A stretch of 64,000 bases of DNA. It comes from Roseomonas indoligenes (lineage in GTDB: Bacteria > Pseudomonadota > Alphaproteobacteria > Acetobacterales > Acetobacteraceae). The stretch is taken from contig NZ_JAGIZA010000004.1 of assembly GCF_017813365.1 (NCBI RefSeq), forward strand, positions 310,001-374,000. Direction: 5' to 3'. Position 1 is the first letter of the stretch; each line of letters starts with the position of its first letter. The notes below the pieces were generated by a model. The model searched no databases and was not told the origin of the DNA. It saw nothing but the letters and a program-made list of their open reading frames with translations. This document shows positions 1 to 64,000 of the stretch, one piece after another. The translations under genes were made by a program, and so were the position numbers.

Positions 1-265
1 TTTTAACGCCAGCCATGATTCGCTCCGTGCCTGATCTGTTGCCGAGCCGGGTGCCCGAGGGCGTCCGTCCATGGCGGGAACGCCGCGCTGCCGGGCGCGC
101 TGCGCCCGGCGCGCGTGGAAGTCCGGGAAAGCTCGCCCGAGTCGCTCACGGCTCGCTTCACCCTTGTCCGGCAAGCCTTTGTCTCACCGTCGAGGCGTGG
201 GTTCGGCAGGGGCCAGTCCGCGCACGGGCTCACGCAGGCGTGTTCCCGGGGGCGGGGTATGTCCG

Positions 266-676
266 TCAGGGAGGCGGGGCGCGCATCCAGGTGCTGGTGA
301 CGTGGGCGCATGGCCTTCCGTCGCCCTCCGCGCGCATCCAGACCTCAGCGTAGAGGCTGCTCCGCCCGCGCCGGATGATCCGCACTTCCGCCTGCACGCC
401 GCTGTTCCCGGCGGGGCGGAGAAAGGCGATCTGAAGGTTCGCCGTGCGGGTGGGGTCGCCGCCCTCGGTGGCCACCAGCTCCGGCACCCAGATTGCCACA
501 TCCGCCAGGGTCATCAGAGCGGGGCCGGAGGCATTGCCGCCTGGACGCAGCGAGAGCGGAGAGGGGGGAAGGCGGACCAGCGCCGAGGTGGCGTCTCCGC
601 GCAGCACGGAGATGTTCAGCGCGCCGGCCAGAGGCACCCCCTCCCGCACCCGTGCCGTCAGTTCCTCCGGCGTCAC
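266..676 (-). CDS. PaaI-family hotdog thioesterase
   Basis: A 136-residue protein that reads as a small hotdog-fold acyl-CoA thioesterase of the PaaI/YdiI type, which hydrolyses acyl- or aroyl-CoA thioesters in the cytoplasm. The family core is visible around residues 48-63, where GNASGPALMTLADVAIW matches the usual 'G-x-x-x-G-x-x-x-x-L-A-D' helix that carries the catalytic acid. The start is GTG, preceded on the minus strand by a GGGGAG-like ribosome site about six bases away. It is divergent from frmA, with 74 bases between the two starts. The substrate cannot be told from the sequence. Family assignment is fairly sure; the exact role is open. Confidence 0.75.
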   Translation of the reverse strand: MTPEELTARVREGVPLAGALNISVLRGDATSALVRLPPSPLSLRPGGNASGPALMTLADVAIWVPELVATEGGDPTRTANLQIAFLRPAGNSGVQAEVRIIRRGRSSLYAEVWMRAEGDGRPCAHVTSTWMRAPPP

Positions 677-714
677 TTCCCGCTCCCCTGTTGCATCGGC
701 ACCGTGGCGGATAG

Positions 715-1869
<1,155 letters not shown>

Positions 1870-1884
1870 CCGGGGGCTGAGGCC

Positions 1885-3057
1885 ATGGACCAGCGCCCCA
1901 TCTCCGCCGTGTTCATGCGCGGCGGAACGAGCAAGGCGCTGATGCTCCATGCCCGGGACCTGCCGGAGGAGCAGACGGCCTGGGAACCGATCCTCACGGC
2001 CGCCCTCGGCAGCCCCGATCCCTATGGGCGCCAGCTGGACGGCATGGGCGGGGGTGTCTCCTCCCTCTCCAAGGCCTGCATCATCGGTCCGCCGAGCCGG
2101 TCCGATGCGGACCTGGACTACACGTTCGCCCAAGTCCAGATCCGCGAGGCGCGGGTGGAGTGGCGGCAGAACTGCGGCAACATGTCCTCCGCCGTCGGCC
2201 CCTTCGCGGTGGAGGAGGGACTGGTCCGGGTGCCGGACGGGGACGCGACCGTCCGCATCCACAACACGAACACGGCGAAGATCATCCACGCACATTTCGG
2301 CGTCTCCGGCGGGATGCCGCGCTACGCCGGCGACCTCGCCATCCCCGGCGTGTCCGGCACGGGGGCGCCGGTTCGCCTGGACTTCCTCGACCCCGGCGGG
2401 GCCAGCACCGGGCGGCTGCTCCCCACGGGCCAGCCGCTCGACGTCCTGACGCTGGAGGACGGCTCGCGCATCGAGGCGTCGCTGGTGGATGCGGCGAATG
2501 CCTGCGTCTTCGTCCGCTCCCGCGATATCGGGATGGATGGCACGGAACTGCCGGATGCGATCGAGGCGCGGGCCGATGTCATGGCCCGCCTGCAGGCGAT
2601 CCGCGCCGCCGCGTCCGTCGCCATGGGCATCGCGCCGGACCTTGAAGCGGCCCGCAAGATCTCAGCCATTCCTTTCGTCGGCTTTCTCAGCCCCGCAGCG
2701 GCCTTCACGGATCTCACGGCGACCGGGATACGGGCGGAAGCCATGGACCTCGCAGCGCGGATCATCTCCAACGGCCAGCCGCACCGGGCTCTGCCGCTCA
2801 CGATCTCGCTCTGCACCGCCGTCGCCGCCCGGATCGCCGGCACGGTCGCGGCGGAGTACCTGTCACCCGGCGCGGGGGAGGGCCCGATCCGGCTCGGCAT
2901 GCCCTCCGGCATCCTCACGGTGGGCGCCGATGTCGGGCGCGACACCGGCGGTGCCTGGCACGCCCGCTCCGGCTCGTTCTATCGAACGGCGCGGCGGCTC
3001 TTCGACGGCAGGGTCTGGGTTCCTGCGAGCGCGTGGTCGCCGACGCCAGGTCGTTGA
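1885..3057 (+). CDS. PrpF-family isomerase (4-oxalomesaconate tautomerase-like)
   Basis: A 390-residue member of the PrpF/LigU family, cofactor-independent isomerases with a diaminopimelate-epimerase fold. They shift the double bond or geometry of unsaturated tricarboxylates such as 2-methylaconitate or 4-oxalomesaconate. The N-terminal FMRGGTSKAL (residues 10-19), DGMGGGVSSLSK near 50-60 and NCGNMSSAVGPF near 94-105 are the conserved family stretches; the Cys of NCGN sits at the position expected for a family active-site residue. The ATG follows GGGGCTGAGG closely. A PrpB-like lyase lies about 30 kb away at 32390, not in the same operon, so 2-methylcitrate degradation is possible but not shown by context. 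Confidence 0.82.
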   Translation: MDQRPISAVFMRGGTSKALMLHARDLPEEQTAWEPILTAALGSPDPYGRQLDGMGGGVSSLSKACIIGPPSRSDADLDYTFAQVQIREARVEWRQNCGNMSSAVGPFAVEEGLVRVPDGDATVRIHNTNTAKIIHAHFGVSGGMPRYAGDLAIPGVSGTGAPVRLDFLDPGGASTGRLLPTGQPLDVLTLEDGSRIEASLVDAANACVFVRSRDIGMDGTELPDAIEARADVMARLQAIRAAASVAMGIAPDLEAARKISAIPFVGFLSPAAAFTDLTATGIRAEAMDLAARIISNGQPHRALPLTISLCTAVAARIAGTVAAEYLSPGAGEGPIRLGMPSGILTVGADVGRDTGGAWHARSGSFYRTARRLFDGRVWVPASAWSPTPGR

Positions 3058-3141
3058 GCTGGATCAACAAGGCTTTCCGACCGACATGCGGCGGCCACCC
3101 GATCCGCTCCGGCACCGTCTTCCGGCGCCGACAGTGTCCTC

Positions 3142-3705
3142 CTAGCCGCCATTCCGAGCCCGTGCGGCCGCGAGCCGCCGGGCCAGTCGCGGGTCGTCCG
3201 GCAGCGGCGGCTTCGGCGCGAAATCCGCGAAGGCCTGCGCCATTTCTGTGAAGCTCCGGTCCATTCCACCGCCGCTGAGGGTCAGGTGCCCGAAGCCGAG
3301 CCCCCGATTGCCCCAGGCCTGGAAGCGCTGAAGTGGTCCCGGCCGGTAGGCGGCCGGGTCCTTCAGCCAGATCGTGACGAAGTCCGAGTTGATGTAGCGT
3401 CGGCGCTGCCAATGCTCCAACGCATTCCAGGGAATCGGCCGATCGGACCACCGGCTCCAGGTCACGCCGGCCGCATCGATCACCAGCAGCGGGCGCCGCT
3501 GCAGGGCAAGGATCAGGCTCAGCACCATCCAGACGACGATCGGTGCCGCGATCAGCGCGCTGATGATCCGCAGCACGAGTGGGGCCGCGGGGTGGACCAC
3601 AAGCGCGGCAAGGATGAGGGAGACGAGCGGTGCCATGGCGGCGATTACCACCACCATGCTGCGCCGGTTCGGGTAGGCCACGAAGGCCGGGCGCTCCGGC
3701 TTCAT
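3142..3705 (-). CDS. Membrane protein of unknown function
   Basis: A 187-residue protein that I do not recognise. After a short N-terminus it has two adjacent hydrophobic segments, about residues 16-37 and 43-66, and then a soluble domain with RPIPWNALEHW and a basic, tryptophan-rich stretch. This resembles the PH-like membrane proteins that many proteobacteria carry, but that is only a general impression. I chose the ATG at 3705 because it overlaps the stop codon of the upstream gene as TGATG, which implies coupled translation; the open frame runs further upstream only as a shadow of that gene. Confidence 0.6.
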   Translation of the reverse strand: MKPERPAFVAYPNRRSMVVVIAAMAPLVSLILAALVVHPAAPLVLRIISALIAAPIVVWMVLSLILALQRRPLLVIDAAGVTWSRWSDRPIPWNALEHWQRRRYINSDFVTIWLKDPAAYRPGPLQRFQAWGNRGLGFGHLTLSGGGMDRSFTEMAQAFADFAPKPPLPDDPRLARRLAAARARNGG

Positions 3706-4043
3706 CACGACGCCGGCCAGCTGTAGCGCAAGGCCAGGGGAAAGGCCGCGACGCAGAAGGCGGCCGAGATCGCGCACATCAGGATCACGGCCAGGTTCTT
3801 CATGCCCTCGTGCCGCCCCCGATCCTTCCCGGCCCAGCCCTCGGCCGCCCAGCGGAGAGGCCGTTTTAGCACCAGCCACAGAAGGTAGAGGGCGACCAGG
3901 ATGAGGGCGGCAACCTCCTTCTGCAGCCAGTTGCCCCATCTCGGCGGTGCCAGCACGGCCATGCCGACGCCGCCGGCGATGCAGATCAGGATCACGTAGC
4001 CCATGCCGATCCCGCGCCAGTCGAGAAGATCGCGCTCCGTCAT
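3705..4043 (-). CDS. Small membrane protein of unknown function
   Basis: A 112-residue hydrophobic protein with three likely membrane segments, near residues 13-32, 43-60 and 82-103. The second loop is charged and contains GWAGKDRGRHEG. No family is recognised. It is the first gene of a two-gene unit: its stop overlaps the start of the next membrane protein by one base (TGATG), so the pair is probably translated together and may form one membrane complex. It is followed upstream by a 66-base gap to the polysaccharide deacetylase. Confidence 0.6.
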   Translation of the reverse strand: MTERDLLDWRGIGMGYVILICIAGGVGMAVLAPPRWGNWLQKEVAALILVALYLLWLVLKRPLRWAAEGWAGKDRGRHEGMKNLAVILMCAISAAFCVAAFPLALRYSWPAS

Positions 4044-4109
4044 TCCTCCGGCATCGCGGGGGAATGCGGCCGAAATGGGAAAGCGCCGGTCACGAATTCG
4101 CGTGCCGAA

Positions 4110-5015
4110 CTACTCCGGCAGACGTCCGGAAGGCAGGGCGGCGGCGTGATCGTAAACGCCGCCGGCGGTGGTGATCCAAACTGTGTCCCGATGGGCCGCC
4201 ACATGGCCCAGCGCCCGGCGCAGCGCCCGCATTCGATAGGGCTGGCCGACGATGTAGGGGTGCAGCGCGATCCCCATGACCTGCGGCACCCCGACCCGCA
4301 CCTGGCGCAGCCGCTCGTCGAAATCGTCCACGATCATTTCCGCAAACTGCGCGGCCCCGTCCTTGCGTGCGACAATCGAGGGGATGTCGTTCACCTCCTG
4401 CGGATAGGGCACGGCCAGGATCCGGCCCGCGCGCGTGGCGTGCCAGACAGGCTGGTCGTCGCTGCACCAGTTCAGCGTGTAGCGATAGCCGGCCTCCGCC
4501 AGCAGGTCCGGGGTAACGCGACTCTCCGCGATCCATGGGGAAAGCCAGCCGCGCGGCGCGGCGCCCTCGTGCCGTGCGATGGCCGCGGTGGATTCCGTGA
4601 TCAGCGCCCGCTCCTCGGCCTCCGCCAGGACAGACTGCCGCTCGGAATTCGTGCGCCCATGCCCGGCGATCTCGTCGCCCCGGGCGCGGTGCGCGGCAAC
4701 CAGTTCGGGGGCGTGGTCATACATCGCGCTGTTCAGCAGCACGGTGCAGGGCAGGGAGAGCTCGTCCAGCGCCTCGATCAGCCGCCAAGCGCCTACCCGG
4801 TTTCCGTAGTCACGCCAGGCGTGGTTCAGCACATCGGGCTGCAGCCCGCCTCCGCTGTTCGCCCCGGGCGCCAGCTCCGCACCCAGCCCCTCGCCGAAGG
4901 CGAAGTGTTCCAGGTTCACGCCGAGATAGACGGCCAGCCTCGCCCCGCCCGGCCAGGTCCATTGCGGCCGGCCGCGCCAGGGGTGATAGCCGTGCCGGCC
5001 ATGGGTGGGGAGCAT
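4110..5015 (-). CDS. Polysaccharide deacetylase family protein
   Basis: A 301-residue carbohydrate-esterase-4-type deacetylase. Proteins of this group remove N-acetyl groups from glycans, and some relatives act on allantoin or other amides. The N-terminal WTWPGGARLAVYLGVNLE, the mid-region GDEIAGHGRTNSE, which carries the conserved H-x-x-x metal-binding region, and ALHPYIVGQPYRM near the C-terminus fit the PuuE-like subgroup rather than the classical NodB type. There is no clear signal peptide, which also favours a cytoplasmic amidase. I placed the start at the ATG at 5015; the frame stays open upstream but the translation there is low-complexity antisense of cydD. The substrate is not determinable here. 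Confidence 0.75.
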   Translation of the reverse strand: MLPTHGRHGYHPWRGRPQWTWPGGARLAVYLGVNLEHFAFGEGLGAELAPGANSGGGLQPDVLNHAWRDYGNRVGAWRLIEALDELSLPCTVLLNSAMYDHAPELVAAHRARGDEIAGHGRTNSERQSVLAEAEERALITESTAAIARHEGAAPRGWLSPWIAESRVTPDLLAEAGYRYTLNWCSDDQPVWHATRAGRILAVPYPQEVNDIPSIVARKDGAAQFAEMIVDDFDERLRQVRVGVPQVMGIALHPYIVGQPYRMRALRRALGHVAAHRDTVWITTAGGVYDHAAALPSGRLPE

Positions 5016-5152
5016 CGCGGGGCCTCGCCTGGGGAACCGGGCCGCGGGTGCAGCCGCCGTGCCGCCCGGTTCGCCATCCTGTGCGGCATTCGGCGGCGGC
5101 ACGATCGTCCCGCATTTCGCCCGGTGGCACTTTGCCCTAGAAACGCGCCGCG

Positions 5153-6835
5153 ATGCCCAGACGCGCCGGCAAAGATCCCCAACAGGCCCAGGCCCGTGCC
5201 CTCCTCGCCGCCGCGGCGAAGGAGGGGCGCGCGGCCCTGCTTCCGCCCATCCTGCTCGGCCTGGCTGCCGCCGCATGTGGGATCGCGCAGGCCTGGCTGG
5301 TGGCACGGCTCCTTACCGCGCTGCTCGGCTACGGAGAGGCGGGCTGGGATGTGCTGGGCGGTGCCGCGGCCCTGGCCTTGCTGCAAATCAGCCTGAACGT
5401 CACGCAGGAGGCGCTGGCCGCCCGTGCCGGCGAGGCGACCCGTGCCTCCCTGCGCCGGCGCCTCTTCTCCCGCCTGCTCGCCGAGCCTCCGGGAAGCCGC
5501 CCGGCGGGGGAGGGCGCCTCCCTGCTCGTGGATCGGGTTGAGGCGATGGACGGCTACTTCGCCCGCTGGATGCCGGCCGCCGCCCTCGCCATCGCCGCCC
5601 CGCTCCTCGTCGCCTTTGCCGCCGCCCTGGCCGATCCGCTGAGCGGCGTGATCCTGATGGCGGCCGGGCTGATGGTGCCGCTGGGCATGGCCCTTTCCGG
5701 CATCGGTGCCGCGGTGGCCAGCCGCAGGCAGTTCGATGCCCTGCAGCAGCTTTCCGGCCGCTTCCTGGACCGGATGCGCGGCCTGCCCACCCTCGTGCTG
5801 TTCCGCCGGCAGGAGGACGAGGCGCGCGCCCTCGACCGGGCGGCGGAGGAGTTGCGGGCCCGGACCATGAAGGTCCTGCGCCTCGCCTTCCTCTCCACCG
5901 GCGCGCTGGAACTGATCGCCGCGGCGGTGCTGGGCTGCCTGGCCTGGCGGCACGGCACCCTGGCAGCGGCCGGTCATCCCATGCCGCAGGCGGCGCTGTT
6001 CTGCCTGCTGCTGGTGCCCGCCTTCTTCTCGCCCTTCCGCTCCTTCTCCGTCGCTTATCACGAGCGCCTCTCCGCGCAGGGCGCGGCCGCGGCCCTGGCG
6101 CCGCTGGTCACGGCGGATGAAGGACCGGGCCTGCGCCTGGAGGAGGTACCGCCGAGCGTTACCCTGGTGGTGGACCATCTCTCGCACCGCCCCGATCCGT
6201 CCCGCCCCATGGCGCTGGAGGACATCTCCTTCCGCGTGTTGCCGAACGAGGCGCTCGTCCTCTCCGGACCCAGCGGGGCCGGCAAGTCCACGGTCCTGAA
6301 GCTTCTCATGGGCTTTGCCGCCCCGGAATCCGGCCGCATCGCGCTGAACGGGCGCGACGCGCTGGCCCTGGCTCCGGCCGAGCGGCGCCGGCTGATCGCC
6401 TACCTGCCGCAGCGTCCCGTGCTTCTGCGCGCCACGCTCCGCGAGAACATCCGCCTCGGCCGGCCGGAAGCGGATGACGCCGCAGTGGAAGCCGCAGCCC
6501 GGGCCGCCCAGGTCATGGGCTTCGTGGAGGCTCTGCCGGCCGGGCTGGACACGGTCGTGGGGGAGGGGGGGCATGGCCTCTCCGGCGGGCAGCGGCTGCG
6601 CGTGGCCCTCGCGCGCGCCTTCCTGCGGGATGCGCCGCTGATCCTACTGGACGAGCCCACCGCCGGTCTCGACCCGGCCACGGAAGCCGAGGTTCTCGAT
6701 AGCCTCCGCCGCCTCTGCACTGGGCGCACCGCGATTATCGCCAGCCACTCCGCCGCGCTCCGCGCTCGCTTCCCGAAGGTGCTGGAACTGCGCGATGGCC
6801 GCGCGGTGCCGCCGCGCCGGGCGGCCGTGCCATGA
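5153..6835 (+). CDS. cydD: Thiol reductant ABC exporter, CydD subunit
   Basis: A 560-residue half-transporter with an N-terminal six-helix membrane domain and a C-terminal ATPase. CydDC exports cysteine and glutathione to the periplasm and is needed to assemble cytochrome bd and mature c-type cytochromes. The ATPase carries Walker A GPSGAGKS near residue 370, signature LSGGQRLRVALARA near 475 and Walker B LILLDEPTAGLD near 497. Its stop overlaps the start of cydC by four bases (ATGA). Cytochrome bd genes (cydAB) are not next to it in this window. The start ATG at 5153 lies 137 bases from the divergent deacetylase gene. Confidence 0.94.
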   Translation: MPRRAGKDPQQAQARALLAAAAKEGRAALLPPILLGLAAAACGIAQAWLVARLLTALLGYGEAGWDVLGGAAALALLQISLNVTQEALAARAGEATRASLRRRLFSRLLAEPPGSRPAGEGASLLVDRVEAMDGYFARWMPAAALAIAAPLLVAFAAALADPLSGVILMAAGLMVPLGMALSGIGAAVASRRQFDALQQLSGRFLDRMRGLPTLVLFRRQEDEARALDRAAEELRARTMKVLRLAFLSTGALELIAAAVLGCLAWRHGTLAAAGHPMPQAALFCLLLVPAFFSPFRSFSVAYHERLSAQGAAAALAPLVTADEGPGLRLEEVPPSVTLVVDHLSHRPDPSRPMALEDISFRVLPNEALVLSGPSGAGKSTVLKLLMGFAAPESGRIALNGRDALALAPAERRRLIAYLPQRPVLLRATLRENIRLGRPEADDAAVEAAARAAQVMGFVEALPAGLDTVVGEGGHGLSGGQRLRVALARAFLRDAPLILLDEPTAGLDPATEAEVLDSLRRLCTGRTAIIASHSAALRARFPKVLELRDGRAVPPRRAAVP

Positions 6836-8496
6836 GGGCGGCGCGCGACCTCCTTCGCATCCTCGGTCTCTGGCGATCGCGCGCAGGATGGCTCGTCTTC
6901 GGCGTCCTGGCCGCCTGCGCCTCCGCCCTTGCCGGGCTGGCGCTGCTGGCCCTTGCCGGTGCGGGCGTCTCGAGCGGGCTGGCGACCGGCACGCTCGCCG
7001 CCGGAATGGGATCGCTCCTCCTGCTGCGGCCCCTGATCCTCGTTCGTCCCCTGCTCCGCTGGGGCGAGCGGATGGCGACCCACGAAGCCACTTTCCGCGC
7101 CCTGGCCGACACGCGCAGCTGGTTCTTCCGTCGTCTCGCCGGCCGCCTCTCGGCCGGCCCCGGCCTCACCCGCTCCGGCGACCTCCTGGGACGGCTCGTG
7201 ACGGATGTGGAGGCGCTGGACGGCCTCTATCTCCGCGCCCTCGTGCCGATGGCCGCAGCCGCCTCGGTGGTGCTGGCTGTCGCCGTGATCCTCGGGCGCC
7301 TCTCGCCGGGGCTGGCGGCGATCGTGGCCCTGCCGCTCGCCCTCGCCCTCCTGCTGCCCGTGCTCGTCGCACCCGTCGCGGCCCGCGCCGCCGCCGGCCT
7401 CGCGGCTTCCACCGGGGGGCTCCGCGCGGAGGCGACAGAGCCGTTGACGGCCATGGAGGACATCCTCGCCGCCAATGCCGAGGGCCGCGCCCTGGCCGGG
7501 GTGGAGGGTGCCGCGGCCGGGATGGACGCCGCCCGCCGGCGCGTGACCCGCGCCGGTTCGCTCGGCGCCGCCGCGGGAACGCTGCTGACGCAGGCGGCGC
7601 TGCTCGGCGCGCTGGCCTGGGGCCTCCTCGAGGGAGGCGCCAGCGCCGGGCCAGTGGTGGTCGCCCTGTTTCTTGTCCTCGCCGCGACCGATGCGCTGGG
7701 CGCCCTGCCGCGCGCCGGCGCTGCCCTTGCCCTCGCCGGTGCCGGGGCGCGCCGGCTGCTGGAGACGGCCGACGCGCCCGTGCCCGTGCCGGATCCGCCC
7801 GCCTCCGTCATCTCCGCCACCCCGGCCGGCCACGCGATCACCATCCGGGACCTGCGATTCACCTGGGCGCCGGACAGGGCCCCTGTCTTCGAGGGTCTCT
7901 CGCTCGACCTACCGGAAGGGGCGCGCATCGCCCTTCTCGGCCCCTCGGGCTCTGGCAAGTCCACCCTGGCCGCGCTGCTGCTGAAGCTGGCCGCGCCGCA
8001 GGTAGGCACGATCACCCTTGGCGGCGCCGATTACGCCACCCTTTCGGCCGACGCCGTCCGCACCCGCATCGCCTGCCTGACGCAGGAGGCGACGCTCTTC
8101 GACGACAGCATCGCCGCCAACCTTCGCCTCGCCGCGCCGGACGCACCGGAGGCGGACCTCTGGGCTGCGCTGGAGAAGGCGCGGGTGGCGGAGCTCGTTC
8201 GCGCCCTGCCGGAAGGGCTGGAGACGCGGTGCGGCGAGGCCGGAGCCCGCTTCTCCGGTGGTCAGGCGCGGCGGATCGCGCTCGCCCGGGCTCTGCTCTC
8301 CCCGGCCTCCGTCATCATCCTGGACGAGCCGACCGCCGGCCTGGACGCGGCCACCGAGCGCGCCTTCCTGGAGACGCTGGACACGGCGCTGGGCGGGCGC
8401 AGCGCCATCCTCATCACCCATCGCCTGATTGGGGTGGAGCGGCCGACGCGCATACTGCGCCTCGCAGGCCGACAGGCCCTTCCCGCCATGGCCTGA
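6832..8496 (+). CDS. cydC: Thiol reductant ABC exporter, CydC subunit
   Basis: The 554-residue partner of CydD, with the same layout of an N-terminal membrane domain followed by a nucleotide-binding domain. Walker A GPSGSGKSTLAALLL starts near residue 369, the signature FSGGQARRIALARALL near 473 and Walker B VIILDEPTAGLD near 490. The gene is translationally coupled to cydD through an ATGA overlap, so the heterodimer subunits should be made in step. The membrane domain is unusually rich in Ala, Leu and Gly, in line with the GC content. Identity as CydC rather than another exporter rests mainly on pairing with CydD and on the short linkers. Confidence 0.92.
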   Translation: MRAARDLLRILGLWRSRAGWLVFGVLAACASALAGLALLALAGAGVSSGLATGTLAAGMGSLLLLRPLILVRPLLRWGERMATHEATFRALADTRSWFFRRLAGRLSAGPGLTRSGDLLGRLVTDVEALDGLYLRALVPMAAAASVVLAVAVILGRLSPGLAAIVALPLALALLLPVLVAPVAARAAAGLAASTGGLRAEATEPLTAMEDILAANAEGRALAGVEGAAAGMDAARRRVTRAGSLGAAAGTLLTQAALLGALAWGLLEGGASAGPVVVALFLVLAATDALGALPRAGAALALAGAGARRLLETADAPVPVPDPPASVISATPAGHAITIRDLRFTWAPDRAPVFEGLSLDLPEGARIALLGPSGSGKSTLAALLLKLAAPQVGTITLGGADYATLSADAVRTRIACLTQEATLFDDSIAANLRLAAPDAPEADLWAALEKARVAELVRALPEGLETRCGEAGARFSGGQARRIALARALLSPASVIILDEPTAGLDAATERAFLETLDTALGGRSAILITHRLIGVERPTRILRLAGRQALPAMA

Positions 8497-8664
8497 GAGG
8501 CTTCGTTGCGCGGCCGTGCCCTGCCGCGCCGGCCTCTGCCGCCCCATTTGAACGTCAGATCATGCCGCGCCCCGACTCACTTGCCGTAAACCGCCTGGAA
8601 CGGATTGACCGACTCCTTCACGGCGCCGCCAAGGGGGAGCCCCGTCCACGCGAGGCTTCCCCCC

Positions 8665-9057
8665 ATGCGGCGCACGCTGCTTTCGCTGGGCCTGAGCCTG
8701 GCCCTGCTCGCGGCCTGTGCCGCGGAGGACAACCTGGGGCAGCATCCGTCCTGGGTGGTCTTCTTCACGGAGGACGGAGCGGGAATGGATCCGGCCGCGC
8801 GCGCCGTGGTCTCGGAGGCGGCGTCGCTGGCCAACCGCAATCCGGCCGCGCCCGTGCTCGTCGCGGGCTTCGCCGACCCGGATGCCACCCGTGCCTACAA
8901 CCGGGCCCTGTCGGAAATCCGGGCGCAGAACGTGGCGGCCGCGCTGGGCGAGGATGGGGTTGCGCCGGCCTGCATCACCGTCGCGCTGCGCGGCGGGGTG
9001 CCCTTTATCGCCTTCCCGGTCGAGAGCCGGCGCGTCGAGATCAAGGTCGGCCCCTGA
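8665..9057 (+). CDS. Small OmpA-like lipoprotein
   Basis: A 130-residue lipoprotein. The first 18 residues form a lipoprotein signal (MRRTLLSLGLSLALLAAC) ending in the lipobox LAAC. The mature part resembles a degenerate OmpA/MotB-type peptidoglycan-binding domain: VLVAGFADPDATRAYNRALSEIRAQNVAAAL parallels the 'GHTD...N..LS..RA..V' core. I chose the ATG at 8665 because it begins the signal peptide; an upstream in-frame ATG would add 20 non-signal residues. It ends 22 bases before recQ. The function is probably in the cell envelope; which membrane is not clear. Confidence 0.72.
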   Translation: MRRTLLSLGLSLALLAACAAEDNLGQHPSWVVFFTEDGAGMDPAARAVVSEAASLANRNPAAPVLVAGFADPDATRAYNRALSEIRAQNVAAALGEDGVAPACITVALRGGVPFIAFPVESRRVEIKVGP

Positions 9058-9079
9058 CCCCGGCCCGCGTGGGGGCGGC

Positions 9080-10909
9080 ATGACCGCCGATCCTCGCAGG
9101 GTTCTGCACGACGTCTTCGGCTTCACGGATTTCCGGGGCCGGCAGGCGGAGATCGTCGAGCACGTCACCGGCGGCGGCTCCGGCCTTGTCCTCATGCCCA
9201 CGGGTGGGGGAAAGTCGCTCTGCTACCAGGTGCCGGCCCTCTGCCGCCCGGGGCTGGGCGTCGTCGTCTCGCCCCTGATCGCGCTGATGGAGGATCAGGT
9301 CGCAGCCCTTCGCCAGCAGGGCGTGGCCGCCGCGGCGCTGCACTCCGGCCTGGATGAGGAGGAGCGCCGCCGCGTTTCCCTGGACCTGTCCAACGGCAAG
9401 CTGAAGCTCCTCTACGTCTCGCCGGAGCGTCTCGCGGTGGAGGGCACGGCGGAGCGGCTGGCCCGGGGCAACCTCGCGCTCTTCGCCGTGGACGAGGCGC
9501 ACTGCATCTCCGCATGGGGCCACAACTTCCGCCCGGAATATCGCGGCCTGACGATGCTGGCCGAGCGCTTCCCGGAGGTTCCGCGCGTGGCGCTGACGGC
9601 AACGGCCGATGCGCGCACTGTGGACGACATCCGCGAGCGACTGTCCCTGACGGACGCCCCCGTCTTCCGCGGCAGCTTCGACCGGCCGAACATCCGCATC
9701 GAAGTAGCGCCGCGCGACAACGCCGCCGCCCAGATTGCCGCTTTCATGGACGAGGCCGGTGACGGCCGAGGCGCCGGCATCATCTACTGCCCCAGCCGCG
9801 CCGAAACGGAGCGCACCGCCGCCCGGCTGAAGAAGGACGGCTACGACGCGCTGCACTACCACGCCGGCATGGAAGCGGCCGACCGCCGCGCGGCGGAGCG
9901 CCGCTTCTCCTCCGGTGATCCGGTGGTGATGGCGGCCACCATCGCCTTCGGCATGGGTATCGACCGGCCAGACGTGCGCTGGGTGGCACATCTCGCCCTG
10001 CCCGGTGGGCCGGAGAGCTGGTACCAGGAGATCGGCCGCGCCGGGCGCGACGGCGCCGCGGCGCGCGCCATGCTGCTTTACGGCGCCGAGGATATCGCCG
10101 TGGCCCGGCGCCGCATCGCGGAGAGTCCCGCCGCCGACGGCCAGAAGCGTCTCGACCATGAGCGGCTGGACCGGCTGGTCGCCATCGTGGAGAGCGCCAC
10201 GTGCCGCCGCCGCCTGCTGCTGCGCTGCTTCGGGGATGACCTGACAGAGGATTGCGGCAACTGCGATGCCTGCCTCAACCCGCCCCGGCTGGTGGACGCG
10301 ACGGAGGCCGCGCGCAAGCTCCTCTCCGCCGTGCACAAGACCGGCGGACGCTTCGGGCTGGGCTATGTGGTGGACGTGCTGCGGGGCAAGCCGTTGGACC
10401 GGATCACCTCCCTCGGCCACGACAAGCTCTCGGTCTTCGGCATCGGACGGGACGTGGCGGAGGGTGCCTGGAAGAACATCGCCCGTCACCTGCTGGCCCA
10501 CGGCGCCCTGGAACTGTCGAGCGACACCACCCTGCCGGTCTACCACGCGACCGAGGCCGCCCGCCCGATCCTGCGCGGGGAGGAGCCGGTGCTGCTGCAG
10601 GAACGCGCCCTGCGCGAGGCCGCTCGCGCCCCGCGCCGGGGCCGGGCCCGAGGCGCGCCCCACACCGTGTCCTTCACCGACGGGCCCGTGGAGACGGGCG
10701 TCTTCGACGCGCTTCGGGCCTGGCGGAAGGAGGAGGCCACGCGACAATCCGTTCCGGCCTACGTTATATTCCCCGACCGAACCCTGGCGGAAATTGCGGC
10801 CCAGCGGCCGCTGACCCTGGACGGACTGGCCGAGGTGCATGGCGTTGGCGCATCCAAGCTGGACCGCTACGGGCTGGACGTCCTGCGGGTGCTGCGCGAC
10901 GCGGGGTAG
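9080..10909 (+). CDS. recQ: ATP-dependent DNA helicase RecQ
   Basis: A 609-residue superfamily-2 helicase that unwinds DNA 3' to 5' in recombination and repair. Domains in order: helicase core with Walker A MPTGGGKSLCYQVPAL at residues 37-52 and a DEAH box (VDEAHCISAWGHNFRPEY) near 137; second RecA domain with the arginine-finger region IGRAGRDG near 317; RQC zinc site with cysteines in CRRRLLLRCFG...CGNCDAC near 374-398; and one HRDC domain in the last 75 residues. The ATG at 9080 is the family start; a longer frame upstream overlaps the lipoprotein gene. Length and order match the usual RecQ. Confidence 0.96.
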   Translation: MTADPRRVLHDVFGFTDFRGRQAEIVEHVTGGGSGLVLMPTGGGKSLCYQVPALCRPGLGVVVSPLIALMEDQVAALRQQGVAAAALHSGLDEEERRRVSLDLSNGKLKLLYVSPERLAVEGTAERLARGNLALFAVDEAHCISAWGHNFRPEYRGLTMLAERFPEVPRVALTATADARTVDDIRERLSLTDAPVFRGSFDRPNIRIEVAPRDNAAAQIAAFMDEAGDGRGAGIIYCPSRAETERTAARLKKDGYDALHYHAGMEAADRRAAERRFSSGDPVVMAATIAFGMGIDRPDVRWVAHLALPGGPESWYQEIGRAGRDGAAARAMLLYGAEDIAVARRRIAESPAADGQKRLDHERLDRLVAIVESATCRRRLLLRCFGDDLTEDCGNCDACLNPPRLVDATEAARKLLSAVHKTGGRFGLGYVVDVLRGKPLDRITSLGHDKLSVFGIGRDVAEGAWKNIARHLLAHGALELSSDTTLPVYHATEAARPILRGEEPVLLQERALREAARAPRRGRARGAPHTVSFTDGPVETGVFDALRAWRKEEATRQSVPAYVIFPDRTLAEIAAQRPLTLDGLAEVHGVGASKLDRYGLDVLRVLRDAG

Positions 10910-10952
10910 GGGGACAGCCCTGGCTGTGACGAGCAGTTAACGCGAATGGCGA

Positions 10953-10967
10953 TGAGAATTACTTGCA
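10953..10967. promoter_or_regulatory. Possible Fur-like iron box upstream of bfd
   Basis: The 15 bases TGAGAATTACTTGCA read as a 7-1-7 inverted repeat. The left half TGAGAAT is a good match to the Fur/Mur type, and the right half ACTTGCA is weaker. It lies 63 bases upstream of bfd, a place where an iron regulator would act on an iron-release gene. The call is tentative because the match is one-sided and this lineage may use other iron regulators. Confidence 0.35.
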
Positions 10968-11029
10968 TCCAGCCCCGCCTTTGGTAGAACCCTCTCGCTC
11001 GCAAGCGGCGAGGGGGAGCACTGCACGGC

Positions 11030-11236
11030 ATGTATGTCTGCATCTGCAATGGCCTGACCGATAAGCACATCCAGACCGCCATCGCCTCAGGTGCCGCGCG
11101 CACCCATGACGTCTATTCGGCCTGTAATTGCAGGGCCCAGTGCGGCACCTGCACTATGAGCATCCTCTGCATGCTCCGGGAGAACCGGAACGGGAATGAG
11201 AATGCGGCTCAGGAGCCCGAGCCATTCGCGAATTAG
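11030..11236 (+). CDS. bfd: Bacterioferritin-associated ferredoxin
   Basis: A 68-residue [2Fe-2S] protein that docks on bacterioferritin and passes electrons to the stored ferric core so that iron is released. The four cluster ligands are present at Cys4, Cys6, Cys38 and Cys41, exactly the spacing of characterised Bfd proteins; Cys32 and Cys34 are extra. The C-terminal tail after residue 52 is hydrophilic and not part of the fold. The next gene is bacterioferritin, 81 bases downstream, so storage and release are encoded together. A possible iron-regulator site lies upstream. Confidence 0.96.
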   Translation: MYVCICNGLTDKHIQTAIASGAARTHDVYSACNCRAQCGTCTMSILCMLRENRNGNENAAQEPEPFAN

Positions 11237-11317
11237 TCGCAAAGGCTAATAAAAACAAACACTTGACCGGAAAAGCGCGAAGTTCCATCTCGGCTCCAGA
11301 AATTGGAGGCCCGAACG

Positions 11318-11806
11318 ATGAGCGGCGACCCGAAGGTTATCGAATACCTAAACATCCAGCTCACCAATGAGCTGACGGCGATCAACCAGTACTTCCTGCA
11401 TGCCCGCACCCTGAACCACTGGGGCGTGACCCGCCTGGGCAAGCACGAGTACGAGGAATCGATCGAGGAGATGCGCCACGCCGACTGGCTCATCAAGCGC
11501 ATCCTCTTCCTCGACGGCCTGCCCAACGTGCAGCGCCTGAACCAGATTCTGATCGGCCAGTCCGTGAAGGAGGTGCTGGAGTGCGACTCCCGGCTTGAGC
11601 AGAAGGCCATCAACGACCTGAAGGAAGGCATCGCCCATTGCGAGGCCGTGCGGGACTACGTCTCCCGCGATCTGCTGCTGAAGATCCTGGCGGACGAGGA
11701 AAAGCACGAGGACTTCCTCCACGCCCAGTTCACCTTGATCGGCAAAATTGGCGAGGAGCGCTACACCCTCCTCAACTCTGACCCGGCGCCTGACCAGGAG
11801 CACTGA
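11318..11806 (+). CDS. bfr: Bacterioferritin
   Basis: A 162-residue haem-containing ferritin that forms a 24-subunit shell, oxidises Fe(II) and stores Fe(III). All ferroxidase ligands are in place: Glu18, Glu51, His54, Glu94, Glu127 and His130. Met52, which ligates the bridging haem, is present too. The start is the ATG at 11318, where MSGDPKVIEYLN matches the family N-terminus; GGAGG lies eight bases upstream. An in-frame start five codons earlier sits before the ribosome site and is not likely. It forms an iron unit with bfd. Confidence 0.97.
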   Translation: MSGDPKVIEYLNIQLTNELTAINQYFLHARTLNHWGVTRLGKHEYEESIEEMRHADWLIKRILFLDGLPNVQRLNQILIGQSVKEVLECDSRLEQKAINDLKEGIAHCEAVRDYVSRDLLLKILADEEKHEDFLHAQFTLIGKIGEERYTLLNSDPAPDQEH

Positions 11807-11881
11807 TGGCCTCGGGGGGCTCTGCTCCCGCGGCCCGTTCCGGGGAATGGAAACATCGATCTCCTTTCCCCAGCTCCGCCT

Positions 11882-13612
11882 TCAGGCGGGCATGAGCTTC
11901 TGCCCTTCCACCCGCACCACCCGGTCATGGAAGGCCGCCACCGCGGGTCGATGGGCAATGGAGACAATGGCCGTCCCTGGCAGGCGTTCCCGGAGCAACG
12001 TGTAGAGTTGGCTTTCCGCCTCCGCGTCGAGGCTCGCCGTCGCCTCGTCCATGAAGAGCCAGGTGGGGCGGTGAAGAAGGGCGCGGGCAACGGCAAGGCG
12101 CTGCTGCTCGCCGCCGGAAAGCACCCGGTCCCAGTTCGCGGCCTCGTCCAGCTGCGGAACGAGGTGGCCGAGGCCGACTTCGGCTAGGGTGGCCCGCATC
12201 GCCGCGTCATCGAACTCCGTCGCGGCCGCCGGATAGGCGAGGCTTCGGCGTAGCGTTCCGATCGGCAGGTAGGGGCGCTGCGGTAGGAAGAGGGCCGGCT
12301 TCCCGGCCGGCAGGGCGATGCGCCCGGCCCCGAAGGGCCAGAGGCCGGCAAGGGCGCGGAACAGGGTGGACTTGCCGCTTCCGGACGGTCCGGTGACGAG
12401 CACCGCCTCGCCGGGTGCGACGGAGAGGGTGGCGTCTTTCAGCAGCTCGCGGCCGTTCGGCAGGTGCAGTTCCAGCGCGGTCGCCTCAAGACTGCTGCCG
12501 TTGGTGGCGTCCATGGCCGGGCCGCTTTGGACGGTTGCCTCCGCCTCCGCGATTGCGGCCTCGAAGCCGGTCAGGCGCTGCACCGTCGCCCGCCAGGAGG
12601 CGAGGTCCGTGTAGTTGCTGACGAACCAGGAGAGGGATTCCTGGACCGAGCCGAAGGCGGAGGAGGTCTGAATCAGCGCACCCAGGGGGATCTTGCCGGC
12701 GAAGAAGTTCGGCGCCGCCACGACCAGCGGGAAGATGCTCGCCACCTGGGAGAATCCGGCGGTGAAGAAGGAGACGTGCTTCGTCGCGCTCATGATGGCG
12801 CGCCAGTTGCCGATCACGGCGCCGAAGCGGTCATAAAGCCCGCGCCGCTCCTCCTCCTCGCCGCGATAGAGGGCGATGCCCTCCACGTTCTCCCGAACGC
12901 GGACCAGGGCGTAGCGGAAATCGGCCTCCACCTTCTCCTGAAGGAAGTTCAGCGGGATCAGCTTGCGCCCAATCAGGTGCGTGATCGCGGTGCCAATGGC
13001 CGAGTAGGCGAGCGCGACCCAGACCAGGTAACCCGGGATCTGCAGGCCGAAGACGGTGATGCCGTTCGACAGGTTCCAGAGCACGAGGATGAAGGAGAGC
13101 AGCGTGACCACGGCCCGCATCAGGCCGAGGCCGAGGGTGAGGTTGCTCTCCACGAAGAGCCGGGCGTCATCGGAGATGCGCTGGTCCGGGTTGTCCGTGC
13201 CGCCGTCCCGGATGGAGAGGCGGTAGTAGGCCTTGCGCCCCATCCAGCGGCGCAACAGGTCGTTCGTCAGCCAAGTGCGCCAGCGGATCTGCAGCGCCTG
13301 CTTCAGGTAGAGGGCATAGACGGCGACGAGGATGTAGAGCGCCGCGATGATGCTGAAGCCCGGCATGAAGGCGAAGTCGTCGGTTGGCGCGCCAAGGAGC
13401 AGGAGGTGGATGAAGCCGTTCCAGTCCTTCGTCTCGAGCGTGTTATAGAAGCCGCGCTGCCAGTAGGTGAGGATCACGTTCATCGCGACGAGCGCGAGGT
13501 TCAGGGCCACAACGACGGCCAGGAGCCCGCGCGCGGCCCAGCGATGCTCCCCGTTCCAGAAGGGGCGTGAGAGGGCCCAGGCGTCGCGGAGGGCGGCAAG
13601 TGTATGGCGCAT
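11882..13612 (-). CDS. SbmA/BacA-like ABC transporter (YddA type), membrane domain fused to ATPase
   Basis: A 576-residue fusion of an SbmA/BacA-type membrane domain with an ABC ATPase, as in the YddA/ABCD group. Hydrophobic segments are clear near residues 28-50, 83-105, 165-185 and 195-215; the family stretch RWRTWLTNDLLRRWMGRKAYYRL sits near 108-130. Walker A GPSGSGKSTLFRALAG is near residue 410, the signature LSGGEQQRLAVARALLHR near 500 and WLFMDEATASLD just after. Relatives import peptides or move very-long-chain acyl compounds, so the cargo cannot be given. It is convergent with bfr, 75 bases apart, and has no obvious partner. Confidence 0.88.
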   Translation of the reverse strand: MRHTLAALRDAWALSRPFWNGEHRWAARGLLAVVVALNLALVAMNVILTYWQRGFYNTLETKDWNGFIHLLLLGAPTDDFAFMPGFSIIAALYILVAVYALYLKQALQIRWRTWLTNDLLRRWMGRKAYYRLSIRDGGTDNPDQRISDDARLFVESNLTLGLGLMRAVVTLLSFILVLWNLSNGITVFGLQIPGYLVWVALAYSAIGTAITHLIGRKLIPLNFLQEKVEADFRYALVRVRENVEGIALYRGEEEERRGLYDRFGAVIGNWRAIMSATKHVSFFTAGFSQVASIFPLVVAAPNFFAGKIPLGALIQTSSAFGSVQESLSWFVSNYTDLASWRATVQRLTGFEAAIAEAEATVQSGPAMDATNGSSLEATALELHLPNGRELLKDATLSVAPGEAVLVTGPSGSGKSTLFRALAGLWPFGAGRIALPAGKPALFLPQRPYLPIGTLRRSLAYPAAATEFDDAAMRATLAEVGLGHLVPQLDEAANWDRVLSGGEQQRLAVARALLHRPTWLFMDEATASLDAEAESQLYTLLRERLPGTAIVSIAHRPAVAAFHDRVVRVEGQKLMPA

Positions 13613-13669
13613 GCGCGGGTGATCCGGCGGGAGTTCAAGCCGGTGAGTGTCCCCTACCGCCGTGCGCGG

Positions 13670-13945
13670 TCAATCCGCCGTCGGATTCGTTCCGGGCAGG
13701 CGCAGGCGGACGACGCCGTGCAGGGCTTCCGGCGCGACCGGCTTACCCTTTCGCAGCACCTCCAGCTGCCCTTCCTGCGCAAGCGCCATCGCCGCCTGCC
13801 GGATGGGGCCGAGCAGGGATTGCCAGCCTTCTTCGGCCAGGGCACGCGCGACGTCGCTTGGGGAAATGCTCCGCCCGGGCCCGCAAGCAGTGGTCTGGCG
13901 GAGGATCTCCGCCTTGATGGCGTCGCGGTCTGGCCGAGGTGTCAT
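13670..13945 (-). CDS. DUF3253 domain protein (small winged-helix-like)
   Basis: A 91-residue soluble protein that looks like the DUF3253 family, short alphaproteobacterial proteins with a predicted winged-helix fold. The family-like features are ISPSDVARALAEEGWQSLLGPIRQAAMALAQEG in the middle and the closing GVVRLRLPGTNP. No catalytic motif is visible. It lies between the OmpA gene's terminator and the ABC transporter and is read in the same direction as both. Its function is not known; a DNA-binding role is only suggested by the fold. Confidence 0.7.
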   Translation of the reverse strand: MTPRPDRDAIKAEILRQTTACGPGRSISPSDVARALAEEGWQSLLGPIRQAAMALAQEGQLEVLRKGKPVAPEALHGVVRLRLPGTNPTAD

Positions 13946-13980
13946 CGCGCAGGGTTAGGCCGGAACGCCGGGCAAAAGAA

Positions 13981-14454
13981 AGGGGCGGGACCTTTCGGTC
14001 CCGCCCCCTTCCAAGTCCCGTGACCGGGATCGTGCTGCTCAGCGCAGGACGATCTCGACGCGGCGGTTCTGCGGCTCGCGCACGCCGTCCGCGGTCGGCA
14101 CCAGGGGGCGGCTCTCGCCGAAGGCCTGGATGGACATGGCGGAGCGGGGCACACCGCGGCGCGTCAGCTCGGCAGCGACGGCCTCGGCGCGGCGCATGGA
14201 GAGACGCTGGTTGTACTGCGGGGTGCCGGAGCGGTCGGCGTGGCCGGCCACCTCGATGCGGGTCGTGCCCGTGGAGGACACGGCCTGGGCGGCCTCGGCG
14301 ATGATCTGGCGGGCGCGGTCCGTCAGGTCGGCGCGGTCGAAGTCGAAGAACACCAGGTAGGTGCGGGCCGGAGCTGGAGCAGCGGCCGGCATCGGCGCGG
14401 CGATCGGCGCGGGCGCCGGGCGCGGCTGGTTGAAAGCGTAGCGCAGGCCCAGCA
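13981..14454 (-). repeat. OmpA C-terminal cassette, copy 1
   Basis: This 474-base block is nearly identical to 15357-15830, offset by 1376 bases. I see three mismatches, all close to the far end (about 14374, 14434 and 14450); the rest reads the same base for base. It holds the terminator, 31 bases of 3' untranslated DNA, the whole OmpA-like domain, the Ala/Pro linker and the last beta strand of the barrel. The encoded protein segments are identical. The repeat starts exactly at the outer edge of the terminator hairpin. Confidence 0.95.
13982..14007 (-). terminator. Intrinsic terminator of the first OmpA gene
   Basis: A perfect 11-bp stem (GGGGCGGGACC pairing with GGTCCCGCCCC) around a four-base loop. 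On the minus strand the hairpin is followed by CTTTCTTTT, a T-rich tail. It starts 31 bases past the stop of the OmpA gene at 14039. The same hairpin, but without the T-rich tail, follows the second OmpA gene at 15358-15383. Confidence 0.85.
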
Positions 14455-15184
14455 TCACGGAGTGATTCTCGGCCTCGTCAGCCTTGAAGCTGCCGCGGGC
14501 GATGGTGGCGCCGGCCGGGTTGGTGATGCGGCCCTCGAGGCGCGGCGAGAGCGTGCCCATGTAGCGGTACTCGAGGGTCGTGGTCAGGCCGGGGACCGCG
14601 GAGATCGGGAAGGCGAGACCCGCGATGCCCTGGTAGGCGAAGCGGCCATCCGTGTCGTCGATGCGGATGGTGCTGCCGCCGGCCTGGGCGCGGGTGGCGC
14701 GCACGCCGTCATACTCGGTCCAGATGTAGCCGGCGCCGGCGCCGATGTAGGGCTGCACAGGCAGGCCGGGGAAGGCGAAGTCGTAGAAGACGTTGCCCAT
14801 CACGCCGTACTGGCGAATGTCGCCATCGATGCGGTTGAAGGCGCTGGTGCGGCCCGGGCCACCGAAGCCGCCGAACTTGTCGACGTTGTTCTCACGGTAG
14901 TTGCCCTCGACCTCGGCCCGGACGCCGTTGCCGAAGCCCCAGCCAAGCGAGAGAGCGCCGACCCAACCCGTGTTCTGGCGGGATTCGCCGTAGGAGGTGG
15001 TGGGCAGGCTGTTGAAGTAACCACGGTTGCCACCGCGACCCTCAAGGGTGCGGTCCATCAGCCAGTTCGCGCCACCACCGCCGGCGATGTAGAGGCCGGT
15101 GACGGGCGGGGCGCCGTTCTGGGCCATGGCGGACGCCGGAGCGGCGATAATGGTGGCGGCCAGAAGGGCCTTACGGAACGACAT
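14039..15184 (-). CDS. OmpA-family outer-membrane porin, copy 1
   Basis: A 381-residue outer-membrane protein: a signal peptide (about residues 1-22, ending ASAMA), an eight-stranded barrel to about residue 240, an Ala/Pro linker (PRPAPAPIAAPMPAAAPAPA) and a C-terminal OmpA domain that binds peptidoglycan. In that domain GHADRSGTPQYNQRLSMRRA carries the Asp and Arg that hold diaminopimelate. The barrel has the family's VTGLYIAGGGGANW start. The start ATG at 15184 follows AAGGATG; the frame is open 12 codons further without a signal. It has its own terminator and is the second of a tandem pair. The barrel differs from that of its neighbour while the C-terminal part is identical. Confidence 0.92.
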   Translation of the reverse strand: MSFRKALLAATIIAAPASAMAQNGAPPVTGLYIAGGGGANWLMDRTLEGRGGNRGYFNSLPTTSYGESRQNTGWVGALSLGWGFGNGVRAEVEGNYRENNVDKFGGFGGPGRTSAFNRIDGDIRQYGVMGNVFYDFAFPGLPVQPYIGAGAGYIWTEYDGVRATRAQAGGSTIRIDDTDGRFAYQGIAGLAFPISAVPGLTTTLEYRYMGTLSPRLEGRITNPAGATIARGSFKADEAENHSVMLGLRYAFNQPRPAPAPIAAPMPAAAPAPARTYLVFFDFDRADLTDRARQIIAEAAQAVSSTGTTRIEVAGHADRSGTPQYNQRLSMRRAEAVAAELTRRGVPRSAMSIQAFGESRPLVPTADGVREPQNRRVEIVLR

Positions 15185-15295
15185 TAGTTCATCCTTCGTA
15201 TGGTGGCGGGCCGCGTTCATTCAGGACGGCACATCCGAAATGCCAAATGCCCCCGGTGGTTTGGCGCCTCAACGCACAGCTTCGTCATACAAAGT

Positions 15296-15317
15296 CGCTG
15301 TTGCAGCGGCGCCACAG
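15296..15317 (-). promoter_or_regulatory. 22-bp element shared by both OmpA upstream regions, copy 1
   Basis: Read on the minus strand: CTGTGGC, four variable bases, then CTGCAACAGCG. It lies 112 bases before the start codon of the first OmpA gene. The same 11+7 conserved bases with a different four-base centre lie 109 bases before the start of the second OmpA gene. Constant sequence and spacing suggest a promoter or regulator site. Which protein reads it is unknown. Confidence 0.55.
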
Positions 15318-15356
15318 TTTTAATTCAGAATCAGAATGAATATGCCGGTAGGGAAT

Positions 15357-15830
15357 AGGGGCGGGACCTTTCGGTCCCGCCCCCTTCCAAGTCCCGTGAC
15401 CGGGATCGTGCTGCTCAGCGCAGGACGATCTCGACGCGGCGGTTCTGCGGCTCGCGCACGCCGTCCGCGGTCGGCACCAGGGGGCGGCTCTCGCCGAAGG
15501 CCTGGATGGACATGGCGGAGCGGGGCACACCGCGGCGCGTCAGCTCGGCAGCGACGGCCTCGGCGCGGCGCATGGAGAGACGCTGGTTGTACTGCGGGGT
15601 GCCGGAGCGGTCGGCGTGGCCGGCCACCTCGATGCGGGTCGTGCCCGTGGAGGACACGGCCTGGGCGGCCTCGGCGATGATCTGGCGGGCGCGGTCCGTC
15701 AGGTCGGCGCGGTCGAAGTCGAAGAACACCAGGTAGGTGCGGGCCGGAGCCGGAGCAGCGGCCGGCATCGGCGCGGCGATCGGCGCGGGCGCCGGGCGCG
15801 GCTGGTTGAAGGCGTAGCGCAGGCCAAGCA
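15357..15830 (-). repeat. OmpA C-terminal cassette, copy 2
   Basis: The second copy of the 474-base block at 13981-14454, in the same orientation. It ends in the same place inside the last barrel strand and begins at the same terminator edge. Beyond the block, the two genes differ clearly at both DNA and protein level. Such sharp edges point to recent gene conversion or to an unequal crossover, not to slow divergence of an old duplicate. Confidence 0.95.
15358..15383 (-). terminator. Hairpin after the second OmpA gene
   Basis: The same 11-bp stem and four-base loop as the first terminator. On the minus strand it is followed by CTATTCCCTACC, which is not a U-run, so termination may be weaker here and some transcripts could read on into the first OmpA gene. 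Confidence 0.55.
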
Positions 15831-16542
15831 GAGCGCTGTGGTTAAAGTTCTCGAAGCTCACCGTGCTGCGCGTGGCAACGCCGGCGGCGTTGATCTGCGT
15901 TCCGCGAACCTCGGGCTTCGTGGTGCCGAAGAACCGGTACTCCGCCGTCAGGCTCAGCCCGGGGACGCCGAGCGGGAAGGCGACGCCGGCGATGCCCTGA
16001 TAGGCGAACACGTCGTCGTCGTCATCCGCGGTGATGATCTGGGTGCGGCCAGGACGGAAGTCGCCACGCACGCCGTCGGCGTTCACGTGCGACCAGCCGA
16101 TGCCGCCGCCGATATACGGCGTGAAGATCGGATTGGCCCAGCCGAACATCCGGAGGTCCATGTCGTAGATCACGTTCGCCATGGCGCCGGCCTGCCACAG
16201 CTTGCCGTCGTTGCGACGCGTGGAGAGGCCAGCGGCGGAGAAACCATGCAGGTCGTTCTGGCGGTAGAAGCCTTCGACCTCGGCGCGAAGGCCGTTGCCG
16301 AAGCCGAAGCCGATGGAGCCGAGGCCAACCCAGCCATTCTCCCAGTTCAGCTCGGTCTTGGTGCTGAGGCCAGCCGCGACGGCAGAGGCGCGGGCATTGC
16401 CGGCAAGCCGGTCCTCGGTGCCCTGCACGTAGTTGTAGCCGCCACCGCCGGCGATGTAGAGGCCGGTCACCGGCTGGGCCTTGGCCGCGAGCGGCAGCGC
16501 GAGCATGGTCGTCGCCAGGAGGGCGGAACGGAGCCGGGTCAT
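15415..16542 (-). CDS. OmpA-family outer-membrane porin, copy 2
   Basis: A 375-residue protein with the same plan as its neighbour: signal peptide (about residues 1-22, ending LAAKA), an eight-stranded barrel beginning QPVTGLYIAGGGGYNYVQG, an Ala/Pro linker and a peptidoglycan-binding OmpA domain. The last 136 or so residues are identical to copy 1, while the barrel is only a distant relative, with different loops (for example one with five Asp residues, DDDDD-like, near residue 195). The start ATG at 16542 begins a proper signal peptide; the frame extends 22 codons upstream without one. It probably anchors the outer membrane to the wall, while the barrels differ in exposed surface. Confidence 0.92.
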   Translation of the reverse strand: MTRLRSALLATTMLALPLAAKAQPVTGLYIAGGGGYNYVQGTEDRLAGNARASAVAAGLSTKTELNWENGWVGLGSIGFGFGNGLRAEVEGFYRQNDLHGFSAAGLSTRRNDGKLWQAGAMANVIYDMDLRMFGWANPIFTPYIGGGIGWSHVNADGVRGDFRPGRTQIITADDDDDVFAYQGIAGVAFPLGVPGLSLTAEYRFFGTTKPEVRGTQINAAGVATRSTVSFENFNHSALLGLRYAFNQPRPAPAPIAAPMPAAAPAPARTYLVFFDFDRADLTDRARQIIAEAAQAVSSTGTTRIEVAGHADRSGTPQYNQRLSMRRAEAVAAELTRRGVPRSAMSIQAFGESRPLVPTADGVREPQNRRVEIVLR

Positions 16543-16916
16543 CGTGGAGGTATTCCCTGGTAGGATGGTGACGCCGCCGGGGCGCCGCTTCATGCAGGGA
16601 TGATGCACTGCGGCATGCTCCCGTTCAGCCCCCGCGCGGCAACATCAAACCGCTGTTGCAGGGATGCCACAGATTCTGTGCCGACCGTGGCAGAAACGCC
16701 CTCCGCAGGCTCTGAACCTCGTCTCCGTCCTGCCCCTGCCGGCCGCTCCAGCTTTGCCCGGCGACCGTAAGGACCCCGAATCGGGCCATGTCGGAAAGTG
16801 GCCAGCGCCCTCGGGCCGGACGGCTCCAAGGTGCCCGTCCGGCCTTGCCGCCGGGCATTTCAGGGCAAGGTGACGGGAAACTCGCTGCACCATCGTCCGG
16901 CACCGCCCCGCCGCGC
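16543..16916. other. Intergenic region upstream of the second OmpA gene
   Basis: A 374-base stretch with no credible gene. Short open frames on both strands overlap one another and have no signal peptide, family motif or ribosome site. The part nearest the OmpA gene (to 16672) holds its leader and the 22-bp shared element. The distal 240 bases towards the dehydrogenase gene hold nothing that I can name. Confidence 0.7.
16651..16672 (-). promoter_or_regulatory. 22-bp element shared by both OmpA upstream regions, copy 2
   Basis: The same element as at 15296-15317, with a different four-base centre (ATCC on the minus strand against GCCG in copy 1). It sits 109 bases before the second OmpA start. 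The matching spacing argues that it belongs to the promoter and is not part of the gene-conversion tract, which ends about 820 bases away. Confidence 0.55.
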
Positions 16917-19838
16917 TCACCCGCGCGTCTCCAGCGCCATGTCCAGGACCCGCACGCTGTGCAGGGCGGTGCGCCCGGTTAGCTCCGCGATCTGGTGCCG
17001 GCAGGAGGTCCCGTCCGCCACGATTAGCTCCTCCGCCGCCGCGGCCCGCACGGCCGGCGCGAGGGAAAGCTCGCCCATCGCCCTGGACACCTCCACCCGC
17101 CGTGAGTCGTAGCCGAAGGCTCCGGCCATCCCGCAGCAGGAGGAGGCAATCGGCTTCACCTCCAGCCCGGGCACGGAGCGCAAAGCCTTCACGGCGTCGG
17201 GGAAGGCGCCAAAGGATTTCTGGTGGCAGTGGCCATGGATGTGGGCGGCCGGGGCCACTGTGGTCAGCGGCAACTCCGCCTTTTCCCGGACGAGGAACTC
17301 CGACAGCAGCACTGCCCGCCCGGCGAGCCGGTCCGCCGGCTCGCCGGGAAGCAGCGAGCGGAACTCGTCGCGGAGGGTAAGAAGGCAGGAGGGCTCCAGC
17401 CCAACCACCGGCAGGTCAGAGGTGGAAAGCGCCTCCATCGTCCGTCGTGCCTCCGCCCGGGCCTGCTCCACCATGCCCGCCGCCAGCCAAGTGCGGCCGC
17501 AACACAGCGGGCGCTTGCCGTCGGCCGCGCGGGGCGCCACGGCGCGGTACCCGGCCGCCTCCAAAACCCGCCGCGCCGCGTGCAGGTTTTCCGGCTCGAA
17601 GTAGCGGTTGAAGGTATCGCCGAAGAGGATCACGTCGCCTCGCGGCGCCGGCGCGCCCGCTTCCCCGTCGCGATAGGGGCGGCTGGCAAAGCGGGGCAGG
17701 TTGCGGTCACGCGCGAAGCCCAGCGCACGCTCCCCGATCGCCCGAGCGCCCGGTACCCACTCCCTGGCATTGGCCAGCCAGGGCGCCCGCGAGGCCATCG
17801 GCGCCCAGTGCGGCAGCGAGGCGATGAGGCGATCCTTGGCGGAGACGCCGTGCTTACGGGCACGGGCGTGCTGCGCCTCGATCTTCATCTTCGCCATGTC
17901 CACGCCGGTCGGGCATTCCCGCCGGCAGGCCTTGCAGGAGACGCAGAGGGACATGGCCTCCGCCACCTCGTCCGATGCGAGGGCATCGGGGCCGAGCTGC
18001 CCGGTAAGGGCGAGCCGCAGCGTGTTGGCGCGCCCCCGCGTCAGGTCCCGCTCGTTCCGCGTGGCGCGGAAAGATGGGCACATGACATTCGCATCGAACT
18101 TCCGGCAGGTGCCGTTGTTGTTGCACATCTCCACGGCCCCGAGGAAACCGCCCTGCGGGCCCGGCCATGCCGACCAGTCAAGTACCGGCGCAACGGCCGG
18201 ATCTGCTGCATAATTAGGGCCATATCGGAGGAGGCTGCGGTCATCCATCCGCGGCGGCCGAACGACCCGGCCGGGGTTCATCAACCCGGCTGGATCGAAG
18301 GCGTCCTTCACCGCCTCGAAGGCCCGGACGATCCGTGGACCGTACATCTCCTCGTGGAACTCGGAGCGGACGATGCCGTCCCCGTGCTCCCCGGAATGGC
18401 TGCCCTTGTATTCACGGACGAGGGCGAAGCACTCCTCGGCAATTTGTCGCATCCGCCGGACGTCGCCGCCATCCTTCATGTTCAGCACGGGGCGCACATG
18501 CAGGCAGCCAACGCTGGCATGGGCGTACCAGGTGCCCTTGGTGCCGTGGCGCTCGAAAACCTCGTTCAGCCGCTCCGTATAGTCCGCAAGATCCTCCAGC
18601 GGCACCGCCGTGTCCTCGATAAAGGAAACCGGCTTACCGTCCCCCTTCATGGACATCATGATGTTCAGCCCGGCCTCGCGCACCTCCGCCACCGCGGCCT
18701 GGAAGGCGGGGTCGATGCACTCCACCACCGCCCCGGGATAGCCGAGATCGGCCATCATCTCGTCGAGCCGCTTAAGATCCTGCGCGAGGATTGCGTCCTC
18801 ATGACCATGAAATTCAACGATCAGCAGGCTGTCCGGCTCACCGATCACCATGCGGTCGATGGTCGGGCGGTAGATGTCGATGGAGCGGCCCAGGTCGATC
18901 ATCGTCCGGTCCACCAGCTCCACCGCCTCGGGGTCGAGGGTGACAAGGTGGCGGGAGGCTGCCATGGCCGCGCGGAAGGTTGGGAACTGACAAATCCCGA
19001 GCGCCTTGCGCGGCTTGATCGGCCAGAGCTTCAGTTCCAGCCCTGCTGAGAAGGCGAGCGTCCCCTCGCTGCCGACGAGGATGCGCGCGAGATTTCCGCG
19101 CCCAGCAGCGCGCGCGTCGGGAGTTAGAGATTCAAGGGCGTAGCCACCGACCTTACGAAGGACCTTCGGGAAGCGTGCGGCAATTTCGGCGGCCTCCGCC
19201 GCCCCCAGGCTGCGCAGCCGGTTCACCAGCTCCGCCACATTGCCCGGGACGCCCTCGCCGAGGTTGTCCGGTAGGTCGCCGAAGGTGAAGCGTTCCCCGC
19301 CGGGAAGGATAGCGTCAATAGACGTCACGTTATCTGCCATCAGCCCATAGCGGATGGACTTGGATCCGCAGGAATTGTTGGCCGCCATCCCGCCGATGGT
19401 GCACCGGGCCCAGGTCGAGGGATCGACGGGAAAGAACAACCCGTCCTTCTTGAGGGCATCGTTCAGCGCGCCGAGGGCGATGCCCGGCTGCACCGTGGCG
19501 TGCAACGCCGCCCTGTCCACGGAAACAAGGTTCCGCAGGTGCCTGCTGCAGTCCAGCACGAGCGCCCGGTTCACGGTCTGGCCGCACTGGCTGGTCCCGC
19601 CCCCGCGTGGGAGAACGGGTACGCCCTCTTCCCGGCAGATCGCCATGGCGGCCGCCACGTCCTCGACCGTGCGGGGGACGAGAACGCCGACCGGTTCCAC
19701 TTGATAGATGCTGGCATCCGTCGCGTAGCGCCCGCGGTCCCCGGCGCCGAACAGCACCTCCCCCTCGGTCTCCCGTTTCAGGCGGGCGGCGAGGCGGCTG
19801 TCGCCGGGGGTCAGGCGGGACCGGGTGATGGCATTCAT
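16917..19838 (-). CDS. FAD-linked oxidase fused to an Fe-S oxidoreductase (YdiJ/Dld-like 2-hydroxyacid dehydrogenase)
   Basis: A 973-residue two-part enzyme. The N-terminal half is a FAD-binding type 4 domain (PRGGGTSQCGQTVN near residues 73-86) followed by an FAD-oxidase C domain. The C-terminal half has a ferredoxin-like pair of clusters, with CVSCKACRRECPTG near residue 645, and two cysteine-rich CCG-type segments (CCGRTW and SSCCGMAGAFGYD) as in GlcF and LldE. Such fusions oxidise D-2-hydroxyacids (D-lactate, D-2-hydroxyglutarate or glycolate) and pass electrons to the quinone pool. The start ATG at 19838 begins MNAITRSRLTPGDSRL; the frame is open 22 codons upstream. It is divergent from a serine-glyoxylate aminotransferase, 137 bases away, which hints at glyoxylate-related chemistry. 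Confidence 0.86.
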   Translation of the reverse strand: MNAITRSRLTPGDSRLAARLKRETEGEVLFGAGDRGRYATDASIYQVEPVGVLVPRTVEDVAAAMAICREEGVPVLPRGGGTSQCGQTVNRALVLDCSRHLRNLVSVDRAALHATVQPGIALGALNDALKKDGLFFPVDPSTWARCTIGGMAANNSCGSKSIRYGLMADNVTSIDAILPGGERFTFGDLPDNLGEGVPGNVAELVNRLRSLGAAEAAEIAARFPKVLRKVGGYALESLTPDARAAGRGNLARILVGSEGTLAFSAGLELKLWPIKPRKALGICQFPTFRAAMAASRHLVTLDPEAVELVDRTMIDLGRSIDIYRPTIDRMVIGEPDSLLIVEFHGHEDAILAQDLKRLDEMMADLGYPGAVVECIDPAFQAAVAEVREAGLNIMMSMKGDGKPVSFIEDTAVPLEDLADYTERLNEVFERHGTKGTWYAHASVGCLHVRPVLNMKDGGDVRRMRQIAEECFALVREYKGSHSGEHGDGIVRSEFHEEMYGPRIVRAFEAVKDAFDPAGLMNPGRVVRPPRMDDRSLLRYGPNYAADPAVAPVLDWSAWPGPQGGFLGAVEMCNNNGTCRKFDANVMCPSFRATRNERDLTRGRANTLRLALTGQLGPDALASDEVAEAMSLCVSCKACRRECPTGVDMAKMKIEAQHARARKHGVSAKDRLIASLPHWAPMASRAPWLANAREWVPGARAIGERALGFARDRNLPRFASRPYRDGEAGAPAPRGDVILFGDTFNRYFEPENLHAARRVLEAAGYRAVAPRAADGKRPLCCGRTWLAAGMVEQARAEARRTMEALSTSDLPVVGLEPSCLLTLRDEFRSLLPGEPADRLAGRAVLLSEFLVREKAELPLTTVAPAAHIHGHCHQKSFGAFPDAVKALRSVPGLEVKPIASSCCGMAGAFGYDSRRVEVSRAMGELSLAPAVRAAAAEELIVADGTSCRHQIAELTGRTALHSVRVLDMALETRG

Positions 19839-19975
19839 GCGGGCGTCTCCTCCCGGCAAACTAGCCGGGCGGGACCGGCCCGTCGCATCCATAATGCTCA
19901 TCAATGGAACGCGACGAACTCATTGGCGCCGCACGGGGCAGGGCGTTAGACCGGCGGTCAGAGCGGAGAGCGCCC

Positions 19976-21160
19976 ATGGCCTATTTCACGAGCCGGACCG
20001 AGAACGGCCGACATTTTCTGCAGATCCCCGGCCCGAGCAACGTGCCGGACCGCGTGCTGCGGGCGCTCGACAACCCGACCATGGACCATCGCGGCCCGGA
20101 TTTCGGTGTGCTGGGCAAGACCGTCCTGGAGAAGCTGAAGCCGGTCTTCGGCACCGAGCAGCCCGTGATCATCTACCCGGCCTCCGGCACCGGCGCCTGG
20201 GAAGCGGCTCTGGTGAACACTCTTTCGCCGGGAGATACCGTCCTGATGTGCGAGACGGGCTGGTTCGCCCATCTCTGGCAGGAGTTGGCTGAGAGGCTGG
20301 GCCTGAAGCCCCGGCTGCTGGAGACGGACTGGCGCCGCGCTGCCGACGTGCCGGCGATCGAGGCCGCGCTGCGCGCCGACAGGGCGCATGAGATCAAGGC
20401 GGTCTGCGTCGTCCACAACGAGACGAGCACCGGCTGCACCTCCCGTATCGATGAGGTGCGCCGGGCCATGGACGCGGCCGGCCACCCGGCGCTGCTGATG
20501 GTGGACACCATCTCCTCCCTCGGTTCGGTCGAGTTCCGGCACGACGACTGGGGCGTGGATGTCACCATTTCCGGCAGCCAGAAGGGGCTGATGCTGCCCC
20601 CCGGCATCTCCTTCAATGCCGTGTCGGCCAAGGCCCTGAAGGCGGCGGATACCGCTCGTCTGCCGCGCTCCTACTGGGATTGGAAGCCGATGCTGGCCTC
20701 CAACGCGACCGGCTACTTCCCCTATACCCCCGCCACCAACATGCTCTACGCGCTGGACGCGGCGCTCGACCTGCTGATGAACGAGGGGCTGGCGAATGTC
20801 TTCGCCCGGCATGAGCGCCATGCCGAGGCAACGCGCCGAGCCGTCCGCGCCTGGGGATTGGAGATCCAGTGCGAGGATCCCCGCCACTTCTCCCCCGTGC
20901 TCACCGCCGTGCGCGTGCCGGAGGGCCACTCGGCCAATGCCCTGCGCGGAGCCATCCTGGAGCGGTTCGACATGTCCCTCGGCAACGGCCTGGGGCGGCT
21001 GAACGATCGGGTCTTCCGCATCGGCCATCTCGGCGCGCTCAATGACCTCACGCTGCTCGGGGCGCTCGGCGGGGTGGAGATGGGGCTGCGCGTGGCTGGG
21101 GTCCCGCACAGCGCGGGCGGGGTGAAGGCTGCCATGGACCTCCTCTCCGGCAACGCCTGA
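19976..21160 (+). CDS. Serine--glyoxylate aminotransferase family protein (class V)
   Basis: A 394-residue PLP enzyme of aminotransferase class V. It would transfer the amino group of serine (or alanine) to glyoxylate, giving hydroxypyruvate and glycine, as in the serine cycle or photorespiration-like glyoxylate disposal. The N-terminal FLQIPGPSNVPDRVL, the MDHRGPDF motif near residue 37 and the lysine of TISGSQKGLMLPPG near residue 200, which binds PLP, are typical. The start ATG at 19976 follows GGAGAG. The divergent FAD/Fe-S dehydrogenase could supply or remove the 2-hydroxyacid partner. No other serine-cycle gene is nearby. Confidence 0.9.
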   Translation: MAYFTSRTENGRHFLQIPGPSNVPDRVLRALDNPTMDHRGPDFGVLGKTVLEKLKPVFGTEQPVIIYPASGTGAWEAALVNTLSPGDTVLMCETGWFAHLWQELAERLGLKPRLLETDWRRAADVPAIEAALRADRAHEIKAVCVVHNETSTGCTSRIDEVRRAMDAAGHPALLMVDTISSLGSVEFRHDDWGVDVTISGSQKGLMLPPGISFNAVSAKALKAADTARLPRSYWDWKPMLASNATGYFPYTPATNMLYALDAALDLLMNEGLANVFARHERHAEATRRAVRAWGLEIQCEDPRHFSPVLTAVRVPEGHSANALRGAILERFDMSLGNGLGRLNDRVFRIGHLGALNDLTLLGALGGVEMGLRVAGVPHSAGGVKAAMDLLSGNA

Positions 21161-21485
21161 TAGACGCCGCGCCGCCCGGGACAACCTTTCCGCTAGCACG
21201 AGGTTGTCCCGAAAAGGGCTGAGGAGGAGCGGCATGCTCCTGGCAGGGTCGGGTTCGGCAGCGGGCGTTGCGAAGATGTCGCCCGTTCCGTTTATTGGCG
21301 GGGGTGCCTTGCGCGGCCCGGCAGCGGAGGACAGGGTAACGGGTCAGTGGGCCGGAACGATGGGAGTCGTCGGGACATCGATGGCCTTCAACCCAGCCTC
21401 TGGCCCCTGAAGCAGTGAGTTCCAGCTTGTTCTTGACCGGGTTCCAGAGAACGGCCTTGCTCGGCGCGAAGGGAATGGGCCGGCC
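21161..21485. other. Intergenic region between the aminotransferase and pleD
   Basis: A 325-base gap. It opens with an inverted repeat at 21178-21210. The rest has no protein-like frame: a 68-codon frame at 21204 lacks a ribosome site and known motif. The leader of pleD, with GAAGGGA about 12 bases before its start, is at the far end. I see no clear promoter boxes. Confidence 0.6.
21178..21210 (+). terminator. Possible stem-loop after the aminotransferase gene
   Basis: GGGACAACCT pairs perfectly with AGGTTGTCCC over a 13-base loop, starting 17 bases after the stop codon. No T-run follows, so it may mark the 3' end of the transcript without being a strong intrinsic terminator; an operator for pleD is a less likely reading. 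Confidence 0.4.
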
Positions 21486-22856
21486 ATGACCGCGCGCGTC
21501 CTCGTGGTTGATGACATCGCGGCGAACCTCAAGCTCCTCGAGGCGCGCCTCAACGCGGAGTATTACGAGGTTTCGCTGGCCAGTTCCGGTGCGGAGGCCC
21601 TGCGCCTCGCCCAGTCCTGGGGCCCTGATGTCATTCTGCTCGACGTGATGATGCCCGGAATGGACGGCTACGAGGTCTGCCGACTTCTGAAGGCCTCCCC
21701 CGCGACCGCCCATATCCCCGTGGTGATGATCACCGCCCTGGTGGACCAGACGGAGCGGGTGAGGGGGCTTGAGGCCGGCGCGGACGACTTCCTCTCCAAG
21801 CCTGTGGACCATGCCACCCTCTTTGCCCGGCTGCGGGCCCTGCTTCGGACCAAGCAGGTGCTGGATGCCTTCCGCCTTCGCGCCGAGACCGCCCGGGACC
21901 TCGGCTTCGAACCGATGCCGGACCCTTCGCGCAGCGTCGCCGGCTCCCGTGCCCTCCTCGCGACGGAGGACAACTCGGAAGCGATGACGCTCTCCTCCAT
22001 CCTGGCGCAGGATGGGGTGGTGGTGACGCGGGCGGCGGACGTGAACATCGCCTGGGACCGGCTGCTGCACGAGGATTTCGACCTCGCCGTGCTCAGCCTC
22101 TGGCTGGATGACGGGGAGGGGCTGCGCCTCGCCTCCCGCATGCGCGCCCAGTCCTCCATGCGGGAGGTGCCGGTGCTGCTGGTGGCGGATACCGACCAGC
22201 GAAATCAGGTGCTGCGGGGCTTTGACCTCGGCGCCAACGACCACGTCCTCCGCCCGGTGGACGCCAACGAACTGCGCGCCCGTGCCCGCAATCAGATCCG
22301 CCGGAAGCGCTACCAGGAACGGCTGCGTGCCGACCTGCAGCGCAGCCTGGAAATGGCCGTGACGGACAGCCTGACGGGGCTGCGGAACCGCCGTTACGTC
22401 GTGCGCCACCTTGAAGGCCTTCTGCGCGCCGGCGGCGCCACCCTGCTGCTGATCGACGTGGACCGCTTCAAATCGGTGAACGACACATACGGCCACGCGA
22501 TTGGGGACGTGGTCCTGAAGGAGGTCGCGGAGCGGCTTCGCCTGCATGTCCGGGCCGTGGACGTGGTGGCCCGCTTTGGCGGTGAGGAATTCGTGGTGGC
22601 CATGGCTCCCCAGCCGGCCGACGACGCGACCATGGTAGCCGAGCGCCTCCGGACCGCGATCTGCGAAACTCCCGTTCCGGCCGGTGAGCGCGGTCTCGAG
22701 GTGAGCATCAGCATCGGCGTTGCTGTGGCCGTCCCGGACTGCAACGTGGATGAACTGGCCGCGGCCGCTGATGTGGCGCTCTACCGGGCCAAGGCGAATG
22801 GCCGTAACCGCGTCGAGGTTGCCGAAGCCGAGGACTGGCCACGGCGAGAGGGCTAA
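21486..22856 (+). CDS. pleD: PleD-type response regulator diguanylate cyclase
   Basis: A 456-residue protein with the PleD layout: REC1 (residues 1-120), REC2 (about 155-275) and GGDEF (about 285-450). REC1 has acidic residues at 9-10, phospho-acceptor Asp53 and Lys105. In REC2 the acceptor position is Ser204, so this domain is an adaptor that cannot be phosphorylated, as in Caulobacter PleD. The cyclase has an active GGEEF at 365-369 and an RxxD inhibitory site (RAVD, 356-359), so it should make cyclic di-GMP and be product-inhibited. In the known system DivJ/PleC kinases control it; they are not in this window. The ATG at 21486 starts directly at MTARVLVVDD. Confidence 0.95.
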   Translation: MTARVLVVDDIAANLKLLEARLNAEYYEVSLASSGAEALRLAQSWGPDVILLDVMMPGMDGYEVCRLLKASPATAHIPVVMITALVDQTERVRGLEAGADDFLSKPVDHATLFARLRALLRTKQVLDAFRLRAETARDLGFEPMPDPSRSVAGSRALLATEDNSEAMTLSSILAQDGVVVTRAADVNIAWDRLLHEDFDLAVLSLWLDDGEGLRLASRMRAQSSMREVPVLLVADTDQRNQVLRGFDLGANDHVLRPVDANELRARARNQIRRKRYQERLRADLQRSLEMAVTDSLTGLRNRRYVVRHLEGLLRAGGATLLLIDVDRFKSVNDTYGHAIGDVVLKEVAERLRLHVRAVDVVARFGGEEFVVAMAPQPADDATMVAERLRTAICETPVPAGERGLEVSISIGVAVAVPDCNVDELAAAADVALYRAKANGRNRVEVAEAEDWPRREG

Positions 22857-22997
22857 GCGCAGGGGGCCTTCGCCTCTGTCCTGGGAAGGAAAAGGACTAG
22901 CCCGCCCAAGTCACGCAAGGCGCCCTGACACTAGATGGCTCCAAGGCAGTCCCCCAGACGGGCTGGCTGTTCACGACGGCAACCGCCCTGGAACGGC

Positions 22998-23033
22998 AGA
23001 AGGGGCACCGGACCTGTGTCCGATGCCCCTTCT
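22998..23033 (-). terminator. Strong hairpin between pleD and the CHAP gene
   Basis: AGAAGGGGCA pairs with TGCCCCTTCT, and after one mismatch a further five pairs (CGGAC with GTCCG) close a four-base loop. It lies 30 bases past the stop of the CHAP gene and 141 bases past pleD, so it probably ends the CHAP transcript and may also stop pleD read-through. No long T-run is present on either strand. Confidence 0.65.
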
Positions 23034-23063
23034 GGTCTTGATAATATTGGTCGGAGGAGAGCC

Positions 23064-23843
23064 TCAGCGGCTCCCCTCGACGCCCAGGCCGCCGACCGAG
23101 GTGTTGATGAAGCGCAGGTGCGAGCTGGTGGCCGGGGCCTCCGCCACTTCCTGCATGCCGCGACCGTTGCGGACCATGATGGGGCCGCGCTGAGCCGGGG
23201 CGCCGTCCGGGCGGTTGAAGATGAAGCCGTAGGTCGCATAGGTCCGGCCGTAGCTGCCGGAGTCGTGACCGACCTGGACCCGCACCGCCGTCCAGTCATT
23301 CGCGTCGGAGACGTCCACGACGGAGATGTTACGCGTGACGGTGCCCTTGCGGATGCCCGGGCCTTCCCAATTCGCGTGGTGGATCGTGATCTCCCGCGCG
23401 CTCACCTGCCGCTCCACCACGGCGACGTGGCCGGACCGCATGCCGCCGGAGGCGCGGAAGACGAGGACGGAGCCAGGCTCGGGGCGGTTGCCGCGGGCAT
23501 AGGCGCCGGCGGCGTTGTTCCACCAAGTGCCGCCATTACCGCTGACATTCATGCCGGTGACCATGCGAGCGTAGGGCACGCAGGAGATATAACCGCCATA
23601 CGAGGCGTATTCCCGAGGGGCCTCGCTGCGGCTGACCTGGCGGGACGCGGCCTTCGTCACGTTGCCGCGGGCGGAGCGGACCGCGACGGCGCGGCCGTTC
23701 TGGGCAGCAGGGGCGCTGCGGGCAGACACATGCTTGGCACCACCCCGCTGGGTGGAGGAGGCCTCGGCGGTCGAGCTCAGCTCCGGAGCGAGCATCATCC
23801 CGCAAACCGCGATAATTGCGGCAGCAGCGCTTCTTGCCTGCAT
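23064..23843 (-). CDS. Secreted CHAP-domain peptidoglycan hydrolase-like protein
   Basis: A 259-residue exported protein with a signal peptide over about residues 1-30, a low-complexity linker rich in Ala, Arg and Ser, and a CHAP domain from about residue 78 to 190. CHAP amidases or endopeptidases use a Cys-His pair: Cys88 in YISCVPYARMV and His139 in RSGHVAVVE, with Asn158 of HHANWE as the third residue. The C-terminal tail (about 200-259) is basic and not typed. It is likely periplasmic and acts on cell-wall peptides. The ATG at 23843 begins the signal; the frame extends six codons upstream. A strong hairpin ends the transcript. Confidence 0.85.
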   Translation of the reverse strand: MQARSAAAAIIAVCGMMLAPELSSTAEASSTQRGGAKHVSARSAPAAQNGRAVAVRSARGNVTKAASRQVSRSEAPREYASYGGYISCVPYARMVTGMNVSGNGGTWWNNAAGAYARGNRPEPGSVLVFRASGGMRSGHVAVVERQVSAREITIHHANWEGPGIRKGTVTRNISVVDVSDANDWTAVRVQVGHDSGSYGRTYATYGFIFNRPDGAPAQRGPIMVRNGRGMQEVAEAPATSSHLRFINTSVGGLGVEGSR

Positions 23844-24129
23844 GTGGACCCCCAAGATCAAACCGTATCCCCCGGGCCGATCTTCCGGCCCCGCCGTGAT
23901 GGCGTCGTCACGGAGGTGTTACCCGGCGACGTGAAACCCGGACAACCGTCGTCGGTGTTTCCAGGCGCAATGCGGCGTGATTCGCCAATCCCAGGGTATT
24001 CAAGCAAACGCGATAGGGACGTCTTTCCTAGCTTTCGCGCTCTCTGCAACGGAAGACACAGTGTTGCGGCATTGGTGACACAGCTAAGCGGCGGAGGAAC
24101 CGGGGATTCCCGGCCCTCCGCAAGCGGCC

Positions 24130-24480
24130 TCAGCGGCAGGCCGTGACCATGATTTCAACGAGATGGCGCGGGTCGGCCATGTTGGCCTCGACGCAGGCGC
24201 GCACGGGCGCGCCGCCCTGCGGCAGCCAGTTCACCCAAAGCTTGTTCAGGGCATCACGGTCGCGGATGTCCTTTAGCCAGACCTGGGCCTGGAGCAGGCG
24301 GGTCTTGTCCGTGCCATGCTCCTCCAGCGCCGCGTCAATCTTGGCGAGGATCTGCTGGGTCTGACCGGACACGTCCTGGGACAGGTCGTCGGCGGTGACG
24401 CCGGCGACGTAGACGAAGCCGTGATACTCCACCGTGTTGGACAGGACGGGGTTGGCGCCCTTGCGGATGATCGCGCTCAT
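24130..24480 (-). CDS. RidA-family protein (enamine/imine deaminase-like)
   Basis: A 116-residue member of the Rid/YjgF family, trimeric proteins; RidA itself hydrolyses reactive 2-aminoacrylate. The conserved Arg is present at residue 94 in APVRACVEAN, so the deaminase activity may be retained, although the motif differs from the RidA consensus (C-E-A in place of V-E-V). The N-terminal GFVYVAGVTADD is also family-like. The gene stands alone, with 95 bases to the MFS gene upstream on the same strand. It may belong to one of the Rid1-7 subgroups, not to RidA proper. Confidence 0.82.
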   Translation of the reverse strand: MSAIIRKGANPVLSNTVEYHGFVYVAGVTADDLSQDVSGQTQQILAKIDAALEEHGTDKTRLLQAQVWLKDIRDRDALNKLWVNWLPQGGAPVRACVEANMADPRHLVEIMVTACR

Positions 24481-24540
24481 GAGGATTCCTCTCGGCCGGA
24501 ATGGCTTGGCGCTTCTAGGGCGGGACTAGCCGTGGCGGAA

Positions 24541-24571
24541 GCGCCGGGCCAGGGCATGCCCTTTCCGGCGC
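24541..24571 (-). terminator. Hairpin after the MFS gene
   Basis: GCGCCGG pairs with CCGGCGC, enclosing a second inner palindrome AGGGCATGCCCT. It lies five bases past the stop of the MFS gene, which ends the long minus-strand operon. There is no T-run, so I give only moderate confidence. Confidence 0.45.
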
Positions 24572-24575
24572 GTCC

Positions 24576-25841
24576 TCAAGCCCTATCCGAGGACCGCTCC
24601 AGCGATGCGGAAATGCGCCCGATCCGCGATAGGCCCCAGCCGAACACCGCCAGTGCCAGCACGACGGCAGCGAAGGTGGGCAGGCGCAGGCCAAACGCCT
24701 CACCGGTCGTCCCGAGGGCCAGCGCACCGAGCGCCGGGCAGGCGCGGGAGATCAGGGCCCAGAGGGACATAATCCGCCCTCGCATGGCCGGGGAGGCCGC
24801 GGTCTGCGCCAATACCTGCACGGAGATGCCATGGGCTGAGGCGCTGGCACCGATGGCCGCGCCGCAGAGCAGCGCGAAGGGAAAATAGCCCGTGGCGACG
24901 AAGAGCCCCGTTGCGACGGCCTGGGCCAGGATGGCGAGGACCGCAATCCGCGTCGTGCCGCCCAGCCGCCCCCGGGAGGCGACGGTAAGCCCCGCCACGA
25001 GTGCCCCGACGGCAAAGGAGGCGGTCAGCATGGCCATCGATTCGGCGCCGCGCCCGAAGATCCGCTCGACATAGGGGGGCAGGATCTCCTGGACGCCGCG
25101 GAGCAGGATCGAAGAGAGGGCGGAGAAGGCGACGATCGGCCCCAGGCCCGGGTGGCGCGCTGCATAACGGAACCCCTCCAGCGTCTCGGCGAACAGGGAA
25201 CTGGTGGCGGGATGGCCGCGCCGCTGCTCGGGGTCCACCCGCAGCCAGGGCATCGAAAGGGTGGCGAAGCCGTGGCCGACGGCGTTGCAGAGGATGGCGG
25301 GCGCAACGCCCCAGGCCGCGATGACGAAGCCCGCAATCCCCGGCCCGACAAATCGCGCCACGTTGAAGAGCAGGCTGTTGGCGGCCACCGCGGCCGGCAG
25401 GTCCTCTCGCCGGACCAGGGCGGGGATGAGTGTCTGGCGGGCGGGCTGGGAAAAGCATGCGGCGGTGCCGCTGACCATCTCCAGCGCGAAGAGCAGGCCG
25501 ATGGAGATGTGGCCGGTGGCCGTCAGGGTCGCGACGGCCAAGGCCTCGACCGCAATCACGCTCTGAGAGGCCATGGTGAGGCGGACCCGGTCGAGCCGGT
25601 CCGCCAAGGCCCCCGCGACAGGGCTGACCAGTACGGCCGGGGCGAGGTCCGCGAAGGCGATCAGCCCCACCCAGGCCGCGCTGCGGGAGAGCTCCCAGGC
25701 CAGCCAGGCCACTCCGATCCGGTGCATCCACAGCCCGGTCCAGGCGCCAAGGCTGGCCCCGAAGAAGATCCGCGCGTTGCGGCTGGCAAGCGCCCGCCCG
25801 AGCGGGCCTGCGACGAGGCGGGCGATGGGGGTGGAAGGCAA
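24576..25841 (-). CDS. MFS transporter (EntS-like, DHA-type exporter)
   Basis: A 12-helix major facilitator of about 421 residues in the MFS_3 group that includes the enterobactin exporter EntS; these usually export small molecules. The A-loop stretch PVAGALADRLDRVRLTMASQ near residues 58-77 matches the GxLADRxDR motif. I chose a TTG start at 25841: it lies eight bases after the stop of the upstream gene with GAGG six bases before it, and gives PSTPIARLVAGPLGRAL as the N-terminus. The frame is open further, but that would overlap the lipoprotein gene and add a low-complexity tail. It closes a cox-accessory operon, although no function in molybdenum metabolism is known for such proteins. Confidence 0.8.
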   Translation of the reverse strand: MPSTPIARLVAGPLGRALASRNARIFFGASLGAWTGLWMHRIGVAWLAWELSRSAAWVGLIAFADLAPAVLVSPVAGALADRLDRVRLTMASQSVIAVEALAVATLTATGHISIGLLFALEMVSGTAACFSQPARQTLIPALVRREDLPAAVAANSLLFNVARFVGPGIAGFVIAAWGVAPAILCNAVGHGFATLSMPWLRVDPEQRRGHPATSSLFAETLEGFRYAARHPGLGPIVAFSALSSILLRGVQEILPPYVERIFGRGAESMAMLTASFAVGALVAGLTVASRGRLGGTTRIAVLAILAQAVATGLFVATGYFPFALLCGAAIGASASAHGISVQVLAQTAASPAMRGRIMSLWALISRACPALGALALGTTGEAFGLRLPTFAAVVLALAVFGWGLSRIGRISASLERSSDRA

Positions 25842-25848
25842 GGGCGCC

Positions 25849-26253
25849 TCAGCGCCGGGTCGGGGTTCCCGGCGCAGGGGTCGGGGCCGGACGGGGCGTC
25901 GCGGTGGGCGAGTTCGCGCCCCGCACGCAGTCGGCCGCCATGCGGTCGCGGTCATAGACCTGGGCGAACTGGTCCGAGATGACCTGCGGCCCGAGATAGG
26001 AGGTGGTGCCGATGCGGGCGTTGTAGTCATCCTGCCGCATCAGCTGGCCCCGGTCGCGGAAGCGGACCACGCGCTCGGCATCCGCCATGCAGGCGGCCGC
26101 ACGGTCGGAGCGGGCGGCGTCGCCCCCGGCATTGGGTACGCCGGCGCGCGACGCAACGGGCGCGGCCGGCGGCGCGGCGCAGGCCGTCAGGCCGAGCGGC
26201 GCGGCGAGCAGAAGAGCCAGAACCGGGCGCGTCGTCATGGACAGGGACTTCAT
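25849..26253 (-). CDS. Small lipoprotein of unknown function
   Basis: A 134-residue putative lipoprotein. The signal (residues 1-25) ends in the lipobox LTAC. The mature protein has conserved-looking segments DRAAACMADAERVVRFRDR and QVISDQFAQVYDRDRMAADC with a Cys pair that could form a disulfide, then a Pro/Thr-rich tail. I do not recognise the family. Its ATG overlaps the stop of the upstream gene (ATGA at 26250-26253), which fixes the start and shows translational coupling to the operon. It ends eight bases before the MFS gene. Confidence 0.7.
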   Translation of the reverse strand: MKSLSMTTRPVLALLLAAPLGLTACAAPPAAPVASRAGVPNAGGDAARSDRAAACMADAERVVRFRDRGQLMRQDDYNARIGTTSYLGPQVISDQFAQVYDRDRMAADCVRGANSPTATPRPAPTPAPGTPTRR

Positions 26254-26780
26254 GCGGTCAGCGCTCCGGCCGATTCCTGGGATAGTCGGGGTCGCGCGAG
26301 GCGGCCCCTAAGCCCCTCTTCATCGAAGCGGGCGGCGGCGTCCAGGGGGTGCGTGGCGGCGGCGCGCAGAAGCTCGGGGTGCAGGACCGTTCCTTCGCGT
26401 CCGATGTCGAAATGGCCGCGCAGCCAGTGGGCGCGGCCCATCACCTCAAGCAAGGCGAGGAGGCGCAGCAGCGTGGCAATGCCTTCCGCGTGGTCGAGCC
26501 CGACATGGCGGTCCAGCGCCTCCGCCCAGCAGCAGGCATCGCGGTCTTCCAGCAGCAGGTCCAGAGCCGGCGCGTCTCCCGTTCGTCCCCGGAACCGGAA
26601 GGCGCGCGGCGGCCCTTCCAGGGCGGCATTTGCGGCGTCCCGCGCCGCCTCCCAGGCGCGCAGCAGGGCACGGGGCGGGACGGCGGGGGTGGCCTCGGGG
26701 GCGAAGGGAATGGCGTAGGCGGTCGGCACAGAGGATAGGTGGGGTGCCCCGGCCCGAAGGTCAGGGGCTTGACGATTCAC
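26250..26780 (-). CDS. Unknown protein in the cox-accessory operon
   Basis: A 176-residue soluble protein with no signal, no membrane segment and no motif that I can name. It is rich in Leu, Ala and Arg with an alpha-helical look, has a Cys-Cys pair in EDRDACCWAEALDRHVG near residue 79-95 and closes with a basic tail. The start is GTG, overlapping the stop of the MoeA/MocA-like gene as GTGA, so its synthesis is coupled. Because it is bound into an operon of molybdenum-hydroxylase maturation genes, a role in that pathway is a reasonable guess, but nothing in the sequence proves it. Confidence 0.62.
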   Translation of the reverse strand: MNRQAPDLRAGAPHLSSVPTAYAIPFAPEATPAVPPRALLRAWEAARDAANAALEGPPRAFRFRGRTGDAPALDLLLEDRDACCWAEALDRHVGLDHAEGIATLLRLLALLEVMGRAHWLRGHFDIGREGTVLHPELLRAAATHPLDAAARFDEEGLRGRLARPRLSQESAGALTA

Positions 26781-28399
26781 AGCCCCTTCAGCGTGTCCGC
26801 CGTGTCGAAATCCCGGAGGACGCCGTCGTCGGACATCTCCACGTTGAACAGCCGGTCCGCGTGCAGACCTGTCAGGTGACGCGCGCCGACATCCCCCGAG
26901 ATGCCCAGGATGGCCTCAAAGAACTCACGCCCCCAGAGGACGGGATTGCCCTGCTTGCCCCGGAAGGTCGGCTGGATGATCGCTCGGCCCTCCTCCGGGT
27001 CGAAGGCGGCCAACAGTCGGTCCAGAACGGCCGCCGAGACGAGGGGCATGTCCCCCAGCATCACCAGGACGCCCTCGACATCCGGCGGCAGGGCGGCAAT
27101 CCCCGCCTTGAGCGAAGCGGAAAGTCCCTCGGCATAGTCCTCCGCATGGGTCATGAGCACGGGGCGGCCGGACAGCGCCTCCTCGACCCGCTCGTGCTCG
27201 TGCCCGGTGACGACAAGGACGGGGCGGGCGCGACTGGCCAGTGCGTTCTCCACCACCCGCGCCACCATGGGCCGCCCCTCCCGGTCCGAAACCATCAGCT
27301 TGTTCAGCGGCGCCATGCGACGGGACCGCCCGGCTGCCAGCACGAGGGCCGCCACGCGGCGCGGGCGGCGGGGGGCGGCGACAGGCGCGGTGCGAGGGGC
27401 CTCGCCGCGGGGAAGAGGACGCGTCTCGATCTCCTTCAGAAGGCCGCCGACGCCCATTCGCATCAGTGCCTTCGGCGAGACCGGTACGCCGGCGAAGATC
27501 CGTTCCAGTACCCAGTCGAAGCCGTTCACCTTCGGGCTGCGCGCGCAGCCCGGCAGCACCATGGCCGGGGTCTCCCCGATCCGCCCGAGGCAGAGGAGGT
27601 TGCCGGGGTCCACCGGCATGCCGAAATGCTCGATGGTGCCGCCGGCACGGATGATCGCGGCCGGTGCCACGTCCCGCCGGTCCACCACGGCCGAGGCGCC
27701 CATCACCAGGAGCATCTCCGCCCCGGCCTTGCGGAGGCGGCCCAGAGCCTCGGCGATCGCCGCGGTCTCGTGGGCGCAGCGCTCCGGCGGCAGCATCGTG
27801 CCGGCGAGGGCCTCGATCCTGGTGCGGGTGGCCTCGATCCCGTTCTCGATGACCGCGTCCTTCATCCCCGGCAGCTCGGAGCTCACCAGCCCGACCTTCA
27901 GCGGCCGGAAGGGATGAAGGGAAAGGGCCGCGGCGCCGCGCAGCATGGCCTCGGCGACGTGCAGCGCGCCGCCCGGCACGGCGAAGGGGATCACCTTCAC
28001 CGTCGCCAGCATGTCCTTCGGCTGGACCACCGTGAAGTCGGGCAGGGTGGCGAGTGTAAGGCTCTCGTCCAGCGCGTTCAGCCGGTCCACCAGCGCCGCG
28101 TCCACCCGCAAAAGGCCGGCGGTTTCCGCCAGAAGGTTCACGCGGCCCGTGGCCGCGCGGGTGCGGGCCACCAGGGGGCGGAGCATGGCATTGGCCATGC
28201 GGTCCGCGGCCTCGTCCTCCGGCACGTCGCCGGATTCCAGCCGCGCGGCGACCACCTCAGCGTGGCCGCCGGCACGCAGGGCCTCGACACCCTCCGCGTC
28301 CAGGACGGTGCCCTTCTTCAGCACGCGGTTGGGCAGGCGCAGCGTATGGGCGAGGACGGCGCCGCGCGCCTCCGCCAGCGGGGTGGGACCGAAAATCAT
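26777..28399 (-). CDS. MoeA-like domain fused to MocA-type nucleotidyltransferase (molybdopterin cytidylyltransferase)
   Basis: A 540-residue fusion. The first part (about residues 1-335) is a molybdopterin-binding, MoeA/CinA-like module (AGAEMLLVMGASAVVDRRD near 228). The second part (about 345-540) is a MobA/MocA nucleotidyltransferase, with LVLAAGRSRRMAPLNKLM near 350 and a Mg-binding MLGDMPLV near 445. The stop and start overlap its neighbours by ATGA and GTGA. The predicted product is the cytidine-dinucleotide form of the cofactor used by xanthine- and CO-dehydrogenases, since the enzyme sits among Cox accessory genes. Fused versions of this sort occur in other proteobacteria. CTP against GTP specificity cannot be read with certainty. 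Confidence 0.8.
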   Translation of the reverse strand: MIFGPTPLAEARGAVLAHTLRLPNRVLKKGTVLDAEGVEALRAGGHAEVVAARLESGDVPEDEAADRMANAMLRPLVARTRAATGRVNLLAETAGLLRVDAALVDRLNALDESLTLATLPDFTVVQPKDMLATVKVIPFAVPGGALHVAEAMLRGAAALSLHPFRPLKVGLVSSELPGMKDAVIENGIEATRTRIEALAGTMLPPERCAHETAAIAEALGRLRKAGAEMLLVMGASAVVDRRDVAPAAIIRAGGTIEHFGMPVDPGNLLCLGRIGETPAMVLPGCARSPKVNGFDWVLERIFAGVPVSPKALMRMGVGGLLKEIETRPLPRGEAPRTAPVAAPRRPRRVAALVLAAGRSRRMAPLNKLMVSDREGRPMVARVVENALASRARPVLVVTGHEHERVEEALSGRPVLMTHAEDYAEGLSASLKAGIAALPPDVEGVLVMLGDMPLVSAAVLDRLLAAFDPEEGRAIIQPTFRGKQGNPVLWGREFFEAILGISGDVGARHLTGLHADRLFNVEMSDDGVLRDFDTADTLKGL

Positions 28400-29094
28400 C
28401 CGAGCTTCCCGCCAAGGAGTTTTCCGCGGCGGGCCGCAACGACCTGGGCGACGATGGAGAGGGCGATCTCCGGCGCCGTCACGGCACCGATATCCAGCCC
28501 GACCGGGGCGTTGATGCGGGCGATGGCCTCGGTGCCGTGCCCCGCCTCCTGCAGCCGCGCGACGCGCTTGGCATGGGTGCGGCGGCTGCCGAGGGCGCCG
28601 ATGTAGAAAGCGCCGGACCGCAACGCCACGTCCAGCGCCGGGTCGTCCAGCTTCGGGTCGTGGGTCAGGGTCACGATCGCCGTGCGGCTATCCGGGCGCA
28701 GCGCCTCCAGCGCCTCGTCCGGCCATTCCGTGACCAGCTCGGCATCGGCGGCAAAGCGCTCCTCCGTCGCGAAGGCCCGGCGGGGATCGACGATGATCAC
28801 GGAGAAGCCCGCCGCGGCGGCCATGGGGACCAGGGCCTGGGCGACGTGGACGGCCCCGACCACGATCATCCGCGGCGGCGGGGTCTGCGGCTGGACGAAC
28901 CAGGTCTCCTCCCCGACCGTCACCGGCCCGGCCTTGTCCGCCAGCAGCGCCGCTTCGGCGGCCTCGGCCAGGGCAGGGGGCAGGGCCTCGTCGGGATGCA
29001 GGCACTGGGCGCCGTCCGGCATTCGCGTGAGCAGTGCCACCGGCCGCCGCGTTGCGCGGGCGGCCTGAAGGATTTCCAGGGTCTCGGGCGTCAC
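28396..29094 (-). CDS. XdhC-family protein, C-terminal Rossmann domain
   Basis: A 232-residue XdhC/CoxI-type protein. The conserved C-terminal domain (PF13478-like) is complete, from PRMIVVGAVHVAQALVPMAAA near residue 75 to the IGAxGSRRTHAKR stretch near 166 and AVTAPEIALSIVAQVVAARRG at the end. XdhC proteins bind and sulfurate the molybdenum cofactor and hand it to the large subunit of the hydroxylase. The N-terminal XdhC domain is a separate gene next door, with which this one overlaps by four bases (ATGA). The two therefore make up the family's usual architecture in split form. Confidence 0.86.
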   Translation of the reverse strand: MTPETLEILQAARATRRPVALLTRMPDGAQCLHPDEALPPALAEAAEAALLADKAGPVTVGEETWFVQPQTPPPRMIVVGAVHVAQALVPMAAAAGFSVIIVDPRRAFATEERFAADAELVTEWPDEALEALRPDSRTAIVTLTHDPKLDDPALDVALRSGAFYIGALGSRRTHAKRVARLQEAGHGTEAIARINAPVGLDIGAVTAPEIALSIVAQVVAARRGKLLGGKLG

Positions 29095-29411
29095 GCCAGG
29101 GGTTCCACGAAGACTTTGAGCTTGCCGCCGCAGGCCAGCCCCACCTCCCAGGCGCGCTCATCCGTGATGCCGAAATCCAGCAGCTGCGGCGTGCCGGTCT
29201 TCATTACCTGCTGCGCCACGTCAGCCACCGCACCCTCGATGCAGCCGCCCGAGACAGAACCGGCCAGGCGGCCGCTTACCGTCACGGCAAGGCGTGACCC
29301 TGCCGGCCGGGGCGAGGAACCCCAGGTCTCCACCACAGTGGCCAGGGCCACGCTCTCTCCCTCCGCGCGCCAGGCGCGGGCGGTCTCCAGGATGTCCTCG
29401 GTGCCGCTCAT
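29091..29411 (-). CDS. XdhC/CoxI N-terminal domain protein
   Basis: A 106-residue protein that is just the XdhC_CoxI domain (PF02625-like). It has the family signatures TVVETWGSSPRPAGSRLAV near residues 25-43 and SGGCIEGAV near 54-62. Together with the following XdhC protein it completes the usual architecture. It overlaps both neighbours by four bases. It is not a fragment left by decay: the open frame has a normal start and stop and the two domains are in the same order as in unsplit XdhC. Confidence 0.84.
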   Translation of the reverse strand: MSGTEDILETARAWRAEGESVALATVVETWGSSPRPAGSRLAVTVSGRLAGSVSGGCIEGAVADVAQQVMKTGTPQLLDFGITDERAWEVGLACGGKLKVFVEPLA

Positions 29412-30565
29412 GCAGGCCTCCCGTCGCGGCGCCCGTCACCCGAGAGAGTGGCGACCAGGGCGCGCAGGCTGTTGAGGTTATGCACCTGGCGATGCTCATG
29501 CACATGGGGGAGGAGGGCACGTATGCCCGCCGCGCGGGGCTGGAACCCGGCATAGCGCAGGAGAGGGTTCAGCCAGATCAGCCGCCGGCAGGAATGGCGC
29601 AGCCGTTCCGCGGCTTCTGAGAGCCCCTCTGCCCCGCCGCGGTCCAGTCCATCGGTGATCAGCAGCACGACCGCGCCCTGGCCCAGCACGCGCCGGGCCC
29701 AAAGGCGGTTGAAGCGGTCCAGCGCCTCCGCGATCCGGGTGCCGCCGGACCAGTCCGGCAGGATGTGCGACACGGCCTGGAACGCCACCTCCGGGTCGCG
29801 GTTCCGGAGCGCGCGGGTCACATTGGTCAGGCGCGTGCCGAAGACGAAGCTATGGACCCGGGCGCGGTCGTTCTCCACCGCGTGCATGAAATGCAGCAGG
29901 ATCTGCGCGTAACGAGCCATGCTTCCCGAAACATCGCAGACAAGGACCAGCGGCGGCGGGCGGCTGACCCGGCGCCGCCGCTCGATCCGCGCGATCTCGC
30001 CGCCGAGCCGCATGGAGGCGCGGATGGTCGCGCGCAGGTCGGCGCGGGGGCCGGTCGGGTCCGGGCGGAAGCGGCGGGTGGGGCGTTCGGCGAGGGGCAG
30101 GACCAGGCGGCGGATCTGCCGTTTCGCCTCGGCCAGTTCCTCGGCCGACATGGCCTCAAAATCCAGCCGGTTCAGCCGCTCCTGGTCCGACGTGGTGAGA
30201 GCCGCATCCTCGCGCCGTTCCGGCGCCCCGGCCGGGTCCACAGGCGGCGCTGCGCCGGGCATGGCCTCCGCAGCGCGGCGGGCGGCCGGGGGCGCCGCTT
30301 CCGGTGGCTCGTCATGCGGGCCGGAGGCACGGATCGGGGTGTCGGGATTGCGCCAGAACAGGTCGAAGGCTGAGTCGAAGACCTCGAAGTGGTCCCGGCG
30401 GTGGATCATGGTCGCCCGCAGCGCCGCGCGGAAAGCGGCGCGGTCAGAGAGCGGGACATGGGACAGCGCCTCGGCGGCGGATAGGGACTCCGCAGGGCCG
30501 ACCGGAAGTCCGGCGCGGCGGAGCACCCGCCCGAAGGCGAGGAGATTCGGGGCCAGCGCGCTCAG
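29408..30565 (-). CDS. VWA-domain protein CoxE
   Basis: A protein of about 385 residues in the CoxE family. The N-terminal LAPNLLAFGRVLRRAGLPVGPAE is conserved in the family, and a C-terminal von Willebrand A domain carries the MIDAS motif DVSGS near residue 212 and the ITDGLDRGG loop near 302. CoxE partners with the MoxR/CoxD ATPase to insert copper or sulfur into the CO-dehydrogenase active site. The start is not certain: no ATG or GTG lies at the family N-terminus; a CTG at 30565, with GGGAGG about seven bases before it, overlaps the moxR stop and fits best. The open frame is much longer upstream, but is antisense of moxR. Confidence 0.8.
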   Translation of the reverse strand: MSALAPNLLAFGRVLRRAGLPVGPAESLSAAEALSHVPLSDRAAFRAALRATMIHRRDHFEVFDSAFDLFWRNPDTPIRASGPHDEPPEAAPPAARRAAEAMPGAAPPVDPAGAPERREDAALTTSDQERLNRLDFEAMSAEELAEAKRQIRRLVLPLAERPTRRFRPDPTGPRADLRATIRASMRLGGEIARIERRRRVSRPPPLVLVCDVSGSMARYAQILLHFMHAVENDRARVHSFVFGTRLTNVTRALRNRDPEVAFQAVSHILPDWSGGTRIAEALDRFNRLWARRVLGQGAVVLLITDGLDRGGAEGLSEAAERLRHSCRRLIWLNPLLRYAGFQPRAAGIRALLPHVHEHRQVHNLNSLRALVATLSGDGRRDGRPA

Positions 30566-31464
30566 GACGCCGCCTCCCGCGCCTCCTCCACGCGGCGGGC
30601 CAACTCGGCCCCGCGCAGGCGCGCGATGTCGTCCTGGTACTTCAGCAACACGCCGAGGGTGGCTTCGGCCGCGGCCGGCTCCAGTTCCCGCCGGTCCAGC
30701 GCGGTCAGCGCTCGGGCCCAGTCCACCGTCTCCGCCACGCCCGGCGGCTTGAAGAAGGAATCGCCATCCCGCAGTCCCTGCACGAAGGCGACGACCTGGG
30801 CGGAGAGGGCGGCCGGCACCTCCGGCGCGCGGCGGGCGAGGATGGCCCTTTCCCGCGCGGCGTCCGGATAATCCACCCAGTGGTAGAGGCAACGACGGCG
30901 GATGGCGTCGTGCACCTCGCGCGTGCGGTTGGAGGTGATGACGACCACGGGCGGGGTCTCGGCACGGATGGTGCCGAGTTCGGGCACCGTGATCTGGAAG
31001 TCGGCCAGCACCTCCAGCAGGAAGGCCTCGAAAGGCTCATCCGCGCGGTCCAGCTCGTCGATCAGCAGCAGGGCGGGGCTGCCTTCCAGAGCCTGGAGCA
31101 GCGGGCGTGGCTCGAGGAAGCGGCGGTCGTAGAGGCCGCGCTCCAATGCTGCCCGGTCCGCCTCCTGCGCCGCCTCGGACAGGCGGATCGCCATCAGCTG
31201 GCGCGCGTGGTTCCACTCATAGGCGGCGGAGGCGAGGTCCATGCCGTCATGGCATTGCAACCGCACCAGCCGGCGCGGCAGCTGGGAGGCCAGCACCTTC
31301 GCGATCTCGGTCTTCCCCGTGCCGGGCTCGCCCTCCAGCAGAAGGGGGCGGCCCATCGCGAGTGCCAGGTGGACGGTTGTGGCGAGGGCCCGGTCGGCGA
31401 CGTAGCCGCCAGCCTCCAGCAGCGCCTGCGTGGCGCCGACGTCCCTGGGCGGGAACTCAGCCAA
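30562..31464 (-). CDS. MoxR/CoxD-type AAA+ ATPase
   Basis: A 300-residue MoxR-family AAA+ ATPase. Walker A is EGEPGTGKTEIAK near residues 44-56, Walker B LLIDELDRAD near 132, and the sensor and arginine region (SNRTREVHDAIRRRCLYHWV) lies near 175-195. In aerobic CO dehydrogenase maturation CoxD works with CoxE as an unfolding or remodelling machine on the apo-enzyme. It overlaps the CoxG gene by eight bases and the CoxE gene by about four. Its length and position are what is expected for CoxD in a Cox-type cluster. Confidence 0.88.
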   Translation of the reverse strand: MAEFPPRDVGATQALLEAGGYVADRALATTVHLALAMGRPLLLEGEPGTGKTEIAKVLASQLPRRLVRLQCHDGMDLASAAYEWNHARQLMAIRLSEAAQEADRAALERGLYDRRFLEPRPLLQALEGSPALLLIDELDRADEPFEAFLLEVLADFQITVPELGTIRAETPPVVVITSNRTREVHDAIRRRCLYHWVDYPDAARERAILARRAPEVPAALSAQVVAFVQGLRDGDSFFKPPGVAETVDWARALTALDRRELEPAAAEATLGVLLKYQDDIARLRGAELARRVEEAREAAS

Positions 31465-32173
31465 TGACGAAGAGCAGCCCGAGGATCACGAGGAAGACCG
31501 CGCCGCCAAGCCAAAGGTTGATCGGCAGCCCGAAGGGCTCCCGCGGGATCGCGTCCAGCATTGCGGCGAGGTTCCCCTTGGCGGCGCCGGGGCGAAGCGC
31601 GGCCATGGCGGTCTGGCGCGGCTCGATCGGCTGTCCGGTGCTGGCGACGGACGGCCCCGTGGTAGGCACCATGTCCGGTGCCGCGGCCGCGGCGGTCGCG
31701 GGACCGGCCGCAGAGGCGGGAACCGTCTCGGCCGCGGCCACCTGGGCGGCGAAGCGGTCGAAGAACTGGTCGGCCATCTGGCGGGCGGTGCTGTCCACCA
31801 GCCGCGCGCCGAGCTGCGCCATCTTGCCGCCGACCTGGGCCTTCACATTGTAGTTCAGCACCGTCGTGGAGGGGCCCTCAGACACCAGCCCCACATCGGC
31901 GCCGCCGCGGGCGAAGCCCATCGCGCCGCCCTGGCCTTCGCCGGTGATGGTGTAACCCTCGGGCGGATTGATGTTGGTCAGCGTGACCTTGCCGCCGAAC
32001 TTGGCGGACATCGGCCCGATCCGGACCGCGACCTTGGCCGCGAAGCTGTCCGGACCCGTCCGCTCCACCGACTCGCATCCGGGGATGCTGGCCTGGAGCA
32101 CGGCGGGGTCGTTCAACGCCTCCCAGACGCGCTCGCGCGGCGCCTCGATGCGGCGGCTCCCCGTCATGTCCAT
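31457..32173 (-). CDS. CoxG-like SRPBCC protein with C-terminal membrane anchor
   Basis: A 238-residue CoxG (PF06240-like) protein. Residues 1-148 form an SRPBCC fold with MTGSRRIEAPRERVWEALND at the start and SIPGCESVERTG near 28-40. A Pro/Ala/Thr linker follows, and then a single C-terminal membrane helix (residues about 218-237). CoxG binds menaquinone-like lipids in mycobacterial CO dehydrogenase and recruits the complex to the membrane; here it is the first gene of a nine-gene operon. The next gene, moxR, overlaps it by eight bases. Confidence 0.86.
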   Translation of the reverse strand: MDMTGSRRIEAPRERVWEALNDPAVLQASIPGCESVERTGPDSFAAKVAVRIGPMSAKFGGKVTLTNINPPEGYTITGEGQGGAMGFARGGADVGLVSEGPSTTVLNYNVKAQVGGKMAQLGARLVDSTARQMADQFFDRFAAQVAAAETVPASAAGPATAAAAAPDMVPTTGPSVASTGQPIEPRQTAMAALRPGAAKGNLAAMLDAIPREPFGLPINLWLGGAVFLVILGLLFVIG

Positions 32174-32389
32174 GCCCGTCGCTCCCCGTGCTGTTCTGTC
32201 CCGCGGCGCAAGCTAGGGGAGGGCAGGGGAGGTGGGAAGGGGGCCTACCGGACCGGTGCACCCGGCCGGGTCGCGCGGTCTGGCCGCCCGGGGAGGGCGG
32301 GTGTAGCCTGCCGGCGACTGAAGACGCCGGCCGTTCCGGCGCCCCGACGGGGCCGCGTTCGCCCCGTGCCACGCCCGGGAGGTTCCCAG

Positions 32390-33310
32390 ATGCCATATGT
32401 GATCGGCGACGACCTGCCGGATATCCCGGCCGGCCAGCGCTTCCGCGCGCTGCTGGACCGGCCGGGGATCCTGCGAATGCCCGGCGCGCACACCGGCATG
32501 GCGGCGCTGCTGGCGAAGCGGGCGGGGTTCGAGGCGCTCTACGTCTCCGGCGCCGCCATGTCCGCCAATATGGGCCTCCCCGATCTCGGCATGATCACCG
32601 TGGAGGACGTGTGCTGGCACGTCCGCCAGGTGTCCCGTGCCTCCTCCCTGCCCGCCCTGGTGGACGGCGACACGGGCTATGGCGAGGCGCTGAACGTCAT
32701 GAACATGGTCCGCTCCTTCGAGGACGCCGGGGCGGCCGCGGTGCAGCTCGAGGATCAGCTGCTGCCGAAGAAGTGCGGGCACCTGAACGACAAGAAGCTC
32801 GCCGACCCGCACGATTTCGCGGCCAAGATCGCCGCCGCCCGGCGTGCCCGGAAGCACCTCTACATCATCGCCCGCACGGATGCGGCCGCGAGCGAGGGCA
32901 TGGATGGCGCGGTCGGCCGGGCCAAGCTCTTCATGGAGGCCGGGGCGGACGCGATCTTCCCCGAGGCCCTGAACACCGCTGAGATGTTCCGCGAGTTCGC
33001 CCGCCGCATGCCCGGCGTCAAGCTGCTGGCGAACATGACGGAGTTCGGCCGCACGCCCTTCTTCACGGACCAGGAGTTCGAGGCGATGGGCTATGCCATG
33101 GTGATCTGGCCCGTCTCGCACCTTCGCGTCGCCAACCGTGCGATGGAGGAACTCTACGCCGCTATCAACCGCGATGGCGGCACGCAGGGCATGGTGGATC
33201 GGATGCAGACCCGGGCGCAGCTCTATGACGCGATCGGCTATCATGAGTACGAGGCGCTGGATTCCACCCTCGTCAGAACCGTGATCCCCGAGGGGATGCC
33301 GCAGCGATGA
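32390..33310 (+). CDS. Isocitrate lyase/PEP mutase superfamily protein (PrpB-like)
   Basis: A 306-residue member of the superfamily that holds methylisocitrate lyase PrpB and oxaloacetate decarboxylases. PrpB splits 2-methylisocitrate into pyruvate and succinate. It has the Mg-binding VDGDTGYGE near residue 88-96, EDQ near 119, the catalytic-loop KKCGH near 125-129 and HLRVANRA near 245. The PrpB signature KKCGH is kept, which favours lyase over decarboxylase activity. The ATG at 32390 has GGGAGG eight bases upstream; the long open frame before it overlaps coxG. The following DUF192 gene overlaps it by four bases. Confidence 0.85.
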   Translation: MPYVIGDDLPDIPAGQRFRALLDRPGILRMPGAHTGMAALLAKRAGFEALYVSGAAMSANMGLPDLGMITVEDVCWHVRQVSRASSLPALVDGDTGYGEALNVMNMVRSFEDAGAAAVQLEDQLLPKKCGHLNDKKLADPHDFAAKIAAARRARKHLYIIARTDAAASEGMDGAVGRAKLFMEAGADAIFPEALNTAEMFREFARRMPGVKLLANMTEFGRTPFFTDQEFEAMGYAMVIWPVSHLRVANRAMEELYAAINRDGGTQGMVDRMQTRAQLYDAIGYHEYEALDSTLVRTVIPEGMPQR

Positions 33311-33783
33311 ACCGGCGTTCGCTCCTTGGCCTTGCCCTGGCCGGCGCCTTGGCCTCTGGCGGCGCGCTGGCCCAGGAGGGGCCGCAGCCGAAGCTGCCGA
33401 CAGAGCCGCTGGTCATCGTGACGCATGATGGCAAGCGGCACGAGTTCCAGGTGGAAATGGCGCTGGCGCCGGACCAGCAGATGGTGGGGCTGATGTTCCG
33501 CCCTTCGGTAGCCCCGACGGAGGGCATGCTCTTCGACTGGGGCCAGCCCCGCGAGAGCACGATGTGGATGCGCAACACCATCACCTCGCTGGACATGCTG
33601 TTCATCACGGCCAACGGGACGGTGCTCCGGATCGCCGAGCGCACGGTGCCGCGAAGCCTTGCCACCATCAGCTCCAACGGCCCGGTGCGGGCGACGCTCG
33701 AACTGGCGGCCGGCACGGCGGAGCGCCTTGGCATTCGCGTGGGCGACAAGGTGGAGCAGCGAATCTTCGGGACTGCGCGTTAG
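33307..33783 (+). CDS. DUF192 exported protein
   Basis: A 158-residue DUF192 (COG1430) protein with a signal peptide to about residue 22 (ASGGALAQ). Family features are PDQQMVGLMFRPSVAPTEGMLFDW near residues 54-77 and MWMRNTITSLDMLFITANG near 87-105. The biochemical role of DUF192 is unknown; one structure shows a small beta barrel. It overlaps the PrpB-like gene by four bases (ATGA), which suggests coupled translation but no evident shared role. Confidence 0.85.
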   Translation: MNRRSLLGLALAGALASGGALAQEGPQPKLPTEPLVIVTHDGKRHEFQVEMALAPDQQMVGLMFRPSVAPTEGMLFDWGQPRESTMWMRNTITSLDMLFITANGTVLRIAERTVPRSLATISSNGPVRATLELAAGTAERLGIRVGDKVEQRIFGTAR

Positions 33784-33804
33784 CCTCCCAACCGGAGGTT
33801 GCAC

Positions 33805-34224
33805 ATGGCCGTCGATCCTACCACCGAGGGACTCTTTGTCCGGCGGCGCTTCGAAGCGCCGCCGGAGCGCGTGTTCCAGGGCTGGACGAATCCGGAACTG
33901 GCGGTGCAGTGGCTGTTCTCGGGGCTGGTTGGCGAGGGTGCCGAGCTGGCGATGGATGCCCGTCCCGGTGGGGTATTCCGGCTGCGCGGCGCCCGGCACG
34001 AGGGCTATGGCGAGTTCATCGAACTTGACCCTCCGCGCCGCGTGGTCCTCGCCTTCGGCATCCCCGCCCTGCGCCACGGCGTGGACCGCTTTGTGGTGGA
34101 GATCGCGCCCAACGCCGCGGGCAGCCTCCTCTCGCTTACGAAAGAGGGGCTGCCGCCCGATCTGACGGACGAGACGGAGGGGGACTGGGGGGTGATGCTC
34201 GACCGGCTGGCCGCGATCCTCTGA
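33805..34224 (+). CDS. SRPBCC/AHSA1-type protein
   Basis: A 139-residue START-like protein. The N-terminal RRRFEAPPERVFQGWTNPELAVQWLF (residues about 14-39) is the AHSA1 signature; the remainder is a helix-grip fold. These proteins can bind hydrophobic ligands, but no ligand can be given. The start is the ATG at 33805, six bases after GGAGG; a TTG two codons upstream touches that ribosome site and cannot be used well. It sits between the DUF192 gene and a convergent MBL hydrolase gene. Confidence 0.75.
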   Translation: MAVDPTTEGLFVRRRFEAPPERVFQGWTNPELAVQWLFSGLVGEGAELAMDARPGGVFRLRGARHEGYGEFIELDPPRRVVLAFGIPALRHGVDRFVVEIAPNAAGSLLSLTKEGLPPDLTDETEGDWGVMLDRLAAIL

Positions 34225-34239
34225 TCCCGCCCCGCCGAT

Positions 34240-35196
34240 CTAAGGCCCGAGCGGCAGCACCAGCGTCTGCCCGAAGCGGGGGACGATGAAGTCCGCCTCA
34301 GCCAGGCCGGCGGCCCCTCGCGCCTCGGCCAGGGCTCGGGCGGGCTCGTCGATTCCCTCCTGCGTGAGTTTGAACGTCCCGAAATGCATGGCCACGGCCG
34401 TGCGGGTCCGGGTCTCCTCACGGGCCCGCACCGCCTCCGCCGGGTTCATGTGGACGGCGCGCATGAACCACTTCGGCTCGTAGGCGCCGATCGGGATCAG
34501 GCCGACTGCGAAGGGTCCTGCCTCAGCTCCGATCTGCCGGAGATGCTCGCCATGCGCGGTGTCGCCGGCGAAGAGGATGGCGCCCTCGGTCACCTGGATG
34601 GCGAAGCCGCCCCAAAGCGAGCGGCCGCGATCCCCGATGGCGCGGGCGGAGAAGTGGCGCGCGGGCAGGTAGGTGATCCGGGCGCGGCCAACACTCGTCT
34701 CCCCCCACCAGTCCAACTCCTCCGCCTCCGGCAGTCGGTTGCGGGTGAGGATGCGAGAGTTGCCGAGGCCGGTGATGACCCGGGGCGGCTTCAGCGCTCG
34801 CAGCGTCGGCACGTCCAGGTGGTCGTAATGGTTGTGCGAGAGCAGCACCGCATCCAGCGGCGGCAGCGCCGTGAGCGCCAGCCCAGGCGCCCTGGCGCGC
34901 CGGGGCCCCGCGAAGGAGAAGGGGCTGCACCGCTCCGACCAGATCGGATCCGTGAGCAGGGTAGGGCCGCCATGGAGCCGGATAAGGAAGGTCGCGTGGC
35001 CGATGAAAGTGATCGCGGCATGGCCCGGCGGCGGCTCGGTGGGAGGAGCCTCGGGCGGGTCGTCCAGGTGGCGTGGCCAGGGCGTACCCCCGCCCTCTCG
35101 CATCATCCGCCACACCTCGCGGAGCGGGTTGCCCGCCACGCAGCCGTCCGGGTTCAGGAACCGCCCGTCCGGCCCGCGCCGGGCACCCTCCCGCAT
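34240..35196 (-). CDS. MBL-fold metallo-hydrolase (UlaG/NAPE-PLD-like)
   Basis: A 318-residue beta-lactamase-fold hydrolase. The metal motif HNHYDHLD lies near residue 117-124, with further ligand candidates His179 (ARHFSAR), Asp206 (FAGDTAHGEH) and His258 (AMHFGTF). The N-terminal AITFIGHATFLIRLHGGPTLLTDPIWSERCSPF is characteristic of the lactonase-like group that includes NAPE-PLD, so the substrate could be a phosphodiester or a lactone. It overlaps the DUF815 ATPase gene as TGATG, which fixes the start at 35196. The link between the two is not known. Confidence 0.8.
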   Translation of the reverse strand: MREGARRGPDGRFLNPDGCVAGNPLREVWRMMREGGGTPWPRHLDDPPEAPPTEPPPGHAAITFIGHATFLIRLHGGPTLLTDPIWSERCSPFSFAGPRRARAPGLALTALPPLDAVLLSHNHYDHLDVPTLRALKPPRVITGLGNSRILTRNRLPEAEELDWWGETSVGRARITYLPARHFSARAIGDRGRSLWGGFAIQVTEGAILFAGDTAHGEHLRQIGAEAGPFAVGLIPIGAYEPKWFMRAVHMNPAEAVRAREETRTRTAVAMHFGTFKLTQEGIDEPARALAEARGAAGLAEADFIVPRFGQTLVLPLGP

Positions 35197-36047
35197 CAGG
35201 CGTCCACCTTCACGCCGAGTTCCCCGGCCATGTCGAGCGCGAACTGCCAGGCGACGCGGCCGGAGCGGGAACCACGGGTGATCGTCCATTCCTTGGCGCG
35301 GGCCAGCAGGGCATCCCGTTCGATCGGGAGGCCGAGCGCGGCGGCGTAGCCCTCAACCATGGCGAAGTAAGTGGACTGGTCGCAGTTGTGGAAGCCGATC
35401 CAGAGGCCGAAGCGGTCGGAGAGGGAGACCTTCTCCTCCACCGCCTCGCTGGCGTGGATGGCGCGCTGCTGCTCGTTCTCGATCATGTCCCGCGGCATCA
35501 GGTGCCGGCGGTTGGAGGTGGCATAGAAGATCACGTTCTGCGGCCGCCCGGCGATCCCGCCGTCCAGCACGGATTTCAGCGCCTTGTAGTCCGCGTCCTC
35601 CCGCTCGAAGGAGAGGTCGTCGCAAAAGACCAGCACGCGGCGCGGCCCCTCGCGCAGGATTTCCAGCAGCTCCGGCAGGGTGACGATGTCCTCCCGCGCG
35701 ATCTCGATCAGGGCCAGGCTGCCCGGCCGCTCCGCATTGGCCTGCCCGTGGGCGGCCTTCACCAGGGACGACTTGCCCATGCCCCGCGCGCCCCAGAGCA
35801 TGGCGTTGTTCGCCGGCAGCCCGCGGGCGAAGCGCAGCGTGTTCTCCAGCAGCAGCGCCTTCTGCGCCTCAACGCCCTGCAACAGCCCGATGTCTACGGC
35901 AGCCACCCGGCGCACGGGGGAGAGGCGCGGGCGCGGGCCGGGGTGCCAGATGAAGGCATCGGCCCCGTCCAGCCGCGGCGGGGCGAGCGGCGGAGGCGCC
36001 AAGCGTTCCAGCGCTTCGGCAATGCGTGTCAGAAGGGCGGTTTCCAT
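35196..36047 (-). CDS. DUF815-type P-loop ATPase
   Basis: A 283-residue AAA-like ATPase of the DUF815 (COG2607) family. Walker A is WGARGMGKSSLVKAA near residues 83-97, Walker B VLVFCDDLSFE near 133-143, and a sensor region VIFYATSNRRHLMPRDM near 171-187. The family is of unknown role, often found as an ATP-binding protein in proteobacteria. The start is the ATG at 36047, METALLTRIAEALERL. The gene stop overlaps the start of the MBL hydrolase by one base. Confidence 0.85.
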   Translation of the reverse strand: METALLTRIAEALERLAPPPLAPPRLDGADAFIWHPGPRPRLSPVRRVAAVDIGLLQGVEAQKALLLENTLRFARGLPANNAMLWGARGMGKSSLVKAAHGQANAERPGSLALIEIAREDIVTLPELLEILREGPRRVLVFCDDLSFEREDADYKALKSVLDGGIAGRPQNVIFYATSNRRHLMPRDMIENEQQRAIHASEAVEEKVSLSDRFGLWIGFHNCDQSTYFAMVEGYAAALGLPIERDALLARAKEWTITRGSRSGRVAWQFALDMAGELGVKVDA

Positions 36048-36151
36048 CGTCGTTTCCCGGTGGCCGGCCCCGCCGCGCTTGACGCGGGGGGGTGGGCAGC
36101 TAGTTTCCGCCCCTCTTCGCACCCCAAGAAACTCGACGGAAGCCCAGCCCC

Positions 36152-36496
36152 ATGTTCATCTCCCCGGCCTATGCGCAGGATGCGGGCGCCGGCGGCGCAG
36201 CCGGCATGCTCATGCAGTTCGCCCCGCTCATCCTCATCTTCGTCGTGTTCTATTTCATCCTCATCCGCCCCCAGCAGAAGAAGATGAAGGATCACCGCGA
36301 CATGCTCGGCCAGCTGAAGCGCGGGGACCGCGTGGTGACCGGCGGCGGGCTGGTGGCCACCATTACGAAGGTGAAGGAGGGCTCGGACGAGATTGAGGCC
36401 GAGATCGCTCCGAACGTGCGGGTGACGATCGTACGCACCACGATCGGCAGCGTGATCCGCCCGACCGCCGCGAACGACGTGGCCGTTAAGGCCTGA
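36152..36496 (+). CDS. yajC: Preprotein translocase subunit YajC
   Basis: A 114-residue SecDF-associated membrane protein. One helix (MLMQFAPLILIFVVFYFILI, residues about 24-43) is followed at once by RPQQKKMKDHRDMLGQLKRGDRV, the most conserved family stretch, and by a small beta domain. In many bacteria secD and secF follow it; here they do not, and the next gene is convergent sodB. The start ATG at 36152 begins MFISPAYAQD. The upstream gap of 104 bases to the DUF815 gene should hold its promoter, which I cannot define. Confidence 0.95.
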   Translation: MFISPAYAQDAGAGGAAGMLMQFAPLILIFVVFYFILIRPQQKKMKDHRDMLGQLKRGDRVVTGGGLVATITKVKEGSDEIEAEIAPNVRVTIVRTTIGSVIRPTAANDVAVKA

Positions 36497-36518
36497 TTCC
36501 CGACCATCCGGACGCGCG

Positions 36519-36550
36519 AAGGGCGCCGCGGGTTTCCCCGCGGCGCCCTT
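36519..36550. terminator. Bidirectional terminator between yajC and sodB
   Basis: A perfect 14-bp stem (AAGGGCGCCGCGGG with CCCGCGGCGCCCTT) over a TTTC loop. It is 23 bases past yajC and 22 bases past sodB on the other strand. The A/T-rich foot of the stem (AA and TT) gives each strand a short tail. It is the clearest hairpin in this part. Confidence 0.85.
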
Positions 36551-36571
36551 CCTCGTTTCCGGGCCTTGGTG

Positions 36572-37207
36572 TCAGGCCGACTGGCCGGACTGCATGCCCT
36601 TGCCGAGCAGGGAGGCCACGAACTCCCAGTTCACCAGCTTGTCCAAGAAGTTGGACAGGTAATCCGGGCGGCGGTTGCGGAAATCCAGGTAGTAGGAGTG
36701 CTCCCACACGTCCACGCCGAGGAGGGGCGTGCCCTCGCCGGTGGAGATGGGGTTCGCGCCGTTCGGGGTCTTGGTGATCTTGAGCTTGCCGGAGGCATCC
36801 TCGACGAGCCAGGCCCAGCCGGAGCCGAACTGGCCCACGCCGGCGGCCTTGAAGTCGTCCTTGAACTTCTGCAGCCCACCGAGGTCGCTCTCGATCCGGG
36901 ACTTCAGCGTGTCCGGGATCTTGTCGTCGCCGCCGTTGGGCGACATGCACTGCCAGAAGAGCAGGTGGTTCCAGTGCTGGCCGGCTTGGTTCAGCACGGG
37001 CAGGGAGTCAGCCCCGCCCTTGCCGGCCTCGGCCACGATTTGCTCCAGGGTCTTGCCGGAGAGGCCCTTGCTCTCGACCAGCCCGTTCAGCGCGGTGACA
37101 TAGGCCTGGTGGTGCTTGCCGTGGTGCAGCTCCAGCGTCTCCTGCTGCATGCCGCGGGCGGCGAGGGCGTTCACGTCGTAGGGCAGGGGGGGCAGGCTGA
37201 AAGCCAT
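36572..37207 (-). CDS. sodB: Superoxide dismutase (Fe/Mn family)
   Basis: A 211-residue cytoplasmic superoxide dismutase. The metal ligands His28, His81, Asp166 and His170 are all present (ELHHGKHHQ, WNHLLFW, GVDVWEHSYY). Gln77, located before WNH, is the iron-type position, so the enzyme is probably Fe-dependent, although cambialistic use of Mn cannot be excluded. The start is the ATG at 37207; the frame is open 20 codons further upstream without family similarity. It is convergent with yajC and ends at a strong hairpin. Confidence 0.95.
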   Translation of the reverse strand: MAFSLPPLPYDVNALAARGMQQETLELHHGKHHQAYVTALNGLVESKGLSGKTLEQIVAEAGKGGADSLPVLNQAGQHWNHLLFWQCMSPNGGDDKIPDTLKSRIESDLGGLQKFKDDFKAAGVGQFGSGWAWLVEDASGKLKITKTPNGANPISTGEGTPLLGVDVWEHSYYLDFRNRRPDYLSNFLDKLVNWEFVASLLGKGMQSGQSA

Positions 37208-37336
37208 AAGGCATCTCCTTGCGGGTGATTCGGGCCGCAATGTCGCGCCGATACCGGCCCTGGCCAAGGGCGCGGCCCCTCACTCCGGCGCGAGAGGTGC
37301 TGGACAGGGGGGCTGAGGCGAGCCAAGGGGCGCGGC

Positions 37337-38119
37337 ATGGCCGAGCCGCCCGATCAACCATCCCTCGCCGAATTTGCCCGCCGGCATGACCCGGACCGCT
37401 TCCTCTGCGCGCTTTTCGCCCCCGCCGCCTCGCGGGAGGCAATCTTCACCCTGATCGCGTTCAACCATGAGCTGGCGCGGGCGCGGGAGGCGGCGCGGGA
37501 ACCGATGATGGTCCTGATCCGCCTACAATGGTGGCGGGACGCGGTGGAGGAAGCCGTGGCGCGCAGGCCCGCCCGGCGGCATGAGGTCGCGGGACCCGTT
37601 TCCCGGGCGATCGCCAATGGGAGCCTCGACCCAGCCGCGCTGCTCGCGATGATCGACGCGCGGGAGGGTGACGAGACGGGGGAGGGGGCGCCGCCCCTGC
37701 CGGAAAGGCTGCGCGGCACGGCCGGGGCCTTGGCCGCGGAGACCGGCCGCCTGCTCGGTGCTCCGCCGGAGAGGATGGAGGGGTTGCGCCTGCTGGGCAC
37801 GGCCTATGGCTTCGGCGGTACGCTCCGCAGCCTCTCGGCCTTGGCGGCGCAGGGGCGTGACCCCCTGCCGGAAGGGGCCGACCCGGTGGACGCGGGGCGG
37901 GTCCTGGCGCGGAAGGGCCTTTCCATCCTGGACGCCGGGCGGAAGGCGGCTGTGGGTCTGCCGAGAGGCGCCGTGGCTGCGGCCCTGCCGGCGGTCCTGG
38001 CCCAGCGCGACCTGCAGCGCGTGCTCTCACCGGGCTGGCAGCCCGGCGCTCCGCCTGCCCCGCGCGGCCTGGGCGACCGGCTCGCCGTGGCCTGGGCCGG
38101 CCTGCGCGGGCGGGTCTGA
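37337..38119 (+). CDS. Squalene/phytoene-synthase-like protein without Asp-rich motifs (NDUFAF6-like)
   Basis: A 260-residue protein with the squalene/phytoene synthase fold (LIRLQWWRDAVEEA near 55-68; RLRGTAGALAAETGRLLGA near 115-133). The two Asp-rich metal sites of true synthases are missing: the first helix reads LIAFNHELARARE in place of the usual D-x-x-x-D, and the second place reads LLGTAYGFGGTLRSLS. It is therefore unlikely to make squalene or phytoene and is more like NDUFAF6, a complex I assembly factor with the same fold, which alphaproteobacteria also carry. No carotenoid or hopanoid genes lie nearby. Confidence 0.75.
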   Translation: MAEPPDQPSLAEFARRHDPDRFLCALFAPAASREAIFTLIAFNHELARAREAAREPMMVLIRLQWWRDAVEEAVARRPARRHEVAGPVSRAIANGSLDPAALLAMIDAREGDETGEGAPPLPERLRGTAGALAAETGRLLGAPPERMEGLRLLGTAYGFGGTLRSLSALAAQGRDPLPEGADPVDAGRVLARKGLSILDAGRKAAVGLPRGAVAAALPAVLAQRDLQRVLSPGWQPGAPPAPRGLGDRLAVAWAGLRGRV

Positions 38120-38143
38120 AGCGCCGCTGCTGGCGCTTTCCCC
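38120..38143 (+). terminator. Weak hairpin after the squalene-synthase-like gene
   Basis: AGCGCC and GGCGCT can pair over the loop GCTGCT, and TTCCCC follows. The short stem starts within one base of the stop codon. It may be a weak terminator; I am not sure. Confidence 0.3.
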
Positions 38144-38188
38144 TCCAGAGGGTGCAAGCTTCCCTCGATAAAAGGGAGGAGAGGTTCC

Positions 38189-39232
38189 ATGTTCTTCCAG
38201 CAACGCCGTGCGCCCACCCGGCTGGTGGCGGAGGCCGTGGATCCCACGCGCAGGCGCTTCCTGAAGCTCGGCTGTGCCTGCTGCATCATGGCGGCCGCTC
38301 CGCTGAGCCGGCTGGAGGCCCAGGCCGTTGGGTCTGCCGAGGTGCAGCGCCACCTTGCTGCGGCGCGAGAGGCGGCGGGGACTGACCTGACGCCCCTCCT
38401 GCGCCTGGCCGACGTAATCGTGCCCCCGACCGAGCGCCGGCCGAGCATGGAGGAGCTGATCCGCATGCCCGCTCCGCCGCCGGGCCGGGCTTTCGACAAC
38501 CTCGTCTTCCTCGGCAGCGAGTGGGTGACGGCCTGGGCGGTCCCGACATCGGACGGGATCATCCTGATTGACGCCATGGACAATGACGAGCAGGCTGAGA
38601 CGATTACGGATGCGGGCATGCGCCGCACCGGGCTGGACCCCACGGCGGTCAAGCTCCTCGTCGTCACCCACGGCCACGGCGACCATTACGGCGGTTGCGG
38701 CCATTTCCAGCGGCGCTACGGCATCCGCGTGGTGATGAGCGGCGAGGACTGGCGCATGGTGGAGACAAAGCTTGAGTTCGACCTGCCGGCCTGGGGCCGC
38801 CCGCCGAAGCGGGACATCGCGGTGGAGGATGGCGGCAAGGTCGCGCTGGGCGACACCGCGCTGGATGTGATCGCCACGCCCGGCCACACCATGGGCACCA
38901 TCTCCCTTCTGATGGACCTGAAGGATGGCGGTGCCACGCATCGCGGCCTGCTCTGGGGCGGTACGGCCTTCAACTTCGGGCGGCAGCCCGACCGCATCCG
39001 GCGGCTGCAGGCCTATATCGACGGCACGGCCCGGACCCGCGAGATCGCGGCGCGGCAAGGGGTGGACGTGCTGCTCTCCAACCACACCGGTTGGGACGGG
39101 GCGGCGCAGAAGCTGGCGGCGAAGCGCCCGGGCGCGCCGAATCCCTTCGTTCTCGGGAAGGACACGGTCCAGCGCGCGCTGACGGTGATGCATGAGTGCG
39201 CGCGCGCCACGATGGGCGTCTGGAACGCCTGA
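38189..39232 (+). CDS. Tat-exported MBL-fold hydrolase (subclass B3 metallo-beta-lactamase-like)
   Basis: A 347-residue exported metallo-hydrolase. The N-terminus has a twin-arginine signal (RRRFLKLG, residues 21-28) and a hydrophobic stretch CACCIMAAAPL. The metal motif HGHGDHYGG lies near residue 161-169, with further ligands His235 (PGHTMGT) and His296 (LLSNHTGW), consistent with class B3 beta-lactamases or related periplasmic lactonases. Real carbapenemase activity cannot be assumed. A GGGAGGAGAGG ribosome site precedes the ATG at 38189. It ends at a strong terminator shared with uvrA. Confidence 0.82.
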   Translation: MFFQQRRAPTRLVAEAVDPTRRRFLKLGCACCIMAAAPLSRLEAQAVGSAEVQRHLAAAREAAGTDLTPLLRLADVIVPPTERRPSMEELIRMPAPPPGRAFDNLVFLGSEWVTAWAVPTSDGIILIDAMDNDEQAETITDAGMRRTGLDPTAVKLLVVTHGHGDHYGGCGHFQRRYGIRVVMSGEDWRMVETKLEFDLPAWGRPPKRDIAVEDGGKVALGDTALDVIATPGHTMGTISLLMDLKDGGATHRGLLWGGTAFNFGRQPDRIRRLQAYIDGTARTREIAARQGVDVLLSNHTGWDGAAQKLAAKRPGAPNPFVLGKDTVQRALTVMHECARATMGVWNA

Positions 39233-39239
39233 ACGGGAA

Positions 39240-39269
39240 GCGGCGCCCTGCCATAGGGCAGGGCGCCGC
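39240..39269. terminator. Bidirectional terminator between the MBL gene and uvrA
   Basis: A 13-bp perfect stem (GCGGCGCCCTGCC with GGCAGGGCGCCGC) over a four-base loop. It sits seven bases past the MBL stop and two bases past the uvrA stop on the other strand, so it can end both transcripts. Confidence 0.8.
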
Positions 39270-39271
39270 GA

Positions 39272-42208
39272 TCAGGCCCGCTTGCGCTTCTTCGTCGGCG
39301 CCGGCTCCACTGCGTCGCGGCCTGCCAGCAGCGGGGCGAGGAAGCGGCCGGTATGGCTTTCCGGGCTGGCGGCCACATCCTCCGGCGTACCCTCGGCCAC
39401 CACTCGCCCGCCGCCGTCTCCGCCCTCCGGCCCCATGTCCAGGATCCAGTCGGCGGTCTTGATGACCTCCAGGTTATGCTCGATCACCAGCACCGTGTTG
39501 CCCTGGTTCACCAGCGCGTGCAGCACCTCCAGCAGCTTCCGCACATCCTCGAAGTGCAGGCCGGTCGTCGGCTCGTCGAGGATGTAGAGGGTGCGTCCGG
39601 TGGCGCGGCGGGCCAGCTCCTTCGCGAGCTTGATGCGCTGGGCTTCGCCGCCCGAGAGGGTGGTCGCCTGCTGCCCCAGGTGGATGTAGCCGAGGCCCAC
39701 TTCGGTCAGCACCTTCAGCTTGTCCCGGATGGCCGGCACGGCGGAGAAGAACTCCAGCCCCTCGTCAACCGTCATCTCCAGCACGTCCGCGATCGACTTG
39801 CCGCGGAACTTCACCTCCAGCGTCTCGCGGTTATAGCGCTTTCCCTTGCAGGTATCGCAGGTGACGTAAACGTCGGGCAGGAAGTGCATCTCGATCTTGA
39901 TGAGCCCGTCGCCCTGGCACGCCTCGCAGCGGCCGCCCTTCACGTTGAAGGAGAAGCGGCCAGCCTTGTAGCCGCGGGCCCTGCTGTCCGGCAGTTCCGC
40001 GAACCAGTCCCGAATGGGCGCGAAGAGGCCGGTATAGGTCGCCGGGTTGGATCGCGGGGTGCGGCCGATCGGCGATTGGTCGATGTCGATGATCTTGTCC
40101 AGCAGCTCCAATCCCTCGATCCGCTCGTGCGGGGAGGGGACGGTGCCGGCACCCATCAGTCGGCGGGCCGCGGCCTTGTAGAGGGTCTCAATCACCAGGG
40201 TGGACTTGCCGCCGCCGGAGACACCGGTGACGCATGTGAAGGTCCCCAGCGGCATGCTGGCCGTCACGGACTTCAGGTTGTTGCCCGTGGCGCCCACGAC
40301 CTTCAGCGCACGCTTCGGGTCGGGCACGCGGCGCTTTGTGGGCACGGGCACCGCGCGGCGGCCGGAAAGATAGGCGCCGGTGATGCTGTCGGGGTTGGCG
40401 ATCACCTCCTCCGGCGTGCCCTGGGCGATGATGCGGCCGCCGCCCGCGCCGGCGGCGGGGCCGATATCCACCAGGTAGTCGGCGGCGCGGATCGCGTCCT
40501 CGTCGTGCTCCACCACCAGCACGGTGTTGCCGATGTCCCGCAGCCGGCGAAGCGTGACGAGAAGCCGCTCATTGTCCCGCTGGTGCAGGCCGATGGAGGG
40601 CTCGTCCAGCACGTAGAGCACGCCCGTCAGGCCGGAGCCGATCTGGGAGGCCAGCCGGATCCGCTGGCTCTCGCCGCCCGAGAGGCTGGCGGAGCCGCGG
40701 GCGAGCGACAGGTAGTCCAGCCCGACATCGACGAGGAACCGGAGCCGGTCGTTGATCTCCCGGAGGATGCGGCGGGCGATCTCCTGCCGCTGGGGGGAGA
40801 GCTGGTCGAAGACGCCCGCGAACCAATCCATCGACTTGCGGATGGAGAGCTCGGAGGCCTGGGCGATGTTCAGGTCCGCCACCCGGACGGCCAGCGCCTC
40901 CGGCTTCAACCGGGCGCCCTGGCAGACATGGCAGGGGCGCTCGGACTGGTAACGCTGCAGGTCCTCACGGACCCAGGGGTTGTCCGTCTCGCGGAGGCGG
41001 CGCTCAAGGTTCGGGATCACGCCCTCGAAGGCCTTCTTCACCTCGTAGGCGCGAAGGCCGTCCTTGTACTTCAGGGTTACCACGTCGGAAGTGCCGTGCA
41101 GGATGGCACTCCGAACCGCCTTGGGCAGGTCCGCCCATGCGGTGTTCGTGGACACCTTGAAGTGCCGCGCCAGGCTTTCCAGCGTCTGGTCGTAGTAGGG
41201 CGAGGAGGAGCCACCGGCCCAGGCGGCCACGGCGCCCTCGGCGATGCTCTTCACGTCGTCCGGTACCACCAGGGCGGGGTCGAAGAACTTCTCCATCCCC
41301 AACCCGTCGCATTCCGGGCAGGCGCCCTGGGGCGAGTTGAAGGAGAAGAGCCGGGGCTCGATCTCCTCGATGGTGAAGCCGCATTCCGGGCAGGCGAAGC
41401 GGGAGGAGAAGACGGTGCGCTTCCCGTCATCCGCGCCTTCCAGGTAGATCACGCCGTCGGAGAGACCAAGCGCCGTCTCAAAGCTGTCCGCCAGGCGCTG
41501 CTGTGCGCCCTCGCGCACCACCACGCGGTCCACAACGGCCTCGATGTCGTGCTTCAGCTTCTTGTTGAGGGCGGGCACCTCCTCAATCCGGTAGAGGGTG
41601 CCATTCACCTTCACCCGCTCGAAACCCCGGCGCTGAAGCTCGGCCAGTTCCTTCTTCCACTCGCCCTTCTTGCCCCTGGCGACCGGGGCCAGGACCAGAA
41701 GGCGCGTCCCCTCCGGCATGGCCAGGGTCCGGTCCACCATCTGGGAGACCGTCTGGGCCTCGATCGGCAGGCCGGTGGCCGGGGAGTAGGGAATGCCCAC
41801 CCGCGCCCAGAGCAGGCGCATGTAGTCGGCGATCTCCGTGACCGTGCCGACGGTGGAACGCGGGTTGTGGGAGGTGGTCTTCTGCTCGATCGAAATGGCC
41901 GGGGACAGGCCCTCGATACTGTCCACGTCCGGCTTCTGCTGCAATTCCAGGAACTGCCGGGCATAGGCGGAAAGGCTCTCCACGTAGCGCCGCTGGCCCT
42001 CCGCGTAGATGGTATCGAAGGCGAGGGACGACTTGCCGGAGCCGGAAAGGCCGGTGATGACCGTCAGCGTCCCCTTGGGGATGTCGAGGTCGATGTTCTT
42101 GAGGTTGTGCTGCCGGGCGCCGCGGATGCGGATATGGCCGCCGCTGCCGATCTCGAGCCCGCCCCGGTTGGCAAGGCGTCCGGCGGTCTCGGGAAGGCTG
42201 TCAGGCAC
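39272..42208 (-). CDS. uvrA: Excinuclease ABC subunit A
   Basis: The DNA-damage sensor of nucleotide excision repair, about 978 residues. It has two ABC modules with Walker [14 protein letters not shown] near residue 45 and [13 protein letters not shown] near 665; the two C4 zinc sites are [16 protein letters not shown]...CPEC near 265 and CEACQGDGL...CDTC near 755. I set the start at GTG 42208 (VPDSLPE) because the LexA site at 42227-42241 lies inside the longer frame that begins at ATG 42259; a TTG at 42214 with AAGGGTCGG before it is equally likely. The longest open frame reaches 43144 but overlaps ssb and is not protein-like. It is divergent from ssb. Confidence 0.93.
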
Positions 42209-42226
42209 GGGCAATCCGACCCTTCT

Positions 42227-42241
42227 GTTCGCATTGTGTTC
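42227..42241. promoter_or_regulatory. LexA (SOS) box of uvrA
   Basis: GTTC, seven bases, then GTTC: the direct-repeat LexA box of alphaproteobacteria. It lies 19 bases upstream of the chosen uvrA start and 244 bases before ssb, and the match to the consensus is exact. It most likely represses uvrA; whether it also acts on the divergent ssb promoter is not shown. Confidence 0.85.
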
Positions 42242-42484
42242 ACCGGTGTTTGCCACCATATGATGGTGGCGGGAAGAGGTCGCCGGGGGGCGCCTCCTCC
42301 CTTCCCCCTGGGGGGTGGCCTTGCCGCCTCCCGGGGGGTAGCTTCCGCGACCCGCCTGGGTTTCCCGCAAAGGGATTCGCAGGGCGGGTCGAGGCGATTC
42401 GCGGCCCCGGCACGCGGCGCCAATCGGATTTGGTGATGGAAGGTTCCGGCCGGGTCTCCCCCGCCGGGCAGGGATGTGGGTGGC

Positions 42485-43033
42485 ATGGCCGGCGTCAACA
42501 AGGTGATCATCCTCGGCACGCTGGGGCGCGACCCCGAGGTGCGGAACTTCCAGAACGGCGGCCGGGTGGTGAACCTGCGCCTGGCGACGAGCGAGCGGTA
42601 CAAGGATCGCGAGGGGAACCAGCAGGAGCGGACCGAGTGGCACTCGGTGGCCATCTTCAACGAGAAGCTGGGCGAGATTGCCGAGCGCTATCTGAAGAAG
42701 GGCAACCAGGTCTACATCGAAGGCGCGCTGGAGACCCGGAAGTGGACCGACCAGCAGGGCCAGGAGAAGTACACGACGGAGATCGTGCTGCGGCAGTTCC
42801 GGGGCGAGCTGACCCTGATCGGCGGCCGCGGCCAGGGTGGCGGCGGTGAGGAGGGCGGCTCCTCCGGCGGTGGCTATGGCGGCGAGCGGGGCGGGTCCTC
42901 TGGTGGCGGCTACGGCGGCGGGCGCTCCTCCTCGGGCGGTGCCGCCAGCAAGCCGCGGAGCGGCGGTGGTGCCGGCGGTGGCGGCGGATGGGACGCACCG
43001 AAGGCGGACCTGGACGACGACATCCCGTTCTGA
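42485..43033 (+). CDS. ssb: Single-stranded DNA-binding protein
   Basis: A 182-residue SSB. The OB fold covers residues about 3-108 ([17 protein letters not shown] at the start; [23 protein letters not shown] near 50). A long glycine- and serine-rich linker follows (about 112-165, with repeated GGYGG and GGSSGGG motifs), then the acidic tip DLDDDIPF that recruits partner proteins. The start is the ATG at 42485; the GTG three codons upstream has less support. It is divergent from uvrA, an arrangement found in many bacteria. Confidence 0.97.
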
Positions 43034-43082
43034 TGGCGGCAGGTTTTTGGATGGCCGTACCGGCCGGATGGGAAGGCAATAA

Positions 43083-45879
<2,797 letters not shown>

Positions 45880-45887
<8 letters not shown>

Positions 45888-46386
45888 TCGCGTCGCCGTC
45901 TATCCCGGCACCTTCGACCCGGTCACGAACGGCCATCTGGACGTGATTGGGCGGGGCGCCCGGCTGGTGGACCGGCTGGTCATCGGGGTGGCCCGCAGCG
46001 CCGGCAAGGGCCCGGTCCTCTCACTGGAGGAGCGCGTGGAGTTGGTGCTGGCCGAGACGGCGGGCATCGCCCGCGCCACCGGGACGCGTATCGAGGCCGT
46101 GCCCTTCTCCGGCCTGCTGGTGGAGTTCGCCCGCGCCCAGGGCGCCACGGTCCTGCTGCGCGGCCTGCGGAACGTGACGGACTTCGATTACGAGGAGGGT
46201 ATGGCCGGCATGAACCACCGGCTGGCGCCGGAGGTGGAGACGGTTTTCCTCCTGGCGGGGGAGGGGACCTCCTTTATTGCCTCCCGCCTGGTGCGAGAGA
46301 TCGCGCAGTTGGGGGGAGACATTTCCTCCTTCGTGCCCCAATTGACCCGCGAGCGCATGCTCGCCCGCGTCCGCCCCGGCGCCTGA
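45880..46386 (+). CDS. coaD: Phosphopantetheine adenylyltransferase
   Basis: A 168-residue enzyme that joins ATP and 4'-phosphopantetheine to dephospho-CoA, the fourth step of CoA synthesis. The nucleotidyltransferase motif [14 protein letters not shown] (residues 8-21, with His19 in the T/HxGH signature), the [12 protein letters not shown] stretch near 91 and the C-terminal [18 protein letters not shown] near 128 match CoaD. Length is the usual one. The ATG at 45880 overlaps the gyrA stop by eight bases; an upstream in-frame ATG lies within gyrA and adds non-family residues. Confidence 0.96.
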
Positions 46387-46428
46387 CGGCGTACGGGGCC
46401 CGCCAAACACCCGGGAGTGACCACCGCC

Positions 46429-47001
46429 ATGCGGCGTCGGACCCTTATTACCACCTCGATCGCGACTGCCACGGGAGCCATGATGAGCGACGCCACCACC
46501 AACGAGGCCGAGGCCCAGGCCAATGCCGAGAACACCCTGTACCTGGACCTGAAGGACGGGCGGGTGACGATCGAGCTGCGGCCCGACCTGGCTCCGAAGC
46601 ACTGCGAGCGGATTAAGACCCTCGCGGCCCAGGGCTTCTACGACAACACGCCTTTCCATCGCGTGATCGAGGGCTTCATGGCCCAGGGCGGCGACCCGAC
46701 CGGCACCGGCACCGGCGGCAGCCAGCTGCCCGACCTGCCCGCGGAGTTCACCCCGGCGGCGAAGGCCCGCTTCCTGCGCGGCACCTGCGGCATGGCCCGC
46801 ACGCAGAGCCCGAACAGCGCGAACAGCCAGTTCTTCATCATGTTCGGGCCCTATCCGAGCCTGGACGGCCAGTACACGATCTGGGGCCGCGTGGTTTCCG
46901 GGATGGAGGCCGTGGACAAGATCAAGCGCGGCGCGGGTGGCAGCGGGATGGTGCAGAACCCCGACAAGATCATCAAGATGCGCCCGGCCGGGGTGGCCTG
47001 A
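46429..47001 (+). CDS. Cyclophilin-type peptidyl-prolyl isomerase
   Basis: A 190-residue cyclophilin that catalyses cis-trans isomerisation of prolyl bonds. The catalytic region is FYDNTPFHRVIEGFMAQGGDPTGTGTGG (about residues 69-96), followed by NSANSQFFIMF and LDGQYTIWGRVV. The N-terminal residues MRRRTLITTSIATATGAM resemble a signal peptide, so it may be periplasmic, or the true start may be the ATG at 46483 (MSDATTNEAEAQ) with GGGAG just upstream, which would make it cytoplasmic. Both starts have some ribosome-site support. It lies 42 bases after coaD and ends at a hairpin. Confidence 0.88.
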   Translation: MRRRTLITTSIATATGAMMSDATTNEAEAQANAENTLYLDLKDGRVTIELRPDLAPKHCERIKTLAAQGFYDNTPFHRVIEGFMAQGGDPTGTGTGGSQLPDLPAEFTPAAKARFLRGTCGMARTQSPNSANSQFFIMFGPYPSLDGQYTIWGRVVSGMEAVDKIKRGAGGSGMVQNPDKIIKMRPAGVA

Positions 47002-47020
47002 CCTTCCGTCTTGACGTTCG

Positions 47021-47047
47021 GTGCCCGGCCTTCCAAAGGTCGGGCAC
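47021..47047 (+). terminator. Hairpin after the cyclophilin gene
   Basis: GTGCCCGGCCTT pairs with AAGGTCGGGCAC with one G-T pair, over a three-base loop. It lies 20 bases past the stop codon and 25 bases before tRNA-Lys. There is no T-run. Confidence 0.5.
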
Positions 47048-47071
47048 CCCACGCGGCGATCTCCGCGTATC

Positions 47072-47147
47072 GCGCCTGTAGCTCAGTCGGTAGAGCACGA
47101 GACTTTTAATCTTGGGGTCCTGGGTTCGAGCCCCAGCGGGCGCACCA
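47072..47147 (+). tRNA. tRNA-Lys (anticodon TTT)
   Basis: A complete 76-base tRNA cloverleaf with the CCA end encoded. The acceptor stem GCGCCTG pairs with CGGGCGC (one T-G), the anticodon loop CTTTTAA gives TTT, the T arm CTGGGTTCGAGCCCCAG is perfect, and the D arm is standard. It is flanked on the right by small unrecognised genes, but no integrase or duplicated 3' end is visible within the window. Confidence 0.97.
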
Positions 47148-47206
47148 AGCTTTTTCTGGCCAGCGGCCGACAACGGCGGGACTGCCCCTTTCCGCCGGGA
47201 TGGTGG

Positions 47207-47512
47207 TCAGATCGGCTCTTCCTCGCTCTCCATCCTCGCCTTCATGCGGAGACCGGCCGGCGTCGTGCAGTAAGCCCGCATGGTCCGCGCGCCATCCGCC
47301 AGAATGTCGTCGTCGAAGCCGAAGGTCACTTCGCCGCCCTCAGCCCAACCGGCGGCAATCGCGGCCTCCAACCCGGCCAGGATCGGCTCGTCCGGGACGG
47401 GGCCCAGGCCCGGCCGGTAACTGAACCACAGCTCCCGCCATTCTCCTCTCGGCGGAAGCCAGTCCAGGACGCGCCGGTGCTGGGGCGTGAGGCGTGAGAT
47501 GAACTCCGCCAT
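47207..47512 (-). CDS. Hypothetical protein of about 101 residues
   Basis: A short soluble protein beginning MAEFISRLTPQHRRVLDWLPP and ending in an acidic MESEEEPI. It has aromatic, Trp-rich (GEWRELWFSYRPGLGPVP) and acidic segments and a composition that reads like a real protein, with no membrane segment and no known motif. A helix-turn-helix-like stretch at the N-terminus is possible. The start is not certain, as no strong ribosome site precedes the ATG at 47512 and the frame is open further upstream. It is opposite in direction to tRNA-Lys. Confidence 0.5.
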   Translation of the reverse strand: MAEFISRLTPQHRRVLDWLPPRGEWRELWFSYRPGLGPVPDEPILAGLEAAIAAGWAEGGEVTFGFDDDILADGARTMRAYCTTPAGLRMKARMESEEEPI

Positions 47513-47624
47513 CACTGGCGCCACTGGGTGAGGGAAGTCATCCTGTCTCCCTGGCAAGGCTTGACCGTTCTGCCCAGTTGCCCCTGTTCCTGAGGGTATC
47601 CTGGCGCGAAGGGATGGGCCAATC

Positions 47625-47810
47625 CTACAGGCTGACCAGCCGGTAGAAGACCTTCGCCGTCAGGACCAGCGTCGCCAAAAAGAGAAGGCCAACCACGGTG
47701 ATGAAGGCCTGACGGTCGGAGCCGATGGCGTCGAGCAACGCGTCGATTACCCGGATCAGGCCATCGCCCAGGTCGTCAGTCAGGCGTTGGAGGTGCGGTC
47801 TCCAGGGCAT
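47625..47810 (-). CDS. Small single-pass membrane protein
   Basis: A 61-residue candidate: an amphipathic N-terminal part (LTDDLGDGLIRVIDALLDAI) followed by one hydrophobic helix (ITVVGLLFLATLVLTAKVFY) and a short tail. No family is recognised. The frame is open further upstream but the added residues are Pro/Arg-rich and not protein-like, so I place the start at 47810, where the ribosome site is poor. The clean helix makes it worth listing, at low confidence. Confidence 0.4.
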   Translation of the reverse strand: MPWRPHLQRLTDDLGDGLIRVIDALLDAIGSDRQAFITVVGLLFLATLVLTAKVFYRLVSL

Positions 47811-47928
47811 GGGGTAGGATACGGGACGGAAGGCGCCTCGGAAAAGGGCCGGCTTGAGCGCCGCGGGCCGACCGCAAAGTCCGCCCAGGTCCGGCGTTCT
47901 TCCCCGAACACAGACAGGGAGTCGAAAG

Positions 47929-48111
47929 GTGGACGGGGAACAGGGCCGCAAGCACGCGGCCAAGCTGGACCTTCAACTCGGACAAGCCATTTCGGCCAGG
48001 GCCGAGGTGCAGATCTCGTCGGGCGGCCTGCTGGCAATCGGGGCGCTGGTGTCGAGCATCATTCTGTCGGTCGCTCCGCTTGTCTGGGCGGCTCGGAGGA
48101 GACCGTACTGA
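47929..48111 (+). CDS. Small membrane protein of 60 residues
   Basis: A GTG-started frame with AGGGAG seven bases upstream, a good ribosome site. The protein has a charged N-terminal helix (GRKHAAKLDLQLGQAIS), one membrane helix (GGLLAIGALVSSIILSVAPLVWAA) and a positive RRR tail, which suggests N-out or N-in insertion as a single-pass protein. I do not recognise a family. It is divergent from the similar-sized 47625-47810 frame, with 118 bases between the starts. Confidence 0.5.
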   Translation: MDGEQGRKHAAKLDLQLGQAISARAEVQISSGGLLAIGALVSSIILSVAPLVWAARRRPY

Positions 48112-48411
48112 GGAGGTTGGCGTTCGGAAGGACTGACAAAGGCAGGTGTTCACCCCGGGTGACCCTGCCGGCCGCATCTCGCTTGCCGTCCAAGGCCCGT
48201 CGAGCGCAGCAAGGCGGGGATCCTCAACGCCCTGAGCTCCTCCTGTCCGAGGGATGGGAGCAGAGACCAGGACCTTCAACCCGCATCGACGTATCGACGC
48301 CGTCGATACTGGGAATCCACCGCATGCGTTGGAGTTTCCGCCGGACAGGGCGCATTTCCCGTTCATCATAGAGCGGCACCCCGCCGCCCCATCCACCCAG
48401 GACATGCCGCC
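48112..48411. other. Intergenic region with a 19-bp palindrome
   Basis: A 300-base gap before the small secreted protein. I find no protein-like frame. It holds the perfect 19-bp palindrome listed separately and the leader of the next gene. Otherwise I see nothing in it. Confidence 0.6.
48291..48309. promoter_or_regulatory. Perfect 19-bp palindrome, possible operator
   Basis: GTATCGACG-C-CGTCGATAC: nine-base arms with a single central base. It sits about 103 bases upstream of the small secreted protein gene. Perfect odd-length palindromes of this size are typical of dimeric regulators of the TetR, MarR or LuxR kinds. The half site ATCGAC also occurs once more just before it (48285-48290). 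No regulator gene is adjacent. Confidence 0.5.
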
Positions 48412-48618
48412 ATGATGAACTTCCGCACCCTCGCCCTCGCCGCCGCCCTGATCGGCTCCCTCGCCGCCCCGGCCTTCGCCGACCAGGACCGCGTGCCCGA
48501 GGGCGCCACTGCCTCCGGCCGTTGGACCGCTGGCGACAGCCGCACCCCGCTGGCCGGCAGCACTGCGGACCGCCTGGAGCAGTCCGGCGCCACCGGCGGC
48601 GGCGGCCAGCACTCGTAA
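48412..48618 (+). CDS. Small exported protein
   Basis: A 68-residue protein with a clear signal peptide (MMNFRTLALAAALIGSLAAPAFA, cleavage after AFA). The mature part is about 45 residues, hydrophilic, rich in Gly, Ser and Thr (SGRWTAGDSRTPLAGSTADRLEQ) with no cysteine. I know of no family. It has a palindrome upstream and a strong terminator 62 bases downstream, so it is a single-gene transcript and looks like a real, regulated small periplasmic protein. Confidence 0.7.
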   Translation: MMNFRTLALAAALIGSLAAPAFADQDRVPEGATASGRWTAGDSRTPLAGSTADRLEQSGATGGGGQHS

Positions 48619-48679
48619 CCAGCCGCGCCACCGATAGCCCAGGTTCTTGTCCTGGGGTCTGGGCCTCGATGGCCCGAGA

Positions 48680-48710
48680 GGGGCTGCCAGGAACTCCTGG
48701 CAGCCCCTTT
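48680..48710 (+). terminator. Intrinsic terminator of the small exported protein
   Basis: A perfect 12-bp stem (GGGGCTGCCAGG with CCTGGCAGCCCC) over a four-base loop, followed by TTTGCTCGT. It ends 62 bases after the stop codon. This is one of the better terminators in the window. Confidence 0.85.
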
Positions 48711-48857
48711 GCTCGTGTGAGGCGGCTTCAGATGGGTTCCCACAAACGCTTGGGCGGCCAGCGGCCTGCCGGAGTGGACGTTGATGGCCCCGACCACCGG
48801 CGATCTTGCCACTCCGCCGGTTACGGTTCCTTTGACATTTCGCCTCACCATGGCGCC

Positions 48858-50006
48858 ATGCAGCTAAGGCCAGAGCAGACCGTCGCGCGCAGCCCGGTGG
48901 ATGACGCCCGCCCGGCGACGTTCCTCGAGCGCGGGGTGATGGTGCCCTTCACGACGCCGATGCTCCTGGGCAGCCGCGTGCGGCCGAGCGGCCGGCGGGG
49001 GCTGGAGATTGCCGTCCCGAGTCCGGCGGGCGTCCGCGGATTCTACGTGCTTCCCCTCCGGGGCCTTCCGGACATCTGCACACCCACGCTCCACGACCGC
49101 TTGCTGGTGGATTTGGTCGAGCGGATCCCGGCCGTGACGCCCGACGCCATCATCGGCGCGACGCGGCAGGTGGCGCAGGAAGGCTTCGCGGGTCGGGAGG
49201 CCGCCGCCGCCGCATCTGCCGCAGCGAAGGCCCAGGCGAATCAGCGGCTGATCACGAATTACCGCTTACTGCTGCTTCTGATCCGGCAAACCGAAGTACA
49301 GGGCGAGCACGTCTTGCCTCCGGAACGGGACGTGCCCTTAAGCGTCCAGCGCCGCGCAGAGCGCGCCGTCGCCCGCCTGGCGCATGACGCCGGGCTCTCC
49401 CCTTCGGCCGTGGTCACGGCGATGGACGGGCTGACGGAGGCCTACCTGGCCGTGGGCTTCCGCGGCGACCCGACGCGGGCGCGCTACCAGGGCGAGCTCG
49501 TCGCGCTGGCCGACATGGCCGAGGAAGTGGCGCGCTGGGGCGAGTTGGCGGTGGACCCGCAGCAATCCGGCTGCGCCTCTCTGATCGCCCGGTCCGCCCG
49601 GCTGACGGTTGAAGCCGGGGAGATCCTGATGGAACGCGTCCTCGCCGCGACCGAGGACCTTCGGGCGCTGCTGCTGCGCTGGACCCGGGACTCGGAAGCC
49701 GTGCTGCGCGAGACGGCCCGCCTGGCCTGGCTGCTGGACGGCTGGTCCGTCATGGCCGGCCTCTGGCGGAGCGCCGACCGGATGGGGCGCGCGGCGACGG
49801 TCGGTGAGATGGCCGTGATGGTGCCGAGCATGCCGCGGGAGGTCACCCGGTGGACGGGCGAGGCGAGCGGGGAAGTGTCGGACGAGCCGCATAGCGTGAC
49901 CCACAGCATGCGCAGCCGCTTCGTCGTCCGCATGACGGACTGGCGCACGGGACGGATGCTTGAATTGACGGAGCGGAACGAGGTCATCGTGAAGGAATGC
50001 CTGTGA
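48858..50006 (+). CDS. Unknown protein, first of an overlapping pair
   Basis: A 382-residue soluble protein with no signal peptide and no membrane helix; I do not recognise it. The N-terminal third is the most conserved-looking part (FLERGVMVPFTTPMLLGSRVRP and RRGLEIAVPSPAGVRGFYVLP, about residues 22-70), followed by helical segments rich in Ala, Arg and Leu up to 320 and an ending ELTERNEVIVKECL. The start at 48858 is chosen as the first ATG of the protein-like part; the frame runs upstream through the terminator of the previous gene. It overlaps the next gene by ten bases, so both are likely made together. Confidence 0.7.
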   Translation: MQLRPEQTVARSPVDDARPATFLERGVMVPFTTPMLLGSRVRPSGRRGLEIAVPSPAGVRGFYVLPLRGLPDICTPTLHDRLLVDLVERIPAVTPDAIIGATRQVAQEGFAGREAAAAASAAAKAQANQRLITNYRLLLLLIRQTEVQGEHVLPPERDVPLSVQRRAERAVARLAHDAGLSPSAVVTAMDGLTEAYLAVGFRGDPTRARYQGELVALADMAEEVARWGELAVDPQQSGCASLIARSARLTVEAGEILMERVLAATEDLRALLLRWTRDSEAVLRETARLAWLLDGWSVMAGLWRSADRMGRAATVGEMAVMVPSMPREVTRWTGEASGEVSDEPHSVTHSMRSRFVVRMTDWRTGRMLELTERNEVIVKECL

Positions 50007-51256
50007 ACGCCGTCGCCCCGCTCGGAAACGGCACGGCCGAACTGCGCCTGCTGAGCGGCGCCCTGGCCGATGCCTCGCGGGAGCAGCTGGCGCGGGTGGT
50101 CTCGCTGATCGACGAACTGCCTGACCGCGCCGGGGCCGACAGCCTGTTGGAACGCGCGCGGCCGCGGCTGCGGGAGCTGAACCTGCCCCGCCCGCTCGGC
50201 TTCACGCGGCTGCTTTTCCTGCCCTTCGACATGCTGATCGTGCCGCCCTCGGCCTGGGCCCCCGGCGGCCCGGCGATCCCGCGCACGGCGCTTCGGGTGC
50301 TTTCCGCCGCTGTGGAGGGAAAGCTGGGACCGGAGGCGGCGCGCATCGACGCCGATTGCGCCGGCCTGACTGCCGAGCAGCCCGAGAAGATCCTCACCCT
50401 CGGCCGGATGCTCTGGCCCGCCGCGGCCCATGCGCTGCCCGGAAGCTCGCCCGAGGGGTGGGAGGCGGCGGGGCTGCCCGCGCGGGAGTACCCGGTCTTG
50501 CGGGAACGCTGCGCGGCGGGCTGGCGCCACGCGGTCGCGATCTGGCCCGCGCTGCAGGCCGCGGCGGAGGGGCCGCCGGAGGTGCTGGCCCGGCAGGCGC
50601 TGGAAGGTGCGGCTGCGGAGGGTGGCGCGGCGCTGGAGGTGGCTCTCCGGATGCTCATGGCGCGGGCTTCCCGCCCGGCGAGCCTCGCCACCCTTGCCAT
50701 TCGCCTTTCCCCGTCCGGATCGGCGCAGGCAGCCCGGGCCGCACAGGGCGCGGTGGACGAGTACCTGCATCGCCGTGAGCTGGGGGTGGCGACCGCGGGT
50801 GACCGGTGCGGGCAGGCGCGTCGTGCCGCGGCCGACGCCCTGGCCGTCTGCGTCCTCGCCGAAGACTTTGAGGCATCCGGCCTGCTCGGCCTTCCGGCCC
50901 GGCGGGAACGGCTGCAGGCGATCCGCAGGGCAACCGCCGATACCTGCCGGGAGAGCTTCGCCGGACTGCTCTCCGAGGAGCTGCTGGGACCTCTTGCCGC
51001 GCTGGGGAGAACCGGAGCGGCCGAGGCGCACGCCATCCTGCCGTCGCTGGAGGAGGCTGCGCGCCTGCTCCGGCGGATCGAGGGCAGCGGGCGACGTCTG
51101 GGCGGGGCGGAAACTTATGATTTCGCGCTGAATGCGGCCGCTGCCGAGGTTGCCGATGGCGGTGCAGCCGCTGGGCTGGCCCATGTGGAGCGGCTGCGGC
51201 TCGTGGAGATGCTGGCCGGACCGGAAGCCGCGCTCCGGCTCGTCGGGTGGCCGTGA
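49997..51256 (+). CDS. Unknown protein, second of an overlapping pair
   Basis: A 419-residue helical, Ala-rich cytoplasmic protein that I do not recognise. One segment stands out, LPRPLGFTRLLFLPFDMLIVPPSAWAPGGPAIPRTAL (about residues 63-99), with LPFDMLIVP a candidate family motif. No Walker, zinc or catalytic motif is visible. It starts ten bases before the end of the previous gene, and the next gene (TauE-like) is convergent. The two proteins may form a complex of unknown function; no related gene appears elsewhere in the window. Confidence 0.7.
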   Translation: MPVNAVAPLGNGTAELRLLSGALADASREQLARVVSLIDELPDRAGADSLLERARPRLRELNLPRPLGFTRLLFLPFDMLIVPPSAWAPGGPAIPRTALRVLSAAVEGKLGPEAARIDADCAGLTAEQPEKILTLGRMLWPAAAHALPGSSPEGWEAAGLPAREYPVLRERCAAGWRHAVAIWPALQAAAEGPPEVLARQALEGAAAEGGAALEVALRMLMARASRPASLATLAIRLSPSGSAQAARAAQGAVDEYLHRRELGVATAGDRCGQARRAAADALAVCVLAEDFEASGLLGLPARRERLQAIRRATADTCRESFAGLLSEELLGPLAALGRTGAAEAHAILPSLEEAARLLRRIEGSGRRLGGAETYDFALNAAAAEVADGGAAAGLAHVERLRLVEMLAGPEAALRLVGWP

Positions 51257-51323
51257 CACCGCTCCTCCCCGGGGCGCGGCGGCGGAGCTCCTAGGGCCGA
51301 ACGGTCCGATCGGGAAACCCGCC

Positions 51324-52097
51324 TCAGTTCCCGCCGAGGAGCCCGGCGAGTCCCCGCGCGGCGGTGAGGAGTGCCACCAGGGCCAAGGTGACAAGGGAGA
51401 TGCGGCGATGCGCCCCGCCCAGTCGCCGGAAGAGAGCGGCACCGATGCGCGAACCGGCCAGCATCAAGGGCGTGCCGGCCAGGACGAGCAGGGCTTCGGC
51501 ACGCCCGACCGCGCCGATGACGAGCAGGCTGCCACTGGAGAGCAGCGCGGAGAACAGGAAGAAGACGAGGAGCGAGGCCCGGACCTGGGCGGGCGGCATT
51601 GGCAGGGCCAGGTAATAGGCGACCGCCGGCGGGCCCGGCATGGCGGCCAGGCCGTTGAAGAGGCCGGAGAGGGCGCCGGCCGTCGCGGTGGTGCCGCGCC
51701 CGGGCATGCTGCGGAACCCCTGGCCGCCGCCAAGCGCCAGCACCGCAACCCCGCAAGCGCCCGCGAGCACCAGCCGCGCCACGTCCGCGGGCAACCAGGC
51801 GAGCATCAGCGTGCCGAGCGGGGAGGCGAGAACGGAACCGACGGCCAGCCAGCGCACCGAGGGCCAGTGGCACTGGCGCGCGGCATCCCGGAAATCCAGG
51901 AGCCCGCCCAGGAGTTGCAGCCCGGCAGCCAGCGCCACCGCCAGGATCGGCGGCAGGGCAAGGCTCATCAGCGGAACCGCGATGATGGCGAAGCCGAAGC
52001 CCGTGAACCCCCGGAAGACGGCGCAGAGCGCGACGATGAGGGTGACCGCCGCCAGGGCGCCAGTGGAGGGAAGGCCGGAGAGGGCGAGGTCGGGCAT
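51324..52097 (-). CDS. TauE/SafE-family membrane permease
   Basis: A 257-residue protein with about eight membrane helices, of the TauE/SafE (sulfite exporter) family. The N-terminal FRGFTGFGFAIIAVPLMSL repeat and the second repeat (GALSGLFNGLAAMPGPPAVAYYLAL near 142-166) are the family's internal duplication. Members move organosulfur anions, sulfite or other small anions, so the substrate is open. It is convergent with the unknown pair and has no sulfur gene near it. Confidence 0.82.
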   Translation of the reverse strand: MPDLALSGLPSTGALAAVTLIVALCAVFRGFTGFGFAIIAVPLMSLALPPILAVALAAGLQLLGGLLDFRDAARQCHWPSVRWLAVGSVLASPLGTLMLAWLPADVARLVLAGACGVAVLALGGGQGFRSMPGRGTTATAGALSGLFNGLAAMPGPPAVAYYLALPMPPAQVRASLLVFFLFSALLSSGSLLVIGAVGRAEALLVLAGTPLMLAGSRIGAALFRRLGGAHRRISLVTLALVALLTAARGLAGLLGGN

Positions 52098-52190
52098 CGG
52101 CCCGGCGCTACGCCCATCCGGCGGGGTCGGGAAGGGGGCCTCTCCTCAAGCCCCCTTCCTGCGGTCACGCGCGCGGGGTAAGCCGCCGCC

Positions 52191-53297
52191 GTGCCGGCCC
52201 AACCCCTCCCTGCCGAAATCACGATCGTTGTCCCCTGCTACAACGAGGCGGCGAACGTCGCCCCGATGGTGGAGCGACTGGACGCGGCCCTGACCGGCGT
52301 GGCGTGGGAAGTCGTCTTCGTGGACGACGACAGCCCGGACGGCACGGCCGCGCGGGTGCGGGAGCTGGCGGCGGTCGACCCCAGGGTGCGCGGCATCCGG
52401 CGCATCGGGCGGCGCGGCCTCGCCTCCGCGGTGACGGAGGGGGTGCTATCCTCCTCCGCCCCTTATGTCGCGGTGATCGACGGCGACCTGCAGCACGACG
52501 AGACGATCCTGCCGGCCATGCTTGCGGCTGTGCGGGACGGCGGCGCCGATGTGGCGATCGGCAGCCGCCACGCGGAGGGCGGCGAGGCCGGCGAAGGCTT
52601 CTCCGCCGCGCGGGCGCGGGTGAGCGATGCCGGCACGCGCCTGGCGGCGATGCTGCTGCCCACGCCGGTCGGCGATCCGATGAGCGGCTTCTTCCTCCTG
52701 CCGCGGCCGCTGTTCGAGGCGATCGCTCCGCGGCTTTCTGCCCGCGGCTTCAAGATCCTGCTGGATATCCTGCTCTCGGCCGGGCGGGCGCTGCAGGTGG
52801 CTGAGGTGCCTTACCGGTTCCGGCCGCGGGTCGCCGGGGAGTCGAAGCTCGATGCCACCGTGCTGCTGGAATTCCTCGGCCTGCTGATGGACAAGGCTCT
52901 CGGGGGGCTGCTGCCCTGGCGCTTCATTTCCTTCGCGGCCGTCGGCGCGGTCGGGCTGGTGGTGCACTTGGCCGTTCTCTTCCTCGCTTCCCGCGTGCCG
53001 GGGCTGGAGTTCGAGGCGGCGCAGTGGACCGCCACCTTCGCCGCCATGACCGTGAACTTCCTGCTGAACAACCGAATCACCTACCGCGACCTGCGGCTGC
53101 GCGGGCCGCGTCTGGTTCGGGGGCTGGTGCTGTTCTACGCGGTCTGCGCCATCGGCGCCGTGGCGAATGTCGGCATCGCTGGACTGCTGGTTCATGAAAG
53201 GCTGGCGGGCTGGGGTGGGGCAGGGGCGGCGGGGGCGCTGCTGACCGTGGTGTGGAACTACGCGGTCTCCTCAACCCTGGTGTGGCGGGGTCGGTGA
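52191..53297 (+). CDS. GT2 glycosyltransferase fused to a GtrA-like membrane domain
   Basis: A 368-residue fusion. The first part (about 1-235) is a family-2 glycosyltransferase of the dolichol-phosphate-mannose/ArnC type: VVPCYNEAAN near 13, VDDDSPDGTA near 44 and DGDLQHDE near 97. The second part (about 240-368) is a GtrA-like four-helix domain (FISFAAVGAVGLVVHLAVLF and so on). Such proteins make polyprenyl-phosphate sugars and may flip them. The start is GTG. The next gene, a GT39-like transferase, overlaps it by four bases (GTGA) and would use the product. Confidence 0.88.
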   Translation: MPAQPLPAEITIVVPCYNEAANVAPMVERLDAALTGVAWEVVFVDDDSPDGTAARVRELAAVDPRVRGIRRIGRRGLASAVTEGVLSSSAPYVAVIDGDLQHDETILPAMLAAVRDGGADVAIGSRHAEGGEAGEGFSAARARVSDAGTRLAAMLLPTPVGDPMSGFFLLPRPLFEAIAPRLSARGFKILLDILLSAGRALQVAEVPYRFRPRVAGESKLDATVLLEFLGLLMDKALGGLLPWRFISFAAVGAVGLVVHLAVLFLASRVPGLEFEAAQWTATFAAMTVNFLLNNRITYRDLRLRGPRLVRGLVLFYAVCAIGAVANVGIAGLLVHERLAGWGGAGAAGALLTVVWNYAVSSTLVWRGR

Positions 53298-54718
53298 ATC
53301 CCTGGCTGCTCGGCCTGTTGGCGCTGACGGCGCTGCGGCTGGCAGCGGCCGCGCTGCTGCCCCTGGCCCCGGACGAGGCCTACTACTGGGTCTGGGGCCG
53401 GGACCTGCAGCCGGGCTACCTGGACCACCCACCAATGGTCGCGCTTTGGACGGCGGCCGGGACGGCGCTGCTGGGCGACAATGCCCTGGGCATCCGGTTA
53501 CTGGGTCCGGTCGGGCTGGCGCTGGCAACCCTGGCCGTGGCCGGGGCAGGGGACGCGCTGTTTCCCGAGCGGCGGCCAGGACGGTGGGCGGCGCTGCTGC
53601 TGAACGCCATGCCGCTGACGAATGCGGGCGCGGTGCTAATGACGCCGGACACGCCGCTCTTCGTTTTCTGGTGCCTCTCGCTCTGGGCGGTCGCACGGCT
53701 CCACGCTTCCGGCAACGGGCGCTGGTGGCTCGCGGTCGGCGCCTTTGCGGGATGCGCGCTGCTGTCCAAATACACGGCCGCGCTGCTCGGGGCCGGGCTA
53801 CTCCTTTGGCTGCTGGCGGAGCCCTCGGCCCGGCGCTGGTGGCGGGACGGGCGGCTTTATCTTGGTGGTGCGATCGCCGCGCTGGCTTTCCTCCCGGTCG
53901 TGGCCTGGAACGCCGCCCATGGCTGGGCCTCCTTCGTGAAGCAGGGCGGGCGCGCCGGGGCGGGGACGGAGTTCGGGCCGCGATTTGTCCTGGAACTGGT
54001 GGGCGGACAGTTCGCCCTGGCCTCGCCGGTGCTCCTGATCCTCTGCGCGGCCGGGACCGGCCTGGCGGTGGCCGCCTGGGCACGGCGGGATGGCGGGGCG
54101 GGGCTTCTGGCCGCGCTGGTCCTGCCGGCCGCGCTGGTCTTTCTCTGGCAGGCGACGGGAAGCCGGGTGCAGGGCAACTGGCCGGCCGTGCTCTATCCCG
54201 CTGCCTGCATCGCCGCCGCCGCCTTCGCGGCACCGCGCCTTCAGTCGGTCGGGGCCTGGATCGGCGGCGGGATGACCCTCGCGATCCTCCTTCAGGCCGG
54301 CTTCTCTCCTATCGCCCTGCCGCGCTCAGCCGACCCGACCCTGGCCCGACTGGCAGGATGGCCCGGTCTCGCGCGGGACGTGGAGGTGGCGCGGGCTGCG
54401 GCCGGCGTCGGCTTTGTGGCGGCCGAGGAGTACGGGCTCGCAGCGGAACTGGCGCTGCACCTGCCGCCCGGCGTGCCCGTGGTGGCGATCAGCGGGCGCT
54501 GGGACCTGTTTACCCTGCCGGAGCCGCCGGTGGGCCGGACCGGGCTGATGCTGCGGAGCCTGCGGCGCGGGGAGGGAGCACCCCTCTGGCCGGGAGCGAC
54601 GCCCATGGGCGAAGTGGTGCGCAGCCGGGACGGCACGGAGGCGGAGCGCTACCGGCTGTTCCGTGTGGAGACGCCGCCGGGGCGGGAACCGGCCGCGCTG
54701 CTGCCCCGGCCGCGCTGA
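53294..54718 (+). CDS. GT39/ArnT-like membrane glycosyltransferase
   Basis: A 474-residue polytopic protein with about ten to twelve hydrophobic helices. The first loop carries DEAYYWVWGRDLQPGYLDHPPM near residues 28-49, the Asp-Glu pair and H-P-P that define PMT_2/ArnT-like transferases of GT39 or GT83. They take a sugar from a polyprenyl phosphate to a lipid or protein on the periplasmic side. It starts with GTG overlapping the stop of the GT2-GtrA gene, so donor synthesis and transfer are coupled. The acceptor is unknown (lipid A or an exported protein). Confidence 0.85.
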   Translation: MNPWLLGLLALTALRLAAAALLPLAPDEAYYWVWGRDLQPGYLDHPPMVALWTAAGTALLGDNALGIRLLGPVGLALATLAVAGAGDALFPERRPGRWAALLLNAMPLTNAGAVLMTPDTPLFVFWCLSLWAVARLHASGNGRWWLAVGAFAGCALLSKYTAALLGAGLLLWLLAEPSARRWWRDGRLYLGGAIAALAFLPVVAWNAAHGWASFVKQGGRAGAGTEFGPRFVLELVGGQFALASPVLLILCAAGTGLAVAAWARRDGGAGLLAALVLPAALVFLWQATGSRVQGNWPAVLYPAACIAAAAFAAPRLQSVGAWIGGGMTLAILLQAGFSPIALPRSADPTLARLAGWPGLARDVEVARAAAGVGFVAAEEYGLAAELALHLPPGVPVVAISGRWDLFTLPEPPVGRTGLMLRSLRRGEGAPLWPGATPMGEVVRSRDGTEAERYRLFRVETPPGREPAALLPRPR

Positions 54719-54820
54719 CCCGCGGCGCCGGGCGTCTATCCAGCCGGGCGCTGGGCCGGCACAATTCCTCCCCAGGGCCCCGCCGACTGGCAGAAGGGCC
54801 GCGCCGAAGAGGATCGTTCC

Positions 54821-55816
54821 ATGCGTCGTCGCGCCGTGCTGAAAGCCGCCCTGTCGGCCCCCGTCCTGCCCATGCCTGCCCTGGCGCAGACCCCGGCCTG
54901 GGTCGCGGACCGGCCGATCTCCCTGGTGGTACCCTTCCTTGCCGGCGGATCGGCCGATATCGCCGCGCGGGTGCTGGCGGAGCGCATGGGGCCGCGGCTC
55001 GGCCCTGGGGCGCGGATCATCGTGGAGAACCGGGCAGGCGCTGGCGGTGCGGTCGGCGGAGAATGGGTCCGGCAGCGGCCGGCCGATGGCTTCACCCTCC
55101 TGCTGGGCACCGCGTCCTCCCACGGCACCAACCCGGCCGCGCTGCCCTCTCAGACGCCGTACGACCCCGTGGCGGATTTCACCCCGATCGCCGTGGTCGG
55201 CGGCGGGCCGCTGGTCGTGGTGGTGCCCGGCGGTTCGCCATGGCGGGACATGCGGGCGATGGTGGAGGCGGTCCGCGCCAAGCCCGGGGAGTATTCCTGG
55301 GCCACGTCCGGCGTCGGCGGCATCGGGCACCTGACAGGAGAATTCCTGAAGATCTCGGTGGGCGGGCTCCAAGCGGAACATGTGCCCTACCGGGGCGGCT
55401 CCGCCGTCATGGAGGCTTTGGCCAAGGGCGAGGTGGCCTACTCGCTGGAGGTGCTGGCCTCCACTGCGCCGCATCTGAGGGACGGGTACTCGCGCGGGCT
55501 GGCCGTAACGTCGAAAGCCCGGCACCCGATGTTCCCGGATATCCCGACCCTGGACGAGACCGTCGCGCCCGGCTTCGAGGTGACGACCTGGAACGTGCTG
55601 CTGGCTCCGCGTGGCCTGCCCGCCCCGATTTTAGCTGCCCTGAACGCGGCGGCGAACGGCGCGCTGGCGGAAGCGCCAGTACGGGAGCGGATGGCCGGCG
55701 CCGGGGTTGATCCGTCCCGCCCCACCACGCCCGCGGAGACGCGGGACTTCCTGGTTTCCGAACTGACGAAGTTCCGCAGCATCGTTCAGCAGGCGGGGCT
55801 GCGGCTGGCCGGCTAG
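54821..55816 (+). CDS. Bug-family tripartite tricarboxylate transporter substrate-binding protein
   Basis: A 331-residue periplasmic binding protein of the Bug/TctC family, with a signal to about residue 23 (MRRRAVLKAALSAPVLPMPALA) and a mature domain starting RPISLVVPFLAGGSADIAARVLAERM. Other family stretches are VENRAGAGGAVGGEWV near 67-82 and HVPYRGGSAVMEALAKGEV near 187. It binds a carboxylate ligand. No tctA or tctB membrane gene is near; such orphan Bug proteins are common in Roseomonas-like and Burkholderiales genomes and are thought to sense or share membrane partners. Confidence 0.88.
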   Translation: MRRRAVLKAALSAPVLPMPALAQTPAWVADRPISLVVPFLAGGSADIAARVLAERMGPRLGPGARIIVENRAGAGGAVGGEWVRQRPADGFTLLLGTASSHGTNPAALPSQTPYDPVADFTPIAVVGGGPLVVVVPGGSPWRDMRAMVEAVRAKPGEYSWATSGVGGIGHLTGEFLKISVGGLQAEHVPYRGGSAVMEALAKGEVAYSLEVLASTAPHLRDGYSRGLAVTSKARHPMFPDIPTLDETVAPGFEVTTWNVLLAPRGLPAPILAALNAAANGALAEAPVRERMAGAGVDPSRPTTPAETRDFLVSELTKFRSIVQQAGLRLAG

Positions 55817-55877
55817 GCGCGGGCTTGAATCGGGCGCGCGGGACCCGAGTTGAGAGGGACTGTCCTTGGAGGCCAGA

Positions 55878-56810
55878 ATGCTGATCCGCATCCGCCGCGG
55901 TTGGGAACTGCCCGAGAGCGCCGCAACGCCCGAAGCCCTCGTCCTGGGCCGCCGGGCCGCGCTGGGCGCGGGCGCCGCTCTGGCCGGGGCCGCGCTGGCA
56001 CCGGACAGCGCGCTGGCGCAGGGCCCGGCCATGCGCAACACCCGCTTCCAGCCCGGGCGCGGCGTGACGCCTGAGGCGGACTCGACGAACTACAACAACT
56101 ACTACGAGTTCGGCACGTCCAAGAGCGTCAGCGCGGCCGCCCAGCGACTGAAGGTGAGCCCCTGGTCCATCCGCTTCGATGGTCTCGTCGGGAACCCGCG
56201 CGAGATCGGGCTGGAGGACCTGCTGAAGCAGGTGAACCTCGAGGAGCGCGTCTATCGCTTCCGCTGCGTGGAGGCCTGGGCGATGACGGTGCCCTGGACG
56301 GGCTTCCCCATGTCGGAGCTTGTGCGCCTGGCCGCGCCGAGGGCCGAGGCGAAATACGTGGTGTTCGAGACGGCCTCGCAGCGCGACACCATGCCCGGGC
56401 TGCGGCAAGGCTGGTATCCCTGGCCCTATTCTGACGGCTTCACGATGGAAGAAGCCCGCAACGAGTTGGCCTTCATTGCAACCGGCATGTACGGCAAGCC
56501 CCTGCCGCCGCAGAACGGCGCGCCGATCCGCGCCATCGTCCCCTGGAAGTTCGGGTTCAAGGCGCCGAAGTCGATCGTGCGTGTGACCTTCCAGGCAGAG
56601 CGGCCGGTTGGCTACTGGGAGAAGCTGCAGGCCAGCGAGTACGGCTTCTGGGCCAATGTGAATCCAGAGGTGGCCCACCCCCGCTGGAGTCAGGCGACCG
56701 AGCGTCTGCTGGGCAGCAACGAGCGCGTTCCGACGAAGCTCTTCAACGGCTACGCCGAGTTCGTGGGTGATCTCTACAAGAACCTGCAGAATGAGCGGCT
56801 CTACGCGTGA
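55878..56810 (+). CDS. msrP: Protein-methionine-sulfoxide reductase catalytic subunit MsrP
   Basis: A 310-residue molybdopterin enzyme that reduces methionine sulfoxide in periplasmic proteins. The N-terminus has a twin-arginine pair (Arg25-Arg26) and the hydrophobic stretch AALGAGAALAGAALA, so it is exported folded. Cys130 in RFRCVEAWAM is the molybdenum ligand, and the YYEFGTSK, PW and KFGFKAPKSIVR stretches match the YedY/MsrP family. The ATG at 55878 follows TTGGAGG by five bases. The haem partner msrQ (yedZ), usually adjacent, is not found within the window. Confidence 0.93.
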   Translation: MLIRIRRGWELPESAATPEALVLGRRAALGAGAALAGAALAPDSALAQGPAMRNTRFQPGRGVTPEADSTNYNNYYEFGTSKSVSAAAQRLKVSPWSIRFDGLVGNPREIGLEDLLKQVNLEERVYRFRCVEAWAMTVPWTGFPMSELVRLAAPRAEAKYVVFETASQRDTMPGLRQGWYPWPYSDGFTMEEARNELAFIATGMYGKPLPPQNGAPIRAIVPWKFGFKAPKSIVRVTFQAERPVGYWEKLQASEYGFWANVNPEVAHPRWSQATERLLGSNERVPTKLFNGYAEFVGDLYKNLQNERLYA

Positions 56811-56817
56811 CCGAGAA

Positions 56818-57255
56818 CTAGGGCGGCGGCAGTTGCCGCCGCGCCTCGGCGATGACGCGTAGGGTCTCGTCCCAGAGGTCGAGGCCCTCCAGTTCTGCTG
56901 GAGCGAAAAAGCGCACCTCCGTCGCATCATCTCCCGGTACCGGCTCGCCGGCGGCCCAGCGGCCCGCATAGTCGATGATCGTGTAGTGGAAGCGGATGTT
57001 CCCGGCCTCGTCGCGCTGGACGATGTCCACGCAGGCGACGAGGGACAGAGGCCCTACCGCTATCCCTGTCTCCTCGCGGAGTTCGCGTCGGGCACAATCC
57101 TCAGCTGACTCGCCCAGATCCTGTGCGCCGCCGGGCACAGTCCACTCGCCCTGGCGCGGCGGGCGGGCGCGGCGGACCAGCAACACGTCCTCGCCACGGA
57201 AGGCGAGACAGCCGATCCCGACCCAGGGCCGGTCCGGGTATTCCCGGCCGCTCAC
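56818..57255 (-). CDS. NUDIX hydrolase
   Basis: A 145-residue NUDIX enzyme. The box is complete: GGAQDLGESAEDCARRELREETGI, residues 42-65, with all Mg-binding Glu residues. It hydrolyses a nucleoside diphosphate linked to another group. The tail LDLWDETLRVIAEARRQL and the WTVPGGA region resemble ADP-ribose or dGTP-type members. It overlaps the DUF4340 gene by four bases (ATGA), and may be only housekeeping at the end of the export operon. It is convergent with msrP, with seven bases between their stops. Confidence 0.9.
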   Translation of the reverse strand: MSGREYPDRPWVGIGCLAFRGEDVLLVRRARPPRQGEWTVPGGAQDLGESAEDCARRELREETGIAVGPLSLVACVDIVQRDEAGNIRFHYTIIDYAGRWAAGEPVPGDDATEVRFFAPAELEGLDLWDETLRVIAEARRQLPPP

Positions 57256-58265
57256 CCCTCGCGCTTCTTCAGCGTGTCGAGGCTCGGGGCGAAGGCCGGG
57301 AGCTTCCAGGCGCCAACCTGATAGGCCCAGCCGCGCCAGCGGGCGTTGAGGCGCGCGGCCTCATCGTCCCCGGTCGCGGAGAGAAGGAGCCAGACATTCC
57401 CGTTCTCCTGCCGGAGCCGCGCCGTGACGGCGAGGTTGTCGGTTAGGGTGAAGCGTCCCTCTCCGGCAACATCGCCCGGCGCCTCGGCCTCGGGGCGGAC
57501 GTCGATCAGGGTCAGGCCCTCCAGGGCACGTCCGACCTCGTCGAGGGAAACCTCGTCCGCGGCAGGGGCATTAGCCGGGGCAGTGAGGCGGAGGCGGCCA
57601 TCCGGGCCTTCATCCCGCTCCAGCTCGACCATCTTCCCGTCCCGCGTGCCGGACACGCGGCGGATGCGCTCCTCCGGGATGTTCGCGATCTCCCGCTCGA
57701 TCCAGAGGTTGGGGTCGGCATCCACGGGCAGCCGTCCCTCCGCCAGCCAGGACTGGTTCTCGCCGGGGCGGCGGACATAGGCGGTCTCGCCGCCCGGCCC
57801 CTCCGGCCCGCCGATGGTCCGCATCCTCCGCCGGCCGACGACGAGCTCCGCCAAGGGGGCGCCGGTGCCGTCCAGGACCCGGAGGAGCAGGGCGGCGGTA
57901 TTCGGGCCCGGCTCGTCCAGGCCGAGGCGGGCGAGGGCTTCGGGGTCGGCCGTGCGGGGTTCCGCGAGGCGCAACTCGGTCAGGGCGACGAGGAGGGAGC
58001 GCACCCTGTCGGCGCGGGCGGGATAGGCGGCCTTCTGCGGCAGGGTCCAGACCTCGCCGCCGCCGCGCTGGACGATCAGGCTCTGCGGCCCTTGCCGCAC
58101 CTCGATGCGCTGCGCGGCGGCGAGGCGGCCGGGCAGGGCGGGGAAGGCGAGGGGAGCCTCGGCCCGCGGGGGCGCCTCATCCGGCCCGGCAAGGAGAGCG
58201 GCGGCGCCCGCGGCCACCACCGCGGCGCCGCCGAGGACGAGAAGATGGCGTCGGTTCAGCGGCAT
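57252..58265 (-). CDS. DUF4340 domain protein
   Basis: A 337-residue protein with an N-terminal signal or anchor (LLVLGGAAVVAAGAAALLA, residues 8-26) and a mainly beta DUF4340 domain. Family-like stretches are VRSLLVALTELRLAEPRTADPEALARLGLDEPG (about 88-120) and the repeated ligand-like region LSATGDDEAARLNARWRGWAYQV at the end. DUF4340 proteins often sit beside GldG-like proteins of ABC exporters, as here. It overlaps the NUDIX gene and is four bases from the GldG-like gene. Its role is unknown. Confidence 0.82.
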   Translation of the reverse strand: MPLNRRHLLVLGGAAVVAAGAAALLAGPDEAPPRAEAPLAFPALPGRLAAAQRIEVRQGPQSLIVQRGGGEVWTLPQKAAYPARADRVRSLLVALTELRLAEPRTADPEALARLGLDEPGPNTAALLLRVLDGTGAPLAELVVGRRRMRTIGGPEGPGGETAYVRRPGENQSWLAEGRLPVDADPNLWIEREIANIPEERIRRVSGTRDGKMVELERDEGPDGRLRLTAPANAPAADEVSLDEVGRALEGLTLIDVRPEAEAPGDVAGEGRFTLTDNLAVTARLRQENGNVWLLLSATGDDEAARLNARWRGWAYQVGAWKLPAFAPSLDTLKKREG

Positions 58266-58269
58266 GGCG

Positions 58270-60234
58270 CTACCCCCGCGCCTCCGCCCGGCGCCGGGCG
58301 CGGATGACGGCCAGGCCGATCGCGAGAAGCGTAATCAGCGCGGGCACGAGGGCGATGTTGAGGATCCGGAGCCAGGTCTCCAGCCCCTCGATCCCCTGGC
58401 GCAGCTCCCGCTGGACGCCACGCAGCTGCTGGCGGGTGTTCAGGATCTCCGTCCGGGCAGCGTCGATTTCCGCGCGCTGTTCCGGGGTGATCACGGTGGC
58501 GGCGCTGGCCGCGGCGCTGCCATTCGCGCCGGCTGGGCCCTGCCGCAACTCGCGAAGCCGGCGCTCCGTCGCCTGCAGGCGCTCCGTCAGGCCGCGCTCG
58601 GTCTGGCGGTAGCGGGCATCAGCCTCCGAGCGCATGGAATCCACGAGGGTGAAGGGGCGCAGGCTCTCGCCGCGCGACCGGAGCGAGATGAGGCTGTCGC
58701 CGCCGGCCAGGGTATCGGCGAGGTTCGTCACCAGCGCGCCGTTGTCGGCGGTGGGGGTGGCGACCTGCTGGCCGTAGAAGTCCTGCACCCGGACCCAGAA
58801 GCGGTCCTCCAGGATATCCGTGTCGTTCCCCACCACGAGGTTGGCGGGGCTACCAGTCTGCATGACATGGGCCGGAAGGCCGGGGGCGCGCTGCACGCCT
58901 TCCGGCAGGGCGGGCGGGCCCTCCGGGAAGGCGGTGCGGAGCATGCCGCGGACGCGGGCGAGGAGGATGTGGCGGCCCCCGTCCGGCTTGAACTCGGAGA
59001 GGATGCGGGCGGGGTCCGGTGCCTGGCGCACGCGGGCGGCATCCACCAGCTGTGACTGGGGGGAGGTGCTGACGAGCGGCGTTAGCTCCACGGTCGCCCC
59101 CGCGCGCTTCCGTACCTCGCCTGCGCTGGCGAAGGTGACTCCGTTCAGCTCCGCCGCGGCCACGTCCGAGCGGTCGAGGCTGTCGCCCTGGGCGGTGAAC
59201 CAGGCGAGGTAATCCACGGAGCCGACGCGGTCCGTCGGCGCGGCGCGGACGCGCCAGGCGCCGCGCTGGTCCAGCACCACCTTGTCCGAGGGCGCCTCGA
59301 TCCCCCAGGCGTTGAAGAGGCGGTCCAGGCTGGAGCTTGTCGGACCCACGGGGCGGCCGGATGGATCGGGGCGGGAGGCCTGGCTCTCGCTGTGCGGGTC
59401 CGTCAGCGCCAGCAGCTTGCCGCCGCGCATGACGAACTGGTCGATGGCGTAGAGGGCCGTGACGGGAAGGTCCTGGGCATGGGCGACCATCAGGACCTGC
59501 ACGTCTGAGGGGATGGACTGGGCGTCGGGCCCGACCTCCTTCACCGTGAAGAACTGGCGGAGCTGGGTCATCACCTGGAAGGGCTGACCGGCGCCGGGAA
59601 CGCGCATCATCATCGCGCGCGGATCGCCGTTCAGCGGCAGGGAGGAGATGACGCCCAGAACGGGACGCGCGGGGTTGGACAGCTCGTGCACGAGCCGCGT
59701 CAGGTCGTATTCGAGGAAGCGCTCGCGGTCCGGCTGGAAAAAGGGAATGGTCCGCTCGTCATCCAGCAGGTTCGAGCCGGCGAGGCCGAAATAGACCTGC
59801 TCGCCCTCGTTATCGAGCGGTGCGGCCTGAAGGCCGAGGCCGAGGGCGCGGTCCTCGGTCTCCGAGAAGGGCTCCGGGTCCAGCATCTCCAACCGGACCT
59901 TGCCCCCGGAGAGGGCGGCGTATTCTCGCAGCATCTCCCTGACCCGGTCGGCATAGGCGCCGAAGACCGGGACGGCGGCGCCGAGGCGCCGGGAGTAGAA
60001 GAGTCGAAGGGTGATGGGATCTCGGAGGTTCGCAAGTTCCCGCCGCGTGCCGTCCGACAGCGTATAGAGGCGCTGCTCCGTCAGGTCGATGCGGGCGCCG
60101 GAGAGGTAGCGGTCTGCCAGCACGTTCACGCCGATGGCGAGCACCGCGGCGGCGGCGAGCGCGCCGAGGGCGATGGCGGTGCTGCGGCCGCGCGGCCTGG
60201 GGGCGCCGACCGGGGTGGTGGAGAGGTCGCTCAC
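58270..60234 (-). CDS. GldG-like ABC exporter auxiliary protein
   Basis: A 654-residue protein of the GldG/ABC_transp_aux family. It has an N-terminal membrane helix (IALGALAAAAVLAIGVNVLA, about residues 20-39), a large extracytoplasmic part, a coiled-coil region near 540-620 and a C-terminal helix (ILNIALVPALITLLAIGLAVI) with a basic end. In gliding bacteria GldAFG export polysaccharide or protein; in other proteobacteria the substrate is unknown. A four-base gap to the permease gene puts it in the same operon. Confidence 0.86.
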   Translation of the reverse strand: MSDLSTTPVGAPRPRGRSTAIALGALAAAAVLAIGVNVLADRYLSGARIDLTEQRLYTLSDGTRRELANLRDPITLRLFYSRRLGAAVPVFGAYADRVREMLREYAALSGGKVRLEMLDPEPFSETEDRALGLGLQAAPLDNEGEQVYFGLAGSNLLDDERTIPFFQPDRERFLEYDLTRLVHELSNPARPVLGVISSLPLNGDPRAMMMRVPGAGQPFQVMTQLRQFFTVKEVGPDAQSIPSDVQVLMVAHAQDLPVTALYAIDQFVMRGGKLLALTDPHSESQASRPDPSGRPVGPTSSSLDRLFNAWGIEAPSDKVVLDQRGAWRVRAAPTDRVGSVDYLAWFTAQGDSLDRSDVAAAELNGVTFASAGEVRKRAGATVELTPLVSTSPQSQLVDAARVRQAPDPARILSEFKPDGGRHILLARVRGMLRTAFPEGPPALPEGVQRAPGLPAHVMQTGSPANLVVGNDTDILEDRFWVRVQDFYGQQVATPTADNGALVTNLADTLAGGDSLISLRSRGESLRPFTLVDSMRSEADARYRQTERGLTERLQATERRLRELRQGPAGANGSAAASAATVITPEQRAEIDAARTEILNTRQQLRGVQRELRQGIEGLETWLRILNIALVPALITLLAIGLAVIRARRRAEARG

Positions 60235-60238
60235 GGGA

Positions 60239-60970
60239 TCAGTCCGCCTTGCGCAGGTCGACGGCGATAGCGTTGGCGAAGAGCCACACGCCGATAAAGC
60301 TGGTGAAGAACAGGATGTCGCGGAAGGCGATCACGCCGCGCGAGAAGGCGGCGAGCCGGTCCGTGACGGAGAGGCCGCGCGCCGCTTCCGCCATCCAGGG
60401 CAGGTTGCGGGAGAGGAATTCCGTGACGATGGGCGAGCCGGCGGCCGCAAAAAGGAAGCAGGCCGCGACAGCGAGCACGAAGGCGATGACCTGGTTCTTC
60501 GTCAGCGCAGAAATGGCGGCGCCGATCGCGAGATAGGCGCCGGCCACCAGCAGGCATCCCAGGTAGCCCGCGGCGATCACGCCGTTGTCGGGATCCCCCA
60601 GCACGTTGACCGTGATGATCAGCGGGAAGGTCAGGGCGAGCGCGATGGCGCAGAAGGCCCAGGCCGCGAGGAACTTGCCCACCACCGCCTGCCACTGCGC
60701 GATCGGCAGCGTGAGCAGCAGCTCGATCGTGCCGAGCCGACGCTCCTCCGCCCAGAGGCGCATGGTGATGGCGGGCACGAGGAAGAGGAAGAGCCAGGGC
60801 ACGAAGGCGAAGAAGGGCTGCAGATCCGCCGTGCCGCGGGCGAAGAAGTTGCCGAGGGTGAAGGTGAGGGTGCCGGACATGACGAGGAAGATGACGATGA
60901 AGACGTAGGCTACCGGCGTGGCGAAGTAGGATGCCAGTTCCCGGCGGGCGACGGTGAGGACGGCGCCCAT
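60239..60970 (-). CDS. ABC exporter permease (GldF-like)
   Basis: A 243-residue ABC-2 type permease with about six helices (AYVFIVIFLVMSGTLTF near 22; FFAFVPWLFLFLVPAITMRLWAEER near 52). This is the GldF/NosY-like group that works with the neighbouring ATPase and GldG. It starts with an ATG whose first base overlaps the ATPase stop codon as TGATG; a GTG one codon earlier is also possible. It forms a classical ATPase-permease-auxiliary set. Confidence 0.86.
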   Translation of the reverse strand: MGAVLTVARRELASYFATPVAYVFIVIFLVMSGTLTFTLGNFFARGTADLQPFFAFVPWLFLFLVPAITMRLWAEERRLGTIELLLTLPIAQWQAVVGKFLAAWAFCAIALALTFPLIITVNVLGDPDNGVIAAGYLGCLLVAGAYLAIGAAISALTKNQVIAFVLAVAACFLFAAAGSPIVTEFLSRNLPWMAEAARGLSVTDRLAAFSRGVIAFRDILFFTSFIGVWLFANAIAVDLRKAD

Positions 60971-61695
60971 CACGCGGTCTCCTGGGTGAGTTCGCGGAAG
61001 ACGGCGTCGAGGTCCGGGCCCCGGGCGGCCAGGGCGGCGGGGGTGGCGTCCGCCACGATGCGGCCGCGGGCGATGACGATGGCACGGGTGCAGACCGCGC
61101 CCACCTCCTCCAGGATGTGGGTGGAGATGAGAATCGCCTTCTCCGGCGCCATGCGGGCGATGAGGTTGCGGACCTCGTGCTTCTGGTTGGGATCCAGCCC
61201 GTCCGTTGGCTCGTCCAGAACGAGCACGGGCGGGTCATGCAGCAGGGCCTGGGCGAGGCCGACGCGGCGCTTGAAGCCCTTCGAGAGCGTCTCGATCGGC
61301 TGGAGGCGGACTTCCTCCAACTGGGTCATCCGCATGGCATCGTGCACGCGATCCCCCGCCTCCGTCCCGCGATAGCCCCGGGCGCGGGCGGTGAAGAGGA
61401 GGAAGCCGGTGACGGTCATCTCCGGGTAGGTCGGCGCGCCTTCCGGCAGGTAACCGAGGTGGCGGCGGGCCTGGACGGGGCGTTCCGTCACGTCATCGCC
61501 CATGATGCGGGCCGTGCCGATGGTCGGCGTCACGAAGCCGGCAAGCATCTTCATCGTCGTGGACTTGCCGGCGCCGTTGGGGCCGAGGAAGCCCAACACC
61601 TCGCCGGGATGGACAGTGAAGGAGATGTCGTCCACCGCCGTGAAGGCGCCGAAGCGCTTGGTCAGGCGGTCGATCTCTATATAAGGCGCGTCCAC
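60970..61695 (-). CDS. ABC exporter ATPase (GldA-like)
   Basis: A 241-residue ATPase. Walker A is GPNGAGKSTTMKMLAG near residue 37, the signature is LSKGFKRRVGLAQALLHD near 135 and Walker B VLVLDEPTDGLDPNQ near 157. I put the start at GTG 61695 (VDAPYIEIDRLTKRFG); a GTG two codons earlier is also usable, with a GGGGGG site close by. The open frame runs far upstream, but there it is only antisense of recG. It is the first gene of the operon and defines a GldA-type subfamily. Confidence 0.9.
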   Translation of the reverse strand: MDAPYIEIDRLTKRFGAFTAVDDISFTVHPGEVLGFLGPNGAGKSTTMKMLAGFVTPTIGTARIMGDDVTERPVQARRHLGYLPEGAPTYPEMTVTGFLLFTARARGYRGTEAGDRVHDAMRMTQLEEVRLQPIETLSKGFKRRVGLAQALLHDPPVLVLDEPTDGLDPNQKHEVRNLIARMAPEKAILISTHILEEVGAVCTRAIVIARGRIVADATPAALAARGPDLDAVFRELTQETA

Positions 61696-61804
61696 GGTCA
61701 CGTCCCCCCAGGGCTGGAACCCTGCGGGGGACCGGGACGCCCCCGCGGCGCTGGGGTTACGGCGGGGCGGGAAGGGGCGCAAGACCCCGCCGCGCGACGG
61801 AAGG

Positions 61805-63877
61805 TTACCCGGCCGCGAGAGGCTTGAGGCTGAGGTCGTGGCCGAACAGGGCCAGCAGCGCCCGGGTAGCCCGGCCGCGATCGGTGCGGGACAGGTCGGG
61901 GTCCTTTTCCAGCAGCAACTCCGCCTCCTGGTGCGCCACCCGCACCAGCCCGCCGTGGCGCTGCGGGTCCGCGATCCGGCGGCCGATCTGCCCGGCCTGC
62001 CGGGTGCCGAGGGCATCGCCGCCACCGCGCTGGTCAAGGTCGGCGTCGGCAATAAGGAAGCCGTCCTCCGTGTCCCGGATCACCGAAAGGCGCCGCTTCT
62101 CACCCTCCAGCAGTTCCGCGGAGGGAAGGAGGAGGCAGTAGGATTGCGCGCTGCCTCGCCCGACCCGGCCGCGCAGCTGATGAAGGGCGGAGAGGCCGAA
62201 GCGCTCCGCCTGCTCGATGATCATGATCGTGGCCTCGGGCACGTCCACGCCCACCTCCACCACCGTTGTGGCCACCAGAAGCTGTGCCGTCCCGGCCGCG
62301 AACTCCGACAGGGCGGCTTCCCGCACCTCCAGGCTCTGTGCGCCGTGGGCTAGGCGCACCTTGTCGCCGAACACCTCCTTCAGGCTGGCGAAGGTGGTCT
62401 CGGCGGCCACGTTGTCATGCGCCTCGCCCTCCTCGATCGCACGGACGACCCAGTAGGCGCGGTCGCCCTTGGCGAAGGCGCGGCGCAGGGCGGCCAGCAC
62501 CTCCTCCCTCCGGTCGCGGGAGACGATGCGGGTGACGATAGGCTTCCGGCCGGCCGGGCGGCCTTCCAGGCGCGAGACGGCCATCTCGCCCCATTGGGTG
62601 AGGAGGAGGGTGCGTGGGATGGGGGTGGCCGTCATGACCAGCACATCCGTCTCGGTGCCCTTCTCCGTGAGCATGAGTCGCTGGGCGACGCCGAAGCGGT
62701 GCTGCTCATCCACCACCACCAGGGCAAGGTCGCGGAACTGCACGCCCTCCTGGAACAGGGCATGTGTTCCGACGACCAGCGGAAGGGAGCCGTCGGCCAA
62801 GCGACGCAGCACCCGGCTGCGCTCCTTCCCCTTCACGCTGCCGGCCAGCAGGGCGCATTCCACCCCGGCCGCGCCGGCCAAGCGCTGGAAGGTGCGGAGG
62901 TGCTGGCGGGCCAGAATTTCCGTGGGTGCCATGATGGCGGCTTGGGCACCTGCCTCCACGGCGCGGAGCATGGCCATCAGCGCCACCAGCGTTTTGCCGC
63001 TGCCCACGTCGCCCTGGAGGAGGCGCAGCATCCGGCGCGGGGCGGCAAGATCGGCGTCGATCTCCGCGAGGGCATGGGCCTGGGCGTCCGTCGGCTCGTG
63101 GCCGAAGGCGGCCAGGGCTCGCGCCCGGAGGGTGCCGTCGCCCAGGAGGGGGCGGCCCGGGCGTTCCAGCACGGCGCGGCGGACAAGGCCGATGGCGATC
63201 TGCCCGGCCAGGAGCTCGTCATAGGCCAGGCGGTCCGTGATCTCGGGCGGAGGGACAGCCACCGGGGCCTGAAGGAGCCGCAAGGCCTGGGAAAAGCCCG
63301 GCCAGCGGCGGCGGCGGAGATGGGCGGGATCCTGCCATTCCGGCATCTCCGGCAGGCGGGCCAGGGCGCCGCCCATGGCCTTTGCCACGTCGCGCGCACC
63401 CAATCCCTTCACCAGCGGCCAGACTGGCTGCACGACGGGAATGGTGTCCGGGGGAGAGACGAACTCCGGCGCGTCCATCTGCCACTTGGCCCCGTAGCGG
63501 CGGACGCGGCCGGATACCGTGCGGGCGGCCCCTTCGGGGAAGGCGCGGTGCAGCCAGGGGCCCACCCACTTGGCACGCAGGAAATAGACGAGGTCCAGGA
63601 GGGCGCGCTCGCTGCTCGCCTTCACGACCCAGGGCTGGGACGGGTTCCGGGGCGCGATCACCTCCTCCACCAGCAGGGGAACGGTGGCGATGTCGCCATC
63701 GGCGGCATCCGCCAGCCGGATCACGCGGGAGCGGTCCATGTACCGCTCGGGCAGGTGCAGCAGCAGGTCCAGCACCCGCGGCCCGGCGGCATCCGCCAGG
63801 TGGCGCGCGCGCCCGGCAGCCTCGGGCAGGCTCTCGATCGGGTCGAAAAGGGGGGCGAGGGGGTCTTGGGCTGGCAT
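61805..63877 (-). CDS. recG: ATP-dependent DNA helicase RecG
   Basis: A 690-residue branch-migration helicase that remodels stalled forks and Holliday junctions. It has the N-terminal wedge (FPEGAARTVSGRVRRYG near 115-131), Walker A LLQGDVGSGKTLVALMAM near residue 292, a DEQH box (VVVDEQHRFGVAQR) near 391 and the motif RGRVGRG near 590. The ATG at 63877 is the family start, and it is divergent from sdhE, with 58 bases between the starts, an arrangement common in alphaproteobacteria. The Gld-like operon lies downstream on the same strand. Confidence 0.95.
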   Translation of the reverse strand: MPAQDPLAPLFDPIESLPEAAGRARHLADAAGPRVLDLLLHLPERYMDRSRVIRLADAADGDIATVPLLVEEVIAPRNPSQPWVVKASSERALLDLVYFLRAKWVGPWLHRAFPEGAARTVSGRVRRYGAKWQMDAPEFVSPPDTIPVVQPVWPLVKGLGARDVAKAMGGALARLPEMPEWQDPAHLRRRRWPGFSQALRLLQAPVAVPPPEITDRLAYDELLAGQIAIGLVRRAVLERPGRPLLGDGTLRARALAAFGHEPTDAQAHALAEIDADLAAPRRMLRLLQGDVGSGKTLVALMAMLRAVEAGAQAAIMAPTEILARQHLRTFQRLAGAAGVECALLAGSVKGKERSRVLRRLADGSLPLVVGTHALFQEGVQFRDLALVVVDEQHRFGVAQRLMLTEKGTETDVLVMTATPIPRTLLLTQWGEMAVSRLEGRPAGRKPIVTRIVSRDRREEVLAALRRAFAKGDRAYWVVRAIEEGEAHDNVAAETTFASLKEVFGDKVRLAHGAQSLEVREAALSEFAAGTAQLLVATTVVEVGVDVPEATIMIIEQAERFGLSALHQLRGRVGRGSAQSYCLLLPSAELLEGEKRRLSVIRDTEDGFLIADADLDQRGGGDALGTRQAGQIGRRIADPQRHGGLVRVAHQEAELLLEKDPDLSRTDRGRATRALLALFGHDLSLKPLAAG

Positions 63878-63935
63878 GATTCGCGCTGGCGGCTATATGG
63901 CACGCCACGAACGAATGCCGAACGGGGCCCCGCCG

Positions 63936-64000
63936 ATGGATAACGAACCGGACGAACTCTCCCCGCGCCGGCGGCGTTTGCTGTTTCGCGCCCGTCATCG
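63936..64000 (+). CDS. sdhE: Succinate dehydrogenase assembly factor SdhE (partial)
   Basis: Only the first 21 codons are inside the window. They read MDNEPDELSPRRRRLLFRAR, then HR, the start of a DUF339/SdhE protein, whose family opens with RRKRLLFRSWHRG. SdhE attaches FAD to succinate dehydrogenase. The gene runs off the right edge. The family RR-x-x-LLFR sequence and the divergent recG neighbour support the call; the short length limits certainty. Confidence 0.8.
   Translation, partial: MDNEPDELSPRRRRLLFRARH

Follow-up and report, generated by a model that had tools for sequence, protein, structure and literature searches.

Two overlapping genes of Roseomonas indoligenes raise the question of what a pair of cytoplasmic proteins does when neither carries a recognisable domain and the surrounding genes share no evident function. 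The window analysed here is a stretch of 64,000 nucleotides (assembly GCF_017813365.1, contig NZ_JAGIZA010000004.1, positions 310,001 to 374,000). The genes, termed P1 and P2 (Table 1), had been described from the letters of this DNA, without database searches (hereafter the sequence-only reading). They constitute a real, conserved, selected and usually adjacent pair, which is fused in one clade and many of whose promoters share an element with fliL.

Table 1. Features of the P1/P2 locus, in window coordinates.
Feature	Position	Strand	Description
P1	48858..50006	+	382 aa; no known family; modelled as three short strands, then long helices
P2	49997..51256	+	419 aa, or 417 aa from GTG 50003; no known family; all-helical in the fusion model
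Candidate CtrA-type element	48821..48837	+	weak match, 7.5 bits; first base 37 nt ahead of the P1 start codon, a usual spacing
Hairpin	48680..48707		near-perfect; 12-bp stem, 4-nt loop, then TTTGCT; between small ORF 48412-48618 and P1
Named neighbours			CoaD-like protein, cyclophilin, tRNA-Lys, TauE/SafE, GT2/GtrA protein, PMT_2 protein

Gene structure and conservation

Both reading frames are present at the lengths first proposed, 382 and 419 residues. The claimed ten-base overlap is correct if P2 starts at ATG 49997, but is reduced to 4 nt if GTG 50003 is used instead; as 52 of 80 distinct unfused junctions of relatives would allow P2 to start at -4, the real extent of the overlap may be 4 nt. 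The conserved-looking block that the sequence-only reading noticed at the P1 N-terminus proved real, with P19, F22, R25, G26, F31-P34, R40, R42 and G61 invariant or nearly so across 52 sequences. Its P2 segment, LPFDMLIVP...WAPGGPAIP, likewise falls inside a conserved block, which includes R55, R57, L58, R65, R71, L73, P76 and R96 (56 sequences). Both genes are under purifying selection: dN/dS between the window and two relatives is 0.13-0.15 for P1 and 0.23-0.28 for P2, compared with 0.10-0.29 for four neighbouring genes. The hairpin upstream of P1 looks like a terminator that would isolate it from the preceding genes, judged from its letters; a terminator scan did not flag it.

Searches for a known family or fold

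The impression that neither protein has a recognisable domain was borne out. P1 and P2 lack significant matches in Pfam (best E 0.46), PHROG (0.017), PADLOC (0.025), PDB sequences (0.12) and NCBIfam (no match). The proposed check against profile databases thus brought to light no known family of unrelated role, the result named beforehand as speaking against a two-gene module. Scans of 52 P1 and 56 P2 homologues yielded matches in only one or two members per family, none of them shared (best E 0.0013 among P1 members and 0.00038 among P2 members). Matches of the P1 profile in PDB sequences (best E 0.00037) were mostly to designed helical bundles and are read as reflecting helical composition, while the P2 profile had no match to PDB sequences below E 0.05. 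No FliL profile was matched by P1 or P2 in the profile searches of the window proteins and the homologue sets. RxxxR-like residues in the P1 N-terminal block resemble the PilZ (c-di-GMP) motif. A PilZ identity is not supported, as P1 has no such Pfam match up to E 10 and its model contains only three short strands and no beta-barrel.

AlphaFold gave confident models, for P1 of the window alone (pLDDT 89.5, pTM 0.87) and for one of the naturally fused proteins described below (123 aligned rows; mean pLDDT 89.3, pTM 0.86). In the fusion both domains are confident and the linker (about residues 378-418) is poorly predicted; its pTM suggests that the P1 and P2 domains are packed together in the model. 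With Foldseek, neither model had a PDB match at E 0.001. The best VIA scores against the PDB, from alignments with scarcely any coverage of P1 residues 1-100 or of the initial part of P2, were Z 7.8 for the fusion (4.5 A, 144 residues) and Z 6.2 for P1 (4.8 A, 189 residues), within the noise stated for helical models. Fumarase and argininosuccinate-lyase chains are numerous in the P1 fold list at Z 5-6; they are not accepted as relatives because such scores are common for helical models and supporting sequence similarity was not seen. The sole BFVD match (E 9.8e-4), a tape-measure protein, is a helical artefact (TM 0.09, rmsd 43.6).

Distribution and linkage of the pair

P1 occurs in 124 and P2 in 121 of 299 genomes of the window's family, Acetobacteraceae. 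Retention of the pair in this family was one of the checks suggested for the module, with frequent separation of the genes as the adverse outcome. Such separation was not found: 115 of the 130 genomes with either gene have both, nine having P1 only and six P2 only, and several of these single-gene genomes are incomplete or represented by short fragments. P1 is found in 55 of the 102 genera drawn from the family. Named carriers among the best 80 of 171 relatives include Roseomonas, Neoroseomonas, Belnapia, Paracraurococcus, Acidisphaera, Rhodopila and Skermanella. A draw from the class recovered P1 in 37 of 385 genomes, spread over 16 alphaproteobacterial families including the window's, the case in f95 being a short, weak match.

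At the level of loci, which overlap in many cases and were all, except the window, retrieved through a P1 or P2 match, 165 of 167 contain both genes. One of the other two (L110) ends at a contig edge but shows the start of P2, and the second (L116) is a true solo P1; true solo P1 genes include those of L116/L250 and L248. Outside the family, P2 lies beside P1 in 14 of 20 loci and is undetectable in the stretch read in six, one of which (L212) stops at a contig end. Distances between P1 proteins correlate with those between P2 proteins (r 0.83 over 64 loci, a value reached in 0 of 1000 permutations), and the two share their nearest neighbour in 39 of the 64 loci. As this correlation includes species descent, it speaks for joint inheritance, not contact.

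Several irregular cases were observed alongside. Two genomes of another family carry solo, divergent P1 homologues (L204 and L212), each beside a gene that we take, by eye, to be Nudix/RppH-like. In genome G088 (L045/L069), P1 is split over two reading frames with P2 intact, reflecting a frameshift or a sequencing error. P2 matches with one in-frame stop occur in G152 and G010; the former has no P1 match, and its stop-bearing P2 suggests, as far as the letters go, decay of the module. In G425 (L205:4638-10593), a P1 homologue ends a 1985-codon open frame, which is either a large fusion or an open frame of GC-rich DNA.

Natural fusions and tandem arrays

In one lineage, the P1 and P2 domains form a single uninterrupted ORF of about 800-860 codons from stop to stop. 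Full-length fusions are present in 13 of the best 80 of 171 relatives' loci, six of which have four in tandem. L142 holds cut-off fusion ORFs, and L045/L069 (one genome) was left out of the count, both profiles matching in one frame there but P1 being frame-split. A FastTree phylogeny places the P1 domains from 25 non-redundant fused ORFs in a single clade (support 95, midpoint root), inside which copies from different loci cluster together. Four-copy tandem arrays of divergent fusion ORFs were seen in L061, L062, L120, L124, L128, L131, L138 and L162, where L061/L131 and L062/L138 are apparently the same contigs under other names.

That the two genes yield a joint product had been argued from their overlap. 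The one-ORF fusions support this proposal and are the stronger argument, making a joint product of P1 and P2 likely; the separate proteins are predicted to associate physically. The one-chain fusions, for example L162:7947-10406, are also ready-made constructs for structural work.

Gene neighbourhood

The remark that the neighbours lack a shared function holds in the window, where the named genes show no evident common role. No general neighbour family was found across the loci of relatives. AsmA recurs in a subset only, Azospirillum loci being annotated so. Other genes recurring in subsets only are presumably, as named by eye, enolase, EnvZ/OmpR-like, YraN-like and MotA/MotB-like, among others; the genes near the pair in L069, L073, L077 and L080 are those that we take to be motA/motB-like, and they count in favour of a motility link. 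Gene contexts are nevertheless stable across related genomes and differ by sub-lineage, which points to a self-contained module kept by descent and not to a mobile or defence element. Within the genus, two of eight genomes drawn have P1, and two found later (G683 and G685) also carry the pair, at the same place as in the window's genome (G000). In the other stretches read, the TauE orthologue is accompanied by different genes, which leaves gain and loss in the genus unpolarised.

A defence, toxin-antitoxin or other mobile module is accordingly disfavoured and appears very improbable. The patchy occurrence in the genus, the tandem multiplication in one lineage, the lack of a known domain and the nearby tRNA-Lys gene would suit such a module. 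However, neither protein falls in a PADLOC family (P1 without any match, P2 accounting for the best E given above), and P1/P2 relatives are absent from 50,697 phage records, with none confirmed in viral contigs. Plasmid-borne pairs are confined to 16 large Azospirillum records (648 kb to 2.05 Mb), and the conserved neighbourhoods and purifying selection on both genes speak against a mobile origin too.

An upstream element resembling the CtrA consensus

A motif search of 70 of 74 P1 rows (without the short loci numbered below L063, near-duplicates or the window) recovered a direct repeat, roughly TAAC-N6-TTnAC, mostly 37-60 nt ahead of the P1 start. The CtrA consensus is TTAA-N7-TTAA, and motility is described as an ancestral role of this regulator (PMC9437464). 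The P1 element resembles this consensus in its letters, and CtrA would be expected to bind it. Scored with the matrix built from these 70 non-redundant upstreams, and trained on half-splits, 48 of 70 P1 upstreams reach at least 10 bits compared with 16 of 387 control upstreams, which belong to other genes of these loci; the split is only partly independent, as the start positions of the training half were chosen with the all-70 matrix and related sequences are not independent cases. Since so few of these controls reach 10 bits, the element is not a general promoter. Its enrichment is modest outside the family (6 of 20 P1 upstreams vs 17 of 170 controls at 10 bits or more). The match in the window itself is weak, a score of at least 7 bits being attained by 43 of the 387 controls. 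Among fused ORFs, 1 of 25 upstreams reaches 10 bits, and the inner copies of the arrays may be co-transcribed.

Sites with at most one mismatch to TTAA-N7-TTAA are present in 18 of 70 P1 upstreams vs 21 of 387 controls, and exact matches show no excess (1 of 94 upstreams of P1 and fusions vs 9 of 411). The TTAACC/GGTTAA half-site was the only one of ten preset regulator patterns to be enriched (15 of 94 vs 22 of 411); sigma-54, sigma-28-like, RpoE, RpoH, LexA, Fnr, PhoB and MucR-like patterns were not enriched in the same 94 upstreams. A CtrA-like protein is encoded in the window's genome (60% identity over residues 1-225, with a query not taken from a database record). Using this query, 74 of 80 genomes proved to encode such proteins (E 1e-60 or better), namely 39 of the 41 with P1 and 35 of the 39 without; being as common in non-carriers, their presence does not discriminate. 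The element was also seen to score high upstream of a DUF2336 gene and a chemoreceptor gene (L119 and L127; 10 control proteins scanned).

The flagellar clusters of eight genomes, including the window's, were scanned with the P1-derived matrix (75 upstream regions). The upstream region of fliL ranks first in seven of the eight, scoring 17.6 bits in the window's genome; in the exception (L258) it scores 8.6 bits and a divergent neighbour higher. Column-permuted matrices reached seven of eight in 1 of 300 cases and eight in none. The fliL genes match PF03748 (FliL) in all eight clusters; those of L253 and L259 were missed by the gene caller and located manually. As the eight fliL promoters are homologous, they count as one conserved promoter and a single case.

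These results bear on whether CtrA is involved at all. The element could be a common -35-like region or the site of another regulator, with P1 and P2 forming a general or metabolic cytoplasmic complex unlinked to motility. This is unlikely: strong sites are scarce among the controls, near-consensus sites are enriched ahead of P1 and fliL ranks first in most clusters. It nonetheless accords with the lack of enrichment of exact sites, the weakness of the element in the window and in most fused-array upstreams, and the stable housekeeping neighbourhoods that differ by lineage.

Association with the flagellum

Taking the presence of PF00460 to define flagellated genomes, 123 of 124 P1 genomes in the family draw are flagellated vs 128 of 175 without P1; in the class draw, the proportions are 36 of 37 and 196 of 348. 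The non-flagellated carriers, G163 and G522, are 73% and 70% complete. None of the 19 family genomes that lack flagella, measure at least 3.3 Mb and are at least 90% complete carries P1, so genome size alone does not explain the association. It may, however, reflect clade, because P1 is absent from every genome drawn in the genera that contain both kinds (g16, g44, g53, g60 and g85), whether flagellated or not. The chemoreceptor domain PF00015 is present in 64 of 73 P1 carriers tested vs 48 of 60 flagellated non-carriers; a dependence on chemotaxis was rejected, nine of these carriers having no match. A core flagellar role is likewise not supported, since the pair is missing from 128 of 251 flagellated family genomes (single-protein search) and is encoded apart from the flagellar cluster, which in the window's genome was read on another contig (C34 vs C23).

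A CtrA-regulated complex could instead serve cell polarity or division, encystment, attachment to surfaces, signalling or some other CtrA-controlled process, and would then look flagellar through shared CtrA control. CtrA has several roles in alphaproteobacteria (PMC2877005). Placement outside flagellar clusters, absence from many flagellated genomes and the element ahead of the DUF2336 and chemoreceptor genes are all compatible with such a role. It is held to be possible yet doubtful, given the leading score of fliL in seven of eight clusters and the near-universal flagellation of P1 genomes, even if the latter follows clade.

Proposed role and implications

The best reading, to which a probability of roughly 0.4 is assigned, is that P1 and P2 form a helical accessory factor of two subunits, expressed together with the flagellum under CtrA and putative in its biochemical role. 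The proteins would be subunits of one cytoplasmic, largely alpha-helical complex and would be translated together. In most Acetobacteraceae-type lineages, a fliL-type promoter activated by CtrA would drive the pair, and the complex would act as an accessory factor of the flagellar or motile programme. As no enzyme fold was recognised, it would most likely serve as a structural scaffold, or else in assembly or regulation. We infer, by this reading, that P1 and P2 bind each other, that CtrA binds upstream of P1, that the site in the window works and that motility is served in preference to another CtrA process.

A more far-reaching version seems improbable. It holds that the pair is an undescribed two-subunit helical machine with no relative of known structure, belonging to the motility programme that CtrA controls in Rhodospirillales-type bacteria, and that fusion in one lineage led to four divergent paralogues in fixed order that would make up a hetero-oligomeric cytoplasmic accessory structure of the flagellum.

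The lack of a Pfam or NCBIfam match for the window's proteins, in a pair whose P1 is found in 55 of 102 family genera and in 16 families of the class draw, represents a sizeable annotation blind spot, and the element common to fliL promoters makes the role of an anonymous pair testable. If the accessory-factor reading is true, a component would be added to the motility programme of environmental bacteria, perhaps including plant-associated Azospirillum.

Comparison with known systems

The closest known counterparts are on Azospirillum megaplasmids, where adjacent homologues of P1 and P2 occur in the same order and are annotated 'hypothetical protein' (e.g. WP_012977162.1 / WP_012977161.1). The P1 homologues are 28-31% identical over at least 91% of the length of P1, and P2 is more divergent. 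Three of the four annotated loci read differ from the window in having a third small gene after the pair and a divergent upstream AsmA gene. No paper was found for six Azospirillum accessions or tags of the pair homologues, and none of the titles listed for Azospirillum motility, lateral flagella or CtrA with Acetobacteraceae names the pair, which does not prove its absence from print.

For control of expression, the relevant comparison is fliL2p of Rhodobacter sphaeroides, which is activated through a single CtrA site (PMC6180460). There, as ahead of P1, the element lies close before the start codon, and fliL promoters of the window's own family were found by a matrix derived from P1 upstreams. 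The likeness concerns control sites only, P1 and P2 not being relatives of FliL by profile; binding of CtrA ahead of P1 is a prediction.
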